Of a stretch of DNA of 64,000 nucleotides, positions 1-64,000 are shown one piece after another. The translations under genes and the position numbers were made by a program. How positions within the stretch are numbered: the stretch's first letter is position 1; each line of letters opens with the position of its first letter. Below the pieces are notes generated by a model that saw nothing but the letters and a program-made list of their open reading frames with translations, was not told the origin of the DNA and ran no database searches. Source of the stretch: Catellatospora sp. KI3 (GTDB taxonomy: Bacteria; Actinomycetota; Actinomycetes; Mycobacteriales; Micromonosporaceae); NCBI RefSeq assembly GCF_029948125.1, contig NZ_JASAMB010000019.1, positions 62,001 through 126,000 on the forward strand. The letters run 5' to 3'.

Positions 1-639
1 CATCACGTCAGCGTGATCGGGGTGATGTCGACGGCGGCGCGGCGGATGCTGGACCGGGACCCGGCCGCCGCCGACGAGGCGCTGAGCACGATCGAGCAGA
101 CCAGCCGGAGCACCCTGCGGGAGCTGCGCCGCCTGCTGTTCGTGCTGCGCGCCGACGGCGCCGCCGAGCCGGAGCCGGGGCTGACCCCGCAGCCGGGGCT
201 GGGCGGCCTGCCGGTCCTGGTCGAGCAGGTGTGCGAGGCGGGGCTGCCGACGGCGCTGCGGTGCGAGGGGCTGCCCGGGGAGCTGGATCCGGGGGTGGGG
301 CTGACGGCGTACCGGATCGTGCAGGAGGCGCTGACCAACGCGCTCAAGCACGCCGGGCCGTGCCGGGCCGAGGTCAGGCTGGCCGGGGACGGCTGCCGCC
401 TCACCATCGAGGTGTTCGACACGGGTCGGGGGCCGCGCACGCGTACCCTCGGCCCAGGGATCGCGGCGCCGGGGCACGGCCTGCTCGGCATGCGCGAGCG
501 GGTCGCCGTGTACGGCGGCAGCCTGCGCACCGGCCCCCGCCCCGGCGGCGGGTTCCGGGTGTACGCGGTGATCCCGCTGGAGCAGACCGGCCCCGCCCTG
601 GCGGCGGCCCTCGACACGGGCGTGGAGGTGCCGCGGTGA
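1..639 (+). CDS. NarL-type sensor histidine kinase, 5' end outside window
   Basis: Membrane sensor kinase of the HisKA_3/HATPase family that phosphorylates the response regulator encoded next. Only the C-terminal 212 residues are here: the reading frame is open from base 1 and opens with the H-box (HHVSVIGV), so the sensor and membrane segments lie off the left edge. The dimerisation helix has the usual TLRELRRLL stretch; the ATP-binding domain shows YRIVQEALTNALKHA (N box) and GHGLLGMRERV (G2 box). The stop overlaps the GTG start of the regulator by 4 bases, so the two are translationally coupled. Adjacency to two ABC efflux cassettes suggests, without proof, that the pair controls them. Confidence 0.9.
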   Translation, partial: HHVSVIGVMSTAARRMLDRDPAAADEALSTIEQTSRSTLRELRRLLFVLRADGAAEPEPGLTPQPGLGGLPVLVEQVCEAGLPTALRCEGLPGELDPGVGLTAYRIVQEALTNALKHAGPCRAEVRLAGDGCRLTIEVFDTGRGPRTRTLGPGIAAPGHGLLGMRERVAVYGGSLRTGPRPGGGFRVYAVIPLEQTGPALAAALDTGVEVPR

Positions 640-1310
640 AGCCCATCCGGGTGCTGCTCGCCGACGACCAGCCGCTGCTGCGCAGCGGGTTCCGGATGGT
701 GCTGGGCGCCGAGCGCGACCTCGACATCGTCGGCGAGGCCGCCGACGGCGCCGAGGCCGTGGACCTGGCCCGGCGCCTGCTGCCGGACGTGGTGCTGATG
801 GACGTGCGGATGCCCCGCCGCGACGGGGTGGCCGCCACCCGCGACATCGTGGCCGCGAAGCTGCCGGTGCGGGTGCTGATCCTGACCACGTTCGACCTCG
901 ACGACTACGTGGTCGGCGCGCTGCGGGCAGGGGCGAGCGGCTTCCTGGCCAAGGACGTGCCCGCCGAGGAGCTGGTCGCGGCGATCCGGACGGTGGCGGC
1001 GGGCGAGGCGGTGGTGGCGCCGCGCATCCTGCGGCGGCTGCTGGACCGGTTCGCCGACCTGCTGCCGGACCCGGCGGTGACCGTGCCGGACGCGCTCGGG
1101 TCGCTGACCGAGCGGGAGCGCGAGGTGCTGGCGCAGGTGGCCCGGGGGCTGTCCAACGCCGAGATCGCCAAGGTGCTGACGGTCAGCGAGACCACGGTGA
1201 AGACCCACGTCGGGCACCTGCTGACCAAGCTGGGGCTGCGCGACCGGGTGCAGGCGGTGGTGCTGGCGTACGAGACGGGCCTGGTGCGCCCCGGCTCGGC
1301 CCGGCCGTAG
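636..1310 (+). CDS. LuxR/NarL-family response regulator
   Basis: Cytoplasmic DNA-binding regulator of 224 residues. The receiver domain (about 1-120) has the acidic pair Asp10/Asp11, the phospho-acceptor Asp56 in VVLMDVRMP, and a conserved Lys in FLAKDVPAEEL. A linker leads to a C-terminal GerE-type helix-turn-helix (about 150-215: LTEREREVLAQVARG...AEIAKVLTVSETTVKTHV). The GTG start at 636 is fixed by the GTGA overlap with the kinase gene. Targets are unknown; the ABC cassette that starts 100 bases downstream is the obvious candidate. Confidence 0.92.
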   Translation: MKPIRVLLADDQPLLRSGFRMVLGAERDLDIVGEAADGAEAVDLARRLLPDVVLMDVRMPRRDGVAATRDIVAAKLPVRVLILTTFDLDDYVVGALRAGASGFLAKDVPAEELVAAIRTVAAGEAVVAPRILRRLLDRFADLLPDPAVTVPDALGSLTEREREVLAQVARGLSNAEIAKVLTVSETTVKTHVGHLLTKLGLRDRVQAVVLAYETGLVRPGSARP

Positions 1311-1322
1311 CGGGGAGGAGAT

Positions 1323-1346
1323 CGGCTCGTCCTTCAGGAGGAGCCG
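1323..1346 (+). terminator. Possible terminator hairpin after the two-component operon
   Basis: CGGCTC and GAGCCG arms enclose a further TCCT/AGGA pairing with one mismatch, 13 bases after the regulator stop. There is no T-run, so it is a candidate only. Confidence 0.35.
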
Positions 1347-1410
1347 GCCCGGGCCAAGACCGTGCTGGAGTCGGAGGGCCGACCGCGGCGGCGCTGACAG
1401 CCTGTGGGGC

Positions 1411-2202
1411 ATGACTTCACCCCTGACCGAGCCCCGGGCCGATCGGAACCCCGGGGCCGCTGCCGCCGCGGTCGACCTGTGGAAGGTGTACGGCTCCGGC
1501 GAGGCCCAGGTCGTCGCCCTGCGCGGCGTGAACTGCGCGCTGGAGCGCGGCCGGTTCACCGCCATCATGGGCCCGTCCGGCTCCGGCAAGTCCACCCTGA
1601 TGCACTGCCTGGCCGGGCTGGACAGCGTGACCCGCGGGCAGGTGTCCATCGGCGAGACCGCGGTGACCGGCCTGTCCGACGCCGGGCTGACGAAGCTGCG
1701 CCGCGACAAGGTCGGCTTCATCTTCCAGCAGTTCAACCTCCTGCCGACCCTGTCCGCCGAGGAGAACATCCTGCTCCCGCTCGCGATCGCGGGCCGCAGA
1801 CCGGACCCCGCCTGGTACGCCACCGTCATCGACACCGTCGGCCTGCGCGACCGCCTGCACCACCGCCCCAGCCAGCTCTCCGGCGGCCAGCAGCAACGCG
1901 TCGCCTGCGCCAGGGCCCTGGTCGCCCGCCCCGAAGTGATCTTCGCCGACGAACCGACCGGCAACCTCGACAGCCGCTCCGGCGCCGAGGTCCTCGCCTT
2001 CCTGCGCCGCAGCGTCACCGAGTACGGCCAGACCATCATCATGGTCACCCACGACGCCAACGCGGCGTCGTACGCCGACCGCGTGATCTTCCTGGCCGAC
2101 GGGCAGATCGTCGACGAGCTGGCCTCGCCCACCGCCGACGCGGTGCTGGACCGGATCAAGCGGCTGGACACCGCCGCCGTCGCCACCGGAGCCACCGAAT
2201 GA
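1411..2202 (+). CDS. ABC transporter ATP-binding protein, MacB/LolD type (copy 1)
   Basis: Cytoplasmic ATPase that powers the FtsX-type permease encoded next. The 263 residues carry Walker A (GPSGSGKS), the Q-loop (FQQFNLL), the signature LSGGQQQR, Walker B with VIFADEPTGNLD, and the H-loop VTHD. The stop overlaps the permease start (ATGA). Bases 1543-2081 match the second cassette's ATPase (5161-5699) with 3 differences by my reading, while the N-termini, C-termini and partner permeases diverge, which points to recent gene conversion. Substrate is unknown; the family exports lipids, peptides or antibiotics, or releases lipoproteins. Confidence 0.93.
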   Translation: MTSPLTEPRADRNPGAAAAAVDLWKVYGSGEAQVVALRGVNCALERGRFTAIMGPSGSGKSTLMHCLAGLDSVTRGQVSIGETAVTGLSDAGLTKLRRDKVGFIFQQFNLLPTLSAEENILLPLAIAGRRPDPAWYATVIDTVGLRDRLHHRPSQLSGGQQQRVACARALVARPEVIFADEPTGNLDSRSGAEVLAFLRRSVTEYGQTIIMVTHDANAASYADRVIFLADGQIVDELASPTADAVLDRIKRLDTAAVATGATE

Positions 2203-4742
2203 TCAAGGCCAGCCTGCGCGGGCTGCTGCAGCGCAAGCTGCGCCTGTCGCTCGCCGTCTTCGCGATCGTGCTGTCGGTCGGCTTCCTGTCGGCGATCCTG
2301 GTCCTGTCCGCCACCCTGAACGCGCAGTTCAGCACCCTTTTCAGCACGATCAACCAGAACGTGGCGGTGCGGGTCGAGGCCGGTGAGCCGGGCCCCAGAG
2401 CGCCCCGGCTGACCGCCGCACAGGTGCGCGACCTGGCCGCCACCGACGGGGTCGCCGCGGCGTCACCCGAGGTCAGCGCCGAGGGCGTGGTGCCGTACCG
2501 GGCGGGCGACGACACCCCGGTCGGCACGGACCAGGCACTGGGCTTCGGTGTCGACGGCCGGGACGACCCGCTGGGCCTGGTGGCCCTGCGCGAGGGCGCC
2601 TGGCCCGCGGCCGCCGACGAGGTCGCGGTCAGCGCGCACACCGCCGAGCAGGCCCGGGTCAAGCGCGGCGACCGGCTGAAGGTCTACCTGCCGGTGCTCA
2701 ACGAGCCCCGCACCTTCCGCGTGGTCGGCGTCGTCGGCATCGCCGGGGGCCGCGACTCGCTCGCGGGCGAGACGATGGTGCTGTTCCAGGAGGCGTTCGC
2801 CCAGCAGACCTTCTACGGGGAGACCGGGGTGTACGCCGGGGTGTCGTTCTCGGCCGCCGACGGGGTGAGCCAGGAGCTGCTGCGCGACCGGATCACGGCG
2901 AAGCTGCCGAGCGGGTTCACCGCCCGGACCGCCGCCGAGGTCAACGACGAGCAGGCGGCGGCGGTGAGCACCCAGTTCGACTTCTTCACCTACATCCTGG
3001 TCGGGTTCGCGGTGCTCGCGGGCGTGGTCGGCGTCTTCCTGATCTACAACACCTTCAACATCATCGTGGCGCAGCGCACCCGCGAGCTGGCGCTGCTGCG
3101 CGCCCTCGGCGCGGGCTGGGGCCAGGTCGCCGGGTCGGTGCTGCTGGAGGCGCTGGTGGTCAGCGCGGTCGGGGCGACCGTGGGCCTGAGCGCGGGCATC
3201 GGGCTGGGCTACTGGGGCGAGGCGGCGCTGGCCGAGCAGCTGACGATGGACCCGGTGCCGGTGGTGGTGGCGCCGTCGACGGTGCTGCTGGCGTACGCGC
3301 TGGGCATCGTGGCGACGATGGTCGCCGCGTTCATCCCGGCGATCAAGGCGTCGTCGGTGCCGCCGGTGGCGGCCATGCGCGACCTGTCCCGCCCGGACAG
3401 GTCGCTGCTGGGGCTGTCGCTCACCGGCGCGGCGTTCGCCCTGCCCGGGGCGGGGCTGGTGCTGCTGGGCGCGCTGGCCGACCTCGGCGGCGCCGGATTC
3501 CTGGTACTGCTGGGCGGCGCGGTGCTGCTCCTGCTCGGCTCGCTGCTGCTGGCGCCGCTGCTGGCCCGCCCGGTGATCCGGGCCCTCGGCTTCGTGCTGG
3601 GCCGCGGCCAGGCGGGGCGGCTCGGCGTACGCAACGCGCTGCGCAATCCGCGCCGCACCGCCGTCACCGCCGTGGCGCTGACCGTCGGCGTGATGATGGT
3701 CGGCACCGCCGCGACCGTGATCGAGTCGTTCAAGAGCAGCCTGACCGAGGCCCTCGGCACGAGCGCCGGGGTCGAGGTGCTGATCCAGGCGCAGCTCAAC
3801 GCCGCCCCCGACGGCACCCAGGGCTTCGACCCGAAGGCGCTGGAGCGGGTGCGGGCCATCCCGGGCGTCGAGGAGGCCGCCGCGTGGCACTTCGACGCCG
3901 CGGACGTCGCCGTGGCCGGGCAGCCGCAGTTCGTCTTCGCCACCGACGTGGCCCAGGCGGCGCGGATGTTCTCCATGAAGACCGTCTCCGGCAGCCTGCG
4001 CAGCCTCGGCGCGCGGGAGCTGGTGCTGGACGAGAACACGGCCGAGGCCCTGGGCCTGTCGGCGGGGGAGCAGACGAAGGTGCGGCTCGGCCCGGTCGAG
4101 CGGCAGTACACCGTCGTGGCTGTGTACGAGCCGACACCGCTGGTCTCCGGCATCCTGGTCGGCCCGGCCGCGGTGGCCGACTTCAACGGCCCGCTGGCGA
4201 TGCAGGGCCTGGTCTCGCTGGACGAGGGTGTCGACGCGGCACCGGTCGTGGCCCAGGTCGAGCAGATCATGAAGGACTACCCGGGCGTACGCGTCGGCGA
4301 CCGGCAGTCGTACGTCGAGCAGTCGTCGGCGCAGCTCGACGGGCTGCTGCTCGGCATCCAGCTGCTGCTCGTCGTGTCGCTGGTGATCGCGGCGCTGGGC
4401 ATCCTCAACACGCTGATGCTCAGCGTCACCGAGCGCACCCGCGAACTCGGCCTGGTCCGCGCGATCGGGCTCAGCCGCGGCGGCGTCGTCGCGATGGTCA
4501 ACGTGGAGTCGATCCTGACGGCCGTCTTCGGGGTCGCCCTGGGGCTGGCTCTCGGGGTCGGCCTCGGGGCCGCCCTCACCCAGGCCCTGATCCGCCTCAA
4601 GTTCGCCACCGCGATCACCGTCCCGTGGACCCAGCTGGCGGCGTACCTGGTGGTGGCGGTGCTCGCGGGCGTGGTCGCCGCGATCCTGCCCGCCCGCCGC
4701 GCGGCCCGCCTGAACGTCCTGGACGCCATCGCCTACGAGTAG
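2199..4742 (+). CDS. ABC transporter permease, FtsX/MacB type (copy 1)
   Basis: Integral membrane partner of the preceding ATPase, 847 residues. One transmembrane helix near residues 17-40 is followed by a large extracytoplasmic domain, three helices ending in the first FtsX core (FFTYILVGFAVLAGVVGVF... then ERTRELALLRALGAG-like QRTRELALLRALG), two central helices, a second extracytoplasmic domain and a C-terminal FtsX core (LLLVVSLVIAALGILNTLMLS...TERTRELGLVRAIGLS). This double-FtsX layout is typical of actinobacterial exporters. The start overlaps the ATPase stop by 4 bases. The length equals that of copy 2, but the sequences are clearly divergent. Confidence 0.92.
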   Translation: MIKASLRGLLQRKLRLSLAVFAIVLSVGFLSAILVLSATLNAQFSTLFSTINQNVAVRVEAGEPGPRAPRLTAAQVRDLAATDGVAAASPEVSAEGVVPYRAGDDTPVGTDQALGFGVDGRDDPLGLVALREGAWPAAADEVAVSAHTAEQARVKRGDRLKVYLPVLNEPRTFRVVGVVGIAGGRDSLAGETMVLFQEAFAQQTFYGETGVYAGVSFSAADGVSQELLRDRITAKLPSGFTARTAAEVNDEQAAAVSTQFDFFTYILVGFAVLAGVVGVFLIYNTFNIIVAQRTRELALLRALGAGWGQVAGSVLLEALVVSAVGATVGLSAGIGLGYWGEAALAEQLTMDPVPVVVAPSTVLLAYALGIVATMVAAFIPAIKASSVPPVAAMRDLSRPDRSLLGLSLTGAAFALPGAGLVLLGALADLGGAGFLVLLGGAVLLLLGSLLLAPLLARPVIRALGFVLGRGQAGRLGVRNALRNPRRTAVTAVALTVGVMMVGTAATVIESFKSSLTEALGTSAGVEVLIQAQLNAAPDGTQGFDPKALERVRAIPGVEEAAAWHFDAADVAVAGQPQFVFATDVAQAARMFSMKTVSGSLRSLGARELVLDENTAEALGLSAGEQTKVRLGPVERQYTVVAVYEPTPLVSGILVGPAAVADFNGPLAMQGLVSLDEGVDAAPVVAQVEQIMKDYPGVRVGDRQSYVEQSSAQLDGLLLGIQLLLVVSLVIAALGILNTLMLSVTERTRELGLVRAIGLSRGGVVAMVNVESILTAVFGVALGLALGVGLGAALTQALIRLKFATAITVPWTQLAAYLVVAVLAGVVAAILPARRAARLNVLDAIAYE

Positions 4743-4769
4743 CACCCGCCCGCCGCCGCGCGCGGCTCC

Positions 4770-4824
4770 GTTAAGAAGGGCCCCTTTTACCTCGCATTGC
4801 GATAACAAGGGGCCCTTCCTTACC
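4770..4824. repeat. Family A dyad element, copy A1
   Basis: Two arms, each itself a near palindrome around GGGCCC, flank an inner palindrome resembling TCGCATTGCGA. It starts 27 bases after the permease stop and lies between two co-directional ABC cassettes. It could act as a bidirectional terminator; see the family finding. Confidence 0.8.
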
Positions 4825-4952
4825 TCGCGGGCGGGTGGGCGGGTGGGGGTTGGCCCTGAGGGCGGGGTGGGGGTGCACCCCGGGCGGACGACCCGGGGAC
4901 GGTCACCCTGCGGGCCGAGGTTCGGGGGCGGCGGCGGGCCGACGATGGGTAC

Positions 4953-4997
4953 ACCGGCCGGCCGGGTGCTCCCGCCTTAAGCACCCCGCCGGCCGGT
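4953..4997 (+). promoter_or_regulatory. Strong leader hairpin before the second ABC cassette
   Basis: An 18-base arm beginning ACCGGCCGGCC pairs with a downstream arm ending CCGGCCGGT, one mismatch, 9-base loop, ending about 31 bases before the ATPase start. It may be an attenuator or mRNA-stabilising stem. The rest of the 4825-5028 gap shows no gene I can support. Confidence 0.45.
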
Positions 4998-5028
4998 CCA
5001 ATTCGTCCGGCCGAGGGAATGATCGTTG

Positions 5029-5805
5029 ATGACCACAGCAGCCCCGCCCCAGTCGCGCCAGCGCGCCGAGACCGCCGCCGCCCGCGCGGCCGGAGTCTGG
5101 AAGGTGTACGGCTCCGGCGAGGCCCAGGTCGTCGCCCTGCGCGACGTAGACGTCGAGCTCGAGCGCGGCCGGTTCACCGCCATCATGGGCCCGTCCGGCT
5201 CCGGCAAGTCCACCCTGATGCACTGCCTGGCCGGGCTGGACAGCGTGACCCGCGGGCAGGTGTCCATCGGCGAGACCGCGGTGACCGGCCTGTCCGACGC
5301 CGGGCTGACGAAGCTGCGCCGCGACAAGGTCGGCTTCATCTTCCAGCAGTTCAACCTCCTGCCGACCCTGTCCGCCGAGGAGAACATCCTGCTCCCGCTC
5401 GCGATCGCGGGCCGCAGACCGGACCCCGCCTGGTACGCCACCGTCATCGACACCGTCGGCCTGCGCGACCGCCTGCACCACCGCCCCAGCCAGCTCTCCG
5501 GCGGCCAGCAGCAACGGGTCGCCTGCGCCAGGGCCCTGGTCGCCCGCCCCGAAGTGATCTTCGCCGACGAACCGACCGGCAACCTCGACAGCCGCTCCGG
5601 CGCCGAAGTGCTCGCCTTCCTGCGCCGCAGCGTCACCGAGTACGGCCAGACCATCATCATGGTCACCCACGACGCCAACGCGGCGTCGTACGCCGACCGG
5701 GTCGTGTTCCTGGCCGACGGCGCGATCGTGCACGAGCTGACCTCGCCCAGCGCGGACGCCGTGCTCGATACGATGAAGAGCCTCGACCGCCGGGACGGTC
5801 GGTAG
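5029..5805 (+). CDS. ABC transporter ATP-binding protein, MacB/LolD type (copy 2)
   Basis: ATPase of the second cassette, 258 residues, with the same Walker A, Q-loop, LSGGQQQR and DEPTGNLD motifs as copy 1. I start it at ATG 5029, with GAGGGA about 10 bases upstream, rather than at the TTG one codon earlier. From 5161 to 5699 it matches copy 1 at all but three positions, including synonymous sites; outside that block (first ~40 and last ~35 codons) the two differ. The permease follows after 2 bases. Confidence 0.92.
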   Translation: MTTAAPPQSRQRAETAAARAAGVWKVYGSGEAQVVALRDVDVELERGRFTAIMGPSGSGKSTLMHCLAGLDSVTRGQVSIGETAVTGLSDAGLTKLRRDKVGFIFQQFNLLPTLSAEENILLPLAIAGRRPDPAWYATVIDTVGLRDRLHHRPSQLSGGQQQRVACARALVARPEVIFADEPTGNLDSRSGAEVLAFLRRSVTEYGQTIIMVTHDANAASYADRVVFLADGAIVHELTSPSADAVLDTMKSLDRRDGR

Positions 5806-5807
5806 GC

Positions 5808-8351
5808 ATGCTGCGCGCCTCACTCAAGAGCCTGTTCTCCCGCAAGCTCCGGCTGACGCTGTCGGTGCTGGCGGTGGTCCTGGGCGTGATGTTCGTGTCC
5901 GGCTCGTTCGTGCTCACCGACGCGCTGGGCCGCTCCTTCGACAACATGTTCTCCTCGTCGATGACCTCGACCGACGTGCTCGTCACGGCCAAGCCGACGA
6001 TCGACGTGTCCGAGTTGGAGGGTGAGTCCGTACCGGGGCTGCTGACCGCCGCCGACCGGGACCGGGTCGCCGCCGTGGCGGGCGCGGGCCAGGTCGTCGG
6101 CGAGGTCCAGGCCGACGGGGCCCGGGTCGTCGGCGCCGACGGCAAGGTCGTCACCTCGTACGGGCCGCCGCGCTTCGGCGGGAACTGGACCGGCGAGACC
6201 GGTGGCCTGCGGCTGCGGGAGGGCAGGGCGCCTGCGGCCGCGGACGAGATCGCGGTCAACGTGCTGCTGGCCGAGCTGGGCAAGCTGAAGGTCGGCGACC
6301 GGGTCGGCGTGCTGACGACCCAGCCCAAGCAGGTGTTCACGCTCGTCGGCGTGTTCGGCTACGAGGGCGGGCTGCCCAGCCGGGGGCCGGTGCAGGAGGT
6401 GCGGTTCACCGAGCCGGTGGCGCAGCGGTTGATGCTGGGCACGCCGGGGGCGTACACGAGCATCAGCGTGACCGCCGCGGCCGGGACCGACGCCGCGGCC
6501 CTGCGCGACGCGATCCGGGCGGCGCTCGGCGACGGGTACACGGTGCAGACCGGGGCCGAGGCCGCCGCCGCGATCGCGGGCGACTTCAAGGAGGCGCTGG
6601 CCTTCTTCAACAAGATCCTGCTCGGCTTCGCCGGGGTGGCCCTGTTCGTCGGCAGCTTCCTGATCCTGAACACGTTCTCCATCATCGTGGCGGAGCGGAC
6701 CAGGGAGCTGGCCCTGCAGCGCGCGCTGGGTGCCAGCCGCCGCCAGGTCATCCGGACGATGCTGGTCGAGTCGCTGGTCATCGGCGGCATCGCCTCGGTG
6801 GCCGGCCTCGCGGCGGGCGTGGGCGTCGGCGCGCTGCTGGCGAACCTGGCCGCGGACATGAACAAGCTGGTCCTGGCCGGGATCGGGGTGCCGCCGGCGG
6901 CGGTGCTGGGCGCGTTCGGGGTCGGCATGATCGTCACCCTGATCGCCGCCCTGCTGCCCGCCGTACGCGCCTCGCGGGTGCCGCCGATCGCGGCCCTGCA
7001 GGAGGTGGCCATCCCGGACCGGCCGCTGACCAGGCTGACCGTCTCCGGTTCGGTCCTGGCCGCGGCCGGCGCGGGCCTGATCACGTGGGCCATGGCCGCC
7101 GACGGCGACACCGCGATGTGGCTGCTCCTCGGCGGCGTGCTCGGCGCGTTCGTCGGCGTGGCACTGCTCAGCCCCGCGCTGGCCAGGCCGACCGTGTCCC
7201 TGCTGGGGCGGCTGTTCTCGTGGTCGGTGCCGGGCCGGCTCGGGCGGCTGAACTCCGGCCGCAACCCGCGGCGGACCGCGATCACGGCGGCCGCGCTGAT
7301 GGTCGGCGTCGCCCTGATCACCGGCGTGAACACGATGCTGACCTCGGTGGAGCAGTCCCTGCGCGGCAACGCGGCGGAGAGCTTCCAGGCCGACCTGATC
7401 ATCTCCGGCCAGGAGAGCCCGGGGGTGCTGCCCACCTTCGACGCCGCCCTGCTGCCGGGCATGCGGCGGCTGCCGGGGGTCGTGTCGGTCGCGGCCGAGT
7501 ACAACGACCAGGCCGTCATCGACGGCGAACCGGGCTGGGCCAAGGCCGTCACCGACCTGCCCGCGATCGTCCGCGACCTGTCCCTGCCCACCGTCGCCGG
7601 GTCACTCGCCCAGCCGGGGCCGCGCGAGGTCGTGCTCGACGACGAGACCGCCCGCGAGTCCGGCCTGTCGGTCGGCGACACCGTGTCGGTACGCCCGACG
7701 CGCGGCGAACCCGCCGAGTACCGGATCACCGGCGTCTACCAGCGGGTGGAGTTCTACGGCGGCTACGTGTTCGGCACCGACATCACGGCGCAGATGCGCT
7801 CGCAGCAGCCGTCGTTCGCGTACGTCACGCTGGCGTCGGGCGCCGACGAGCGGGCCGTCCGCGACGGCCTGACCGCGCTGCTGGCCGACAGCCCCGAGAT
7901 GCTGGTCGAGAACCAGACGGAGTACCTGGACCGGCAGCTCGGCGACGTCGCGCAGCTGATGCTGATGATCCAGGTGCTGCTGGGCCTGGCCATCGTCATC
8001 GCCATCCTCGGCGTGATCAACACGCTGGCGATGTCGGTGCTGGAGCGCACCCGCGAGATCGGGCTGCTGCGGGCGATCGGCCTGGGCCGGGCCGCGACCA
8101 TGCGGATGGTCACCGTCGAGGCCGTGGTGATCACCGTGTTCGGCGCGCTGCTGGGGTTGGTCGTCGGCGCCGGGCTGGGGGCGGTGATGGTGCGGGGGCT
8201 GGCCGACGACGGTCTGAAGGAGCTGGCCCTGCCGTGGGCCCAGATGGGGACGTACCTGGCGCTGGGCGTGGTCGTCGGCGTGCTGGCCGCAGTCCTGCCC
8301 GCGATCAGCGCGGCCCGGGTGAACGTGCTACGCGCCATCGCCCACGACTGA
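5808..8351 (+). CDS. ABC transporter permease, FtsX/MacB type (copy 2)
   Basis: 847-residue membrane protein with the same architecture as copy 1: N-terminal helix, extracytoplasmic domain, FtsX core (FNKILLGFAGVALFVGSFLILNTF, then ERTRELALQRALGASRRQV), mid-protein helices, second extracytoplasmic domain, and C-terminal FtsX core (ERTREIGLLRAIGLG). It diverges from copy 1 along its length, especially in the extracytoplasmic domains, so the two cassettes probably handle different substrates. The ATG lies 2 bases after the ATPase stop. Confidence 0.92.
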   Translation: MLRASLKSLFSRKLRLTLSVLAVVLGVMFVSGSFVLTDALGRSFDNMFSSSMTSTDVLVTAKPTIDVSELEGESVPGLLTAADRDRVAAVAGAGQVVGEVQADGARVVGADGKVVTSYGPPRFGGNWTGETGGLRLREGRAPAAADEIAVNVLLAELGKLKVGDRVGVLTTQPKQVFTLVGVFGYEGGLPSRGPVQEVRFTEPVAQRLMLGTPGAYTSISVTAAAGTDAAALRDAIRAALGDGYTVQTGAEAAAAIAGDFKEALAFFNKILLGFAGVALFVGSFLILNTFSIIVAERTRELALQRALGASRRQVIRTMLVESLVIGGIASVAGLAAGVGVGALLANLAADMNKLVLAGIGVPPAAVLGAFGVGMIVTLIAALLPAVRASRVPPIAALQEVAIPDRPLTRLTVSGSVLAAAGAGLITWAMAADGDTAMWLLLGGVLGAFVGVALLSPALARPTVSLLGRLFSWSVPGRLGRLNSGRNPRRTAITAAALMVGVALITGVNTMLTSVEQSLRGNAAESFQADLIISGQESPGVLPTFDAALLPGMRRLPGVVSVAAEYNDQAVIDGEPGWAKAVTDLPAIVRDLSLPTVAGSLAQPGPREVVLDDETARESGLSVGDTVSVRPTRGEPAEYRITGVYQRVEFYGGYVFGTDITAQMRSQQPSFAYVTLASGADERAVRDGLTALLADSPEMLVENQTEYLDRQLGDVAQLMLMIQVLLGLAIVIAILGVINTLAMSVLERTREIGLLRAIGLGRAATMRMVTVEAVVITVFGALLGLVVGAGLGAVMVRGLADDGLKELALPWAQMGTYLALGVVVGVLAAVLPAISAARVNVLRAIAHD

Positions 8352-8366
8352 CCCCGCTCCGCAGGG

Positions 8367-8418
8367 AAAAGGAAGGGCCCCTTCTTATCGCAATCCGATG
8401 TAGAAGGGGCCCTTCTTC
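8367..8418. repeat. Family A dyad element, copy A2
   Basis: Palindromic arms around GGGCCC with an inner ATCGCAATCCGAT-like core, starting about 16 bases after the permease stop. Inverted in orientation relative to A1. Confidence 0.8.
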
Positions 8419-8474
8419 ACGCGCCGGAGCGCTTCGGCTTGGCGGCGGGTTCCGTTCGCGGGATTGCCAAGAAG

Positions 8475-8486
8475 TCTTTGCAAAGA
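8475..8486. promoter_or_regulatory. Candidate operator TCTTTGCAAAGA
   Basis: A perfect 12-base palindrome ending one base before ATG 8488 of the winged-helix regulator. Its outer flanks GCCAA and TTGGC are also inverted. The position fits an autoregulatory site that also controls the coupled exporter. Confidence 0.5.
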
Positions 8487-8487
8487 T

Positions 8488-9069
8488 ATGTTGGCGGTCG
8501 TGTCCAACGACCGCATCCATCTCGACCCGCGCACGCTGCGCGGGCTGGCCCACCCGTTGCGGGTGCGCATTCTGCAGCTGCTGCGCGACCACGGTCCCTC
8601 CACCGCCACCCTGCTGGCCCAGCAGCTCGGCCTGTCCAGCGCGGCGACCAGCTACCACCTGCGCCAGCTGTCGCTCTACGGCTTCGTCGCCGACGAGCCC
8701 GAGCAGGGCACGGGCCGCGAGCGCTGGTGGCGCGCCGTGCACCGCGGCACCACCGTCGACCGGGTGGACCCCGAGTCCTTCCCCGACTTCGAGATCTACC
8801 TGCGCGCCGTCGCCGCCGAGTACGCCGCCCGCATCGACCGCGCCATCAGCGAGATCCCGACCCGGCCCACCGCGTGGGCGAACGTGGGCACCCTGAGCGA
8901 CTGGACCCGGCAGCTCGATCCGGCCGAGACCGAGGCGATGCTGGCCGAGCTGGTCGAGGTGGTCGACCGGTACCGGCGCGCGGACCCGGACACCCCCGCC
9001 CCCGACGGCACCAGGCGGGTGCAGGTGCAGCTGCAGGTGCTGCCGGTCTTCGACGAGGTGCGCGCGTGA
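8488..9069 (+). CDS. Winged helix-turn-helix regulator (ArsR-like, HTH_20)
   Basis: Cytoplasmic repressor-type protein of 193 residues. Residues about 14-75 form the winged helix: LRGLAHPLRVRILQLL, LAQQLGLSSAATSYHLRQL (recognition helix) and the wing with RERWWRA. No metal-binding cysteines typical of ArsR sensors are visible, so a small-molecule ligand is more likely. I prefer ATG 8488 (GTG 8500 also possible) because the palindrome at 8475 would fall inside the gene if the upstream TTG were used. The stop overlaps the MFS start (GTGA). Such regulator-exporter pairs are common in actinomycetes. Confidence 0.85.
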   Translation: MLAVVSNDRIHLDPRTLRGLAHPLRVRILQLLRDHGPSTATLLAQQLGLSSAATSYHLRQLSLYGFVADEPEQGTGRERWWRAVHRGTTVDRVDPESFPDFEIYLRAVAAEYAARIDRAISEIPTRPTAWANVGTLSDWTRQLDPAETEAMLAELVEVVDRYRRADPDTPAPDGTRRVQVQLQVLPVFDEVRA

Positions 9070-10352
9070 AGGGCCTGATCGGACTGTTCACCGCCGGCAC
9101 GATCTCGCAGATCGGCAGCCGGATGACGTTCCTGGCCATCCCGTGGCTGGTGCTGGTCACCACGGACAGCCCCACCAAGATGGGCCTGGCCGCGGCCGCC
9201 GAGTGGCTGCCGTACGTGCTGGCCGCCCCGCTGGGCGCGCCCCTGCTCGACCGGTACGGCGCCCGCCGCATCGCCATCGGCGCCGACCTGGCCAGCGCCC
9301 TGGCCACCGCCGCCGTGGCGCTGGGCTACGTCGGCGGCTTCGGAGCGCTGCTGGCACTGCTGGTGTTCGCGGGCGCGCTGCGCGGCATGGGCGACAACGC
9401 CAAGCGGATGCTGCTCCCCCGCGTCATCGCCGCGTCCGGAGTGGAGATCACCCGGGCCGCCTCGGTGTACGACGGAGTGAACCGGCTGGCCGGGCTGCTC
9501 GGCGCGGGCATCGGCGGCAGCGTCATCGTCTGGCTGGGCGCGCCCGGCGCGGTGCTGTTCGACGGCGCCACGTTCGCGCTGTGCGCGCTGCTGGTGGCCC
9601 TGTTCGTGCCCGCCGACGCGAGCGGCGCCCCCGTGCCGACGACGGGGATCGCCGCGGTGCTGGCGGCGCCGCGGGAGCCGTACCTGACCGCGCTGCGGGG
9701 CGGGTTCCAGCACCTGCGCGGCGACCGGCTGCTGATCGGCATCCTGGCGCTGCTGTTCGTGACGAACCTGGCCGACCAGGCCAACGCGGTGGTGTTCGTG
9801 CCGGTATGGGTCGACGAGGTGCTGCACTCACCGGTCGCGCTCGGCTTCACCGGCGGCGCGTTCGCGCTGGGCGCGGTCCTGGGCAACCTGGTCTTCACCG
9901 CCCTGGCCCCGCGCGCGCCCCGGTATGCCGTGTTCACCGCCGGGTTCCTGATCGGCGGGGCGCCCCGCCTGTTCACGCTGGCCCTGTCGGACACGCTCAC
10001 CCTGGTCCTGGCCGTGTCGCTGGTCAGCGGACTGGCCATGGCGGCGGTCAACCCGATCCTGTCCGCGGTCAGCTTCGAGCGGGTGCCCGAGCACCTGCAG
10101 GCCCGGGTGCTGAGCCTGTCCACCGCCATCGCGTACGCGGGCATCCCGCTGGGCGGCCTGCTCGGCGGCTGGGCGGTGCAGGGGGTGGGCCTGACCGGTT
10201 CGCTGCTGCTGTTCGGCGCGCTCTACCTGGCCGCCACGCTGCTGCCGGTCCTCGACCGCCGTACCTGGCGCGACATGGACCGGCGCCCCGACACCGCGAA
10301 GGTCCCCGCACCGCGCGAGCCGGAGACCGCCGTCGAGGCGGCTGTGGCCTGA
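9066..10352 (+). CDS. MFS transporter, likely drug efflux
   Basis: Twelve-helix major facilitator of 428 residues. The N-terminus GLIGLFTAGTISQIGSRMTF and the following LDRYGARRI loop (an MFS A-like motif) place it with MFS_3/enterobactin-exporter-like proteins. Start GTG overlaps the upstream regulator's stop, so expression should follow that regulator. The last ~30 residues are charged and cytoplasmic. The substrate cannot be read from the sequence. Confidence 0.88.
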   Translation: MKGLIGLFTAGTISQIGSRMTFLAIPWLVLVTTDSPTKMGLAAAAEWLPYVLAAPLGAPLLDRYGARRIAIGADLASALATAAVALGYVGGFGALLALLVFAGALRGMGDNAKRMLLPRVIAASGVEITRAASVYDGVNRLAGLLGAGIGGSVIVWLGAPGAVLFDGATFALCALLVALFVPADASGAPVPTTGIAAVLAAPREPYLTALRGGFQHLRGDRLLIGILALLFVTNLADQANAVVFVPVWVDEVLHSPVALGFTGGAFALGAVLGNLVFTALAPRAPRYAVFTAGFLIGGAPRLFTLALSDTLTLVLAVSLVSGLAMAAVNPILSAVSFERVPEHLQARVLSLSTAIAYAGIPLGGLLGGWAVQGVGLTGSLLLFGALYLAATLLPVLDRRTWRDMDRRPDTAKVPAPREPETAVEAAVA

Positions 10353-10415
10353 CACCGCGACGCCGCGCCACCGGCTGGGACGGTGGCGCGGCGTCGCGGG
10401 ACGGTCCGGTCCGGC

Positions 10416-11243
10416 TCAGTCCATGTCGACCATGTCGCCGTCGCAGACCTTCCAGCCGTTCTCGTCCACGAGTTCCAGGTCATAGGTGACCTTGGAGGAC
10501 TTCCCGTCCGGCGAGCTGATCTCCATCTCGACCCGGACGGTCGCGCGGTCCCCCGAGATCGTCTCGTCGATGACGTCCCAGGTGAACCCGTAGCCGTCGG
10601 GCAGGTCGTCCATGTCCGTCGAGGACTTCTTCGCGTCCATCTTCGCGCGCTCCTTGGCGCAGACGAGGGACCTCATCGCCTCGGCGTCGCCGTCCGCGCT
10701 CGCTTCGTACAGTGAGTCGACGACGTCGCCGGGGCTGTCCGACGCCAGCGAGTAGATGCCGGCTCCGCAGACGGTCGCGCCGCAGAGCGCGAGTGCCGCC
10801 AGCAGCACGACGAGGCCGCTCACTCCGGCGACCTTCGTGGTGCGCATGTGCGCGACCAGCGTCCCGGCCTCGGCGAGGATCCCGTTCTTCGCGACCTGAC
10901 CCGCACCCTCCGCGGTGTCCGCGACGCCGGGTGCGCTCGCACCACCGCCGAAGTCGTTCTGGTGCAGGAGATTCAGCAGGTCGTCGCTGAAGGCGGGGTC
11001 TCGGCGCAGCTCGCCGTCCAGCGCCTGCACCGCGGCCGCCCGGCTCGCCTCGTCGGTCGGCGCCTGCTCCAGCTCGCTCAGGACCCGGGCGCCGAGACCC
11101 GTGCTGCGCAGTCGCGCGGCGACGAGATCGTAGACCGCTCCGGCGGTGTCGGCGGGCTCCTGCTCGGCCGCGTGGCCGTCGGCTCGCTGGAGCCGCCGCG
11201 CGATCAGGTCGACCGCGCTCGCGGCCATGCCTGCGATGTCCAT
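10416..11243 (-). CDS. Membrane-anchored protein of unknown function (DUF4878-like tail)
   Basis: 275 residues. A helical cytoplasmic N-terminal half is followed by a single transmembrane helix (VSGLVVLLAALALCGATVCGAGI, around residue 145) and an extracytoplasmic C-terminal domain that begins SPGDVVDSLYEASADGDAEAM and ends in beta-strands with two cysteines. That C-terminal pattern resembles lumazine-binding/DUF4878-like NTF2 folds. I start it at the second ATG (11243) because GGAAG lies 7 bases upstream, whereas the ATG four codons earlier has no ribosome site. Function unknown. Confidence 0.7.
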   Translation of the reverse strand: MDIAGMAASAVDLIARRLQRADGHAAEQEPADTAGAVYDLVAARLRSTGLGARVLSELEQAPTDEASRAAAVQALDGELRRDPAFSDDLLNLLHQNDFGGGASAPGVADTAEGAGQVAKNGILAEAGTLVAHMRTTKVAGVSGLVVLLAALALCGATVCGAGIYSLASDSPGDVVDSLYEASADGDAEAMRSLVCAKERAKMDAKKSSTDMDDLPDGYGFTWDVIDETISGDRATVRVEMEISSPDGKSSKVTYDLELVDENGWKVCDGDMVDMD

Positions 11244-11380
11244 GTGATCTTCCATCCAGGGCGTCGGGAGGTCTCACCATACCGACAAACACGAATCGCG
11301 GCGTACCTCGCTCCATCCACTTGAGACGAACGGCCGAAGGCCGTCGGGCGACCGGTATGCGGGCGGCGCCGGTCGGCGGC

Positions 11381-11425
11381 GTCAACTTAGGTTGACGCCC
11401 AGCCCTCTTGTCAACTACGGTTGAC
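11381..11425 (+). promoter_or_regulatory. Two tandem TetR-type operators over a promoter
   Basis: GTCAACTTAGGTTGAC at 11381-11396 and GTCAACTACGGTTGAC at 11410-11425 are 16-base dyads with identical GTCAAC/GTTGAC arms, 29 bases centre to centre. TTGACG at 11392 and TACGGT at 11416 give a plausible -35/-10 with an 18-base spacer, so bound repressor would block the monooxygenase promoter. No regulator gene is adjacent. Confidence 0.65.
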
Positions 11426-11509
11426 AACAGGACGGCAGGCCGCCGGATGATCCGTGATCGTGGACGCCCGGTGCTGCCCGGACGACACCCAGCGATCACG
11501 GAGGTGGCC

Positions 11510-13180
11510 ATGACCGCGCAGGTCGAGCGCAGCGACGTCGTGATCGTCGGCGGCGGGCCGACCGGCCTGCTGCTCGCCGCCGAGCTGCGCCGCGGCGGCG
11601 TCGGGGCGGTCGTGCTGGAGCGGCGCGCCGCCCCCGACGACCTGCCGCGCGCCAACGGCCTGGTCGGGCAGGTGGTGCGCGTGCTCGACCAGCGCGGCCT
11701 GCACGGCGAGCTGGCCCGGCACGACCGCGGACCGCGCGGGCTGCTGCGCCGCTTCGGCACCGGCAACCTGGGCCGCCCCCGCCCCATCCGCGCCTTCGGC
11801 TACGCGGGCTTCCGGCTGCCGCTGCACCGGCTGCCCGACAACCCGCTGCACGTGCTGCCCGTACCGCAGCGGCACCTGGAACTGGTGCTCCAGCGCGACG
11901 CCCTGCGCCTGGGCGTCGAGCTGCGGCGCGAGCACGAGCTGCTGGCGTTCACCGCCGACACAGACGGCGTCGACCTGGCGGTGCGCGGACCCGACGGGCC
12001 GTACCGGCTGCGGGCGGCGTACCTGGTGGGCTGCGACGGGGCGCACAGCGCGGTCCGCAAGGGCGCCGGGATGGAGTTTCCGGGGCTGACCAGCCGCGAC
12101 ACCGTCAGCCGGGACGCGCACGTGGTGCTGTCGGCGGGCGAGCTGACGCGCCGCGGCGCGCTGCGGATGCCCGGCGGGGCGCCGCTGCGGCCGTTCGAGC
12201 TGCACCGGCTGCCGGGCGGGGTGTTCACGTTCGCCTCGTTCCGGCCCGGGGTGCACCTGGTCCATGTCAGCGAGTGGGACCAGCCCGAACCCGACGAGAG
12301 CGTGCCGATGAGCCTCACCGAGCTGGGTACGGCGGTGCGCCGGGTGCTCGGGCGGGACCTGGCCATGCGGGCACCCGGCGGACCCGGGCCGCACGTGCTG
12401 CGGCGGCTGGCCGGACGCAACTCGCGGGTGGCGCTGCCGTACCGGATCGGGCGGGTGCTCGTGGCGGGCGACGCCGCGCACGTGGTGGCCGGGTTCGGTG
12501 GCGCGGGACTCAACCTGGCCCTGCAGGACGCGGTCAACCTGGGCTGGAAACTGGCCGCCGCCGTACGCGGTGACGCACCCGAGGGCCTGCTCGACTCCTA
12601 CGACGCCGAGCGGGCGCCGCAGGCCCGGCGGATGCTGGCGCACGCACGGGACCAGGCGGCGCTCATCGCCCCCGGCGACGCGGTCACCGCCGAGCGGGCG
12701 GCGTTCCAGGCGCGGCTGGCCGACCCGGCGGTGCTGGCCGGACTCGCCGCGACCATGGCGGGCAGCGAGGTGGCGTACGAGGCGGACCCGGCGGACCCGC
12801 GCGTCGGCCGCCTCGTACCCGACCTGCGGGTGCGCGTCGGCGGACGGCGTACCCGGGTGGCGGAGCTGCTGCGCACGGGGCGGCCGCTGCTGCTGGACGC
12901 CACCGGCCGGACCGGACCGGACTCACCCGCCGAGCTGGCCCGGCCCTGGTCGGGGCGCGTCGACGCGGTCACCGCCACCGCCACCGCAGCGGACGCCCTG
13001 CTCATCCGCCCCGACGGCTACGTGACCTGGTCGGCCCGGTCCGCGACAGCCCTGCCCGACGCACTCACCCGCTGGTTCGGCCCACCCCCACTCCCACGGC
13101 CCCCCTCGCCCCCACGGCCGCCTTCGCCGCAACCGCCCCCATCAGCGCCCGCGCCGCCGTCCCCGCCCCGCTTCACATAA
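11510..13180 (+). CDS. FAD-dependent aromatic monooxygenase
   Basis: Flavoprotein hydroxylase of the FAD_binding_3 family, 556 residues; such enzymes hydroxylate phenols, polyketides or antibiotics such as rifampicin or tetracycline. The Rossmann GxGxxG is at residues about 9-20 (VIVGGGPTGLLLAAEL), a middle motif is VGCDGAHSAVRK, and the FAD ribityl motif is VLVAGDAAHVV...GGAGLNLALQDAVNLGWKLA. The C-terminal thioredoxin-like region ends in an unusual run of about 28 mostly Pro/Ser residues. ATG 11510 is chosen for its GGAGGTG ribosome site 4 bases upstream. Two operators upstream imply inducible expression. Confidence 0.88.
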   Translation: MTAQVERSDVVIVGGGPTGLLLAAELRRGGVGAVVLERRAAPDDLPRANGLVGQVVRVLDQRGLHGELARHDRGPRGLLRRFGTGNLGRPRPIRAFGYAGFRLPLHRLPDNPLHVLPVPQRHLELVLQRDALRLGVELRREHELLAFTADTDGVDLAVRGPDGPYRLRAAYLVGCDGAHSAVRKGAGMEFPGLTSRDTVSRDAHVVLSAGELTRRGALRMPGGAPLRPFELHRLPGGVFTFASFRPGVHLVHVSEWDQPEPDESVPMSLTELGTAVRRVLGRDLAMRAPGGPGPHVLRRLAGRNSRVALPYRIGRVLVAGDAAHVVAGFGGAGLNLALQDAVNLGWKLAAAVRGDAPEGLLDSYDAERAPQARRMLAHARDQAALIAPGDAVTAERAAFQARLADPAVLAGLAATMAGSEVAYEADPADPRVGRLVPDLRVRVGGRRTRVAELLRTGRPLLLDATGRTGPDSPAELARPWSGRVDAVTATATAADALLIRPDGYVTWSARSATALPDALTRWFGPPPLPRPPSPPRPPSPQPPPSAPAPPSPPRFT

Positions 13181-13237
13181 ACGCTGGCCTATCTCGAAGA
13201 AAAAATGGAGATCATCTTCTACGAGATAGGCCAACGT
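13181..13237. terminator. Bidirectional hairpin between convergent genes
   Basis: Arms of 16 bases (containing GGCCTATCTCG and its complement) differ at one position and enclose an A-rich, then T-rich 25-base interior. It starts one base after the monooxygenase stop and lies in the 152-base gap to the convergent OpuC ATPase, so it can end transcripts from both sides. Confidence 0.65.
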
Positions 13238-13332
13238 ATATGGAAGACGGGGCGGGGACGGCGCGCGGGCGGCGCGGGCGGGGCAGGGGCGGGGTGAGCT
13301 GGGCGAACCGGGTGCGGAGGTGGTGATGCGGG

Positions 13333-14307
13333 TCAGATCAGGGTGCGGAGGTGGGTGTAGACCGCGTCGGGGGTGAGGATGCCGAGGACGGTGGCGCCGT
13401 CGCGGATGGCGACCCAGCCGGTGTCGGACTCCAGGATCGCGGCGAGCGCGTCCCGCAGGTTCGCCGTCGCCGCCACCACTGGCGCGTCCGCGGGGGCGTC
13501 GGCGGGCAGCGGCGCCAACCCCTCCCGGGGTACGGGGGCGACCGCGAGCAGCTTGATGCCCCGGTCGGCACCGACGAACTCGGCGACGAAGTCGTTGGCC
13601 GGGCGCGACAGCAGCGTCGCCGGGTCGGCGAACTGCTCCAGGCGGCCGCCCTCGGACAGCACCGCGATCCGGTCGCCGAGCCGCACCGCCTCGTCCACGT
13701 CGTGGGTCACGAACACGATCGTCTTGCGTACGGCCTGCTGCAGCCGCAGGAACTCGTCCTGCAGCCGCCCCCGCACGATCGGGTCGACCGCCGAGAACGG
13801 CTCGTCCATCAGCAGCACCACCGGGTCGGCGGCGAGCGCGCGGGCCACCCCGACGCGCTGGCGCTGGCCGCCGGACAGCTCGTGCGGGTAGCGGGCGGCG
13901 TACTGCGGGGCGGGCAGGCCGACCAGTTCCAGCAGCTCGTCGACGCGTTCGGCGACGCGGGCCCGGGGCCAGCCGAGCAGGCGCGGCACGGTGGCCACGT
14001 TGTCGCGCACGGTGTGGTGCGGGAACAGGCCGACGTTCTGGATCACGTACCCGATGCGGCGGCGCAGCTCGATCGGGTCGACCGAGGTGATCTCGTCGTC
14101 GCCGAGCCACATCCGGCCGCCGGACGGCTCGATCAACCGGTTGATCATGCGGAGCAGGGTGGACTTGCCGCAGCCGGACGGGCCGACCAGCACGCTCAGC
14201 CGGCCGGCGGGCAGTTCCAGGCTCAGTTCGCGTACGGCGACCGTGCCGTCGCCGTACTGCTTGCGGACTCCGTCCAGCCGGATCGACACCGCGGCGGTAC
14301 CGTTCAC
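13333..14307 (-). CDS. Glycine betaine/choline-type ABC importer ATPase (OpuCA-like)
   Basis: Cytoplasmic ATPase of a quaternary-amine/osmoprotectant importer, about 324 residues. It has Walker A (GPSGCGKS), LSGGQRQRVGVARAL, Walker B with LLMDEPFSAVDP and the switch VTHDVDEAV. After the nucleotide domain a short CBS-like segment remains (about 270-320: LRDALAAILESDTGWVAIRDG), consistent with OpuCA-type osmosensing. GTG 14307 or 14289 can serve as start; longer versions would overlap the divergent permease gene. Only 3-22 bases separate the two divergent starts. Confidence 0.88.
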   Translation of the reverse strand: MNGTAAVSIRLDGVRKQYGDGTVAVRELSLELPAGRLSVLVGPSGCGKSTLLRMINRLIEPSGGRMWLGDDEITSVDPIELRRRIGYVIQNVGLFPHHTVRDNVATVPRLLGWPRARVAERVDELLELVGLPAPQYAARYPHELSGGQRQRVGVARALAADPVVLLMDEPFSAVDPIVRGRLQDEFLRLQQAVRKTIVFVTHDVDEAVRLGDRIAVLSEGGRLEQFADPATLLSRPANDFVAEFVGADRGIKLLAVAPVPREGLAPLPADAPADAPVVAATANLRDALAAILESDTGWVAIRDGATVLGILTPDAVYTHLRTLI

Positions 14308-14310
14308 CCC

Positions 14311-15021
14311 ATGCCCTCCAAGGTCAGCGCCTTCGTGTCCGCCGGGGCCGCCTACGACCCCGGCCCCGGCAACCCCTGGTTCTCGTGGGACTACCTGCGC
14401 CAGAACTACGGCACCCTGCTGGCCGCGCTGCGCGAACACCTCCTGCTGACCTTAGTCGCCGTAGCCGTGGCCGCGCTGCTCGCGATCCCGCTGGCGGTGC
14501 TGGCGCACCGATTCGGCCGGCTGACCGGCACGATCCTGGGCGTCACCGGGGTGCTGTACACGATCCCGTCACTGGCCCTGTTCGCGTTCCTGGCGCCGTT
14601 CACCGGGATCCAGCCGGTCACCGTCCTGATCGGACTGGTGCTGTACGCCCTGATCACCATCATCCGCAACACCCTCACCGGCCTGCGCCAGGTGCCCGCC
14701 GAGGTGGTCGAGAGCGCCCGCGGCATGGGGTACGGCCGCGCGGCGCTGCTCTGGCGCATCGAACTGCCGCTGGCGCTGCCCGGCATCATGACCGGGCTGC
14801 GCATCGCCACGGTCTCCACCGTGGCGCTGGTCACCGTCGGCGAGCTGGTCGGCTACGGCGGCCTCGGCGACCTCATCATCGGCGGCTTCAACGCCAACTT
14901 CTACCGGGCGCAGGTGATGGCGGCGACGCTGGCCTGCGTCGGCCTGGCCCTGGTGCTCGACCTGGCCCTGATCCTGGTCGGCCGGGCCGTCATGCCCTGG
15001 ACCCGCCGGAGGACCGCATGA
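14311..15021 (+). CDS. OpuC-type permease subunit 1
   Basis: Inner-membrane permease of 236 residues with five or six helices and the BPD_transp_1 fold; the EAA-like loop reads VVESARGMGYGRAALLWRIELPLALPG. The N-terminus before the first helix (about 45 residues, PWFSWDYLRQ) is longer than in the Firmicute OpuCB. The ATG has no clear ribosome site and lies only 3 bases from the divergent ATPase start, so a later start (GTG 14335) is possible. The stop overlaps the next permease (ATGA). Confidence 0.87.
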   Translation: MPSKVSAFVSAGAAYDPGPGNPWFSWDYLRQNYGTLLAALREHLLLTLVAVAVAALLAIPLAVLAHRFGRLTGTILGVTGVLYTIPSLALFAFLAPFTGIQPVTVLIGLVLYALITIIRNTLTGLRQVPAEVVESARGMGYGRAALLWRIELPLALPGIMTGLRIATVSTVALVTVGELVGYGGLGDLIIGGFNANFYRAQVMAATLACVGLALVLDLALILVGRAVMPWTRRRTA

Positions 15022-15743
15022 CCATCATCCACGACGCCATCCTCTGGCTGAACGACCCGCTGAACTGGACGAACCCGAACGGGATCATCGCCCGGACCGA
15101 GGAGCACCTGTGGATCTCGGGCGCCGCGGTCGGGCTGGCCTGCGCGGTGTCCTGGCCGGTGGGGGTATGGATGGGGCACGTCGGCCGCGGCGGCCCGGCC
15201 GTGGTGGCCATGACCAACCTCAGCCGCGCCGTGCCCACCGTGGCGCTGCTGACCATCCTGCCGCTGACCGTGATCGGCTTCGGGCCGCCCGCGATCATCC
15301 TGGCGCTGGCCCTGTTCGCGATTCCGCCGCTGCTGGCCAACGCGTACCTGGGGGTGCGCGAGGTCGATCCGCAGGTGCGCGACGCCGGGCGGGGCATGGG
15401 GCTGTCCGGCTGGCAGCTGCTGCGCTCGGTGGAGCTGCCGCTGGCGGTGCCGTACCTGGCCAACGGGCTGCGGATCGCGGCGGTGCAGGTACTGGCGACG
15501 GCGACGCTGGCCGCGTACGTCAACGGCGGCGGACTCGGGATGATCATCAGCCGCGGCTTCGGGCTGGGCCTGAACGCGGGCGGCGGCCAGGTGCTCGCCG
15601 GGGGCCTGCTGGTGGCGCTGCTGTGCCTGCTGGCGGACGGGCTGCTCGTCCTGGTCGAGCGCGCCGCCCTGCCCAAGGCGCTGCGCCGCACCGACCACCG
15701 CCCGCCCCGCTCCGCCGCCGACCCCATCACCCCCACCCCCTGA
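15018..15743 (+). CDS. OpuC-type permease subunit 2
   Basis: Second permease of the importer, 241 residues, coupled to the first by an ATGA overlap. The EAA-like loop is VRDAGRGMGLSGWQLLRSVELPLAVP; the flanking helices are GLACAVSWPVGVWMG and LAGGLLVALLCLLADGLLVL. The C-terminus is Pro-rich. The binding-protein gene follows on the same strand after a 410-base gap that holds element B1 and two dyads. Confidence 0.88.
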   Translation: MTIIHDAILWLNDPLNWTNPNGIIARTEEHLWISGAAVGLACAVSWPVGVWMGHVGRGGPAVVAMTNLSRAVPTVALLTILPLTVIGFGPPAIILALALFAIPPLLANAYLGVREVDPQVRDAGRGMGLSGWQLLRSVELPLAVPYLANGLRIAAVQVLATATLAAYVNGGGLGMIISRGFGLGLNAGGGQVLAGGLLVALLCLLADGLLVLVERAALPKALRRTDHRPPRSAADPITPTP

Positions 15744-15781
15744 CCCCACCCCGCCCGCCGCCCGTCCCCGGGCCGGCCTAG

Positions 15782-15845
15782 GTGCAGTTTCAGGGAAAGT
15801 GCAGGAATCCTGGCATCGATTTGTGCACTTTCCCCGGAACTGCAC
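15782..15845. repeat. Family B dyad element, copy B1
   Basis: Arms GTGCAGTTTCAGGGAAAGTG and its near complement (mismatches at two positions) with a 20-odd-base centre, 38 bases after the permease stop. Confidence 0.8.
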
Positions 15846-16006
15846 GCACCACTTCCGGGTGCGCGTTAGCACGAAGGCAGCGCCTGCGCCAGCGGGAAAG
15901 TGCGCAATCGGGCGGTAGGCGCGCGAAGGTGCGGAAAGCATGATGATCGTCACTGGGCGACGGGGAACAATCGCGGACCGCCGCGGCTGCCTGCGCAGAC
16001 CTCCGG

Positions 16007-16091
16007 TTTGTGAACGGCTGTTCGCGGGTAGGGGCGCGGGCAGTTCACAAATCTTCGCCACTATGTCCCACGTATCAGCTAGGAAACGTGG
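16007..16091 (+). promoter_or_regulatory. Leader of the OpuC binding protein with two inverted repeats
   Basis: TTTGTGAAC (16007-16015) pairs with GTTCACAAA (16043-16051), and CCACGT (16068-16073) pairs with ACGTGG (16086-16091), all within 150 bases of the start. They could be operator half-sites for osmotic control. The stretch 15846-16153 has no supported gene, and I see no conserved c-di-AMP riboswitch core. Confidence 0.4.
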
Positions 16092-16153
16092 TGACGAGGT
16101 CATTTCGCGCACGTTCGGCCGGGTTGCCCGGCCGAGAACGGAAGGCTGCACGC

Positions 16154-17158
16154 ATGTATTCGCATACTCGTAGATTGTCCGCTTTAACCCTGGCAGGCCT
16201 CGCGGCGGCGGCGTTCACGCTGGCCGCCTGCGGTGAGGCCGGATCGTCGGGTACGGCCGCGCCGCAGAGCGTCTCCGGTGCGGGCTGCGCGCCGGTCGCC
16301 GGGACCGCGCTGGTGGTGCTCGAGGACGACAAGCACCTGCAGAACGCGGACAACGTGATCGCCGTCGCCAACGCGAAGGCGGCCAGCCCGGCGCTGTTCG
16401 CGGCGGTCGACAAGGTCGGCGCGGCGCTGGACACGCCGAAGCTGGTGGCTCTGAACCGGGCCGTGGACGTGGACCGCAAGACCGCGCAGGTCGCGGCGGC
16501 CGACTTCGCGGCTACGGCGGGGCTGGCCAGCGGCCTGTCCGGCGGCAGCGGCAAGGTGGTCGTGGGTGCGGCGAACTTCCCGGAGAGCCAGATCCTGGCC
16601 GAGCTCTACAAGATCGCGCTCAACGGCGCGGGCTTCACCGCGACGGTGCAGACCGCGGGCAACCGCGAGCTGTACGAGGCGGCCCTGGAGCGCGGCGAGC
16701 TGAGCGTCTTCCCCGAGTACGCCGCGACGCTGACGGAGTTCCTGAACCAGAAGCAGAACGGCAAGGACGCCCAGCCCAAGGCCAGTGGTGACGTGACCGC
16801 GACGGTGACCGCGCTGAAGGGCCTGGCCGAGAAGGCGGGCCTGGCCGTCGGCGCCCCGTCGGCGGCGACCGACCAGAACGCGTTCGCGGTGACCAAGGCG
16901 TTCGCCGACGCCAACGGCGTGAAGACGCTGTCGGACTTCGCGGCCAAGTGCAGCGGCAAGGCGTCGGTGCTGGCCGGTCCGGCCGAGTGCCCCGAGCGGA
17001 CGTTCTGCCAGAAGGGCCTGAAGACGGTGTACGGCATCGACTTCGGCTCGTTCGCGCAGGCCGACGCGGGCGGTCCGCAGACCAAGACGGCGCTGACCAC
17101 CGGCAAGGCGAGCCTGGGCACCGTCTTCTCCTCCGACAGCGCCTTCGCGGCGAGCTGA
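16154..17158 (+). CDS. OpuC-type substrate-binding lipoprotein with apparently permuted block order
   Basis: Secreted lipoprotein of 334 residues: signal peptide with lipobox LAAC followed by Gly, GGAAGG ribosome site 8 bases before ATG. It belongs to the OpuAC/ProX-like family, but the blocks run in a different order. The segment that normally ends the protein (LVVLEDDKH..., then NRAVDVDRK...VAAADF) is at residues about 53-120, and the segment that normally begins it (VVVGAANFPESQIL...) starts near residue 134, followed by VFPEY, GLKTVYGIDF and finally TVFSSDSAF at the C-terminus. That equals a circular permutation. No close frame shift is seen. Confidence 0.82.
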   Translation: MYSHTRRLSALTLAGLAAAAFTLAACGEAGSSGTAAPQSVSGAGCAPVAGTALVVLEDDKHLQNADNVIAVANAKAASPALFAAVDKVGAALDTPKLVALNRAVDVDRKTAQVAAADFAATAGLASGLSGGSGKVVVGAANFPESQILAELYKIALNGAGFTATVQTAGNRELYEAALERGELSVFPEYAATLTEFLNQKQNGKDAQPKASGDVTATVTALKGLAEKAGLAVGAPSAATDQNAFAVTKAFADANGVKTLSDFAAKCSGKASVLAGPAECPERTFCQKGLKTVYGIDFGSFAQADAGGPQTKTALTTGKASLGTVFSSDSAFAAS

Positions 17159-17183
17159 CCTGCCCCACCCGGGCCACAGGTTG

Positions 17184-17231
17184 GGAAGGGCCCCTTCTAC
17201 ATCGCATTGCGATAAGAAGGGGCCCTTCCTT
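17184..17231. repeat. Family A dyad element, copy A3
   Basis: Arms around GGGCCC and inner core ATCGCATTGCGAT, between the convergent binding-protein (stop 17158) and HAD (stop 17238) genes; a likely two-way terminator. Confidence 0.8.
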
Positions 17232-17237
17232 CGTCTT

Positions 17238-17894
17238 TCAGCGCGGGGCGGTGAGGGTGGCGAGGTCGGCGAGGGTGACGCCCGCCAGGGTGGGCAGCAG
17301 CACCAGCCCCGGCGCCGCGTCGACCGACACCGCGTGCGGCACGGCGATCACCCGGGCGCCGGCGGCCAGGGCGCTGGCGGCGCCGGTGGGCGAGTCCTCG
17401 ATGGCCAGGCAGTCGGCGGGCTCGACGCCGAGCAGCTTCGCCGCGCGCAGGTACGGGTCGGGGTGCGGCTTGGTGAACGCGACCTCGTCCCCGCAGACCA
17501 CCGCGTCGAACGTGTCCCGCCCCAGGGTGTCCAGCGCGATCTCGACCACGCGCCGGTTGGTGGAGGTGACCAGGGCCGCGGGGATCCCGGCGGCGCGCAC
17601 CTCGGCGAGCAGTTCCCGGGCGCCGGGCCGCCACACCAGGTCGCTCGCGAACAGCACCGCGACCCGCTCGTAGATCCAGTCGGAGCTCGTCTTGGCGTCG
17701 CGCCACGACTGGCCGATGCCGTCGTGGAACAGGACCATGGATTCGGGTACCGAGCGCCCGACCATGGCCAGCCGCACCTCGGCGGCCAGCACCGCGCCGT
17801 ACTCGGCGGCCAGCTCGTCGATCGCGATGTCCCACAGCGGCTCGCTGTCGAAGAGGGTTCCGTCCATGTCGAAGAGCACTGCCGCGGGAGTCAC
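17238..17894 (-). CDS. HAD-superfamily phosphatase (beta-phosphoglucomutase-like)
   Basis: Cytoplasmic HAD hydrolase, 218 residues. Motif I is VLFDMDGTLFDSEP with nucleophile Asp near residue 9; motif II is the Thr in ALVTSTNRRV; motif III/IV is CGDEVAFTKPHPDPYL with Lys, then CLAIEDSPTGAASALAAGA. The helical cap between motifs I and II (ELAAEYGAVLAAEVRLAMVGRS) is of the C1 beta-PGM/GPP type. Start GTG 17894 gives the usual N-terminus just before motif I; GTG 17912 is an alternative. The sugar-phosphate substrate is not determined. Confidence 0.87.
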   Translation of the reverse strand: MTPAAVLFDMDGTLFDSEPLWDIAIDELAAEYGAVLAAEVRLAMVGRSVPESMVLFHDGIGQSWRDAKTSSDWIYERVAVLFASDLVWRPGARELLAEVRAAGIPAALVTSTNRRVVEIALDTLGRDTFDAVVCGDEVAFTKPHPDPYLRAAKLLGVEPADCLAIEDSPTGAASALAAGARVIAVPHAVSVDAAPGLVLLPTLAGVTLADLATLTAPR

Positions 17895-18071
17895 CGGCCG
17901 ATCATCGCGCACCGCGCCCGGCTGCGGCGCCGGAATATCGAACGTAGTGGCCGGAATCACGCTGACCAGCAACGATGACCGAGCTGTGGGACGGCGGGCC
18001 GCACTGTCGGTGGCGGTCGCTAACGTACCGCCAGTCCGAGCGCTTCCCCCGCCGCGAAAGGCGAGCCCGCC

Positions 18072-19493
18072 ATGCCCGTTGAGACGACGTACCTCGAACT
18101 GTCCGAAGCCGACGGCGGCTCGCACAAGTTCTACGAGGTGATTGTCGACGACACCGAGCTGACCATCCGGTACGGCCGGATCGGCGACCCCGGTGCCACC
18201 AGCAAGAGCAGCTTCGCCGACCACGACAAGGCCAAGGCCGCGGCGGCGAAGAAGATCGGCGAGAAGGTGCGCAAGGGCTACGCCCCGGCGGTCCAGGGCC
18301 AGCGGCAGAAGCGCTCCGTGTCCCGCCGTGTGATCACCAGCACCCGGTCGACCGCCAAGAGCGCGCCGGTGCTGTGGCGCTACCGCTCGGGCACCTCCGC
18401 GTTCGGCATCTTCGTCGACGAGCGGGTGTGCATGGTCGGCAACGAGGCGGGCGTGATCACCACGCTCAACCACGACGCCGAGGTGATCTCGCAGGTCAAG
18501 CTGCCCGACGGCGTCAAGTGCATCGTCGCCGACGACGCGTGGCTCTACGCCGGCTGCGACGACGGCAACGTCTACGACCTGTCCGGCAAGATGCCGCGGG
18601 TGGCGTACCAGATCGCGCCCGACATCGACATCTACTGGCTCGACATCCACGACGGCGTGCTGGGCGTCTCCGACGCGCGCGGCGGCGTCGCCGCGATCGA
18701 CCATGAGGACGAGTTCCTGTGGCGCAAGCAGAGCGAGGGCTCGTCGGGCTGGATGGTCCGCTGCGACGCCACCGCCGTGCACCACGGCCACTCCAGCGGC
18801 GTGACCAGCTACAACTGGCACACCGGCGACGTGCTGTGGAAGCACAGCAGCAGCGCGGTGCTGTTCGGCTGGCAGGAGGAGCACACGCTGTACGCGGGCA
18901 CCTCCGACCGCAAGGTGGTCGAGCTGGCCAAGGACGGCGCGCACCGCCGCACCTACTCCTGCGACGCGGCCGTGTTCTCGTGCGCCACCAGCCCCGACGG
19001 CAAGTTCATCTTCGCCGGCGACAACAGCTCCTCGGTGTACTGCTTCGACGACGCGGGCAACCGCCTGTGGAAGCTCGGCACCGGCTGCGGCTCGGCCTAC
19101 TCGATGCAGTACCACGACGAGCGGCTCTACATCGTGACCACGGACGGCTCGCTGGCCTGCATCGACGCCTCCGAGCCGGCGATCCGCGCGGCCGAGCAGG
19201 GCACCGTGCCGGAGATCAAGGACATCAAGGCGCCGCAGGCGGCCCCGGCCGTGGCCGCGCCGACCGCGATCGAGACCACCAGCGACAGCAGCGGCGGCGT
19301 GGTGCTCGAGTGCGTCGAGGAGGGCGGCCGCCTGCGGGTGCGCGTGGTCTCCTCGGGCTACCAGAGCTCGTGGCAGGTGCAGTTCCCCAAGGGCATCCGC
19401 CAGGCCGGTGCGCGATACCTGGTCAGCGAGGTGCGCGAGGCGAGCCGGGGCGGGTTCTACCGCGCCTTTGGCGAGATCCGGAAGTTGGTCTAA
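18072..19493 (+). CDS. WGR-domain protein fused to a PQQ/WD-like beta-propeller
   Basis: 473 residues. The N-terminal 75 match the WGR fold (TYLELSEADGGSHKFYEVIV...ELTIRYGRIGDPG, with Tyr replacing Trp of the name-giving motif, then a lysine-rich AKAAAAKKIGEKVRKGY), known from PARPs and MolR-type proteins where it binds nucleic acids. A basic linker leads to a propeller of about 270 residues with repeated blade ends such as WLYAGCDDGNVYDL, LYAGTSDRKVVEL, FIFAGDNSSSVYCFDD and LYIVTTDGSLACID, as in PQQ-like/WD repeats. An Ala/Pro linker and a short C-terminal beta domain end it. No signal peptide; role unknown. Confidence 0.8.
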   Translation: MPVETTYLELSEADGGSHKFYEVIVDDTELTIRYGRIGDPGATSKSSFADHDKAKAAAAKKIGEKVRKGYAPAVQGQRQKRSVSRRVITSTRSTAKSAPVLWRYRSGTSAFGIFVDERVCMVGNEAGVITTLNHDAEVISQVKLPDGVKCIVADDAWLYAGCDDGNVYDLSGKMPRVAYQIAPDIDIYWLDIHDGVLGVSDARGGVAAIDHEDEFLWRKQSEGSSGWMVRCDATAVHHGHSSGVTSYNWHTGDVLWKHSSSAVLFGWQEEHTLYAGTSDRKVVELAKDGAHRRTYSCDAAVFSCATSPDGKFIFAGDNSSSVYCFDDAGNRLWKLGTGCGSAYSMQYHDERLYIVTTDGSLACIDASEPAIRAAEQGTVPEIKDIKAPQAAPAVAAPTAIETTSDSSGGVVLECVEEGGRLRVRVVSSGYQSSWQVQFPKGIRQAGARYLVSEVREASRGGFYRAFGEIRKLV

Positions 19494-19547
19494 TTTCGAT
19501 GGGGGCACCGTCGCAGCCGTCCAGCTCTCGGGTGCGGCGGTGCCCCC

Positions 19548-20450
19548 TCAGCCGATCGCGTCCGGATCGGACAGCGGCACCAGGCGCGACGCGCCGCCGG
19601 TGTCGAAGGCGAGCCGCTCGCGGTATCCGGCGGCGCGGGCGTACCGGATGATCTCGTCGAAGCGGTCGGCTGCCTCGTGCGGCTCGTGCGCGTCGCTGGC
19701 CAGGGTGATCGGCACGCCCGCCTCGTGGCACATGCGCAGCAGCGTCGGCGCCGGGTAGGGCTCGGCGATCCGCTTGCGCAGCCCGGCGCTGTTCACCTCG
19801 ACCGCCACCCCGCCGCGCACCGCCGCCGCGACCAGCCGCTCGTACAGGTCGACCGGCTCCTGCTCGCACCGGTGCCCGAACTTCTTGACCACGTCGGCGT
19901 GGCCGAGCACCTGCACGACCCCCGCCTCGGCCAGCTCGGTGACCAGCGCGAAGTAGTCCTCGTACGCGCGGCGCACGCCCCGGCGCTCGTACTCGTACGT
20001 GACGGCGGGGTGGTCCAGGGCCCACTCGCCGACCCAGTGCACCGAGCCGATCAGGTAGTCGAACGGGTACTGCGCCAGGATGGCGGCGATGCGGTCGGCG
20101 TGCGCGGGGAACCAGTCGACCTCCATGCCCAGGCGCACCGGCAGGCCCCGGTCGCGGGCGCCGGTGACGGCCTCGACGTACCGGTCCAGGTGCAGGTTGA
20201 GCTCGTCGTAGTACATCTGCCGGCTCTGCTCGGTCAGGTCCTGGCGCGACCCGCCCGCCCAGAAGCCCTCGATCGCCGGGGCGAACTCGACGAACCGGTA
20301 CAGGTGCTCGGTGAAGCCGACCTCGGTCGCGCCCCGCGACAGCGCCCGCTCGACGAACGCGTCGACGTGCCCCGGCGGATACTGCCCCGGCGGCGGGCTG
20401 GTCTCCGGCCGAGGCTCATGCGGGTGCAGGTGCACGTGGTAGTCGCCCAT
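19548..20450 (-). CDS. PHP-domain phosphoesterase, histidinol-phosphatase type
   Basis: Metal-dependent phosphatase of the PHP family, 300 residues. The first metal motif is DYHVHLHPHE at the N-terminus; further ligands appear in EVGFTEHLYRF, LGMEVDWFPAH, YLIGSVHWVG, VLGHADVVKK and LASDAHEPH. These match HisK-type histinol-phosphate phosphatases, but no his genes are near, so a general phosphoesterase is possible. ATG 20450 is preceded by TAGAGC seven bases upstream, so it may be leaderless. Confidence 0.85.
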   Translation of the reverse strand: MGDYHVHLHPHEPRPETSPPPGQYPPGHVDAFVERALSRGATEVGFTEHLYRFVEFAPAIEGFWAGGSRQDLTEQSRQMYYDELNLHLDRYVEAVTGARDRGLPVRLGMEVDWFPAHADRIAAILAQYPFDYLIGSVHWVGEWALDHPAVTYEYERRGVRRAYEDYFALVTELAEAGVVQVLGHADVVKKFGHRCEQEPVDLYERLVAAAVRGGVAVEVNSAGLRKRIAEPYPAPTLLRMCHEAGVPITLASDAHEPHEAADRFDEIIRYARAAGYRERLAFDTGGASRLVPLSDPDAIG

Positions 20451-20525
20451 GACGTCAGCTCTAGCCGATGCCGCGCGGCGGCGTGACGCCGGGGGTCCGC
20501 GTCGCCGCAGTCCGGGACCGCCGGC

Positions 20526-21029
20526 TCACAGCTGCAGCGGTCTCAGCACCGGATGGGCGGTGCCGGGCTGGGCGAACCAGGCCGATTCGCCGTCGAGCGC
20601 CTCGTCGATGAGCATGCGCGTCCACTGGTCGATCGGCGGCAGCGCGGCGCGGGGGAACCAGCCGACGGCGAGCGACTCGTCGTCGTTGACCCGGGCCGTG
20701 CCGCCGGTCGCGCGGCAGCGGAACCACAGGTTGAGGTACTGGCACTGGTCGCCGTTGGGGTAGACGACCGGGTGCAGTGCCGTGCCGGCGAGCCGCTCGA
20801 CGGCCACGTGCACGCCGGTCTCCTCGTACACCTCGCGTACGGCGGCGTCGGCGGGCTGCTCGCCCGGGTCGACGGCGCCGGCTATCAGCGCCCAGCGGCC
20901 GTTGTCGCTGCGCCGGCCCAGCAGCAGCTCACCCCGCTCGTCCACGACCACGGCGGTGACGCTGGGCAGCATCAGCAGGCCGGTTCCGACATGCCTGCGC
21001 AGGTTGGCGACGTACTCCGACATGGGCAC
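20526..21029 (-). CDS. Nudix hydrolase
   Basis: Hydrolase of nucleoside-diphosphate-linked compounds, 167 residues. The Nudix box is complete: GAVDPGEQPADAAVREVYEETGV (GX5EX7REVXEEXG), near residues 60-82, in the alpha/beta Nudix fold. The C-terminal ESLAVGWFPRAALPP is typical of the MutT branch. GTG 21029 is chosen because TATGCT lies exactly 6 bases upstream, which suggests a leaderless start; ATG 21023 two codons on is the alternative. Confidence 0.88.
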   Translation of the reverse strand: MPMSEYVANLRRHVGTGLLMLPSVTAVVVDERGELLLGRRSDNGRWALIAGAVDPGEQPADAAVREVYEETGVHVAVERLAGTALHPVVYPNGDQCQYLNLWFRCRATGGTARVNDDESLAVGWFPRAALPPIDQWTRMLIDEALDGESAWFAQPGTAHPVLRPLQL

Positions 21030-21035
21030 CGGGGC

Positions 21036-21041
21036 AGCATA
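21036..21041 (-). promoter_or_regulatory. Leaderless -10 box of the Nudix gene
   Basis: TATGCT on the minus strand, six bases before GTG 21029; it decides the start. Confidence 0.55.
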
Positions 21042-21078
21042 GCCATGGCGCCGCCGGGTCGCCGCCCGCGGCCGGTGC

Positions 21079-21645
21079 TCAATGCCCGGTGAGCCCGTCG
21101 AGCATGACGCGGATGACCCGGGCGCGGGCGTGCGGATCGGCGGCCAGCGGTTCCACGGCACGGGAGGCACCGATGAGCAGGCTCATCAGGTCGGTGACGG
21201 TCAGTTCCGGGCGTACGCCCGCCTGCTGGGCGCGGCGCAGCAGCCCGCCCAACGCCTCGCGCAGCCGCGCGCCGGTCGCCGAGGCGGCGGCACGCGGATC
21301 GACCCCGGCGGCGCTGAGCGCTTCGGCCAGGGCGTTCTTGGAGGCGGCCTGCTCGACGGTCTCGGCGAAGAAGGTGCGCAGCGCCGCGACCGGATCGTTC
21401 GCCTCGGCCAGCCGCTCGGCCCGGTCGCCGAGGCGTTCCAGCCGGGCCAGGTACACGGCCGACAGCAGGCTCTCCTTGGTCGGGAAGTGCCGGAACGCGG
21501 TGCCGACCCCGACTCCGGCGGCGCGGGCGACCTCCTCCACCGGCGTGCCGGTGCCGTGCTCGGCGAACACCTGCTCGGCGGCTTCCAGCAGGCGGGCGCG
21601 GTTGCGGGCGGCGTCGGCACGCAGCGGTCTGTCCTGAGCAGGCAT
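21079..21645 (-). CDS. TetR-family transcriptional regulator
   Basis: 188 residues. The N-terminal helix-turn-helix reads ARNRARLLEAAEQVFAEHG...VEEVARAAGVGVGTAFRHFPTKESL; the C-terminal half (about 80-185) is a helical ligand-binding/dimer domain of the type often named SbtR-like/TetR_C_33. It is divergent from a SnoaL-like gene with a 104-base gap holding two CGGAGTGATCA-type operators, one of them inside a promoter spacer, so it very probably represses that gene and itself. Confidence 0.92.
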   Translation of the reverse strand: MPAQDRPLRADAARNRARLLEAAEQVFAEHGTGTPVEEVARAAGVGVGTAFRHFPTKESLLSAVYLARLERLGDRAERLAEANDPVAALRTFFAETVEQAASKNALAEALSAAGVDPRAAASATGARLREALGGLLRRAQQAGVRPELTVTDLMSLLIGASRAVEPLAADPHARARVIRVMLDGLTGH

Positions 21646-21661
21646 GAGCCCTCCCGAGCCG

Positions 21662-21719
21662 TGGACAAGCGGAGTGATCAGTCCGTATAGTCGGGGCCGC
21701 TATCGGAGTGATCACTCCG
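21662..21719 (+). promoter_or_regulatory. Divergent promoter with two TetR operators
   Basis: TGGACA (21662-21667) and TATAGT (21686-21691) form a -35/-10 pair with an 18-base spacer, reading towards the SnoaL-like gene. The dyad CGGAGTGATCAGTCCG (21670-21685, one imperfect pair) fills the spacer, and the perfect palindrome CGGAGTGATCACTCCG (21704-21719) lies just past the expected start point. Confidence 0.75.
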
Positions 21720-21749
21720 ATTATGCCCCGACCGGGAGAGGACTCCGCC

Positions 21750-22145
21750 ATGACCCCACGCGAACTGTTCGACCAGCGGGTACAGCTCATCCACGAGAAC
21801 CGGTGGCACGATCTCGCGCAGCAGTACGCCCCCGAGGCCGTCGTGGAGATCCCGTTCGCCCCGCCCCGGCCCATCCGCCTGGTCGGCCGCGACGCCATCG
21901 CCGCCCAACTGGCCCGCGCGGGCACGCTGCGGTTGGCGTTCGCGGTGCGCGACGTGGTGGTGCACGAGACCGCCGACCCCGAAGTGATCATCGTCGAGTA
22001 CGGCTACGACCTCACCGATCCCGACTCCGGCCGGACCGCCGCGGTCGACAACATCCAACTCTTCCGCGTACGCGACGGCCTGATCGTCCACACCCGCGAC
22101 TTCCATGACCACCGCGCGATAGCCGAGCTGCTCAGCCGGTCATAG
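21750..22145 (+). CDS. SnoaL-like/NTF2-fold protein
   Basis: 131-residue single-domain protein with a SnoaL-type pattern: N-terminal helix RELFDQRVQLIHENRWHDLAQQYAPEAVVEIP, then PIRLVGRDAIAAQL and C-terminal strands IIVEYGYDL and IQLFRVRDGLIVHTRDFHDH. Members are isomerases, cyclases or hydrolases of small hydrophobic molecules. GGGAGAGGA precedes ATG 21750. It is the likely target of the divergent TetR regulator, which suggests a response to a small molecule. Confidence 0.82.
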   Translation: MTPRELFDQRVQLIHENRWHDLAQQYAPEAVVEIPFAPPRPIRLVGRDAIAAQLARAGTLRLAFAVRDVVVHETADPEVIIVEYGYDLTDPDSGRTAAVDNIQLFRVRDGLIVHTRDFHDHRAIAELLSRS

Positions 22146-22211
22146 CGGGTACGACGGGCGTGACGCGGGTAACATCGCCGTGAACTTCGTCCACGTGCCA
22201 AGGAGGTCACG

Positions 22212-23297
22212 GTGGTGCATGAGGTACGCGGTGTAGTCGCCCGCGCCAAGAACGCGCCGGTCGGCATCGAGACCGTGCTCGTCCCCGACCCGGGGCCCGG
22301 TGAGGCGCTCGTGGCGGTGCAGGCATGCGGGGTGTGCCACACCGACCTGCACTACCGGGAAGGCGGCATCAACGACGACTTCCCGTTCCTGCTCGGCCAC
22401 GAGGCGGCCGGGGTGGTCGAGGCGGTCGGCGAGGGCGTGACCGAGGTCGCCCCGGGCGACTACGTCGTCCTCAACTGGCGCGCCGTCTGCGGCCAGTGCC
22501 GGGCCTGCGTACGCGGCCGCCCCTGGTACTGCTTCGCCACCCACAACGCGAAGCAGAAGATGACCCTGGCCGACGGCACACCGCTGGCCCCCGCCCTGGG
22601 CATCGGCGCGTTCGCCGACAAGACCCTGGTCGCGGCCGGGCAGTGCACCAAGGTCGACCCGAGCGTGCCGCCGGAGGTCGCCGGGCTGCTCGGCTGCGGC
22701 GTCATGGCCGGGCTCGGCGCCGCGCTGAACACCGGCGCGGTCGGCCGCGGCGACAGCGTCGCCGTCATCGGCTGCGGCGGCGTCGGCAACGCCGCGATCG
22801 CCGGGGCCCGCCTGGCCGGGGCGGGCACCGTCATCGGCGTGGACCTCGACGACCGGAAGCTGGACTGGGCCCGGCGGCTCGGCGCCACCCACACCGTCAA
22901 CGGCGGGCAGGCCGACGTGGTCGCCGCGATCCAGGAGCTGACCGGCGGCTTCGGCGCCGACGTCGTGATCGACGCGGTCGGCCGCCCCGAGACGTACCGC
23001 CAGGCCTTCTACGCCCGCGACCTCGCCGGCACGGTCGTCCTCGTCGGCGTGCCCACCCCCGACATGAAGCTGGAACTCCCCCTCCTCGACGTGTTCGGCC
23101 GCGGCGGCGCCCTCAAGTCCTCCTGGTACGGCGACTGCCTGCCCTCCCGCGACTTCCCGGTGCTGCTGGAGCTCCACCGCCAGGGCCGCCTCGACCTCGG
23201 TGCGTTCGTCTCCGAGACGATCGCGCTGGACCAGGTCGAGGAGGCGTTCGCCAAGATGGGCCGCGGCGAGGTGCTGCGCTCGGTGGTGCTGCTGTGA
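22212..23297 (+). CDS. mscR: S-(hydroxymethyl)mycothiol dehydrogenase
   Basis: Zinc, NAD-dependent class III-like alcohol dehydrogenase that oxidises the formaldehyde-mycothiol adduct; the actinobacterial homologue also reduces S-nitrosomycothiol. The 361 residues show the catalytic zinc motif [29 protein letters not shown], structural zinc cysteines in [15 protein letters not shown], and the Rossmann motif [21 protein letters not shown] lies 5 bases before GTG 22212 (8 before GTG 22215). Its stop overlaps the start of a metallo-beta-lactamase gene by 4 bases, the pairing often seen for this enzyme. Confidence 0.88.
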
Positions 23298-23923
23298 CCG
23301 CGCGGATCGAACGGGTCGTCACCCACGGCGTGTTCCGCCTCGACGGCGGCGAGTGGGAGGTCGACAACAACGTCTGGCTCATCGGCAACGACTCCGACGT
23401 GCTGGTCGTCGACGCCGCACACGACGCGGCGGCGATCGCCGCGGCCGCCGGCGGGCGCCGGGTGGTGGCCATCGTGTGCACGCACGCCCACAACGACCAC
23501 ATCGACGCCGCCCCGGAACTGGCCCGGCTCACCGGCGCACCGGTCATGCTGCACCCCGAGGACCGGATGCTGTGGGACCAGACCCACTCCGGCCGGGCGC
23601 CCGACCGCGAGCTGGCCTCCGGCGACTGCCTCACCGTCGCCGGCACCGACCTGTGGGTGCTGCACACCCCCGGCCACTCCCCCGGCGCCATCTGCCTGTA
23701 CGCGCCCACGCTGAAGGCCCTGTTCTCCGGCGACACCCTGTTCCAGGGCGGACCCGGCGCCACCGGCCGCTCCTACAGCGACTTCCCGACGATCATCGGC
23801 TCGATCCGGGACCGCCTGCTCACCCTGCCCGAGGACACCACCGTCTACACCGGCCACGGCGACACCACCACCATCGCCGCCGAGTCCCCCCACCTCGACA
23901 CCTGGCTCGCCCGCGGCCACTGA
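23294..23923 (+). CDS. Metallo-beta-lactamase fold hydrolase, probable S-formylmycothiol hydrolase
   Basis: 209-residue binuclear-metal hydrolase with [14 protein letters not shown] (HxHxDH), [20 protein letters not shown] and YTGHGDTT, all the metal ligands of the glyoxalase II-like branch. It is fused by a GTGA overlap to the mycothiol dehydrogenase gene, so it most likely hydrolyses the formyl-mycothiol that enzyme makes, giving formate and mycothiol. The family assignment is seen in sequence; the substrate is inferred from context. Confidence 0.82.
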
Positions 23924-23924
23924 C

Positions 23925-23978
23925 GTAAGGAAGGGCCCCTTCTTATCGCTTTCCGTAGCAGAAGGGGCCCCTCTTAAC
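23925..23978. repeat. Family A dyad element, copy A4
   Basis: Begins one base after the MBL stop. Its loop TATCGCTTTCCGTAGCA is the near reverse complement of the loop of copy A5, so the element exists in both orientations. Confidence 0.8.
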
Positions 23979-24020
23979 ACTCGACGACGCGCCGAACACA
24001 CACGTGGGCGCGTCGAATCC

Positions 24021-24083
24021 TGCAGATTCGGGGGAAAGTGCCTGTATTTCGGCCAGGATTCGTGCAGTTTCCCCGAAACTGCA
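24021..24083. repeat. Family B dyad element, copy B2
   Basis: Arms TGCAGATTCGGGGGAAAGTG and CAGTTTCCCCGAAACTGCA, 25 bases past the stop of the minus-strand GNAT gene. Together with A4 it fills the gap between two convergent genes. Confidence 0.75.
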
Positions 24084-24108
24084 CGGACCCACGCCGCCCG
24101 GGTAGCCG

Positions 24109-25053
24109 TCAGGCGAGGTGGTAGACCACCGTGGTCCAGGTGCTGGTCGTGGTGAAGCCCAGGGCGTGGTTGACCGCGAGCATGCCCGTGTTGGTGCCCG
24201 CGTTGGACGTCTTGACCACCGCCGCGTCCGGGCGGTCGGCCGCCAGCCGGGCCAGCGACTCCGCCTTGACCCAGGTCGCCAGGCCGCGCCGCCGGTGCCC
24301 GGCCGCGACCGCGGTGTCCTCGGTGGACACGATCGCCTCCGGCGGCGGCGCGACGACCAGCTGGGTCAGCGCGACGACCTCACCGGAGTCGGCGACGATC
24401 GCGGTGACGCGCAGCTGCTGCCCGCGCTCGGCGACGGCCGCCTCCTCGTCGCGGACGCGTTCGGGCGTCCACGCGTCGTGCAGTCGGCCGCCGGTGTCGG
24501 TCGGGGCGTCGTTGATCGCGTTGCGGGCCTCGGCGTAGGCGCCGAGCAGGTCGTCGGGGGTGGCGCCGGTCCAGGAGACGGCGCGGTAGCCGGGGACGGG
24601 TGCGGGGGCCAGGCGCGCGGGCAGGTCCAGGCGCAGGGCGATCACGCTGTGGCCGCGCTCGGCACCGGTGGCGGCGGTGAACTCGGCCGCGGCCGGGTCG
24701 CCGTACACGCCGGTCAGGTGGGTTCTGCCGAGGGTGCGGGCCCGGTCGAGCGCCGAGGTCAGCAGCGCGGAACCGTGGCCGCGGCGGCGGTGCTCGGGCA
24801 GGACGCAGATGCGCAGGAAGCCGGTCGGCACGCCCGGCGGCAGGTACAGCCCGGCGAAGGCGACGACCGGGTCGCCGACCACGCCGTGCCAGCGCTGCTC
24901 GCCGGGCGGGGTGACCCGCATCGAGGCGACGCCCCAGGCCTGGTCCGGCGGCTCCTCCTGCGGCGCGACCGCCCGGTGGCACACCCGGCGGATCTCGTAC
25001 ATGTGCCGCAGCAGCGCCTCGTCGGCCCGCTCCGTGTCGACCTCGATCACCAT
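24109..25053 (-). CDS. Tandem GNAT N-acetyltransferase
   Basis: 314 residues with two GNAT domains. The first (about 1-150) has the acetyl-CoA loop VLPEHRRRGHGSALL; the second (about 155-314) has AVAAGHRRRGLATWVKAESL and the C-terminal SNAGTNTGMLAVNHALGF pattern seen in tandem GNATs. ATG 25053 is preceded by TACGGT seven bases upstream, which argues for a leaderless start there rather than at GTG 25062. It lies downstream of, and on the same strand as, the antiporter/zinc-finger pair. Substrate unknown. Confidence 0.85.
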   Translation of the reverse strand: MVIEVDTERADEALLRHMYEIRRVCHRAVAPQEEPPDQAWGVASMRVTPPGEQRWHGVVGDPVVAFAGLYLPPGVPTGFLRICVLPEHRRRGHGSALLTSALDRARTLGRTHLTGVYGDPAAAEFTAATGAERGHSVIALRLDLPARLAPAPVPGYRAVSWTGATPDDLLGAYAEARNAINDAPTDTGGRLHDAWTPERVRDEEAAVAERGQQLRVTAIVADSGEVVALTQLVVAPPPEAIVSTEDTAVAAGHRRRGLATWVKAESLARLAADRPDAAVVKTSNAGTNTGMLAVNHALGFTTTSTWTTVVYHLA

Positions 25054-25086
25054 GCCCGGCACCGTACCGGCCCGGCGGCGCTCAGG

Positions 25087-25338
25087 TCAGCCCACTTCCT
25101 CGTGCACGAAGCACCAGCGCCAGTCCTCGCCGGGCTCGAACGACTGGATCACCGGGTGCTCGGTCTCGTGGAAGTGCAGCGTGGCGTGCTTCTGCGGCGA
25201 GGAGTCGCAGCAGCCGATGTGCCCGCAGGTCAGGCAGCGGCGCAGGTGCACCCAGCCGGTGCCGTCGCGCAGGCACTCCACGCACCCCTCGGCGGTGGGT
25301 GCCGGGTTCTCGGCGTTCTTCAGGTCTTCGCAGCTCAT
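25087..25338 (-). CDS. Small UBP-type zinc finger protein
   Basis: 83 residues, almost entirely a ZnF-UBP fold. Cys and His ligands are in CVECLRDGTGWVHLRRC, TCGHIGCCDSS and KHATLHFHETEHPV; the end is WRWCFVHEE. In eukaryotes the domain binds the ubiquitin C-terminus; bacteria without ubiquitin use it for unknown ends. Its ATG overlaps the stop of the Na+/H+ antiporter gene (ATGA), so it is made with the antiporter and may serve as its soluble regulatory part. Confidence 0.87.
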   Translation of the reverse strand: MSCEDLKNAENPAPTAEGCVECLRDGTGWVHLRRCLTCGHIGCCDSSPQKHATLHFHETEHPVIQSFEPGEDWRWCFVHEEVG

Positions 25339-26906
25339 GCCTCTCCCATCCGATGCAGCATCGACTCTTCCAGGTCCATGTCGCGCTGGGCTCGGACCAG
25401 GACCTCTTCGGGGATCTTTCCCTCGTCCCGTGCGGTCCGAAACACCGCGCGCTCTGCTTCCAGCATTTCCCGCCGCAGCCGCACGTACGCCGCGGTCGGG
25501 GTCTCCCGGTTGCCGCCCAGCCGCTCCCACACCGAGTTGGACCGGCGCTCGGTGAGATCGCGCAGCTTGGCCACCACGTCCGGGGTCGCGCTGCCGCCCA
25601 GCTCCTCCAGCCGCTCCAGGGCGGCCTTGCTCGCCCGCTGCTGCACCTGCGCCTCGGCGAGGGTGTCGCGGGTCGGGTCGTCCTTGGGCACCCGCAGCCG
25701 CCGGGCCAGCGCGGGCAGGGTCATCCCCTGCAGCACCAGCGTGCCGACGATCACCGCGAACGCCAGCCAGACGAACAGCGCCCGGGGGTACTCCATTCCC
25801 CCGGCCAGGGTGGCCGGCAGCGCCAGGGCGGTGGCCAGGGTGACCACGCCGCGCATGCCCGCCCAGGCGAGCACGGTGGGGACGGAGACGTGCGGGGCGG
25901 GGTCGCGGCGGCGTACCCGGGGCAGCAGCCGGGTGAGGTAGGTGGCCGGGTACATCCACAGGAAGCGGACGCCGATGACGGTGGCCAGCACCACCAGCGA
26001 CAGCCACAGCACCTGGTCGGCGGGGGCCTGCAGGTGCGCCAGCACCTCGCGCAGCTGCAGGCCGACCAGCAGGAAGACCAGCCCCTCCACCATGTACGTG
26101 ACCATCTTCCAGAACGCGCTCATCTGCAGCCGCGACTGCGCCGACATCAGCGTGGGCATCCGGTGGCCGAGGTAGAGCCCGGTGACCACGACGGCGACCA
26201 CGGCCGAGGCGTGGATCGACTCGGCGACGGCGGTGACCGCGAACGGGGTGATCAGCGAGATCGAGTTGTCCAGCAGCGGGTCGGTGGTCTTGCGGTGCAC
26301 GTACGCGGCGGCCAGCGCCCCGACCGCGCCCACCAGGATGCCGCCGCCCGCGGCGATGACCACCTGGCCGGCGATCGCCACCGGCCCGACCGCGGTGCCC
26401 ACGGCTGCGGCGACCGCGACCCGGAACAGCACCAGCGCGGTGGCGTCGTTGAGCAGGCTCTCGCCCTCCAGGATGGTCACCACCCGGCGGGGCAGCCCGA
26501 TCCGGCGCGCGACGGCGGTGGCGGCGATCGCGTCGGGCGGGGCCACCACGGCGCCCAGCGCCAGGCAGGCCGCGAGCGGCACACCCGGCAGCAGCGCGTG
26601 CACGGTCAGCCCGACCGCGGCGGTGGTCACGATGACCAGCCCGACCGCGAGCAGCAGGATCGGCCGAAGGTTGTACCGGAAGGCGGGCACCGAGGTCTCC
26701 AGCGCCGCGACGTACAGCAGGGGCGGCAGGATGCCGATCAGCACCAGCTCCGGCTCCAGCCGCAGCGCCGGGAAGCCCGGCACCAGGGCCAGGATCAGGC
26801 CGACTATGACCAGGGCGATCGGGTTGAGCAAGCCGTACCTGCGCGACAGCGCGGTCACCGCGACCACCACCGAGGCCAACACCACCGCTACCAGCAGCGC
26901 ATTCAC
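25335..26906 (-). CDS. Na+/H+ antiporter, CPA1/NhaP type
   Basis: Membrane exchanger of 523 residues with about twelve helices in the first 400. CPA1 signatures include LALGAVVAPPDAIAATAVARRIG and LEGESLLNDATALVLFR, with the Asn-Asp pair that binds the ion. The C-terminal ~120 residues are cytoplasmic, helical and charged, as in NhaP/YjcE types. The GTG start at 26906 follows TAGGCT by seven bases (leaderless). It is translationally coupled to the downstream UBP zinc finger. Confidence 0.9.
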   Translation of the reverse strand: MNALLVAVVLASVVVAVTALSRRYGLLNPIALVIVGLILALVPGFPALRLEPELVLIGILPPLLYVAALETSVPAFRYNLRPILLLAVGLVIVTTAAVGLTVHALLPGVPLAACLALGAVVAPPDAIAATAVARRIGLPRRVVTILEGESLLNDATALVLFRVAVAAAVGTAVGPVAIAGQVVIAAGGGILVGAVGALAAAYVHRKTTDPLLDNSISLITPFAVTAVAESIHASAVVAVVVTGLYLGHRMPTLMSAQSRLQMSAFWKMVTYMVEGLVFLLVGLQLREVLAHLQAPADQVLWLSLVVLATVIGVRFLWMYPATYLTRLLPRVRRRDPAPHVSVPTVLAWAGMRGVVTLATALALPATLAGGMEYPRALFVWLAFAVIVGTLVLQGMTLPALARRLRVPKDDPTRDTLAEAQVQQRASKAALERLEELGGSATPDVVAKLRDLTERRSNSVWERLGGNRETPTAAYVRLRREMLEAERAVFRTARDEGKIPEEVLVRAQRDMDLEESMLHRMGEA

Positions 26907-26913
26907 GGGTTAG

Positions 26914-26919
26914 AGCCTA
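26914..26919 (-). promoter_or_regulatory. Leaderless -10 box of the antiporter
   Basis: TAGGCT on the minus strand, seven bases before GTG 26906. Confidence 0.6.
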
Positions 26920-26982
26920 GGGGCCGCCGCCCGCGGCCCGAGCGGCAGGCGGGGCGGCCTGCCTGCCGTCCGGTAATCCCGC

Positions 26983-27140
26983 TGACCGGCCGGTAGGTAA
27001 GATTCCACTCCCGCATCGTAGGAACCAGAGCGGCCACCGCTTCTGTTCACCCGAAGTTCAGGCAGGTCACCGGGTACCGCATAGCGGACGCGTGGCGCCG
27101 GGTTACCTCCCCGCTTTCCGATCTACCTGCCGGTCGGTAG
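26983..27140 (+). promoter_or_regulatory. Intergenic region with two similar TetR-like dyads
   Basis: The 377-base gap 26907-27283 has no gene I can support. TGACCGGCCGGTAGGTA at 26983-26999 and CTACCTGCCGGTCGGTAG at 27123-27140 are inverted versions of one another with about 14 of 17 positions in common, each roughly palindromic about its CCGG. A candidate promoter for the His-rich gene is TTGACC (27214-27219) and TTCAAT (27237-27242), spacer 17. Confidence 0.4.
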
Positions 27141-27283
27141 GGGCCTCCGGTGAACGCGGCATGAACCGCGACGGGCGGCTGCGCCGCCGGCCGCGATCGC
27201 GCCTTACACGCCTTTGACCAGGTACGACGGCTGTTTTTCAATGGTGTGATCCACGCAACAGCTTCCAGGGAGGAGGCACCGCG

Positions 27284-27619
27284 ATGCGGGAGGCAGTACA
27301 GGTGACGGGTGCCAGGCTGCGGGCGATGGTGACCATGATCGGGGTCGTACTGGTCATGCTCACCGGCGCGGCGGTCGCGGCCAAACCCGCGGCGGCGGCA
27401 CCGGCGCAGGTGTCCGTCCAGGACGCGACGGCGGTCGCACCCGACACGGGTCGGCGCTGCTACCGGCAGACGTACTGGCACCACCACCACCGGTACACGT
27501 ACTACAAGTGCCGCTGGTACAACGACCACCACGACAATCACGGGAACAACCACCACAGGAACAACCACTGGAACGACCACCATGGCAACGACAACCACCA
27601 TGGCGGCAACCGCTGGTGA
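27284..27619 (+). CDS. Small secreted His/Asn/Tyr-rich protein
   Basis: 111 residues. A Sec signal peptide (MIGVVLVMLTGAAVAAKPAAAA, cleavage probable after AAAA near residue 39) is followed by a short Ala/Val region and a C-terminal ~55 residues made mostly of His, Asn, Asp, Tyr, Trp and Arg (WHHHHRYTYYKCRWY, then repeated NHH/DHH/GNN units). GGGAGGAGG lies upstream of ATG 27284. Two cysteines could form a disulfide. No family is recognised; the composition suggests metal binding outside the cell. Confidence 0.7.
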   Translation: MREAVQVTGARLRAMVTMIGVVLVMLTGAAVAAKPAAAAPAQVSVQDATAVAPDTGRRCYRQTYWHHHHRYTYYKCRWYNDHHDNHGNNHHRNNHWNDHHGNDNHHGGNRW

Positions 27620-27692
27620 GCAACGGTCGACCATCCCTCGGGCCGGCGGGCGTACCCCCGCCGGCCCCCTTCTGCGTGGCACGATGTGCCGC

Positions 27693-29063
27693 ATGTCTGA
27701 GACGCCACTGCTGCCGGCCACCAGCCGGGCCCTGCTGCACCGCATCGCCACCGCGCAGACCCAGGGCCGCGCGCCCTCGCTGACCGCGGCCGTCGTACGC
27801 GACGGCGCCCGGGTGTGGAGCGCGGGCTACGGGCTGGTCGACGGCGCGGTGCCGGACGAGGACACGCAGTACCGGATCGGTTCGCTGACCAAGACCTTCG
27901 TCGCCGTGCTGGTCATGCGCCTGCGCGCCGACGGCCTGCTCGACCTCGACGACCGGCTGTCGCAGCACGTGCCTGACGCCCCGGCGGGCTCGGCCACCGT
28001 GTTCCAGCTGCTCGCGCACACCAGCGGCATCGCCTCCGAGACGCCGGCGCCCTGGTGGGAGCGGACCCCCGGCGACGTACGCCCGAACCTGGGCGACGTG
28101 CTCGCCGACGACCACCGCAAGTTCCCGGCCGGGCACCGGCACCACTACTCCAACCCCGGGTTCGCGCTGCTGGGCGCGCTGGTCGAGCGGCTGCGCGGGC
28201 AGTCGCTGGAGCAGGTGCTGCGGCAGGAGATCCTGGCGCCGCTGGGGATGACCCGCACCACGCTGCTGCCGCGCGCCCCGCACGCGCGCGGCTGGGCGGT
28301 GCACCCGTGGGCCGACGTGCTGCTGCCCGAGCCGACCGAGGACGCCGGGCTGCTCGCCCCGGCGGGCCAGCTCTGGTCGACCACCGCCGACCTGTGCCGC
28401 TTCGCGGCGTTCCTGGCCGAGGGCCACCCGGCCGTGCTGCCCAAGGCCGCGGTCGAACTGATGCGCACCGCCGCCGCCCCGCCCGAAGGCGACAGGTTCG
28501 ACGACGGGTACGGCCTGGGCGTGCAGCTCAAGCGCGACAGCGGCCGCGTCCTGGCCGGGCACACCGGTTCCATGCCCGGCTTCCTGGCCGTGCTGTGGTT
28601 CAGCCCGACCGAGCGGGTCGCCACGGTCGCGATGGCCAACACCACCTCCGGCCTGCCGATCGGCGGCCTGGGCGCCGACCTGGTCCGCATCGTGTGCGAG
28701 CACGAACCGCGCATCCCCGACGCGTGGCAGCCGCTGACCGGGTACGACCCGGCCCTGCTCGACCTGACCGGCCCCTGGTACTGGGGACCGGGCGGGGTGG
28801 GGCTGAAGCTGTGCGCCGACGGCGACCTCGAACTCGCGCCCCTGGCCGGGGCCGGGCGCGGCGCCCGCCTCAGGGCCCAGCCCGACGGCACCTGGCTCGG
28901 CCTGGACGGCTACTACGCCGGGGAGACCCTGCGCGTCGTCCGCCGCCCCGACGGCAGCGTCGACCACCTCGACCTCGGCAGCTTCGTCTTCACCCGCACC
29001 CCGTACGACCCGGCGGCCGACGTACCGGGCGGCGTCGACCCGGACGGCTGGCGCGGCCGCTGA
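27693..29063 (+). CDS. Serine hydrolase, class C beta-lactamase family
   Basis: 456 residues of the beta-lactamase/DD-peptidase-like family (Pfam Beta-lactamase). The nucleophile motif SLTK is in IGSLTKTFVAVLV (around residue 68); the Tyr motif is YSNPGFALLG; the third motif appears as GHTGSMPG. A C-terminal beta domain of about 120 residues (after residue 340) resembles lipocalin-like additions of esterases/D-aminopeptidases. There is no signal peptide, so it is probably a cytoplasmic esterase or peptidase, not a resistance enzyme. ATG 27693 follows CACGAT by seven bases; ATG 27684 is also possible. Confidence 0.85.
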   Translation: MSETPLLPATSRALLHRIATAQTQGRAPSLTAAVVRDGARVWSAGYGLVDGAVPDEDTQYRIGSLTKTFVAVLVMRLRADGLLDLDDRLSQHVPDAPAGSATVFQLLAHTSGIASETPAPWWERTPGDVRPNLGDVLADDHRKFPAGHRHHYSNPGFALLGALVERLRGQSLEQVLRQEILAPLGMTRTTLLPRAPHARGWAVHPWADVLLPEPTEDAGLLAPAGQLWSTTADLCRFAAFLAEGHPAVLPKAAVELMRTAAAPPEGDRFDDGYGLGVQLKRDSGRVLAGHTGSMPGFLAVLWFSPTERVATVAMANTTSGLPIGGLGADLVRIVCEHEPRIPDAWQPLTGYDPALLDLTGPWYWGPGGVGLKLCADGDLELAPLAGAGRGARLRAQPDGTWLGLDGYYAGETLRVVRRPDGSVDHLDLGSFVFTRTPYDPAADVPGGVDPDGWRGR

Positions 29064-29200
29064 CCAGCGGTGCGGCCCCGATGGCGGCCACGGTCCGCAT
29101 CGGGGCCGCGGCAGCGGACGGCTCGACGCCGCGCCCCGTCGCGCGCAACGGCGCAATCAGCGCGAACAGTCCTGCCCGGCCCGCGCGATACCCTCGGGCC

Positions 29201-29683
29201 ATGCAGCGCACGGCACCCCTTCCCCACCCCGAGGCCCCGGCACCCGGCAGCGTGCTGCCCTCGCACTACCACCACTGCTACGGCTGCGGCCCGGACCACT
29301 CCACCGGACTGCGCTCACGGGTCGTGGTCGGTGCGGGGGCGTCCGTGCACAGCACCGTCGAACTGACCCGCGACCACCAGGGCGCGCCGGGCCTGGCGCA
29401 CGGCGGACTACTGTCGACGGCGCTCGACGAGGCGTTCGGCAGCGCGGCTCTGCTGCTGGGCCGTCCCGCCGTCACGGCCAGCCTGTCCGTCGACTACCTG
29501 CGGCCGGTGCCGATCGGCACGACACTGCACATCCACGCGTACTGCACCGGCACGGACGGGCGCAAGGTGCACCTGAGCGCCGAAGCGAGGATCGACGACC
29601 CGGGCGCCGCGCCGGTGCTGCGGGCCACCGCCGTCTTCGTCGCCGTCGGCTTCGACCACTTCGCCCGCCACCGCACCCCCTGA
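29201..29683 (+). CDS. Hotdog-fold thioesterase (PaaI-like)
   Basis: 160-residue acyl-CoA thioesterase-like protein. The region QGAPGLAHGGLLSTALDEAFG carries the HGG and catalytic Asp/Glu helix of the PaaI/THEM4 group, followed by VTASLSVDYLRPVPIGTTLHIHA. The N-terminus has an unusual HYHHCYGCGPDHS, with CYGCG seen in many uncharacterised members. ATG 29201 is six bases after TACCCT, so probably leaderless. No pathway partner nearby. Confidence 0.83.
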   Translation: MQRTAPLPHPEAPAPGSVLPSHYHHCYGCGPDHSTGLRSRVVVGAGASVHSTVELTRDHQGAPGLAHGGLLSTALDEAFGSAALLLGRPAVTASLSVDYLRPVPIGTTLHIHAYCTGTDGRKVHLSAEARIDDPGAAPVLRATAVFVAVGFDHFARHRTP

Positions 29684-29867
29684 CCGGCCACCGGTCTCGC
29701 GGCGCGGGCATCGCGTCCGAGAACCGCGATCTTCGCGATCCTCCTACCGGGTGAACGCCGTTCGGGTCTCTACCAGCGATCGCCGTTCCGGGTCGGGAAG
29801 TGCGGTTCGGGTGGACGGCGGCGCAGTGAAGTGGCCGATGGTCGCGATCTTCAGGTCGGTTCGAACC

Positions 29868-29934
29868 GGTGATCGTCGTGCGCGGTCAAAACGTGGCCCT
29901 CCAACCGAGTTTCTGACCGCGCACGACGATCACC
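29868..29934. repeat. Perfect 21-base inverted repeat
   Basis: GGTGATCGTCGTGCGCGGTC begins the left arm (29868-29888); the right arm (29914-29934) is its exact complement, with a 25-base loop. It lies in a 765-base gene-poor stretch (29684-30448) and differs from families A and B. Confidence 0.75.
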
Positions 29935-30011
29935 ATGAGCGCCCAGCCGACACAGCCGAGCAGACACGGTCGATTCGGTCAGTAATGGCCGATATGGCGA
30001 TTGCGCATCGA

Positions 30012-30140
30012 CTACCGCTCGACGACGAAGACTCCGACACCGGGCAAGCCCTCGACCAGACCGAGAGCCTTCATCCAGTTCATCGCGTTGCGTACGACCG
30101 TGATGGACACGCCGTACTGCTGCCGGAGCTCAGCCGTGCT
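30012..30140 (-). pseudogene. Remnant of a GntR-family DNA-binding domain
   Basis: The minus strand encodes, up to a stop at 30012, the last ~42 residues of a GntR winged helix: STAELRQQYGVSITVVRNAM (helix-turn-helix), then KALGLVEGLPGVGVFVVER (wing). Upstream in the same frame the residues no longer resemble the family, and no start or effector domain is present, so I read it as the decayed end of a short regulator. A plus-strand frame across the region (29751-30326) has no recognisable feature. Confidence 0.6.
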
Positions 30141-30333
30141 GGGGCCCAAGCAGAACTGGGCACGGAATCCAAACGGGAGACCGTCAAACTCGCGCTTGCC
30201 CTCGCGGTCGGCATGGCAGGACGGGACCGGTCGATCACGATGTCCTGGCTCCAGGCGAATGTCCCGATCCACGGCATCGACCTCGCGCTGATCGCCGACG
30301 CCACCACTCCCTGGCCCTTCGCCTAAGGCGTGA

Positions 30334-30405
30334 GTGGCTGCAGTTTCGGGGAAAGTGCGTGAATGTCGGACGCCATTCGTGCACTTTCCCCGAAACTGCA
30401 GCCAC
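30334..30405. repeat. Family B dyad element, copy B3
   Basis: The longest copy: arms of about 25 bases (GTGGCTGCAGTTTCGGGGAA...) are perfect complements. It ends 43 bases past the stop of the alpha-glucosidase gene, where it would terminate the sugar operon. Confidence 0.85.
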
Positions 30406-30448
30406 GCCGTCGACCCCTCGCCCCGTGAGGCGACGAGGCGGGGCGGGG

Positions 30449-32089
30449 TCAGCCTGTGCGGAGCCAGGCGGCGGTGTCGGCGGGGAGTTGGCCGTCGGTG
30501 AGGGGGGCGCTGGAGAGGAGGAGGTCGGTGTGCCAGGGCAGGTCTACCGGGTCCTCGCCGAAGTTGACGACGCAGGTCAGGCCGCCGGGGCGGCTGAACG
30601 CCAGCACCTGGTCCTCGCTGTCGAGCCAGGTCATCGGGCCGTCGCCGAGCCCGGCCTCGGCGCCGCGCAGCGCCAGGGCCGCCTGGTACAGCCGCAGCAT
30701 CGAGTCCGGATCCGCCTGCTGGGCCGCGACCGTCTGCCCGGCCCAGTGCTCCGGCTGCGGCAGCCAGGCCGGCTGCGCCCCGGCCGGGCTGAACCCGAGC
30801 GAGGCGCCGTCGTTCGACCAGGGCAGCGGCACCCGGCAGCCGTCGCGGCCGGGGTCGTTGCCGCCGGAGCGGTGGAAGATCGGGTCTTGGCGTACCGCGC
30901 CGGGCAGGTCCTCGGCCTCGGTCAGCCCCAGCTCCTCGCCCTGGTACAGGTAGACCGAGCCGGGCAGGGCGAGCGTGAGCAGCGCGGCGGCCCGCGCCCG
31001 GCGCAGGCCGAGCGCCGGGTCGGTCGGCAGCCGGTGCCGGGCCTGACGCAGCGCGTGGTCGAAGCGGGTCTCGGCCCGGCCGTAGCGGGTGACGGTACGG
31101 GTGACGTCGTGGTTGCACAGCACCCAGGTGCTGGGCGCGCCGACCGGGGCGTGCGAGGCCAGTGTCGCGTCGACGCAGGCGCGCAGTGCCTTGGCCTCCC
31201 ACGGGGCGCCCAGGAAGTCGAAGTTGAACGCGGCGTGCATCTCGTCGGGCCGCAGGTAGCGGGCGAACCGCTCGGTGTCCGCCAGCCACACCTCGCCGAT
31301 CAGGGCGCGCGGCACCTCGTACGAGTCGGCGATGGTGCGCCAGCCCCGGTAGATGTCGTGGATCTCGTCGCGGTCGACGAACGGGTGCAGGTCGGGCGGG
31401 CTGGTGCGGTCGAAGTCGGCCAGCGCCGGGTCCTTGACGCACATGGCCGCCGAGTCGATCCGGATGCCGTCGACGCCCCGGTCGAACCAGAACCGCAGGA
31501 TGTCGGCGAACTCGGCCCGTACCAGCGGATTGTCCCAGTTGAGGTCGGGCTGCTCGGAGGCGAACAGGTGCAGGTACCACTGTCCGTCGGCGACGCGGGT
31601 CCAGGCGGGCCCCTCGAACACCGACTGCCAGTCGTTGGGCGGCAGCTCGCCCTGCCCGCCCCGGCCCTGCCGGAACCAGAACAGGTCCCGGGCGGGCGAG
31701 CCGGGGCCCTCGGCCAGCGCGCGCTGGAACCAGGCGTGGGCGTCGGAGCAGTGGTTGGGCACGATGTCGACGATGATCCGGATGCCGTACGCGTGCGCCT
31801 CGGCGATCAGCGCCTCCGCCTCGGCCAGGGTGCCGAAGCTCGGGTCGATGTCGCGGTAGTCGGCCACGTCGTAGCCCGCGTCGGCCATCGGCGACGGGTA
31901 CCACGGGCTGAACCAGATCGCGTTGACGCCCAGGTCGTGCAGGTACCCGAGCTTCGCGCGGATGCCCGCGAGGTCGCCCGTCCCGTCGCCGTTCGCGTCG
32001 GCGAAGGAGCGCGGGTAGACCTGGTAGATGGCCGCGTGGCGCCACCAGTCACGGGAGTCGTCGTGAAACACGGGTACCTGCTCTCTCAT
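30449..32089 (-). CDS. GH13 alpha-glucosidase
   Basis: Cytoplasmic glycosidase of 546 residues, oligo-1,6-glucosidase/alpha-glucosidase type. The (beta/alpha)8 motifs are present: AIYQVYPRSFADANGDGTGDL, DIVPNHCSD (region I), GIRIDSAA with the nucleophile Asp (region II), LIGEVWLAD with the acid Glu (region III) and CNHDVTR with the third Asp (region IV). It starts 11 bases after the GH87 stop, so it is the last gene of the operon and probably splits imported glucose oligomers to glucose. Confidence 0.9.
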   Translation of the reverse strand: MREQVPVFHDDSRDWWRHAAIYQVYPRSFADANGDGTGDLAGIRAKLGYLHDLGVNAIWFSPWYPSPMADAGYDVADYRDIDPSFGTLAEAEALIAEAHAYGIRIIVDIVPNHCSDAHAWFQRALAEGPGSPARDLFWFRQGRGGQGELPPNDWQSVFEGPAWTRVADGQWYLHLFASEQPDLNWDNPLVRAEFADILRFWFDRGVDGIRIDSAAMCVKDPALADFDRTSPPDLHPFVDRDEIHDIYRGWRTIADSYEVPRALIGEVWLADTERFARYLRPDEMHAAFNFDFLGAPWEAKALRACVDATLASHAPVGAPSTWVLCNHDVTRTVTRYGRAETRFDHALRQARHRLPTDPALGLRRARAAALLTLALPGSVYLYQGEELGLTEAEDLPGAVRQDPIFHRSGGNDPGRDGCRVPLPWSNDGASLGFSPAGAQPAWLPQPEHWAGQTVAAQQADPDSMLRLYQAALALRGAEAGLGDGPMTWLDSEDQVLAFSRPGGLTCVVNFGEDPVDLPWHTDLLLSSAPLTDGQLPADTAAWLRTG

Positions 32090-32100
32090 GGGTTCTTCGG

Positions 32101-35061
32101 TCAGAAGCCGCTGTTGCCGGGGCCGCGGTTGAGCGTGTAGCCGGTCCGGTTGACCAGACCGCCGCTCGCGGCACCGCTGACGGTCACGTACGTGACGTAC
32201 GCGCTGCCCGCGGCGTTGAGCTCGATGCCGTACGTCCCGGCCCCGTTGACGGTGACGTGGTCCAGCGTCAGGTTGGTGATGTTCTTCAGGTAGCTGAGCA
32301 GGATGCCCTGGTACTGGCTGTCGATGATGTCGACGTCCTTGACCAGGACCGGCGCGGTGATGTCGGTCGCCTCGGCGTAGATCCACAGGCCGCCGAGCGA
32401 GGAGTTCCAGTTGCGCTCGAAGCTGCTGGTACGGGTCAGCGTGTTGCGCTGTACCGAGGTGGTGCCGCTGAACGCCTGCGCCCCGTGCCACGTGCTGATC
32501 GCGATGCCGGCACCGGCGTACACGGAGTCGGTGATGAGGTTGTCCTCGATCCGGTTGGCGGTGCCGCCGTAGATCGCCGCGCCGTTGGCCAGCATCGGCA
32601 GGCTGACGGTGTTGAAGGTGAACGCGCTGTTGGCGACCGGGGCCGAGTTCGACCACATGGCCAGGGCGTCGTCACCGGTGTTGCGCAGCACGCTCTGGTC
32701 GATCCGGACGTTGTTGGCCCCGCCGTTGACGTTGACGCCGTCGGCGAAGGTGTTCCGGATGCGGACACCGACCGCGTACAGGCCGTTGGTGCCGGTGGTG
32801 GGCCACATGCCCACCTTGGTGTGCTCGATCCACACGTGGTGGACCAGCGAGCCGGTGCCGAAGTTGCCCTCGATCGCGGTGTCGAACGCGCTGTCGTCGC
32901 GGTAGCGCACGTCCCCGGCGAGGGTGAAGTCGGCCAGGCGCACGTTCGAGCCGGTGGCGAAGAAGCCGCCCTTGCCGTTGGTGCCCTTGATGACCGTGTA
33001 CCACTCGCCCGCGCCGCGCAGGCTGACGTTGGCGATGTTGATCCGCGCGTTGACGACGAACGTGCCCGCGGGCACCCAGACGCCCTTGCCCTGGCTCTGC
33101 GCCGCCGAGATCGCGCTGTTGAACGCGTTGGTGTCGTCGCCGGCGTCGTTCGCGACGGCGCCGTAGTCCGTGACCGGCAGGAAGTTGGTCGGCTGGGTGA
33201 GCGCGGCCGGGGTGACCTCGCCCTCGACCAGGTCGATCGTGTAGTACGCCGCTGAGGAGGACGCGTCCTTCTGCAGCTTGACCACGGTGCCCGCCGCGTA
33301 CGTGCCCGGCAGGAGCACCCGCACCTCGTCGAAGAAGCGGTGCGGCTCGCCACCGGCCGGGTTGTTGTTGTACGGGTACGCCCCGTACACCCAGCTGTAG
33401 ACGGAGCTAAGGGTCACGTCGGCGACCTTGGTCGAGCCGTTGTACAGCGCCAGCGGCGCGGTCTGGCCGGTGCCGCCCGCGTTGTCCGGGATCGAGTAGC
33501 GGATGACCAGCGCGTTGGCCGGCTTGGTCAGCGTGACCTGCACGTACTGGCCGGTCGAGGAGAGCTTGACCGCCTTGCGGCCCGACGCCTCCGACGCCTC
33601 GGTCAGGTAGGTGCGGTTCGGCCCGACCACCGAGGCGTTGGTGCTGCCGTTCTCGGCCTCGTAGGTGGTGTACGGCACCGTCGCGCCCCGGGCGGCCAGG
33701 GCCGCGCCGCCGGTCACGTACAGCGTGTCGAGCTGGACGTTGCCGGAGTCGCCGGAGTCGTACTGGTAGGCGACGATGTTGAGCCCGGCGCGCAGGGTCA
33801 GGTTCTGCGCCACGGTGAGCCAGCCCGACCCGGCGGGCAGGGTGAGCTGGCCCGTCTTGAGGTCGTTGACGTACACCGACACGGTGCGGCTCGCGCCGTT
33901 GGTGTTGGCGTAGCGCAGCGTGGTCGCGAACGAGCCGGCGGCGGCGGAGTTGACGGTGCGGATCACCCGGGCGCCGACGGCGGTCAGGCCGGTGACGTAG
34001 CCGCCGCCGTTGTAGCCCGCGGTGGACGTGGCCGCCGAGGTGCCGCCGGACAGGAAGCCGGTCTCCAGCTCGTACGGCTGGCCGCCGGGCTGCCCGGTCG
34101 GGGACGGAGACGGCGACGGCGACGGCGAGGCCGACGGGCTGGCCGCCGCACCGGAGACGGTGATGTTGTCGATGTTGACGTTGCCCGAGTCGGTGGTGTC
34201 GAACCGGTACGCCACGGTGTTGCTGCCGTTGGTGAGGTTCACCGACGAGGCGAACGTGCCCCAGGTGTCCCAGTTGGCCGTCGCGGGCAGGCCGACCTGC
34301 CCGATCTTGGTGCCGTTGGCGTACAGCGACAGGGTCATCGTCGCGCCGGTGCCGTTGGCGTACCGCAGCGTGACGGTCCGCGACCCGGCTCCGCTCACGT
34401 TGACCGTGAACGAGGTGTTCGCGTTGCCCTTGTTGCCGTCGGTGTAGCCGCCGACGAAACCGGAGCCGGTGTAGCCCGGGTGGTCGGTGGCGACGGCCGC
34501 GCCGCCGGACAGGGCGGCCGACTCGGCCTCGTACTGCCCCGCCGGCGGGGCCGCGATGTCGGCGACGGTCAGGCTGTCCAGATTGACGTTGCCCGAGTCG
34601 GCCGTGTCGAACCGGTACGACACCGTCGCGCTGCCGTTGGGCAGGCTGACGGTCTCGACCTGGGTGCCCCAGCTGTCCCAGTTGGCGGTGGCGTTGAGGC
34701 TGATCTGCTTCTGCTTCGCCCCGTTGACGTACAGCGACAGGGTCTTGGTCTGGGTGGTGCCGTTGGCGTAGCGCAGCGTCAGCGTGCGGCTGGCCGCGCC
34801 GGAGTTGCCGACCGTGAACGTCGTGTTCGCGTTGCCCTTGTTGCCGTCGGTGTAGCCGCCGACGAAACCGGAGCCGGTGTAGCCGGTGTGGTCCGTGGCG
34901 ACGGCCGTGCCGCCGGCCAGCGCGGCCGACTCGGCCTGGTACGTGGTGCTGGCGGCCTCGGCGGGCAGCGCGGCGAGCACGCCGGTGACCAGCGCGGTAG
35001 CCGCCGCGGCGGCTGTCGCCAGCGCGATGCGCAGTGTGTTGCGTGGTGCGGAGCGGTGCAT
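32101..35061 (-). CDS. Secreted multidomain GH87-type alpha-1,3-glucanase (mycodextranase-like)
   Basis: 986-residue exoenzyme: Sec signal peptide (to about 37), two CBM35/CBM6-like modules of 136 residues (about 38-170 and 177-305) that are near copies, a Ser-Pro linker, a third such module (about 328-450), a further beta-sandwich (about 465-620) and a right-handed beta-helix (about 640-986). The helix has ADGVNVNGGANNVRIDQSVL then NTGDDALAMWS; Asp774, Asp797 and Asp798 fit the known GH87 pattern of one Asp followed some 22-23 residues on by an Asp pair (recalled from the family). GGAAGGAG precedes the ATG. It would cut alpha-1,3-glucan outside the cell. Confidence 0.8.
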   Translation of the reverse strand: MHRSAPRNTLRIALATAAAAATALVTGVLAALPAEAASTTYQAESAALAGGTAVATDHTGYTGSGFVGGYTDGNKGNANTTFTVGNSGAASRTLTLRYANGTTQTKTLSLYVNGAKQKQISLNATANWDSWGTQVETVSLPNGSATVSYRFDTADSGNVNLDSLTVADIAAPPAGQYEAESAALSGGAAVATDHPGYTGSGFVGGYTDGNKGNANTSFTVNVSGAGSRTVTLRYANGTGATMTLSLYANGTKIGQVGLPATANWDTWGTFASSVNLTNGSNTVAYRFDTTDSGNVNIDNITVSGAAASPSASPSPSPSPSPTGQPGGQPYELETGFLSGGTSAATSTAGYNGGGYVTGLTAVGARVIRTVNSAAAGSFATTLRYANTNGASRTVSVYVNDLKTGQLTLPAGSGWLTVAQNLTLRAGLNIVAYQYDSGDSGNVQLDTLYVTGGAALAARGATVPYTTYEAENGSTNASVVGPNRTYLTEASEASGRKAVKLSSTGQYVQVTLTKPANALVIRYSIPDNAGGTGQTAPLALYNGSTKVADVTLSSVYSWVYGAYPYNNNPAGGEPHRFFDEVRVLLPGTYAAGTVVKLQKDASSSAAYYTIDLVEGEVTPAALTQPTNFLPVTDYGAVANDAGDDTNAFNSAISAAQSQGKGVWVPAGTFVVNARINIANVSLRGAGEWYTVIKGTNGKGGFFATGSNVRLADFTLAGDVRYRDDSAFDTAIEGNFGTGSLVHHVWIEHTKVGMWPTTGTNGLYAVGVRIRNTFADGVNVNGGANNVRIDQSVLRNTGDDALAMWSNSAPVANSAFTFNTVSLPMLANGAAIYGGTANRIEDNLITDSVYAGAGIAISTWHGAQAFSGTTSVQRNTLTRTSSFERNWNSSLGGLWIYAEATDITAPVLVKDVDIIDSQYQGILLSYLKNITNLTLDHVTVNGAGTYGIELNAAGSAYVTYVTVSGAASGGLVNRTGYTLNRGPGNSGF

Positions 35062-35206
35062 GGTGCGTTACTCCTTCCCTGCGGTGATGGGGTTCCCCCG
35101 TGTCCCGGGCAGCGGCCATCGGCTCACCGGTGCGGTGGGCTGCTGGTCGGTGCCGGTGCCGGTCAAGCACCGCCGGGCGCGGCGCTGGACCGTGTCTGCG
35201 GTGCCG

Positions 35207-36094
35207 TCAGCCCTTGATGGCTCCGGCGGACAGGCCGTTGAGGATCCGGCGCTGGAAGATCATGAAGACGACGATCATCGGGAGGCTGGCCATGGCCAGC
35301 GCCGCGTACAGCTCGTTCTGCGGGACCTGGCCGGTGAAGGACAGGCGGCTCAGCGCCACGCTGATGGTCTGCTGCTGCGGGTCCTGGAGCACCAGCAGCG
35401 GCCACAGGAAGTCCTTCCACGACCCGATGATCGCGAAGATCGAGATGACCGCGAGTACGGGCAGCGACAGCGGCAGGATCACACTCCACAGCATCCGCAG
35501 CCGCCCCGCCCCGTCGATGCTCGCCGCTTCGAGCAGGTCGTCGGGGATCTGGTCGAAGAACCGCTTGAGCACGTAGACGTTGAACGCGTTGGCGGCGCCG
35601 GGCAGCCACAGCGCCCACGGGCTGTTCAGCAGGTTGACGCCGACGATCGGCACGTCGACCACGGTCAGGTACGACGGCACCAGCAGCGCGGCGGCGGGCA
35701 GCATCAGGCTGGCCAGCATCGCGCCGAGCACCACCTTGCCGAAGACCGGCCGCAGCTTCGACAGCGCGTACGCCGCCGCGACGTCGACCAGCAGCTGGAT
35801 CAGCCAGCCGAAGAACGCGTAGTAGGCGGTGTTGAGCAGGAAGTGGCCGACCTGCAGCCGCTCCCACGCGTCGGCGAACGTGCTCCAGTGCCACTCGGTC
35901 GGCAGCAGCGTCGGCACCGGCTGCACCAGCTCCTGCGGCGACTTCAGCGCGCCGGAGAACATCCAGTACAGCGGGAAGATGAACAGCAGCGTGAAGGCGA
36001 CGGCCAGCGCGCCCAGCACGACGCGGTACACCAGCCGGTTGCGGCCGCGCCGCAGGTGGGCGTCGGAGATCAGCGATCGGGTCGAGGAGCTCAT
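35207..36094 (-). CDS. Sugar ABC transporter permease, MalG-like
   Basis: 295 residues, six helices, CUT1 family. The EAA loop is EAASIDGAGRLRMLWSVILPLSLP, and the C-terminus ends AGAIKG as in MalG-type subunits. It follows the MalF-like gene after 14 bases and precedes the GH87 gene by 145 bases. No ATPase gene accompanies the importer, which is normal in actinomycetes where a shared MsiK-like ATPase serves several systems. Confidence 0.92.
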   Translation of the reverse strand: MSSSTRSLISDAHLRRGRNRLVYRVVLGALAVAFTLLFIFPLYWMFSGALKSPQELVQPVPTLLPTEWHWSTFADAWERLQVGHFLLNTAYYAFFGWLIQLLVDVAAAYALSKLRPVFGKVVLGAMLASLMLPAAALLVPSYLTVVDVPIVGVNLLNSPWALWLPGAANAFNVYVLKRFFDQIPDDLLEAASIDGAGRLRMLWSVILPLSLPVLAVISIFAIIGSWKDFLWPLLVLQDPQQQTISVALSRLSFTGQVPQNELYAALAMASLPMIVVFMIFQRRILNGLSAGAIKG

Positions 36095-36108
36095 CAGGGC
36101 ACCCGCTC

Positions 36109-36999
36109 TCAGTCGGCCTTGCGGGTCAGCCGCAGGTACACGGCCGAGAACGCGCCGAGCACGATGAACAGCAGCACGCTCATCGCGGCGGCCAGGCCGA
36201 AGTCGTTGTTGACGGTGAAGGCGTACCGGTAGATCAGCACCATCACCGTGATGGTGTCCGGGTTCGTGGTGCCGGTCAGCTGGAACGGCTCGATGAACAC
36301 CTGCATGGTCGCCACGATCTGCAGCAGCAGCAGGACCAGCATGATGAACCGCAGCTGCGGGATGGTCACGTGGCGCACCCGCTGCCACACGCTCGCGCCG
36401 TCGAGTTCGGCGGCCTCGTAGAGCTCGCTGGGGATGCCCGCGAGCCCGGCCAGGTACATGATCGTCGCACCGCCCATGTTGGCCCAGGTCGACACCAGTA
36501 CCAGCGAGACCATCGCCATCTTCGGCGACTGGGTCCACTCCGAGGTGGGCAGGTGCAGCGCGCTCAGCACCGCGTTGAACAGGCCGGAGCCGGGGTCGTA
36601 GAAGTACTTCCACAGCAGCACGCTGACGATCGGCGGCAGCATCACCGGCAGGTAGACGGCGACCCGGAAGAAGCCCTTGGCGTGCCGGAACTCGTTGACG
36701 ACCAGCGCCACCGCGAACGGCACCGCGTATCCGAACAGCAGTGCCAGCGCCGTGAACTCCAGCGTGTTGAGCCAGGCGGTGCCGAACAGCGGGTCGGCGA
36801 ACAGCGCCCGGTAGTTGTCGAGCCCGACCCAGTAGGGCGGGGTGACGAAGTTGTCCTGCTGGAAGCTGAGGATGATGCCCTTGACCAGCGGATACCAGGA
36901 GAACAGGCCGAAGCAGACCAGACCGGCCGCCAGGAACGCGTACGCCTGCAGGTTGTCGCCGATCCGCCGCCGCAGCCGCTCGGATGCTCCGACCGTCAT
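36109..36999 (-). CDS. Sugar ABC transporter permease, MalF-like
   Basis: 296 residues with six helices. The first is AYAFLAAGLVCFGLFSWYPL; the EAA loop is YEAAELDGASVWQRVRHVTIPQL. ATG 36999 has AAAGGG about 10 bases upstream; the longer reading from 37074 adds an unlikely Arg-rich lead. It sits between the binding-protein gene and its MalG-like partner. Confidence 0.91.
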   Translation of the reverse strand: MTVGASERLRRRIGDNLQAYAFLAAGLVCFGLFSWYPLVKGIILSFQQDNFVTPPYWVGLDNYRALFADPLFGTAWLNTLEFTALALLFGYAVPFAVALVVNEFRHAKGFFRVAVYLPVMLPPIVSVLLWKYFYDPGSGLFNAVLSALHLPTSEWTQSPKMAMVSLVLVSTWANMGGATIMYLAGLAGIPSELYEAAELDGASVWQRVRHVTIPQLRFIMLVLLLLQIVATMQVFIEPFQLTGTTNPDTITVMVLIYRYAFTVNNDFGLAAAMSVLLFIVLGAFSAVYLRLTRKAD

Positions 37000-37070
37000 C
37001 GTGGCCGCCCTTTCTGCTCGCACCAGGGGTAGGCCCCGGGCTGCCAATCCCCCAGCCCGGGGCCTGTTCG

Positions 37071-38426
37071 TCACTTGGCTGCGGCCAGGATCGTGTTGAC
37101 CTGGGCCTCTGCGTCAGCGAGGAGCTTCGCGATGTCGGCGTTGCGGTCGGTCAGGACCTTCTGCATCGCCGTGTCCAGCACCGCGTAGACCTGCTGCGCC
37201 AGCGGCGGCTCCAGCTTCAGCGGGATGCTCGCGTTTCCGGCGACGAACGGCGCGAAGTTGTCCGAGGGGACGTTCGCGAACTTCTTGGTGGCCTCCTCGC
37301 GCTTGGCGGCCGAGGCACCGGTCCAGATGTTGGGCTGCGGAAGGCCGACGGGCTGGCCCGCCTTGGACGCCTTCTCGTTGTCCGCCATGATCCGGTCCGG
37401 GTTGATCGTCTTGAAGGACAGCCAGGTCAGACCGGCCTTGATCTTCTCCGGGCTGAGGCCGGCCTTGAACATGTAGCCGTCGCCGCCGCCCAGGGTGCCC
37501 TGGCCGCCCGGCATGACCGACAGGCCGTAGTCCTCGTACTTGCCCTTGTACTGGTTCACGATCACCGGCAGGTTGTCCGACGAGCCGATGTACATGCCGA
37601 GCTTGCCCGAGGCGGCCATCTGGATCAGGTCGGCCCACTCCAGCAGCTGGCGGCTGCCCATGGTGTCGTCGGTCCAGCGCATGTCCTTCAGCTGCTGCAG
37701 GACCTGCTTGCCCTTGTCGCTGTTGAAGGCGGCCTTCCACTTGTCGCCGTCCTTGACGGCGATGTCGCCGCCGACCGAGTACAGCTCGGCGGTGAAGTGC
37801 CAGCCACCGGTGTTGCTCTTGCTGTAGTCGCCGTAGCCGACCACGCCGTCACCGAGCGCCTTCAGCTTCTGCGCGGCGGTGCGGACCTCTTCCCAGGTCT
37901 TGGGCGGGTTCGCCGGGTCGAGACCGGCCTTGGTGAACAGGGTGCGGTTGTAGACCAGGCCGAGGGAGTAGTTCGCCGAAGGCAGGCCGTACACCTTGCC
38001 GTCCGGGCCGGTGAAGACCTTCATCAGCTGCTCCTGGATGTCCTTCACCTGCGGGACGGTGTCCAGGTAAGCGGAGATGTCGGAGACCTGCTTCTTGGCG
38101 ATCAGCGCCTGCGGGTCGGTGAAGTAGACGTAGAAGACGTCCTCCAGCTGGCCGCCGGCCAGCTTGGTGGCGAACGTCTGGGGGTCCATGAACCCCTCTT
38201 TGGCGTCGATCTTGATGTTCGGGTACTTCGCCTCGAACGCCTTCACGTCGGCCTCGAAGTTGGCCAGGTTGACCGCGTCGGTCGCCGGCGGCTTGCCGTT
38301 GACCGTGATCGTCACCGGGCCGGTGGACTCGGCGGGCTTGTCCTCGCCGGAGCACGCGGCGCCGAGCAGCGCCGTGCCGGCGATCAGCGCCACCGCGACG
38401 GACTTGCCGAGCATGCGACGGTTCAT
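37071..38426 (-). CDS. Extracellular sugar-binding lipoprotein
   Basis: CUT1 solute-binding protein of 451 residues, anchored by a lipobox LGAAC after a short signal peptide. The body shows the SBP_bac_1 pattern (VTITVNGKPP..., FEAKYPNIKIDAKEGFMDPQTF, then PSANYSLGLVYNRTLFTKAGLD). AGAAGGGA lies upstream of ATG 38426. First structural gene after the LacI regulator; 71 bases separate it from the MalF-like gene. By context it binds alpha-glucan oligomers such as nigero-oligosaccharides. Confidence 0.9.
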   Translation of the reverse strand: MNRRMLGKSVAVALIAGTALLGAACSGEDKPAESTGPVTITVNGKPPATDAVNLANFEADVKAFEAKYPNIKIDAKEGFMDPQTFATKLAGGQLEDVFYVYFTDPQALIAKKQVSDISAYLDTVPQVKDIQEQLMKVFTGPDGKVYGLPSANYSLGLVYNRTLFTKAGLDPANPPKTWEEVRTAAQKLKALGDGVVGYGDYSKSNTGGWHFTAELYSVGGDIAVKDGDKWKAAFNSDKGKQVLQQLKDMRWTDDTMGSRQLLEWADLIQMAASGKLGMYIGSSDNLPVIVNQYKGKYEDYGLSVMPGGQGTLGGGDGYMFKAGLSPEKIKAGLTWLSFKTINPDRIMADNEKASKAGQPVGLPQPNIWTGASAAKREEATKKFANVPSDNFAPFVAGNASIPLKLEPPLAQQVYAVLDTAMQKVLTDRNADIAKLLADAEAQVNTILAAAK

Positions 38427-38646
38427 CGTCAAATATCCCTTCTGGGTATGCACAGGTACCGAGCCGGGGGCAGCCCGGATCGACCGGAGACGCGACACCT
38501 CCGGTTGTTGCTTGCGCATTGCCACCGTGTTGCTCTGCGATTTCCGAGCACTTCGGCGTGAGCAGAAGGCTAGACGGTATGAACCCAAGAAGTCCATGGG
38601 TTGTTGCAAAAAATTGACCAGAAGATCGTCTTGGAGTTGCACTGCC

Positions 38647-38658
38647 TCGCAAACGCGA
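38647..38658. promoter_or_regulatory. Candidate LacI-family operator
   Basis: TCGCAAACGCGA, an inverted repeat of TCGC arms, in the 284-base gap 38427-38710 between the regulator gene and the operon it should control. TGGACT and TAGCCT around 38560-38590 on the minus strand are a weak promoter candidate. The rest of the gap shows no gene. Confidence 0.35.
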
Positions 38659-38710
38659 TACTTGTCGATGTCTTAAGGCGCTGGACAGGCAATCGTCGAG
38701 TTCGGACTGA

Positions 38711-39715
38711 TCACGACTGGCAGGGGCCCGTTGAGCTGCGCACGATCAGCTCCGGGTCGAACAGGATCTCGCCCCGGTCGACCACACCGCCTTCGATCTG
38801 CGCCATCAGCGAGGCCACCGCCGCGCTCGCCATCGGCTCGATCGGCTGGCGCACCGTGGTCAGCGGCGGATCCGTCACGCCCATGAAGGTCGAGTCGTCG
38901 AACCCGATCACCGACACGTCCTGCGGCACCGAAAGCCCCTGCTTGCGTACGGCGCGGATCGCGCCCAGCGCCAGCGCGTCACTGGCGCAGACCACCCCGG
39001 TCACGCCCTCGGCCAGCAGCCGCGTGGCCGCGCCGCGACCGCCCTCGGTCGAGAAGATCGTGTGCTCCACCCAGCGCCGCCACTGCCGCGACTGCCCCCG
39101 CCGCTCGAAGAACCGCACGTAGGCGGCGAGTTTGCGGGCCGAGGGGATGTGCCCGGGCGGGCCCAGCACCAGGCCGACGCGCTCGTGGCCCAGGGCGGTC
39201 AGGTGCGTCAGCGCCTGCTCCACCGCCAGCTCGTCGTCGACGCACACCCGCGGCACGCCCAGGTTCTCGTCGGCGGCGTTGATCAGCACGATCGGCAGCC
39301 GGCGCTCCTCCAGCCTGCGGCACTGCTCCGGGCCCGCGTCGGCGTAGCTGCCGCCCACGAACACGATCCCGCCGACCTGGTGCGACAGCAGCATCTCGAT
39401 GTAGTGCGACTCCGAGACCCCGTCCGCGGTACGCGTGCACAGCGCGGGCACCAGCCCCCGCTTGATCAGGGCCTGCGCGATCACCTCGGCGAAGGCGGGG
39501 AAGATGGGGTTCTGCAGGTCGGGCAGGACCAGGCCGACGAGGCGGCCGCGCTCGGCGCGGATGCGCTCCGGGCGCGGGAAGCCGAACACGTCCAGGGCCG
39601 TGAGCACGGCGTCCCTGGTCGCGGGGGCGATGCCGGGCTTGTTGTGCAGGACGCGGCTCACCGTCGCCTCGGACACCCCGGTGAACTTGGCCACCGCCGC
39701 CAGTCTGCTCGTCAC
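38711..39715 (-). CDS. LacI-family transcriptional regulator
   Basis: 334 residues. The N-terminal LacI helix-turn-helix reads SRLAAVAKFTGVSEATVSRVLHNKPGI, followed by the hinge and a periplasmic-binding-like effector domain (VGLVLPDLQNPIFPAFAEVIAQAL, then SVIGFDDSTFMGVTDPPLTTVRQP). GTG 39715 follows TAAGCT by seven bases, so it is probably leaderless; the frame is open further upstream but runs into repeat B4. It heads the sugar locus and should repress it without the inducing oligosaccharide. Confidence 0.92.
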   Translation of the reverse strand: MTSRLAAVAKFTGVSEATVSRVLHNKPGIAPATRDAVLTALDVFGFPRPERIRAERGRLVGLVLPDLQNPIFPAFAEVIAQALIKRGLVPALCTRTADGVSESHYIEMLLSHQVGGIVFVGGSYADAGPEQCRRLEERRLPIVLINAADENLGVPRVCVDDELAVEQALTHLTALGHERVGLVLGPPGHIPSARKLAAYVRFFERRGQSRQWRRWVEHTIFSTEGGRGAATRLLAEGVTGVVCASDALALGAIRAVRKQGLSVPQDVSVIGFDDSTFMGVTDPPLTTVRQPIEPMASAAVASLMAQIEGGVVDRGEILFDPELIVRSSTGPCQS

Positions 39716-39722
39716 GACAGCG

Positions 39723-39728
39723 AGCTTA
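39723..39728 (-). promoter_or_regulatory. Leaderless -10 box of the LacI-family gene
   Basis: TAAGCT on the minus strand, seven bases before GTG 39715. Confidence 0.55.
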
Positions 39729-39806
39729 CGATACTCCGTGCAAAAACTCGATACCCCCACGCAACCTCTTGCACCCTCGCCTCGGCCGCGTCCGCCCGGC
39801 GCCGTG

Positions 39807-39870
39807 GTGCAGTTTCGGGGAAACTGCCGGAATCTTGGGCCGGATTCCTGCACTTTCCCCGAAACTGCAC
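39807..39870. repeat. Family B dyad element, copy B4
   Basis: Arms GTGCAGTTTCGGGGAAACTG and its complement, between the MFS stop (39942, 72 bases away) and the LacI start (39715). Confidence 0.82.
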
Positions 39871-39941
39871 CCGATCTTGGCGCGCGCGGCACGGGGGCGC
39901 GGGCGTGGTGCGCGGTGCGGGTGGGTGCGGGGCGTGGGTGG

Positions 39942-41411
39942 TCAGTGGGGGGTGGCGGGGACGGGGGTCGCGGAGTCGCGGGCGGCGCGGCGGCCGGCGT
40001 ACACGTCGATGAGGGCGACGACCAGGGCCGCCAGCACGAAGGCGATGGTGAGCAGCAGGCCGTGCCGGAACGCGGCCGCGTAGTCGCCCTGCGAGGCAGC
40101 GAGCCCGGCGAAGAAGATGGCGCCGATCGCGGCGATGCCGACCGCCGCGCCGATGCGCTGCCCGGTCTGCAGCACGCCGCTGGCGCTGCCCGCCCCGGCC
40201 ACCGGCACCTCGGCCAGGGTCAGCGTCTGGTTCGGGGCGATCACCAGGCCGCTGCCGATCCCGGCGACGAGCAGCGGCAGGGCGGTCGCCCAGCCGTCGG
40301 CGCGGCCCGGTACCAGCTCGACGGCCAGTTCCACCCCGGCCAGCCCGAACGCGACCAGGCCCAGCCCGACCGCGATGAGGGTACGCCCGACGCGCGTCAC
40401 CACCCGGCCGCCGGCGCCGGCCGACACCGCCGACCCGAGCGCGAACGGCAGCGTGGCGAGGCCCGCCTGCAGCGCCGTGTAGCCGATGCCCTGCTGGAGG
40501 TACAGCGTGAAGATGAAGAAGATCGCGGTGAACCCGGCGAAGTAGACCAGGCCGAGCAGCGTGCCCAGGGCGTACGAGCGGCGCCGGAACAGGCTCAGGT
40601 CGACCATCGGGGTGCCCGCGGCGGTGCGCGCGTACCGGCGTTCCCACGTGACGAAGCCGGCCAGCACCACCAGCCCGGCCGCGAGCAGGAGCCACTTGCC
40701 GCGCCCCGGCCACGACTGCTCCTGGATCAGCGGCAGCAGCACGAGGACCACGCCCACCGCCAGCAGCAGCACCCCGACGGGGTCGAAGCTCTCCCGGCGT
40801 CTTCGGCTGTCGCAGAAGCCCGGGATGAACCGGTACGCCATGATGATCGCGAGAATGCCCACCGGGATGTTGACGTAGAACACCCAGCGCCAGCCCTGCT
40901 CGACCCCGGCGGCCTGGATGAGCAGGCCGCCCAGCAGCGGGCCGATGGCGGTGGAGATGCCGACGATCGCGCCGAGCATGCCGAAGGCCCGGCCGCGTTC
41001 GGCGCCCCGGAACAGCTGCTGGATCAGCCCGCTGATCTGCGGGTTCATGATCCCGCCCGCGGCGCCCTGGACGAGCCGGGCCAGCACCAGCCACAGCGCG
41101 GTACGCGCCAGCCCGGCCGCGGCGCTGGACAGGGTGAACAGGGCCACCGCCGCCACGAACGCGTTGCGGCGCCCGTGCATGTCGCCGAAGCGGCCCGCGG
41201 GCACCAGCAGGATGCCGAACGCCAGCGCGTACCCGGACAGTATCCACTGCAGGTCGCTGGCGGTGGCGTGCAGTCCGGACCGGATCGAGGGCAGCGCCAC
41301 GTTGACGATGCTGACGTCGAGCAGGGCCATGAAGCCGCCGATGAGGCAGACGCTCAGCGCCCGCCACCGGCGCGGATCGGGTCGGTAGTCGTCACCCGCG
41401 CCGCTGTGCAT
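39942..41411 (-). CDS. MFS drug exporter, DHA2 (14-helix) type
   Basis: 489-residue proton-driven exporter of the EmrB/QacA group. It has LLDVSIVNVALPSI (motif D1), the A motif GRFGDMHGRRNAF, and motif C-like GIGLGPLLGGLL-type ISTAIGPLLGGLLIQ. Fourteen helices can be counted. ATG 41411 follows TAGGCT by exactly seven bases, a leaderless start. No regulator is adjacent, and the substrate is unknown. Confidence 0.9.
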   Translation of the reverse strand: MHSGAGDDYRPDPRRWRALSVCLIGGFMALLDVSIVNVALPSIRSGLHATASDLQWILSGYALAFGILLVPAGRFGDMHGRRNAFVAAVALFTLSSAAAGLARTALWLVLARLVQGAAGGIMNPQISGLIQQLFRGAERGRAFGMLGAIVGISTAIGPLLGGLLIQAAGVEQGWRWVFYVNIPVGILAIIMAYRFIPGFCDSRRRRESFDPVGVLLLAVGVVLVLLPLIQEQSWPGRGKWLLLAAGLVVLAGFVTWERRYARTAAGTPMVDLSLFRRRSYALGTLLGLVYFAGFTAIFFIFTLYLQQGIGYTALQAGLATLPFALGSAVSAGAGGRVVTRVGRTLIAVGLGLVAFGLAGVELAVELVPGRADGWATALPLLVAGIGSGLVIAPNQTLTLAEVPVAGAGSASGVLQTGQRIGAAVGIAAIGAIFFAGLAASQGDYAAAFRHGLLLTIAFVLAALVVALIDVYAGRRAARDSATPVPATPH

Positions 41412-41418
41412 GATGCCG

Positions 41419-41424
41419 AGCCTA
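41419..41424 (-). promoter_or_regulatory. Leaderless -10 box of the DHA2 exporter
   Basis: TAGGCT on the minus strand, seven bases before ATG 41411. Confidence 0.6.
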
Positions 41425-41585
41425 CCGGCGGTTGTCCGTTTCCTGGCTGGTTCGCGGTAATCGTGCCGCCTCGGCCCGGCTCGTCAGCATCTCGCCGATC
41501 TCAGCGTGACGCCGGCCTGCCACGTCGGATGGGGCGAGATCGGAGTCGACGAGACAGGCCGACGTTCATGCGCTCGATGCCGCGC

Positions 41586-41924
41586 TCAGTCGTCGAACTC
41601 GAATCCGGTCGCGGCGGCCAGCGCCACCAGCGCCCGCACCCGGTCCGCGCCGGTGGCCGGGCCGCTCATCAGCTCGCCGAGCTCGGCCAGCGCGGCCCGG
41701 TCGGTGCCGTAGGCGCAGAACATGCCCGCCTCGGGATCGTAGGCGAAGCGTCCGGCGAGGCCGGGAGCCTCGTGCTCGACGATCAGCCGGGCGACGCCCG
41801 CCCAGAAGTAGCCGCTGGGTTCGTGGCCGAGCTCGTAGACCACCTCGTCGACTCCGGTTCCGCCCGCGTTGAGCAGCAGCGAGTACTTACCGGCGTCCGT
41901 TTCGATGAGCTTCAGCGGAGTCAT
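41586..41924 (-). CDS. Orphan Imm51-family immunity protein
   Basis: 112 residues that fit Imm51, a family of antidotes to polymorphic toxins: GHEPSGYFWAGVARLIVEHEAPGL, then RFAYDPEAGMFCAYGTDRAALAELGELM. No toxin with LXG, WXG or YD-repeat leader is in the window, so this is either an orphan that protects against kin or neighbours, or a housekeeping family member. It is flanked by non-coding gaps of about 170 bases on each side. Confidence 0.7.
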   Translation of the reverse strand: MTPLKLIETDAGKYSLLLNAGGTGVDEVVYELGHEPSGYFWAGVARLIVEHEAPGLAGRFAYDPEAGMFCAYGTDRAALAELGELMSGPATGADRVRALVALAAATGFEFDD

Positions 41925-42091
41925 GCGCCGTAGCGTCCCACAAGCGGTGGCCGCCGCCGCGCCAGTACCCGCGATCGGCGGCGCGGGACGCGCTTGAGCT
42001 GGTAGGCATAGCTGACTGAACCGGCGGGCGGCGAGGGACCGGCCCGGCAGGACCGGACGCGCAGGACCGGACGGGCACGGGGACGGGGCGC

Positions 42092-42568
42092 ATGGGTGAC
42101 GCGCTGGACGGGCTGACGACGCTGGCCGGGGTGGTCGACCTGCTGGTCAGGCTGGTCGAGTTCGCCGGGGCACTGATCATCTTCGTGGGTGCCGCGGTCG
42201 CGTTCGCGCAGTTCGTCAATGCCGCCGTCCGGGTACGGCGTACCGACAGCTTCGTGCCGATCCGGCTGGGCCTGGGCCGCTTCCTGGCGCTCGGGCTGGA
42301 GTTCCAGCTGGCCGGGGACATCCTGCGCACCGCCATCGCGCCGACGCTGCGCGAGATCGGGGAACTGGCCGCGATCGCGGCGATCCGGACCGCGCTGAAC
42401 TTCTTCCTCAACCGCGAGATCAAGGAGGAGCGGGCCGAGATCGCGGCGGATGGCGGTGCCCGGCTGGACCCGGCCGACGACCTGAGCGCGCCCGCCAGCC
42501 AGGGTGCACCAGGCAGCCAGGGTGCACCAGGCAGTCGGGGTGCACCAGGCAGTCGGGGTGCGGCGTGA
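42092..42568 (+). CDS. DUF1622 membrane protein with GAPGS(Q/R) repeat tail
   Basis: 158 residues. The first ~120 match DUF1622: helices LLVRLVEFAGALIIFVGAAV and the conserved RLGLGRFLALGLEFQLAGDILRTA, then FFLNREIKEE. The C-terminal tail is made of tandem 18-base units coding GAPGSQ/GAPGSR, a collagen-like hexapeptide not part of the family. The stop overlaps a second small membrane gene (GTGA). Function unknown. Confidence 0.82.
   Translation: MGDALDGLTTLAGVVDLLVRLVEFAGALIIFVGAAVAFAQFVNAAVRVRRTDSFVPIRLGLGRFLALGLEFQLAGDILRTAIAPTLREIGELAAIAAIRTALNFFLNREIKEERAEIAADGGARLDPADDLSAPASQGAPGSQGAPGSRGAPGSRGAA
42497..42561 (+). repeat. 18-base tandem repeat inside the DUF1622 gene
   Basis: About 3.6 units of AGYCRGGGTGCACCAGGC starting at 42497, 42515, 42533 and 42551, in frame. 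Units 1-2 and 3-4 form identical pairs, showing recent slippage. Confidence 0.85.
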
Positions 42569-42837
42569 CCCCCGCCGCGCTGATCGACCTCGCTTCGCTG
42601 GCGTGCGTCGCGGCCGGGCTGCTCGCGGGTGGCCTGGTGCTGGCCACGAGTGGTACGGCCCGGTTGGCGCTGGCCGTGGCCCTGGACTTCTGGCTGGCGG
42701 CCGGGCTGCTCCGGCTGTCCCTGCCCGCGTCCTGGCAGGCCGTCGCCGCCGCGGCCGCGATCCTGCTCATCCGCCGCCTACTGGGCGCGGCCCTGCGCCA
42801 CTCCGCCGCCGCGCCCCCGCCCGCAAGCCGCCGCTGA
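42565..42837 (+). CDS. Small membrane protein coupled to DUF1622
   Basis: 90 residues with three predicted helices (ASLACVAAGLLAGGLVLAT, LALAVALDFWLAAGLLRL, WQAVAAAAAILLIRRLL) and a basic Pro-rich end. GTG 42565 overlaps the DUF1622 stop by 4 bases. Known neighbours of DUF1622 include such mini-membrane proteins; the pair probably works as one complex. Function unknown. Confidence 0.75.
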   Translation: MTPAALIDLASLACVAAGLLAGGLVLATSGTARLALAVALDFWLAAGLLRLSLPASWQAVAAAAAILLIRRLLGAALRHSAAAPPPASRR

Positions 42838-42839
42838 GC

Positions 42840-42892
42840 GTTAAGAAGGGGCCCTTCTGCTACGGAAAGCGATAACAAGGGGCCCTTCCTTT
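42840..42892. repeat. Family A dyad element, copy A5
   Basis: Begins two bases after the stop of the small membrane gene. Loop GCTACGGAAAGCGATA matches the complement of A4's loop. Confidence 0.82.
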
Positions 42893-42948
42893 CCCCCCGG
42901 AGGGGGCGGGGTGGGAACCGGAGCGGCTCTCGCGCGGTCGAAGGCTGC

Positions 42949-43740
42949 ATGCTGAGTGTGCGCACCCCCGCGATCCTGCTCACCGTGCTGCTGGCCGGGG
43001 CCTGCGCCCAGCCCGGCGACGTCGGCTCCCCCGGGCCCGGCGCGGGGGCCGCGCTGGCCGACCGCACGTTCCTGTCCACGGCGGTGACGGAGGGCGGCAC
43101 CGCGCGCCCGCTGGTCGCGGGGACCCGGATCAGGCTGATGGTGCGCCCCGACGGCGGGGTCAGCCTGAACGCGGGCTGCAACCACATCAGCGGCACGGCC
43201 CTGTTCGACGGCGGCAGGATGACCGTCGGCGAGCTGGCCACCACCGAGATGGGCTGCGACCAGGCCCGGCACGAGCAGGACGACTGGCTGGCCGCGTTCC
43301 TGCGCGCGGGGCCGTCGTGGACCCTGGGCGGCGACGTGCTCAAACTGAGCGACGGCAGGACGGAGCTCACCATGCAGGACCAGGAGTCGGCGACGCCGGA
43401 CCGGCCGCTGACCGGCACCCGCTGGACCGTGGACACCGTGGTGACCGGCGAGGCGGCGGGCTCGGTGCCCGGCGGCGCCGCGGCGTACCTGGAGTTCGCC
43501 GACGGCAAGGTGTCCGGGTCGACGGGCTGCAACCAGCTCGGCGGCACGGCCGAGGTGCGCGGCGACAGGATCGTCTTCTCCGCGCTGCGTACGACGAAGA
43601 TGGCCTGCGCCGACGAGGTGAACCGGCTGGAGCGGGCGGTGCTGGCCGCGCTGCGGGGCGAGGTCGTCTGGAAGGTCACCGCCGACCGGCTCGACCTGAC
43701 CGGACCGGACCGCAACGGCCTGTCCCTGCGGGCCGGGTGA
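42949..43740 (+). CDS. Lipoprotein with two META domains
   Basis: 263 residues. Signal peptide and lipobox (LLAGAC, lipidated Cys near residue 20) lead to two META/HslJ-like domains: one ending GCNHISGTA...GELATTEMGCD (about 35-145), a second with TGTRWTVDTV...VSGSTGCNQLGGTA...LRTTKMACADEVNRLE (about 150-260). HslJ-type domains are linked to heat-shock and novobiocin resistance in enterobacteria; the actinobacterial role is unknown. Confidence 0.85.
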   Translation: MLSVRTPAILLTVLLAGACAQPGDVGSPGPGAGAALADRTFLSTAVTEGGTARPLVAGTRIRLMVRPDGGVSLNAGCNHISGTALFDGGRMTVGELATTEMGCDQARHEQDDWLAAFLRAGPSWTLGGDVLKLSDGRTELTMQDQESATPDRPLTGTRWTVDTVVTGEAAGSVPGGAAAYLEFADGKVSGSTGCNQLGGTAEVRGDRIVFSALRTTKMACADEVNRLERAVLAALRGEVVWKVTADRLDLTGPDRNGLSLRAG

Positions 43741-43836
43741 TCTGCGGACCGGCGACCAGGGGCCCGATAGCGACAAACAGTCTATTCTTGGTGACAGCGA
43801 CATTTCGTATGCGCGTACCACGGAGAATTGGGTGTT

Positions 43837-46800
43837 TTGACGGATCCGGCGGTGAACGACGACCAGCGACGTGACAGCCCGCCGCTCGCCGCCGCACGGT
43901 TCGAACAGCTGCACCGCACCGACCGCACCCTGGTCACGCGGCGGTTCCTGCCCGGCGGCGGGTCGCTGATCGTCAAGACGGCACTGGGCCCGGACGCGGT
44001 CAAGCGGACCGACCACGAGCTGGCGATCCTGCACCGGCTGCGCGGCGTCAGCGGCGTCGCGCAGCTCGCCGCCGAACTCCCCGAGCCGGGCACCCTGGTG
44101 CTCACCGACCCCGGCGGCACCACCCTGGCCCAGCGCGCCAAGCCCCTGCCGTGGGCCGAGACCGTCGCCATCAGCCTCGACCTGGCCCACACCCTGGCCG
44201 AGATCCACCGGCGCCACGTCGTACACCGCGACGTCTGCCCGTCCAACATCGTGCTGCCGCCCGGCGGCGGGGTGTGCCTGATCGACTTCGAACTGGCCAC
44301 CGCGTTCGCCGAGATCCGGCCCGAGTTCACCCACCACAACGAGATCGTCGGCACGCTGCCGTACCTGGCCCCGGAGCAGACCGGCCGCACCGGGCGCCCC
44401 GTCGACCAGCGGGCCGACCTCTACGCCCTCGGCGCCACCATGTACGAGCTGGCCACCGGCGCCCCGCCGTTCGGCACCGGCGACCCGCTGCGCCTGAGCC
44501 ACGCCCACCTGGCCCGGCGCCCGGTGCCGCCCGCCGAAGCCGATCCGCGCGTCCCCGCCGAACTGTCGGCGATCATCATGCACCTGCTGGAGAAGGAGCC
44601 CGACCACCGGTACCAGACCGCCGAAGGCCTGGCCCACGACCTGGCACTGCTGCGCGACGCGCCCCCCGGCGCCGCGGCCGGGCTGCGCGTCGGCGCCAAC
44701 GACGTGCCGCTGCGGCTGCTGCCCCAGTCGCGCATCATCGGCCGCGACCCGGAGATCCAGGCGCTGGGCGCGGCGTTCGACGACGCGATGAGCGGGCTGA
44801 GCCACGGCCTGCTCGTCACCGGCGCCGCAGGCGTCGGCAAGACCTCCCTCATCGACGAGCTGCGCGCCATCGCCTCGGCCGGCGGCGGCTGGTTCGTGTC
44901 CGGCAAGTTCGACCCGCACCGGCACGACCGCGACTACGACGCCGTCCGCCAGGCCCTGCGGGCACTGGGACGACTGCTACTGGCCGAGCCTGAGGAGGAG
45001 CTCGCCGAGCTGCGCAAACGGGTGCTGCGCACGGTCGGGCACAACGTCGGGCTGCTCGTCGCGGTGCTGCCCGAGTTCGGGGCGCTGCTGCACCTGGAGG
45101 CCGACCCGACCGTCGGCGACATCACCCACGCCCAGGCCCGCACCCAGCGCACCGGCGTGGACGTGCTGATCGCGACCGCGTCGCCGAAGCGCCCGATCGT
45201 GCTTTTCATCGACGACCTGCAGTGGGCCGCGCGTACCCCGCTGGGGTTCATCGACATGCTGGTGTCCGAAGGGCCGCCCGACGGGCTGCTGCTGGTCGGG
45301 GCGTACCGGGAGGACGAGGTCGACGCCACGCACCCGCTCGCCGCCGTGATCGCCCGGTGGCGGCGCCAGGGCGTCGAGCCGCAGCGGCTGCGGCTGGAGA
45401 ACCTGACCGCCGACAGCACCACCGAACTCGTCGCCGACCTGCTGCACCTGGACCTGCCCGACGCCGCCGAACTGGCCGGGCCTGTCGCCCAGCGCACCCA
45501 GGGCAACCCGTACGACACCGTCGAGCTGATCAACGCGCTGCGCCGCGACGGCGTACTGGAGCCCGGCGAGGACGGCTGGACCTGGGACGCCGCCGCCCTG
45601 GCCCGCCACCTGCGCCAGGCCGACGTCGCGGACCTGTGGACCGCCCGGGTGCGCGCCCTGCCCGAACCGACCCGCCGCGCCGTGGAGGTCATGGCCTGCC
45701 TGGGCGGCAAGGCCGATCTGAACCTGCTGCAGACCCTGTCCCAGCGCGACGTCCCGGCGATCGAGGAGCTGCTCGTGCCCGCCCTCGACGACGGACTGCT
45801 GGTGCTCGAACCCGGCGAACCCGCCGACGTGCTGCGGTTCCGGCACGACCGGGTCCGGCAGGCCATCCTGGACAGCCTGCCCCACCCGAGACTGACCCGG
45901 CTGCGCCTGGACCTGGCCCGCCGCCTGTCCGCCCAGCCGAACCTGGCCGACCTCGCCGCGCAGCAGTACCTCGACGTCGCCGACCGGGTCACCGACCCCG
46001 ACGAGCGCTGCCGCGCCGCCGGGCTGTTCGCCCGCGCCGCCGAGCGCTCGCGGCTGCTCAGCAACCACGCCGCCGCCGAGCGCTTCCTCGCCGCCGCGAT
46101 CGCCCTGGCCGACCCCGGCGACACCGCCGAACTGCTGCGCCTGCACACCGCCCGCCACGCCGCCCTGTACGGCCTGGGCCGCCTCGACGACGCCGACCGG
46201 GTGTACCAGATCATCGAGCGGCTGTGCGCCGACCCGACCGACTGCGCCGACGCCACCATGGTCCGCGTGCTCAGCCTCACCAACCAGGGCCGCGCCGCCG
46301 AAGCCGTCGCCCTCGGCCTGCGCATGCTCGGCGAACTCGGCGTCCACCCGCCGCCGCCGGAGCGCGTGGACGCCGAGATCGAAGCCGAACTCGACCGGCT
46401 GGCCGACTGGCTGGACGACGGTGACGCCGAGACCGACCTGGCCCGCCCCGAAACCGCCGACCCGCGGCTGCTCGCCGCCACCGCGCTGATCAACAAGATG
46501 ATGGCGCCGGCGTTCTTCAGCGACCAGGCCACCATGTGCTGGCTGACCCTGCGGGCGCTGCGCTGCTGGGCCGAGCACGGTCCGGTCGCGGCGCTGGTCG
46601 GACCCGTCGCGCACATCATGTTCGTCACCGTCGGCCGCCGCGGCGACTACCGCACCGGCCACCGCGCCATGCGGCGCTTCCTCGCCGCCGCCACGGCCCG
46701 CGGGTACGAACCCGACACCTCCCAGGCCCGCTTCCTCTACGCGCTGAGCACCGGCCACTGGTACGAGCCCCTCGAGGACACCGTGCGGCAGGCGCAGCTG

Positions 46801-48714
46801 GCCCGCGAGGGTCTGCTGCACGGCGGCGACCTGCAGAAGGCCTGCCACACCTACTACGTCACCGTCTACGGCCTGCTCGACTACGCCCCCACCCTGGACA
46901 GCTACCTCACCGAGGTCGACGCGGGGCTCGCCTTCGCCACCCGCACCGGCAACGACCAGTCCACCGACGTGTACCTGCCCTACCGGCGGCTGGCCGCCGA
47001 GCTGCGCGGCGAGCACGTCGACGCGTACCCCGACGAGCAGGCCATGCTCGACGGCCTGGCCGGCAACGTCGTCGCCGCGTCCAACGTGCACCTCACCCGG
47101 GCCCTGGCCGCGGCGCTGCTGGACGAACCGGACGCCCTGCACCGCCACGTCACCGCCGCCGCCGCGCTCACCCACACCAACCCGGCGACCTACCCGGTCG
47201 CGCTGACCTACCTGCTGCGCGCCCTCGACCTCGCCGCCCGCGCCCGCACCGCCGCACCGGCCGACCGCGACCGGCTGCTGGCCGAACTGGACGAGTGCGC
47301 CGGCTGGCTGGCCGACCGGGCCGCCGACGCGCCCGGCAACTTCGCGCACCTGCTGCTGCTGGTACGCGCCGAGCAGGCCGCCGCCCGCGCCGACTTCGAG
47401 GCCGCCGCCCGCGCCTTCGACGCCGCCCAGCGCGCGGCCGCCACCCGGCAGCGCCCCTGGCACCGCGCCCTCATCCTCGAACACGCCGCCCGGTTCTACC
47501 TCGCCAACGACATGCCCACCGCCGGGCACAACCTGCTCGAACGGGCCCGGCAGGCGTACCTCGCCTGGGGCGCCGCCGCGAAGATCGACCAGCTCGACCG
47601 GGCCCACCCGCCGACCGCCGACGGCACCGCCCCCGCCGCGGCGTCCGCCGAACCCACCCGGCCGATCCTCACCAGCACCATCGACCTGCTCGGCATCCTG
47701 GCCGCATCGCAGGCGCTCAGCTCGCAGACCACCTTCGACGGCGTACGCGCCCGCGTGGTCGAGGTGCTCAGCGACATGACCGGAGCCACCGCCGTGCACC
47801 TGCTGCGCCGCGACGACGACGGCAAGCACTGGGCCCTGCCCCCGCAGGAGCCCGGCGACCGGCCCCCCGCCCCCGCCTCCGTCATCCGGTACGTCGAGCG
47901 CACCCGCGAACCGCTGGTCGTCGGCGACGCCGCCCACGACGACCGCTTCGCCCGCGACCCGTACTTCGCCGGCCTGGACACCTGCTCGCTGCTGGCCGTG
48001 CCCATCGTCAACCGGGGCAGCTGGCAGGCGCTGCTGCTGCTGGAGAACCACCTCATCCGGGAGGCGTTCTCGGCCGAACGGCTGGACGCGGTCCAGCTCA
48101 TCGCCGGGCAGCTCGCCGTGTCGCTGGACAACGCCTCGGTGCTGGCCTCGCTGGAGCGCAAGGTGGCCCAGCGCACCGAGGAGCTGACCGCGGCCAACGC
48201 CCGGCTGGAGCTGCTGAGCAGCACCGACGCGCTCACCGGGCTGGCCAACCGGCGCCGGTGGGAGCAGCGGCTGGCCGGGGAGTGGGACCGCGCCGCCCGC
48301 GCCGGGGCGCCGCTGGCGCTGGCGATGGTCGACATCGACCACTTCAAGCCGTACAACGACCACTACGGGCACCCGGCCGGCGACGACTGCCTGCAGCGGG
48401 TCGCCGCCGAGCTGACCCGCAACCTGCGCCAGGTCGACCTGGTCGCCCGCTACGGCGGCGAGGAGTTCGCGGTGCTGATGCCGGGCATCGGCGTCGAGCG
48501 GGCCCGGCAGGTCGGCGAGCGGCTGCGCGCCGCGGTCGCCGCGCTGTCCGAGCCGCACGCGGTCACCAGTGACGGAATAGTGACGGTCAGCATCGGGGTG
48601 GCGGCGATGACGCCCGGTCCGGCCCGCGACGCCGACGACCTGGTACGGCTGGCCGACGTCGAGCTGTACCGCGCCAAGCGCAGCGGCCGCAACCAGGTCA
48701 GCGCCGCCGCCTGA
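43837..48714 (+). CDS. Ser/Thr kinase-AAA ATPase-TPR-GAF-GGDEF fusion protein
   Basis: About 1625 residues. Kinase domain (to ~265): HRDVCPSNI is intact, but the DFG motif reads DFE (LIDFELA), and no clear glycine loop is seen. An AAA_16 ATPase follows (Walker A GAAGVGKTS near 330, Walker B VLFIDDLQWA near 456), then a long helical TPR-like region (~650-1250), a GAF domain (~1285-1425), a short coiled coil and a C-terminal diguanylate cyclase with DIDHFKPYNDHYGH, GGEEF and the inhibitory-site RQVD five residues before it. I place the start at TTG 43837 because GGAGA lies 10 bases upstream. It should make c-di-GMP under kinase/ATPase/GAF control. Confidence 0.87.
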   Translation: MTDPAVNDDQRRDSPPLAAARFEQLHRTDRTLVTRRFLPGGGSLIVKTALGPDAVKRTDHELAILHRLRGVSGVAQLAAELPEPGTLVLTDPGGTTLAQRAKPLPWAETVAISLDLAHTLAEIHRRHVVHRDVCPSNIVLPPGGGVCLIDFELATAFAEIRPEFTHHNEIVGTLPYLAPEQTGRTGRPVDQRADLYALGATMYELATGAPPFGTGDPLRLSHAHLARRPVPPAEADPRVPAELSAIIMHLLEKEPDHRYQTAEGLAHDLALLRDAPPGAAAGLRVGANDVPLRLLPQSRIIGRDPEIQALGAAFDDAMSGLSHGLLVTGAAGVGKTSLIDELRAIASAGGGWFVSGKFDPHRHDRDYDAVRQALRALGRLLLAEPEEELAELRKRVLRTVGHNVGLLVAVLPEFGALLHLEADPTVGDITHAQARTQRTGVDVLIATASPKRPIVLFIDDLQWAARTPLGFIDMLVSEGPPDGLLLVGAYREDEVDATHPLAAVIARWRRQGVEPQRLRLENLTADSTTELVADLLHLDLPDAAELAGPVAQRTQGNPYDTVELINALRRDGVLEPGEDGWTWDAAALARHLRQADVADLWTARVRALPEPTRRAVEVMACLGGKADLNLLQTLSQRDVPAIEELLVPALDDGLLVLEPGEPADVLRFRHDRVRQAILDSLPHPRLTRLRLDLARRLSAQPNLADLAAQQYLDVADRVTDPDERCRAAGLFARAAERSRLLSNHAAAERFLAAAIALADPGDTAELLRLHTARHAALYGLGRLDDADRVYQIIERLCADPTDCADATMVRVLSLTNQGRAAEAVALGLRMLGELGVHPPPPERVDAEIEAELDRLADWLDDGDAETDLARPETADPRLLAATALINKMMAPAFFSDQATMCWLTLRALRCWAEHGPVAALVGPVAHIMFVTVGRRGDYRTGHRAMRRFLAAATARGYEPDTSQARFLYALSTGHWYEPLEDTVRQAQLAREGLLHGGDLQKACHTYYVTVYGLLDYAPTLDSYLTEVDAGLAFATRTGNDQSTDVYLPYRRLAAELRGEHVDAYPDEQAMLDGLAGNVVAASNVHLTRALAAALLDEPDALHRHVTAAAALTHTNPATYPVALTYLLRALDLAARARTAAPADRDRLLAELDECAGWLADRAADAPGNFAHLLLLVRAEQAAARADFEAAARAFDAAQRAAATRQRPWHRALILEHAARFYLANDMPTAGHNLLERARQAYLAWGAAAKIDQLDRAHPPTADGTAPAAASAEPTRPILTSTIDLLGILAASQALSSQTTFDGVRARVVEVLSDMTGATAVHLLRRDDDGKHWALPPQEPGDRPPAPASVIRYVERTREPLVVGDAAHDDRFARDPYFAGLDTCSLLAVPIVNRGSWQALLLLENHLIREAFSAERLDAVQLIAGQLAVSLDNASVLASLERKVAQRTEELTAANARLELLSSTDALTGLANRRRWEQRLAGEWDRAARAGAPLALAMVDIDHFKPYNDHYGHPAGDDCLQRVAAELTRNLRQVDLVARYGGEEFAVLMPGIGVERARQVGERLRAAVAALSEPHAVTSDGIVTVSIGVAAMTPGPARDADDLVRLADVELYRAKRSGRNQVSAAA

Positions 48715-48869
48715 CCCTCGGCGCCGGGGCGCCGGGAACCGCCCGGCGCAGCACCGCGGACCTCGGATGAGAGTGGGGACCGCGGGATCAGGCGGGCTCG
48801 ATGCCGCCGGTGTGACCGGCGCGACGCGCCAGCGGCGGCGACTCGCCTGGACGACGCGGCGCTTCGCCG

Positions 48870-48875
48870 TAGGCT
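48870..48875 (+). promoter_or_regulatory. Leaderless -10 box of the PAC2 gene
   Basis: TAGGCT, seven bases before GTG 48883. The 168-base gap upstream has no gene. Confidence 0.65.
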
Positions 48876-48882
48876 GGCAGGC

Positions 48883-49749
48883 GTGACCGAGTTCGACGGC
48901 CTTCCTGTCCTGCGCTCCCCCATCGCCATCGCCGCCTTCGAGGGGTGGAACGACGCCGCTGACGCCTCCACGGCCGTGGTGGAACACCTGGAGCAGGTGT
49001 GGGACGCCCGCGAGGTGGCGGTGGTCGACCCCGAGGAGTTCTACGACTTCCAGGTCAACCGGCCGCTGATCACGCTGGTCGAGGAGGAGCGGCGGATCGA
49101 GTGGCCGAGCACCCGGTTCCTGGTGGCGTCGCCGCCCGGGGCCAAGCACGACGTGGTGCTGATCCGCGGCATCGAGCCCAGCCTGCGCTGGCGCACCTTC
49201 TGCGGCGAGGTGCTGGAGATCTGCCACAGCCTGGGCGTGGAGAAGCTGGTGCTGCTGGGGGCGCTGCTGGCCGACGTGCCGTACAGCCGCCCGCTGCCCA
49301 TCAGCGGCACCGTGACCGGCAGGTCCGCCGCCCAGGAGAAGATCAAACTCACCCCCACCCGGTACGAGGGACCGACCGGCATCGTCGGGGTGCTCCAGGA
49401 GAGCGCCCGCCGCGCCGAACTGGACGCGATGTCGTTCTGGGTGCACGTGCCGCACTACGCGAGCAACCCGCCGTGCCCGAAGGCGACGCTGGCACTGCTG
49501 CACCGCCTGGAGGAGGTGCTGGACCTGCCGGTGCCCATGGCCGACCTCGCCGAGGAGTCGGCCGAGTGGGAGGACCGGGTCCGCGCCGCCGCCGCCCAGG
49601 ACGCCGAGCTGGCCGAGTACCTGCGCGACCTGGAGGAGCGGGCCGGCGACGCGATCAAGCCGCTGTCCGGCGACGAGATCGCCGTCGAGTTCGAGAAGTA
49701 CCTGCGCCGCCGCGGCGGCTCCCACGGCCCCACCCACGGCACCTGGTAG
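48883..49749 (+). CDS. PAC2-family protein
   Basis: 288 residues of the PAC2 (proteasome assembly chaperone 2-like) family common beside actinobacterial proteasome and mycothiol genes: SPIAIAAFEGWNDAADASTAVVEHL at the start, VLIRGIEPSLRWRTFCGEVL, VLLGALLADVPYSRP and SFWVHVPHYASNPPCPKATLALL. The C-terminal 60 residues are an acidic helical region (DAELAEYLRDLEERAGDAI). Start GTG 48883 fits a leaderless transcript. The biochemical role is not established. Confidence 0.87.
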   Translation: MTEFDGLPVLRSPIAIAAFEGWNDAADASTAVVEHLEQVWDAREVAVVDPEEFYDFQVNRPLITLVEEERRIEWPSTRFLVASPPGAKHDVVLIRGIEPSLRWRTFCGEVLEICHSLGVEKLVLLGALLADVPYSRPLPISGTVTGRSAAQEKIKLTPTRYEGPTGIVGVLQESARRAELDAMSFWVHVPHYASNPPCPKATLALLHRLEEVLDLPVPMADLAEESAEWEDRVRAAAAQDAELAEYLRDLEERAGDAIKPLSGDEIAVEFEKYLRRRGGSHGPTHGTW

Positions 49750-49852
49750 ACCCGCACTCCCCCGACGCCCGCCCCGGCCCCCGCCGACGGCGGGCGTCGC
49801 CGTCTTCGCACCCGTCCCGCGCACCCGTCCCGCGCGGGCGCCCCAAGATCGG

Positions 49853-49914
49853 TGCAGTTTCGGGGAAAGTGCAGGATTCGGGGCCAAGATTCGTGCACTT
49901 TCCCCGAAACTGCA
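49853..49914. repeat. Family B dyad element, copy B5
   Basis: Arms TGCAGTTTCGGGGAAAGTGC and its exact complement, 103 bases after the PAC2 stop. Confidence 0.85.
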
Positions 49915-49945
49915 TGATCGATCGTGACGTGTCAGGCGCGACACG

Positions 49946-49974
49946 TTGACTAGGTCGTCCTAGGACGCTAGGTA
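49946..49974 (+). promoter_or_regulatory. Promoter with palindromic spacer before the HutC-type regulator
   Basis: TTGACT (49946-49951) and TAGGTA (49969-49974), spacer 17. The spacer holds the perfect palindrome CGTCCTAGGACG (49956-49967), flanked by CTAGG repeats; a likely autoregulatory operator. Confidence 0.6.
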
Positions 49975-49992
49975 TTCGGACATTCGTACGGC

Positions 49993-50826
49993 ATGATCCC
50001 TATCATGACCGAGACGGGCATCGGCGGGATCAATCCGGGCGCGGCGGAGCATCCGCACCGCCAGATCGCCGCCCAGCTGCGCGCGAAGATCAGAAGGGGC
50101 GACTGGGCCGCGGGCGAGCAGCTGCCCTCGATCCCCGCCCTCGCCCAGATGTACGGCGTGGCCAAGCAGACCGTGCAGCGCACCATCGACCAGCTGCGCA
50201 TCGAGGGCCTGCTGATCACCAAGCCGGGCTCGGGCACGTTCGTGCGCGGCACCCGGCGCCGCCTCAACCGGCTGTCGCGCGGCCGCTACGGCGCCCAGCG
50301 CGGTTACCACGCCGACCTGGCCGCCCGGTACCGCCAGCAGCTCACCGAGGTCGCGCGGGCCGCTCCTCCGGCCGAGGTCGCCGACGCGTTCGGCGTCTCC
50401 GACAGCACCGAACTGGTGGTGCGGCGCCACATCGTGCGCACCCAGGACGCCACCGTCGAGGTCGGCGCCTCGTGGCTGCGCCCCACCGACACCGCGGGCA
50501 CGGGCCTGGAACGCTTCGAGTCGTTCGGCCGCCCGCTGTACCAGGAGGTCGAGGAGGTGACCGGCCGCCGCTACGTCACCGCGACCGACACCATCACCGC
50601 CCGGCTGCCCACCCGGGAGGAGGCCGAGGTGCTGCAGATCCGGCCCGACACGCCGGTGCTGCACCTGCTGCACGTCGCGTACGACGCCGATCACCGCCCC
50701 ATCGAGGTGGCCCAGTCCACCTGGCCAGGACCGATGACGACCCTCACGGAGGACTACCGGGTGCCCGCGCCACGCCCGGACGCGGACCTGGATGGAGACC
50801 CGGATCCGGGCCTGGTGCTGGGCTGA
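49993..50826 (+). CDS. GntR-family regulator, HutC subfamily
   Basis: 277 residues (273 if ATG 50005 is used). The N-terminal GntR winged helix reads HRQIAAQLRAKIRRGDWAAGEQLPSI, ALAQMYGVAKQTVQRTIDQL and ITKPGSGTFV; the C-terminal UTRA domain (about 100-260) has VVRRHIVRTQDATVEVGASWL and the Pro-Gly-Pro end TWPGPMTTLTEDYRVP. The effector is unknown. The palindrome in its promoter suggests self-control. Confidence 0.9.
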   Translation: MIPIMTETGIGGINPGAAEHPHRQIAAQLRAKIRRGDWAAGEQLPSIPALAQMYGVAKQTVQRTIDQLRIEGLLITKPGSGTFVRGTRRRLNRLSRGRYGAQRGYHADLAARYRQQLTEVARAAPPAEVADAFGVSDSTELVVRRHIVRTQDATVEVGASWLRPTDTAGTGLERFESFGRPLYQEVEEVTGRRYVTATDTITARLPTREEAEVLQIRPDTPVLHLLHVAYDADHRPIEVAQSTWPGPMTTLTEDYRVPAPRPDADLDGDPDPGLVLG

Positions 50827-50895
50827 TCCCTTAATGTCGGGTGGCCGACAGTTTTTCTCCTGCGCGCGAGCGCACCGGTCGCAAGGATGGGACGC

Positions 50896-51261
50896 ATGAC
50901 CCTTCGCCGAGACGTTCCCGCAGGTAAGCGTGGCGCTTCCCGGACGCCGGACACCGGCCGCAAGTCGCCGCAGGCGTTCGTGGCCACCCTCGGCGCCCTG
51001 GTCGTGCTCGTGATCGGACTGGCGCTGCTGGCCATCCTGGTCGTCGGCATCGCCGACGGGGTCGCCTCGACCGGGGTGCTGCTGCTGGGCGCCCTCTGCC
51101 TCGGCGTGTTCGCCCTGGCGGCCCGCCTCGGCCACGTCGCGCTGACGCTGCGCCGCGAGGCCGCCGCTCCGGTCCGGGCCACCCCGGCCCGGCGGCCCGC
51201 AGCCCCGCAGGCGCCGCGCCCGGCCGCGCGGACCCGCCCGCAGCCGCGCCCGCGCGCCTGA
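50896..51261 (+). CDS. Small two-helix membrane protein
   Basis: 121 residues from ATG 50896 (AAGGAT seven bases before). A basic N-terminus, two helices (VATLGALVVLVIGLALLAILVVG and GVLLLGALCLGVFALAARL), then a Pro/Ala/Arg-rich cytoplasmic tail (about 85-121). No family recognised. Confidence 0.65.
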   Translation: MTLRRDVPAGKRGASRTPDTGRKSPQAFVATLGALVVLVIGLALLAILVVGIADGVASTGVLLLGALCLGVFALAARLGHVALTLRREAAAPVRATPARRPAAPQAPRPAARTRPQPRPRA

Positions 51262-51361
51262 GCCGGGAGCACCCCGGGCCCTCGGCATCGCCGCCTGACG
51301 CTGGGCGCGGGGCAGCGGCCACAGGGCAGCGGAAGTGGTGCCGGGCGGTCACAATGCCGTC

Positions 51362-51814
51362 GTGTTCAAGCAACGGGAGAAGGATCGCCAGCGGCTCACG
51401 CCGTTCAGTCGCGAGCGGAATCAGTATCTGCTGATCGTGCCGGTGGTGGGGTACCTCATCGCCCGGGGCGAGCCCCTCGGCTTCCTGCTCCTGCTGCTGT
51501 TCGCCGGCTCGTTCATCCGCTTCCTGCGGACGGGGATCTTCGCCACCGACTCGACGCTGCGGGTCAGCGGCGGGCCGTACTTCTCCGCGAGGTTCGACGA
51601 GGTGGTCGCGTTCACGGTGCGCCGGGACGAGCGCGGGCACCGGGCACTGTGGATCGACCTGGTCGACGGCAGGCGGTACCCGACCCCGGTCGGGCTCGAC
51701 CCGGGTCAGAACACGATCATGATGAGCCAGTCGCAGCTGGACGCCCTGGTGGCGAACCTGGATTTCCGCCGGTCCGCCGCCACCGGCCGGACCCCGGCCC
51801 CGGCGGTCGGCTGA
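51362..51814 (+). CDS. Small membrane protein with PH-like C-terminal part
   Basis: 150 residues. A charged start (FKQREKDRQRLTPFSRERNQ) precedes two close helices (YLLIVPVVGYLIARG, LGFLLLLLFAGSFIRFL), and the remainder (FATDSTLRVSGGPYFSARFDEVVAFTVRR...) has the strand pattern of bacterial PH domains. GTG 51362 is six bases after CACAAT, so leaderless. Function unknown. Confidence 0.65.
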   Translation: MFKQREKDRQRLTPFSRERNQYLLIVPVVGYLIARGEPLGFLLLLLFAGSFIRFLRTGIFATDSTLRVSGGPYFSARFDEVVAFTVRRDERGHRALWIDLVDGRRYPTPVGLDPGQNTIMMSQSQLDALVANLDFRRSAATGRTPAPAVG

Positions 51815-51852
51815 CCTCGACCTCGACCTCGACCTCGACCTCGACCTCGACC
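51815..51852 (+). repeat. CCTCGA hexanucleotide run
   Basis: Just over six perfect units directly after the stop of the preceding gene; slippage-prone. Confidence 0.9.
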
Positions 51853-51945
51853 GCACATGATCGGTGTCTCCGGTCAGGACCCGCCCTTGAGGCGAAGGGG
51901 ACGACCGCAGGCGGCGATCATCGCGGGTGACCGCGCCACGATCAG

Positions 51946-52018
51946 GCACAAGATCGGCGTCCCAGGTCGGAACCCTCGATGTGCGCGAAGGTTCCGACCC
52001 GAAACACTGATCTTGCGC
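51946..52018. repeat. Hairpin with GGTCGGAACC arms
   Basis: Inner arms GGTCGGAACC (51965-51974) and GGTTCCGACC (51990-51999) are perfect; outer CAAGATC/GATCTTG extend the stem imperfectly to about 28 bases a side. Part of the 311-base gap 51815-52125, which has no gene. Confidence 0.65.
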
Positions 52019-52027
52019 CGCAGCCGC

Positions 52028-52081
52028 GCGCCGCGCGGTGACACCGCACCGTGGGCGCCGCGCGGTGACACCGCACCGTGG
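52028..52081. repeat. 27-base tandem duplication
   Basis: Two exact units containing GGTGACACCGCACCGTGGG, ending 45 bases past the mshC stop on its downstream side. Confidence 0.8.
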
Positions 52082-52125
52082 GCGGCGCGCCGTGGGCGGC
52101 GGGTGAGGGGGCGGCCGTGCGGTGG

Positions 52126-53367
52126 CTAGAGGGCGATGCCGAGGAGGGCGTCGAGGGTTCGGGACATCAGGGCGGGGGCGGCCGGGTCGGTGCCCGCGCC
52201 GGCGAGGGTGTCGTCGGCCCAGGCGTCGATGAGGGCCAGCGCACCGGGGGTGTCGAGGTCGTCGGTGAGCTTGCCGCGTACCCCGGCCAGGAACTCGGCA
52301 CCGGACGGCCCGGCGGCGGCCCGCGCGGCCCGGCGCCAGCGGGCCAGCCGGGCCTCGGCGGTCTTGAACAGCTCGTCGGTCCAGGAGCGGTCGGTCCGGT
52401 AGTGGTCGGCGATCAGCGCCAGCCGCACGGCCATCGGGTCGACGTTGTCGGCGCGCAGCCGGGACACGAAGACGAGGTTGCCGCGCGACTTGCTCATCTT
52501 CTCGCCGTCCAGGCCGATCATGCCCGCGTGCACGTAGTGCCCGGCGAACGGGGCCTTGCCGGTCAGCACCTCGGCGTGGGCGGCCGAGCACTCGTGGTGC
52601 GGGAAGAGCAGGTCGTTGCCGCCGCCCTGCACGTCGATGGTGTCGCCGAGCAGGCCGAGGGCGATGACGGCGCACTCGATGTGCCAGCCGGGGCGCCCGG
52701 CGCCGAGCGGGCCGCCGTCCCAGGAGGGCTCGCCGGGGCGGGAGCCGCGCCACAGCAGCGGGTCGAGCGCGTCCTGCTTGCCGGGGCGCTGCGGGTCGCC
52801 GCCGCGCTCGGCGGCGAAGACCAGCATCTGCTCGCGGGACAGGTTCGACTCGTACCCGAAGCGAGGCGCGGAGCTGATCGCGAAGTAGACGTCGCCGGTG
52901 CCGTCGTCGAGGCGGTACGCGGCACCCGTGTCCAGCAGCCCCACCACCTTGTCGACGATGGCCGGGATCGACTCGACGGCGCCGACGTAGCGGGCCGGCG
53001 GGATGATCCGCAGCGCCTCCATGTCCTCGCGGAACAGGGCGGTCTCGCGCATGGCCAGGACCTTCCAGTCCTCGCCGTCGCGGCTGGCCCGCTCCAGCAG
53101 CGGGTCGTCGATGTCGGTGACGTTCTGCACATAGGTGACCTCGTGGCCGGCGTCACGCCAGAGCCGGTTCACCAGGTCGAACGTGATCATGGTGGCGGCG
53201 TGGCCCAGGTGCGTCGCGTCGTACGGGGTGATGCCGCAGACGTACATGGTCGCGTGCCCGTTGCCGGGGCGGCTGGGGCACACCCCCTGGCGCGCGGAGT
53301 CGAAGAGAACGAGGGGTTGACCGGCGCCGGGCAGGCGCGGGACGTCGAGTCCGGACCACGATTCCAT
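52126..53367 (-). CDS. mshC: Cysteine--GlcN-Ins ligase (mycothiol synthesis)
   Basis: 413-residue enzyme that joins cysteine to glucosaminyl-inositol with ATP, the third step of mycothiol synthesis. It is related to cysteinyl-tRNA synthetase: [20 protein letters not shown] carries Cys zinc ligand and HxGH, later [14 protein letters not shown], and [10 protein letters not shown] is the KMSKS loop. The anticodon-binding domain of CysRS is absent, as expected. ATG 53367 follows TAGGCT by seven bases, excluding the longer reading. It is divergent from the DUF3090 gene. Confidence 0.95.
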
Positions 53368-53374
53368 GCCCGCC

Positions 53375-53380
53375 AGCCTA
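53375..53380 (-). promoter_or_regulatory. Leaderless -10 box of mshC
   Basis: TAGGCT on the minus strand, seven bases before ATG 53367. Confidence 0.65.
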
Positions 53381-53443
53381 ATCGGCATTCTGCCGAGAGC
53401 GGATCTAGCCTCGAGGGGTTACCCGGTTGGCCGAACGTGACGC

Positions 53444-53449
53444 TAGGGT
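53444..53449 (+). promoter_or_regulatory. Leaderless -10 box of the DUF3090 gene
   Basis: TAGGGT, six bases before ATG 53456. It lies 64 bases from the divergent mshC box. Confidence 0.6.
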
Positions 53450-53455
53450 CGAGGC

Positions 53456-54034
53456 ATGACCCATCAGGTGTACGCGTTCGAGCCGCCGGAGCGGTTCGTG
53501 GCAGGCACAGTGGGTCCGCCCGGTGAGCGCACGTTCTTCCTGCAGGCGCGCGGCGGAGGCCGCCTGGTCAGCGTCGCGCTGGAGAAGATGCAGGTGGCGC
53601 TGCTGGCCGAGAAGCTCGAGGAGCTGCTCACCGAGGCACATCACCGCTTCGGGGCGGACCTGCCCGGCACCGAGCTGCCGACGGACAACGAGCCGCTGGA
53701 GGCGCCGGTCGACGAGGAGTTCCGCGTCGGCACGCTGGGGCTGGCCTTCGACGTCGAGTCCAGTACCGTGGTGATCGAGGCGATCGCGGCCGAGGAGGTC
53801 GAGTTCGACGCCGAGACCGACACCGGCGACGAAGCCGACGCCGAGGACGCGCCGGAGATCTCCGACGACCTCGACCGGTTGCGGGTGCGGCTGACGCCGC
53901 AGGAGGTGCGCAACTTCATCGACCGCGCGAAGCGGGTGGTGGCGGCCGGGCGGCCGCCGTGCCCCCTGTGCGGCCAGCCGCTGGACCCGGCCGGGCACCT
54001 GTGCCCGCGCCATAACGGCTACCACCGCAGGTAG
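53456..54034 (+). CDS. DUF3090 protein
   Basis: 192 residues. HQVYAFEPPERFVAGTVGPPGERTFFLQA and VSVALEKMQVALLAEKLEELL are family hallmarks; an acidic middle (about 115-140) and a C-terminal zinc-ribbon-like PCPLCGQPLDPAGHLCPRHNGY follow. In actinobacteria the gene usually stands with an SCO1664-type gene and often mshC, as here; the histidine-phosphatase gene often placed before it is missing. Biochemical role unknown. Confidence 0.9.
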   Translation: MTHQVYAFEPPERFVAGTVGPPGERTFFLQARGGGRLVSVALEKMQVALLAEKLEELLTEAHHRFGADLPGTELPTDNEPLEAPVDEEFRVGTLGLAFDVESSTVVIEAIAAEEVEFDAETDTGDEADAEDAPEISDDLDRLRVRLTPQEVRNFIDRAKRVVAAGRPPCPLCGQPLDPAGHLCPRHNGYHRR

Positions 54035-54068
54035 AGCCCCGGAACGCAGAAGCCGAGGAGGTCGGGCC

Positions 54069-54845
54069 ATCCCTCCCGTCGACGACAAGACCGAACTCGG
54101 GCGTCTGCTGCGCGATGCCGACATGGAGATCGAAGGCAGGCTCGTCGAAGCCTCCAACACCACCCTGCGGGTGATCCTCACCGCCGACGGGCACAGCTTC
54201 CGCGCGGTCTACAAGCCGGTGCGCGGCGAGCGGCCGCTGTGGGACTTCCCACACGGCACCCTGGCCGCCCGCGAGGTCGCGGCGTACTCGGTGAGCGACC
54301 GGCTGGGCTGGGACATCGTGCCGACCACGGTGATGCGCGACGGGCCGCTCGGTCCCGGCTCATGCCAGCTGTGGCTGGACGAGGTGACCGAGCCGCCGGT
54401 GGACTTCGTCCCCGCCGACCGGCTGCCGCAGGGCTGGCTGCCGATCGCGGCGGCCCAGGACGACGAGGGCCGGCCGTACCTGCTGGCGCACGCCGACGAT
54501 CCGCGACTGGCCCGGATGGCGGTGTTCGACGCGATCGTCAACAACGCCGACCGCAAGGGCGGCCACGTGCTGGCCACCCCGGACCGCAAGCTGTACGGCG
54601 TGGACCACGGCATCTGCTTCCACACCGAGGACAAGCTGCGCACGGTGCTGTGGGGCTTCGCGGGCCGGGCCGTCGCGCCCGACATCGCCGAGGCGCTGCG
54701 CGGCTTCGACGCGGGCATCCTGGCCGACCTGCTCGCCCCGGCCGAGGTCGAGGCGCTGCAGACCCGGGTGAAGCACCTGGTGGCGGAGGGGACGCTGCCG
54801 CAGCCGCCGGAGGACCGCCACGCGATCCCGTGGCCGCCGATCTGA
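54069..54845 (+). CDS. SCO1664-family protein, apparent ATC start
   Basis: About 258 residues related to the PI3/4-kinase-like SCO1664 family: VEASNTTLRVILT, FRAVYKPVRGERPLWDFPHGTLAAREVAAY, FDAIVNNADRKGGHVL and YGVDHGICFHTEDKLRTVLWGF, kinase-like lysine, catalytic and metal-binding motifs. The first ATG in frame (54123) has no ribosome site and would drop the helix TELGRLLRDADMEIEGRL, which the family keeps. GAGGAGG at 54056-54062 sits 6 bases before ATC 54069, and no ATG/GTG/TTG/CTG lies near it in frame, so I place the start there. Confidence 0.82.
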   Translation: MPPVDDKTELGRLLRDADMEIEGRLVEASNTTLRVILTADGHSFRAVYKPVRGERPLWDFPHGTLAAREVAAYSVSDRLGWDIVPTTVMRDGPLGPGSCQLWLDEVTEPPVDFVPADRLPQGWLPIAAAQDDEGRPYLLAHADDPRLARMAVFDAIVNNADRKGGHVLATPDRKLYGVDHGICFHTEDKLRTVLWGFAGRAVAPDIAEALRGFDAGILADLLAPAEVEALQTRVKHLVAEGTLPQPPEDRHAIPWPPI

Positions 54846-54848
54846 GGT

Positions 54849-55148
54849 CTACTTCACCCGCCGGTGGTCGGTGACGACCATGTCGGCGTACTCCTGGTGG
54901 CGCTCCAGCCAGCCGGCCAGGAACGGGCAGATCGGCACGACGGTGCGGCCCGCCGCGCGGGCGTCGTCCATGACCCGGCGGGCGATGGCCTTGCCGACGC
55001 CCTGGCCCTCGAACTCCGGCGACACCTCGGTATGCGTGAACGCGACGATCTTGCCGGTCACCTGGTACGTCATGAACCCGGCCAGCACCTCGCCGGCACG
55101 TGCCTCGTATCGCCCCTTGGCCGGCGCGTCCACCACCTCGATCGTCAC
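54849..55148 (-). CDS. Small GNAT-like acetyltransferase (YidJ/Acetyltransf_CG)
   Basis: 99 residues with VLAGFMTYQVTGKIVAFTHTEVSPEFEGQGVGKAIARRVM (the acetyl-CoA loop QGVGKA) and CPFLAGWLERHQEYADMV, the compact N-acetyltransferase fold of this branch. The GTG start follows TAGGAT by six bases, so it has its own leaderless promoter at the end of the purine operon. Substrate unknown. Confidence 0.85.
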   Translation of the reverse strand: MTIEVVDAPAKGRYEARAGEVLAGFMTYQVTGKIVAFTHTEVSPEFEGQGVGKAIARRVMDDARAAGRTVVPICPFLAGWLERHQEYADMVVTDHRRVK

Positions 55149-55154
55149 AGCGCC

Positions 55155-55160
55155 ATCCTA
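55155..55160 (-). promoter_or_regulatory. Leaderless -10 box of the small GNAT gene
   Basis: TAGGAT on the minus strand, six bases before GTG 55148; it overlaps the last bases of xdhC. Confidence 0.55.
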
Positions 55161-56288
55161 GTCGGCGGCGGTGTCCGCGCCCGCATGGTGGATCGGCCCG
55201 TCGACCTCCGACAGGACCGCGCCCGAGCCGCCCCACCGGTTGGCGACGATCTCGGCGGCGATGCTGACCGCGGTCTCCTCCGGCGTACGCGCGCCCAGGT
55301 CCAGCCCGATGGGCGAGCGCAGCCGCCCCAGCTGCTCGTCGGTGAGCCCGGCCAGGCGCAGCCGGGCCAGCCGGTCGTCGTGGGTGCGCCGGGAGCCCAT
55401 CGCCCCGACGTACGCCACCGGCAGCCGCAGCGCCACCTCCAGCAGCGGCACGTCGAACTTCGGGTCGTGGGTGAGCACGCACAGCACGGTCCGCTCGTCG
55501 ACCAGGGCGTTTTCGGCCTGCTCGGACAGGTACCGGTGCGGCCACTGCACCACCACCTCGTCGGCGGCCGGGAACCGCCGGGCGGTCGCGAACACCGGCC
55601 GGGCGTCGCAGACGGTCACCCGGAACCCGAGGAACGACCCGATCCGGGCCACGGCGGCGGCGAAGTCGATCGCCCCGAACACGATCATGCGCGGCGGCGG
55701 CGCGTACACCGCTGTGAACAGCGTCAACTCGTCCCCGCGCCGCTGCCCGTCGGCGCCGTAGCGCAGCGTGCCGGTGCGCCCGGCGGCGAGCATGCCCCGG
55801 GCGTCGTCGGCCGCGGCCGCGTCCAGCCGCGGCGACCCGAACGAACCGGCGGTCCGGTCGACCCAGACGACCAGGCGCCGCCCGAACCGAGCGTGGTCGG
55901 CCGGGTCCACGCAGGTGACCACGGCCACCGGCTCCCCCGCCCGGATCGAGGCGACCACCTCGCCCAGCTCCGGGAAGGTCGTCCGCGACACGCGCTCGAC
56001 GAACACGTCGATGACGCCGCCGCAGGTCAGACCGACCGCGAACGCGTCGTCGTCGCTGATGCCGTACCGCTGCAGCACGGGCGGCCCGGCGGGGTCCACG
56101 GCGAGCTCGTAGACGGCCGCCTCCACGCAGCCGCCGGAGACGCTGCCGGTGACCGCCCCGTCCGGGGCGACCAGCATCGACGCGCCGGGCCGGCGCGGCG
56201 CCGACCGCCAGGTACGCACCACCGTGGCCAGCCCGACGGTGTCGCCCTGCGCCCACCACCGGTGCAGCTCGTCGAGCACATCACGCAT
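55158..56288 (-). CDS. xdhC: XdhC family xanthine dehydrogenase maturation factor
   Basis: 376 residues. XdhC binds the molybdenum cofactor, helps sulfurate it and hands it to xanthine dehydrogenase. The N-terminal XdhC_CoxI domain (LATVVRTWRSAPRRPGASMLV, GSVSGGCVEAAVYEL) and the C-terminal Rossmann XdhC_C domain (MIVFGAIDFAAAVARI, CVLTHDPKFDVPLLEVAL, YVGAMGSRRTHDDRL) are complete. Its start overlaps the stop of the nucleotidyltransferase gene by 8 bases. Confidence 0.92.
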   Translation of the reverse strand: MRDVLDELHRWWAQGDTVGLATVVRTWRSAPRRPGASMLVAPDGAVTGSVSGGCVEAAVYELAVDPAGPPVLQRYGISDDDAFAVGLTCGGVIDVFVERVSRTTFPELGEVVASIRAGEPVAVVTCVDPADHARFGRRLVVWVDRTAGSFGSPRLDAAAADDARGMLAAGRTGTLRYGADGQRRGDELTLFTAVYAPPPRMIVFGAIDFAAAVARIGSFLGFRVTVCDARPVFATARRFPAADEVVVQWPHRYLSEQAENALVDERTVLCVLTHDPKFDVPLLEVALRLPVAYVGAMGSRRTHDDRLARLRLAGLTDEQLGRLRSPIGLDLGARTPEETAVSIAAEIVANRWGGSGAVLSEVDGPIHHAGADTAAD

Positions 56289-56850
56289 CGCTGTCCCGAA
56301 GATCGGGCGGGGTGTCCAGGTCGGTGCCGATCGCGATGTCGTCGCAGGGCACCTCCTCGACGAGCTGGCTCACCAGGTAGGGCCGCGCGCCGACGTCGCC
56401 GACGGCCAGCCGGGACGCCCCGTCCCAGTGGTCGCGCCCGAGCAGCACCGGATGCCCGCCGTCCCCGCTGTACGTGGCCACCCGCAGCGTCGTGGCGCGG
56501 GCGTCGGCGGCGATCCGGCGCACCGCCTGCGGGGTGACGCCGGGGGTGTCCACCAGCAGCACCACCACCGCCGTGACCTCCTCGGGCAGCGCGTCCAGCC
56601 CGGCCCGCAGCGACGAGCCCATGCCGGTGGGCCAGTCCTCGTTGACCACGACCTGCGCGCCGGGCAGCGGCGGCGCCTGCTCGGCACCGGCGCCGAGCAC
56701 CACCACGACCGGATCGCAGCCGCCCTCCCGCAGGGTGCGCAGGGCGCGCTGGACCAGCAGCTCCGCACCGCCGGGTGCCTGCGCCAGCGCCTTGGGCATG
56801 CCGTAGCGCCGCCCGGCGCCCGCCGCCAGCAGCAGCCCCGCCGTGCTCAC
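56281..56850 (-). CDS. MobA-like nucleotidyltransferase (molybdenum cofactor)
   Basis: 189 residues with the NTP-transferase start LLLAAGAGRRYGMPKALAQ, VVVVLGAG and VLLVDTPGVTPQAV, as in MocA/MobA-like proteins that turn molybdopterin into the CTP or GTP dinucleotide form. Its place between xdhC and the allantoicase gene makes cofactor activation for xanthine dehydrogenase its likely task. GTG 56850 overlaps the allantoicase stop by 4 bases. Confidence 0.87.
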   Translation of the reverse strand: MSTAGLLLAAGAGRRYGMPKALAQAPGGAELLVQRALRTLREGGCDPVVVVLGAGAEQAPPLPGAQVVVNEDWPTGMGSSLRAGLDALPEEVTAVVVLLVDTPGVTPQAVRRIAADARATTLRVATYSGDGGHPVLLGRDHWDGASRLAVGDVGARPYLVSQLVEEVPCDDIAIGTDLDTPPDLRDSDA

Positions 56851-57824
56851 CGGTCGTCCCCCTGCCATGCCTTGGCCAGCCGGGCCAGGCCGTCCGGGGT
56901 GAGGGCGCCGTAGACGCGCAGCCGGGCCATGCCGCCGTCGGGGTACACGTCGAGCAGCACCTCCTCGACGGCGGCGGCGACGGCGGGGCGGAAGCGGTGC
57001 CGGGTGTCGGGCTGCAGCCGGGTACGCGGCAGCAGCTGCTCGCCGTCCGGGCCGGTCAGCGCCGCCCAGCCGGGGGCGTTGCCCTTGAAGTGGGAGGTGT
57101 CCAGCTCGATCAGGCTCGGCACGCCGGGGGCGGCCAGCCGGACCCGTACCCAGTCGTTGCCGCCGTCGCGGCGGCGGCGGGTCTCCCAGCCCTCGCCCAT
57201 GGTGGCGGCCAGGCCCGGCAGCAGCAGGTTGCCGGGCGAGCCGTAGAAGCGGTCGGAGCAGTCGAGCACCCGCCCGCCGTACTCGGCGGCGGCCAGGTCG
57301 AACACGTCGGGCAGCAGGTCCGGGTCGGCCACCGGGGCGCCGTAGACGCGCAGCCGGGCCACGCCGCCGTCCGGGAAGATGCGCAGCCGCACGTGCGAGG
57401 CGCGGCGCGGCTGCTCCACCGGGAACCGGTTGCGGGTGTCGCCCTGCAGCGGCGAGCGCGCCACCAGCGGGAACCAGTCCGCCGCGGCCAGCTCGTCCGG
57501 CGCCGGGTAGCCCGCGAGCAGGCAGCCCTCGACGGCCGCCTCGGGCGGGTAGTTGCCGGTGAAGAAGGCGGTGTCCACCACGACCCCGTGCACGGTGCCG
57601 GTCGTGCCCAGCCGCACGACGGCGTGGTCGTGGCCGGGTTCGCGGCGGCGGCGGGTCTCCCAGCCGTCGTAGACCTGGCCCTTGGCACCGAAGGTGCGCG
57701 GGGTGAAGCTCGGCGCCCACGGGTTGATCAGGTTGTCGCGCTCGGCGAAGAACTCGTCGTTGGCCGCCACGACGCTGCCGCCGAGCGCCCGCGAGGCCAG
57801 GTCCAGCGATTCCTCGAACATCAT
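56847..57824 (-). CDS. alc: Allantoicase
   Basis: 325-residue enzyme that hydrolyses allantoate to ureidoglycolate and urea. Two repeats of the allantoicase domain each contain W-E-T-R-R-R (DGWETRRRREPGHDHAVVRLG and EGWETRRRRDGGNDWVRVRL) followed by a GGVARLRVYG/GGMARLRVYG turn; the N-terminus ASRALGGSVVAANDEFFAE fits the family. ATG 57824 overlaps the allantoinase stop (ATGA). Confidence 0.93.
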   Translation of the reverse strand: MMFEESLDLASRALGGSVVAANDEFFAERDNLINPWAPSFTPRTFGAKGQVYDGWETRRRREPGHDHAVVRLGTTGTVHGVVVDTAFFTGNYPPEAAVEGCLLAGYPAPDELAAADWFPLVARSPLQGDTRNRFPVEQPRRASHVRLRIFPDGGVARLRVYGAPVADPDLLPDVFDLAAAEYGGRVLDCSDRFYGSPGNLLLPGLAATMGEGWETRRRRDGGNDWVRVRLAAPGVPSLIELDTSHFKGNAPGWAALTGPDGEQLLPRTRLQPDTRHRFRPAVAAAVEEVLLDVYPDGGMARLRVYGALTPDGLARLAKAWQGDDR

Positions 57825-59113
57825 GGACGCTCCAGCAGTCGGCCGATCGGTTCCGCGCCGGCCAGTCGGCCGCGCAGCCAGGTGTCGCGCACCACCCCGC
57901 GCAGCCGCCGCCCCTGGTACGGCGAGACGGGGTGGCGGTGCAGCAGCGCGGCGGCGTCCACGGTGAACTCCGCCTCGGGGTCGAACGCGACCAGGTCCGC
58001 GTCGGCGCCGACCGCGATCCGGCCCTTGCCGCCCAGCCCGACCAGGTCGGCGGGGGCCTGCGCCATCCAGCCGACGACCTGCGCCAGCGGCACCCCCCGG
58101 GTGACCGCGGCGGTCCACACCACGGGCAGGCTGAGCTGCACCGAGGCGATGCCGCCCCAGGCGGTGGCGAAGTCGCCCGCCTTCAGCTCGGGCGGGCACG
58201 GCGAGTGGTCGGACACGACCGCCTCGATGACGCCGTCGCGCAGCCCCTGCCACAGGGCGTCCTGGTGGGCGGCGTCGCGTACGGGCGGGCAGCACTTGAA
58301 CTCGGTGGCGCCGTCGGGGACCGTCTCCGCCCGCAGGGTGAGGTAGTGCGGGCAGGTCTCGGCGGTGATCCGTACCCCGTCGGCCTTCGCCCGCGCGATC
58401 AGGGCGACGGCCTCGGCGGCGGCCAGGTGCAGGATGTGCACCCGGGCGCCGGTGCGCCGGGCCAGGTCGATCGCGGTCGCCACCGCCGACGCCTCGGCCT
58501 GCGGCGGGCGGGTGGCGACGAAGTCGGCGAAGTGCGCGGCGTGCGCGGGGGTGTCGACCAGCGCCGGGTCCTCGGCGTGCAGCACGAACAGCGCGTCCAC
58601 GGCGCGCAGCGCCGACTCCAGCCCGGCCGGGTCCAGCGGCGGGAACTCCGGCACCCCGGAGTCGATCAGGAACGCCTTGAACCCGAACACCCCGTGCTCG
58701 TACAGCTTGGGCAGGTGGTCGGCGTTGCCGGGCACCGCGCCGCCCCAGAAGCCGACGTCGACGTAGCACTGCTCGGCCGCTGCGGCCCGCTTGACCGCCA
58801 GGGCCGCGATGTCGACGGTCGGCGGAATGCTGTTGAGCGGCATGTCGACGATGGTGGTGACACCCCCGGCCGCCGCGGCGCGGGTCGCGGTGTCGAAGCC
58901 CTCCCACTGCGTCCGGCCCGGTTCGTTGACGTGCACGTGCGTGTCGACCAGGCCCGGCAGCAGCGCGCACTCGCCCAGGTCGATGACGTCGTGGCCGCTC
59001 AGCGCCCCGTGCCCGGCCACGGCCGCGATCCGCCCGCCGCGCACGGCCACGTCGGCGGGCCGCTCCCCTTCCGGCGTGAACACCCGGTACGACCGGAAGA
59101 CCAGCTCGCTCAT
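57821..59113 (-). CDS. allB: Allantoinase
   Basis: Amidohydrolase of 430 residues that opens allantoin to allantoate. Metal motif DTHVHVNEPGRTQWEGFDTATRAAAAGG, the metal-bridging Lys in FKAFLIDSGVPEF, HILHLAAAEA, and the C-terminal AVVSDHSPCP with its metal-binding Asp match AllB. It begins four bases into the preceding gene's end (ATGA overlap with the aldolase). Confidence 0.94.
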   Translation of the reverse strand: MSELVFRSYRVFTPEGERPADVAVRGGRIAAVAGHGALSGHDVIDLGECALLPGLVDTHVHVNEPGRTQWEGFDTATRAAAAGGVTTIVDMPLNSIPPTVDIAALAVKRAAAAEQCYVDVGFWGGAVPGNADHLPKLYEHGVFGFKAFLIDSGVPEFPPLDPAGLESALRAVDALFVLHAEDPALVDTPAHAAHFADFVATRPPQAEASAVATAIDLARRTGARVHILHLAAAEAVALIARAKADGVRITAETCPHYLTLRAETVPDGATEFKCCPPVRDAAHQDALWQGLRDGVIEAVVSDHSPCPPELKAGDFATAWGGIASVQLSLPVVWTAAVTRGVPLAQVVGWMAQAPADLVGLGGKGRIAVGADADLVAFDPEAEFTVDAAALLHRHPVSPYQGRRLRGVVRDTWLRGRLAGAEPIGRLLERP

Positions 59114-60254
59114 AGTGCGTCCAGACTGGACGGGTCCACGTCGAACTCGCCCGGGTCGAGGGCGCCGCAGTGCAGGCCGCGGCGCAGGAACGCGGCCAGC
59201 ATGCGGGCCGTGGCGGGCTCGTCGAGGTAGCCGCTGTCGCGGCGGTCCAGGTAGTCGCGCAGGCGCCTGGCCGCGGCCGGAGCGCCGTCGCGGAAGAAGG
59301 CGTACGCGGTGCCGAAGCGCGTCGCCAGCTGCGCCGGATGCAGGTCCCATCCCTGGTAGAAGCCGCGTTCCAGGCCCCGGCGCACCAGCTTCGCGTGTAC
59401 GCCCCAGGCCGCGTGGACGGCGGCGGTGTCCCCGACCGGCAGGATGTTGGTGGAGCCGTCGGACAGCCGTACCCCCGTGCCCGCCGCCGCCACCTGCATC
59501 ACCGCCTTGGCGTGGTCGGCGGCGGGATGGTCGGCGGCCTGGCGGCCGGGGGCGATGCCGAGCGCGGCGGAGTAGTCGTACGTGCCGTAGTGCAGCCCGG
59601 TGCACCGCCCGGCGGCGGCGTGGATCATCCGGGCCAGCGGGACCGTCCCGTCGGCGCCGAGCACCGCCTGCGGCAGCTCGATCTGCAGCTCGAACCGCAG
59701 CTGCCCGGAGATCGGCTCCAGCCTGCGGCACAGCGACACCATCGCCTCGACCTGCGCCACCGAGCTCACCTTCGGCAGGGTCACCACGAACCCCGGCGGG
59801 ACGGTGCCCAGCGCGTCCAGGAACCGGTCCAGGGTGCGCAGTGCCCGCGCCCGCGTCGGCGCCTCCAGGCTCTTGATCCGGATGCCGGTGAACGGCGCCG
59901 GCCGGGTGGCCAGGTACACCGCCATGGCGCGCGCGTGCGCGTCCTCGGTCTCGTCCTCGCGTACGCCGTAGCCGTCCTCGAAGTCGATCCGCAGGTCCTC
60001 GATCGGCTCCGACGCCAGCTTCCGGCCCACCCGACCGTGCAGCTCCTCCGGGTACGGCAGCCCGTGCTCGGCCAGCGCCGCCAGCGCACCGGCGCCCCAG
60101 CGCGCCACCAGGTCGGACCGGACCCGGTCGGCGGGCACGTACACGGTGTGCAGCGGCTGGCGGGTCGCGGGCTCACCCGGGTACCGCTGCTGCCACAGCG
60201 CGTCGTCGGCGGCCAGCCGCCGGTCGATCTCCGCGTACGCCGCCGGGCTGAGCA

Positions 60255-60255
<1 letters not shown>
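59110..60255 (-). CDS. HpcH/HpaI aldolase-like protein (DUF6986)
   Basis: 381 residues of the citrate lyase/HpcH TIM-barrel superfamily: RIDFEDGYGVREDETEDAHARAM, IRIKSLEAPTRARALRTLDRFLDAL, FVVTLPKVSS, and RFELQIELPQAV with metal-binding Glu, then GLHYGTYDYSA. Homologues are regularly found beside malate synthase and allantoin genes. It may split or form a C4-C5 hydroxyacid linked to glyoxylate; the reaction is not known to me. Overlaps both neighbours by 4 or fewer bases. Confidence 0.8.
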
Positions 60256-61773
<1,518 letters not shown>

Positions 61774-61784
<11 letters not shown>

Positions 61785-64000
61785 CGATGTGCTCGGGGCG
61801 CACCGGCACCCGGGTCAGGGCCGCGCCCGTGGCGGCGCGGATCGCGGCCACGACCGCGGGCGTGGACGAGATGGTGGGCGGCTCGCCCACCCCGCGTAGA
61901 CCGTACGGGCTGTGCGGGTCGGCCAGCTCCAGGACGTCGAGCCGCATCGGAGGCATGTCCATGATCGTAGGGAGCAGATAGTCGGTGAAGGACGGATTGC
62001 GTACCATTCCGTCCACGACCTGGATCTCCTCCATCAGGGCCAGGCCTAAGCCCTGCGCCGTGCCGCCCTGGATCTGGCCGGCCACGGCCTGCGGGTTGAC
62101 CGCTTTGCCGACGTCCTGGGCGGTGGCTATCTCGACGACCTTCACCAGGCCCAGTTCGACGTCTACGTCGACGGTGGCCCGGTGGGCGGCGAAGGCGTAC
62201 TGGACGTGGGCGTCGCCCTGGCCGGTTTCTGGATCCAGTGCGTGCGTGGGGCGGTGGCGCCACTCCACCGTCTCCTCCAGCGCGCCGGCCTCCAGCGCCC
62301 CCACCCACTCCTCAGCCGAAAGGAAGGGACCCTTCTTATCGTTATCTGATGTGGAAGGGGCCCTTCCTAACGCCGTGAGGCGCGCGGCGAGGCGGGCGCG
62401 CAGGGCGAGGCAGGCGGCGCGGACGGCGCCGCCGGTCATGTAGGTCTGGCGGGACGCCGAGGAGGAGCCCGCGCTGCCGACACTGGTGTCGGCGGGCGCG
62501 ATGGTCACCTGCTCCACGCCCAGCTCGGTACGCACGATCTGCGCCTGCACCGTGACCAGCCCCTGCCCCACCTCGGCGGCGGCGGTGTGCACCAGTGCGG
62601 CCGGGCGCCCGCCGACCAGCTCCAGCCGCACCCGCGCGGTCGCGAAGTCGTCGAACCCCTCGGAGAAGCACACGTTCTTGATGCCGATGGCGTAGCCGAC
62701 CCCGCGCACCACCCCCTCGCCCCGCGTCGTGTTGGCGGTGCCGCCGGGCGGGAAGTCGGCCCCGGCCGGGGCCTGCGGCCGCTCCCGCACCAGCCGCAGC
62801 AGCTCGGCGACCGGGGCGGGGCCCTCCACGAGCTGCCCGGTCGGCATCCGGTCGCCGGTGGTCAGCGCGTTGCGCAGCCGCACCTCGACCGGGTCCAGGC
62901 CGACGGCGGCCGCGAGCCGGTCCATCTGCGACTCGTACGCGAAGCAGGCCTGCACGGCGCCGAAGCCGCGCATCGCCCCGCACGGCGGGTTGTTGGTGTA
63001 GAGGCCGTAGGCGTCCATCACCACGTTCGGCACGTCGTAGGGGCCGATGCCGAGGGTGGCGGCGTTGGCGACGACCGCGCCGGTGCTGGAGGCGTACGCG
63101 CCCCCGTCCAGCACGATGCTCGCCTTCACGTAGACCAGGCGGCCGTCGCGGTCGGCGCCGTGCTCGTAGCGCAGCCGGGCCGGGTGGCGGTGCACGTGGC
63201 CGAAGAACGACTCCTCCCGGCCGTACACCATCTTCACCGGACGGCCGGTGCGCAGCGCGAGCAGGCACGCGTGCACCTGCATGGACAGGTCCTCGCGCGC
63301 GCCGAAGGCGCCGCCGACCCCGGCCAGGGTGAGCCGCACCTTCTCCTGCGGCAGGCCCAGGCAGGCCGCGACCTGCTGCTGGTCGACGTGCAGCCACTGG
63401 GTCGCGATGTACAGGTCGACGCCGCCGTCCTCGGCGGGCACCGCCAGCCCGGACTCCGGGCCGAGGAACGCCTGGTCCTGCATGCCGACCTGGTACTCGC
63501 CGGTGACCACGACCGGGGCGGTCGCGGCCGGGTCGCCCTTGCGGATCGGCACGTGGCGCAGCAGATTGGGCCGGTCGGCATGCACCCGGTCCGAGCCTGG
63601 CAGCAGCGCCGCGTCGGGGTCGGTGACCGGGGCGAGCACCTCGTAGTCGGCCTTGATCAGCGAGGCGGCCCGGCGGGCGGTCTCGGGGTGGTCGGCGGCC
63701 ACGATCGCGATCGGCTCGCCCTGGTAGCGGATCTCCGTGCCCGCCAGGACGGGCTGGTCGGCGTGCTCCAGGCCGTACACCCGGCGTCCCGGCACATCCT
63801 GCGCCGTGAGCACCGCGTAGACCCCCGGCAGCGCGACCGCCGCGGTCAGGTCCAGGCCCGTGAGCTTCGCGCGGGGGTACGGGCTGCGCAGCGTCGCCCC
63901 CCACAGCATGTCGTCGGCCCACAGATCCGACGAGAACGCGAACTCGCCGCTGACCTTGAGCCGCCCGTCCGGCCGCTGCGGGCTGCTGCCCACCCCGCCC
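61774..64000 (-). CDS. xdhB: Xanthine dehydrogenase molybdopterin subunit, 5' end outside window, with in-frame palindrome
   Basis: At least 740 residues of the large subunit that hydroxylates hypoxanthine and xanthine. Ald_Xan_dh_C domains include GEFAFSSDLWADDMLWGATLRSPYP at the start, VGGAFGAREDLSMQVHACLLAL, RGFGAVQACFAYESQMD and the C-terminal GLRGVGEPPTISSTPAVV with its catalytic Glu. Around residues 540-560 the family sequence is interrupted by ALGRAPSTSDNDKKGPFLS, encoded by family A element A6; both sides continue as expected. The first GTG here is 63993, but the frame stays open to the edge, so the start is probably outside. Confidence 0.9.
62319..62371. repeat. Family A dyad element, copy A6, inside xdhB
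   Basis: Arms AAGGAAGGGACCCTTC and GAAGGGGCCCTTCC with the TATCGTTATCTGAT centre lie wholly inside the xanthine dehydrogenase gene, in the same orientation as A2 and A4. Its length keeps the frame, adding about 18 residues including SDNDKKGPF. Confidence 0.85.

Follow-up and report, generated by a model that had tools for sequence, protein, structure and literature searches.

A dispersed hairpin repeat of Catellatospora, normally located at gene 3' ends, also resides in frame within xdhB and other genes

How does a palindromic repeat come to lie in frame within the gene for a xanthine dehydrogenase-like protein? The question arises from copy A6 of a palindrome family, here called family A, in a 64,000-nucleotide window of DNA (C11:62001-126000 of the genome designated G000) from Catellatospora, a genus of the Micromonosporaceae (Actinomycetota). 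A preliminary description had proposed that xdhB is read through A6 without stop codon or frameshift, and that the element adds about 18 residues in a loop of the protein. Indeed, the minus-strand reading frame of xdhB is open through the entire element (Table 1). The assignment of the host protein is based on its Pfam domains (MoCoBD_1, MoCoBD_2 and Ald_Xan_dh_C) and on its best structural matches in the PDB, namely aldehyde oxidoreductase and xanthine oxidase/dehydrogenase (Z 44.8-48.0). In the plus orientation the core of A6 reads AAGGAAGGGACCC...CCTAAC, and it encodes roughly residues 543-561 of XdhB (LGRAPSTSDNDKKGPFL). The loop position is borne out by an AlphaFold2 model, in which residues 544-561 are predicted to form a coil between the helices 515-543 and 562-569, with a low confidence that falls below 50 at residues 552-555. 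The codons flanking the insert are conserved as in functional genes (0.91 at codon positions 1-2 versus 0.67 at position 3), and A6 itself is predicted to fold into a hairpin of -24.6 kcal/mol on the gene strand (z -4.5) and -28.7 kcal/mol on the other strand (z -5.2). The proposed addition of residues held in part: about 19 residues are coded in frame, but they stand in for about 20 host residues instead of being added to them. As about 20 other residues occupy this place in element-free homologues, the length of XdhB is hardly altered (741 residues, compared to 742 in four named empty Catellatospora species).

Table 1. Copies of family A and the gene hosting copy A6, with positions in the window.
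Feature	Positions	Strand	Remarks
Family A copy, intergenic	4770..4821	-	27 bp from stop codon; AAGG end faces away
Family A copy, intergenic	8369..8420	+	17 bp after stop codon
Family A copy between convergent genes	17180..17231	-	6 and 21 bp from stop codons
Family A copy, intergenic	23927..23978	+	3 bp after stop codon
Family A copy, intergenic	42840..42891	-	2 bp from stop codon; AAGG end faces away
xdhB-like gene, molybdopterin subunit, xanthine dehydrogenase/aldehyde oxidase family	61774..63999	-	5' end beyond window; Pfam, PDB relatives
Family A copy A6, 52-nt core	62320..62371	+	antisense to xdhB, in frame
Left arm of A6, with near-palindromic unit GAAGGGACCCTTC	62322..62336	+	14 of 15 stem positions pair with right arm
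Right arm of A6, with GAAGGGGCCCTTC	62353..62367	+	centre 31 bp from left-arm centre

We read the XdhB orthologues from all 11 genomes of the genus. The antisense in-frame copy is present in four of them, namely G000, its nearest named relative C. tritici (G009; 96% XdhB identity), G007 and G001. In G008 a remnant (GRAPS-PFL) is left, the loop having been lost by an in-frame deletion, and five orthologues (G002, G004, G005, G006 and G010) are free of the element. The insert is thus lineage-specific, as had been anticipated. The host segment LRLVDGxVxDxxGxVVA is absent from XdhB of the antisense-copy group, and the insert therefore stands in its place. Relatives with an empty site exist in the form of the five element-free orthologues, but a simple clean addition was not seen, as host residues were replaced. 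The XdhB of C. coxensis (G003) contains an element in the same loop, but in the sense orientation and with the host segment kept (E 8.7e-10, 37.3 bits in the gene sense versus 15.2 bits antisense). It is read in another frame, and its leading TAA reads GAA. Because the xdhB DNA of C. coxensis is closer to that of the four named empty species (90.6-93.2% identity) than to the window gene (about 83%), this copy is best read as an independent second insertion in the opposite orientation.

When 2,362,336 bases of six Catellatospora genomes were searched with a family HMM (built from 13 copies, 6 of them in the window, and then iterated), 116 copies were detected, whereas the reversed sequence gave none, which excludes a chance match of A6. 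Exactly 52 nt long are 99 of these copies. With a fixed pattern and up to three mismatches we counted 216 copies in G000, 278 in G001, 138 in G002, 185 in C. coxensis, 57 in G004, 100 in G005, 150 in G006, 266 in G007, 43 in G008, 194 in C. tritici and 146 in G010, while the reversed-pattern control gave none in any of the 11 genomes. A second pattern matched in 16 of 150 genomes of the Micromonosporaceae, comprising all 11 Catellatospora genomes and five from two other genera, in which the HMM confirms family A; since a pattern misses divergent copies, genomes without a match may still contain the family. No published report of family A was found in the open PMC literature, subscription papers being outside the scope of that search, and the window has no Rfam match at the curated score.

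The element has a loop of the type TTATCG... flanked by two near-palindromic arms of 13 bp, whose centres are spaced by 31 bp. All 99 ungapped copies start with AAGG and end with AC, positions 48-52 are mostly TTAAC or CTAAC, and no T-run follows the stem in the column make-up of these 99 copies. A single hairpin was predicted for each of five element strands (-22.1 to -39.5 kcal/mol, z -3.2 to -9.3), whereas an element-free sequence folded like its shuffles (z 0.41). Arm positions 11/40 pair in 92 of 95 distinct copies compared to 56.8 upon shuffling, and in 16 of 18 versus 9.3 within C. tritici. At positions 10/41 only 27 of 57 copies pair in G000, which is still above the shuffled value of 17.5, and the remaining variable arm pairs show little or no excess of covariation. 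The second arm of some copies is a direct rather than an inverted repeat, and the central positions are then unpaired. The consensus GTAAGG...TTAAC comprises 54 nt, which is a multiple of three, and has one stop-free frame per strand. Copies in that frame therefore represent inserts of 17-19 residues. Among the 99 copies, the frames used by the coding copies are open in 92 (sense) and 82 (antisense), and the other frames in 3-30.

Based on gene borders from a simple gene caller of our own, not from an annotation, the 116 copies were assigned to convergent gaps (53), tandem gaps (43), divergent gaps (8), gene interiors (11) and a sequence edge (1). At random, 18.8 copies would be expected in convergent and 34.1 in divergent gaps. 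In 78 of the 104 intergenic copies, no more than 30 bp separate the AAGG end from the stop codon of the gene on that side, versus 9.3 at random, and in tandem gaps the AAGG end is directed toward the upstream stop codon in 33 of the 43 copies. The five other copies in the window, which the preliminary description had placed outside genes and near stop codons, are indeed located there (Table 1). In addition, at five sites family A is present in one species while a different palindrome occupies the same gene end in a relative, as if the hairpins at gene ends were interchangeable. From the placement bias and these replacements we infer that the element acts as a terminator-like or mRNA-end hairpin at gene 3' ends. 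Intrinsic terminators are stable, GC-rich hairpins located a few bases after the stop codon. Family A resembles them in being a stable hairpin just 3' of stop codons, but it differs from them in lacking a T-run, in being a conserved family with lineage dialects and in occurring also within genes.

The turnover of family A is marked, and its 3'-end positions are poorly kept beyond the sister species. Among comparable G000 copies, 15 of 19 are common to the sister species C. tritici, and 3 of 8 to G008 when the XdhB remnant is scored as not shared. Considering G000 genes with a copy after their stop codon, the copy was kept in 9 of 14 cases in C. tritici, 1 of 5 in G007, 0 of 4 in G008, 0 of 3 in G001 and 0 of 2 in G005. 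The lowest copy number among the 11 genomes is that of G008, whose coding copies are decayed or deleted, so that the system seems to be fading in this genome.

Several further palindromes were observed. A second dispersed family (GTGCAGTTTCGGGGAAAGTGC...GCACTTTCCCCGAAACTGCAC) has five copies in the window (15776-15845, 24015-24084, 30332-30401, 39801-39870 and 49846-49915), and a copy of it in G008 is located at a gene end that holds family A in G000 (C11:24342). Other palindromes (AAGTTGCCGGGCAATCG... and GCGTCGATCTTGCGCGAACTG...) replace family A at gene ends, i.e. in G009 C1 at about 39.06-39.32 kb, in G008 opposite G009 C10:91088, and in G007 opposite G001 C16:143958.

If A6 were a singular case, the element should be absent from other proteins. 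The search proposed in the preliminary description revealed the opposite, with in-frame copies in UreF, AtuA and a protein with a C-terminal CysS_C domain of G000, in a GT87 protein, and, in other genera, in the tail of the ribonucleotide reductase (RNR) alpha subunit (L352), in GlnE (L358) and in an NRPS adenylation domain (L366). The latter three were among 31 copies counted at best-scoring matches and not in a random sample; a 32nd copy in this set came from C. tritici and was left out of the count. The UreF copy is present in 10 of the 11 Catellatospora genomes; apart from G008, where it is deleted in frame, there is no empty orthologue inside the genus. We searched UreF in 61 genomes of the Micromonosporaceae, 30 of which gave a match. 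Thirteen genomes of other genera align over at least 238 query residues in one piece: 10 of these are 14-23 codons shorter, one is 7 codons shorter than the stretch covered, and two are longer. Judged from lengths alone, this would suggest that the element is absent from UreF of other genera. The AtuA copy is present in four of the 11 genomes, with a remnant in G008 and an empty site in six, the copy in the CysS_C-domain protein is aligned in 10 of 11 genomes, the gene being split in G002, and the GT87 copy occurs in C. tritici only, the other 10 genomes being empty. The CHAD gene of G000 and C. tritici terminates within the element, which is entered in the third frame, where the gene stops.

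This set of coding copies was chosen and is not complete. A view less dependent on the choice of sites comes from eight stretches that were not picked around listed element matches, in which 7 of 76 copies are intragenic. These represent three loci, namely XdhB (four genomes), GT87 and the CHAD gene (two genomes). Two stretches of this set and four others were taken around xdhB, hence XdhB is included; an additional 20 regions of G000 had been picked around matches, two of them (C13 and C34) for their XdhB match. One intragenic match, in a 42-residue ORF of C56, is probably spurious and was excluded from the gene list.

Taken together, we consider it very probable that family A is a hairpin repeat dispersed in the genomes of Catellatospora and of some other Micromonosporaceae, that it is normally positioned at gene 3' ends, and that some of its copies reside in frame inside genes where this is tolerated. 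The 52-54 nt repeat would normally occupy gene 3' ends and, as copies spread, some would land inside genes, where in-frame copies would give inserts of 17-19 residues that survive at tolerant sites such as loops, linkers and tails. Such inserts are probably translated and roughly neutral. For xdhB, the distribution over the genus would be explained by one antisense entry in the ancestor of G000, C. tritici, G008, G007 and G001, with the copy now replacing a variable host segment between two helices. Most of this copy would later have been deleted in frame in G008, and C. coxensis would have gained a second copy in the same loop in the sense orientation.

Similar residues recur in several of the host proteins, and one could thus imagine that the peptide xLGRxPSTSDNDKKGPFL is a protein motif under functional selection, the palindromic DNA being incidental. 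This view is barely credible, since 104 of the 116 copies of the same DNA are outside genes, and since genes read either strand, which results in different peptides (PSTSDNDKKGPFL or RKGPFLSxxVxEGxLLN). Allowing for drift among orthologues, the peptide is (x)LGRxPSTxxxDxKGPFL for antisense copies and xRKGPxLSxxVxEGxLxN for sense copies. Moreover, only two of 80 named XdhB homologues carry the element, and the other 78 are without the peptide.

A regulatory role of the coding copies is another alternative: they could be internal attenuators or terminators that selection maintains, rather than inserts that are simply tolerated. The arms of coding copies still pair at 11-15 of 15 positions (the G008 AtuA remnant, with 8, is the exception), and at third codon positions the arms show a higher identity than codons for invariant amino acids do, in the CysS_C-domain protein (0.98 versus 0.79) and, by smaller differences, in AtuA (0.82 versus 0.76), XdhB (0.80 versus 0.78) and UreF (0.83 versus 0.80). 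However, the host genes are unrelated and the orientation of the copies varies, the GT87 copy is found in one genome only, and G008 has lost its XdhB and UreF copies in frame. We therefore assign a low probability to such a role.

Palindromes that code for protein segments are known from Rickettsia and Wolbachia, and other bacteria harbour REPs, ERIC or Correia elements that are read in frame. The Rickettsia palindromic elements (RPE) were reportedly described by Ogata et al. in 2000 and 2002. The likeness to these elements that the preliminary description had drawn is supported by the in-frame copies in unrelated proteins and by the empty orthologues for XdhB, AtuA and GT87. Like RPE, as far as these are portrayed in parts of PMC2229807, family A consists of repeated palindromes that are intergenic as well as in frame within unrelated conserved protein genes. 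However, RPE are given a length of 105-146 bp in the same source (PMC2229807), whereas family A measures 52-54 nt and falls outside this range; RPE-4 and RPE-6 are counted among the shorter REPs in a passage of PMC3733652. RPE copies are further described, in a section of PMC6649704, as losing repeat identity over time, while the coding copies of family A keep their pairing and follow a genome-wide dialect. Unlike RPE, family A is hosted by a free-living actinobacterium and its copies are strongly tied to gene 3' ends; since it is mainly an oriented 3'-end hairpin, the term 'selfish' alone may be incomplete. Compared by descriptions, the Rickettsia-type label is an analogy and not a membership.

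According to sections of PMC3733652, GTAG/CGTC REPs too are short, high-copy palindromes located downstream of genes in convergent or unidirectional gaps, which may provide a stop codon and are occasionally found within ORFs; the term 'actinobacteri' is absent from the text of that paper. Family A could accordingly be a REP-type element whose mobility depends on a REP-associated tyrosine (Y1, HUH) transposase, and Y1 genes are present in six of the 11 genomes, including G007. However, no Y1 match (PF01797) was obtained in G000, C. tritici, G001, G008 and G010, of which the first three are copy-rich. Also, the AAGG start and AC end of family A leave no GTAG/CGTC tag at either end, and each unit contains two arms at fixed spacing. 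Mobilisation of this kind is thus very improbable.

Family A also shares features with ERIC and with the Correia/NEMIS MITEs with open frames, which parts of PMC2229807 portray as small, non-autonomous stem-loops that are sometimes fused in frame, but family A is shorter. Mobilisation as a MITE by a DDE transposase acting at the inverted arms would fit these arms, which form terminal inverted repeats in the consensus stem and in the folds, and it would fit the presence or absence of copies between relatives. Yet the clearest empty site (G000 C1:21232 versus C. tritici) shows no target-site duplication, most other flanks being too diverged, and the second arm is a direct repeat in some copies. 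Neither was a parent transposon found among the genes between neighbouring copies, which are not transposase-like judged by their first 70 residues. A MITE origin is therefore quite improbable. Altogether, family A works like RPE or intragenic REPs, but matches neither definition fully. Neighbouring copies up to 3 kb apart are arranged + then - in 17 of 21 pairs (including G000 C1:108527-109145), and 9 of these 17 pairs enclose one called gene, as if they were cassettes bounded by two copies.

The arm centres of family A follow one of two dialects genome-wide, GGGCACC or GGGNCCC. Every parsable arm in G007 and G001 reads GGGCACC/GGTGCCC, G000 uses GGGNCCC, and C. tritici is mixed, with 18 exact GGGNCCC arms and 15 GGGCACC arms in called elements. 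The coding copies of XdhB and AtuA have GGCACC/GGTGCC in G001 and G007 and GGNCC in G000, a change by which KKVPF becomes KKGPF, and in C. tritici the UreF and AtuA copies are of an intermediate type, in which one arm has changed. The copy in the CysS_C-domain protein has changed in both arms, even though they are unpaired at that position in most species, and pairing alone therefore does not explain the dialect.

Whether copies were replaced as a whole or changed in place is a matter of mixed evidence. One and the same loop is found in the copies in XdhB and UreF of both G000 and C. tritici. It occurs in 3 of 60 G000 copies, and the UreF copies of the other species checked have different loops; this suggests a transfer of sequence between copies, or re-insertion. 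The loops of the XdhB and AtuA copies of G007 are likewise identical. Conversely, the loops of eight orthologous 3'-end pairs of G000 and C. tritici are more alike than random pairs (0.88 versus 0.73), which suggests that these copies changed in place. Between G000 and G007, the coding loops are no more alike than random ones (XdhB 0.71, UreF 0.71, AtuA 0.76, CysS_C-domain protein 0.53).

One possible explanation, which we put forward tentatively, is that a trans-acting, sequence-specific process, such as a DNA-binding protein or a copying enzyme by which copies are continually rewritten, imposes one arm dialect on the 3'-end hairpins of a genome. A change of its specificity in the ancestor of the source species and C. 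tritici would have led to rewriting of copies throughout the genome, whether outside or inside genes. The amino acid changes in XdhB, UreF and AtuA would then have nothing to do with the proteins themselves, and sequence would have been transferred between the copies in XdhB and UreF. Alternatively, covariation and dialect shift might result solely from structure-driven correction within each hairpin by template switching at quasi-palindromes, and require neither a genome-wide factor nor any copying from one copy to another. The arms do covary within genomes, the similarity of the orthologous 3'-end loops is expected of in-place change, and a part of PMC6649704 considers template switching in coding palindromes. 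However, such correction is unlikely to suffice, as it leaves unexplained why one dialect prevails in nearly all copies per genome, why both arms have changed in the mostly unpaired CysS_C-domain copy, and why XdhB and UreF have identical loops in G000 and C. tritici.

Two other ideas were rejected. Restriction avoidance as the cause of the dialect shift does not agree with the frequencies in G000 outside the elements, where GGCACC (2147 observed, 2117 expected) and GGGCACC (648 and 660) are not depleted. Single sites resembling DNA-uptake sequences do not occur either: there are no lone GAAGGGNCCCTTC units outside elements in the six sampled genomes, and at most two of the other dialect in any of them. 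Separately, GGGCCC, GGTACC and GGCGCC are strongly under-represented in these six genomes (observed/expected 0.10-0.25), which suggests old restriction avoidance in the genus.

Family A represents such a case in large, GC-rich, free-living actinobacteria. Its empty sites, the loop that was hit in both orientations and the in-frame loss in one relative provide a natural series for the gain and loss of protein segments from mobile DNA, and the half-way dialect shift in C. tritici poses a testable question on the homogenisation of dispersed repeats. Caution is also warranted, in the sense that peptides common to unrelated actinobacterial proteins may stem from DNA repeats.

Lastly, the window contains a 300-nt repeat with 95% identity (1456-1755 and 5074-5373) in two neighbouring long ORFs, indicative of a recent duplication or conversion.
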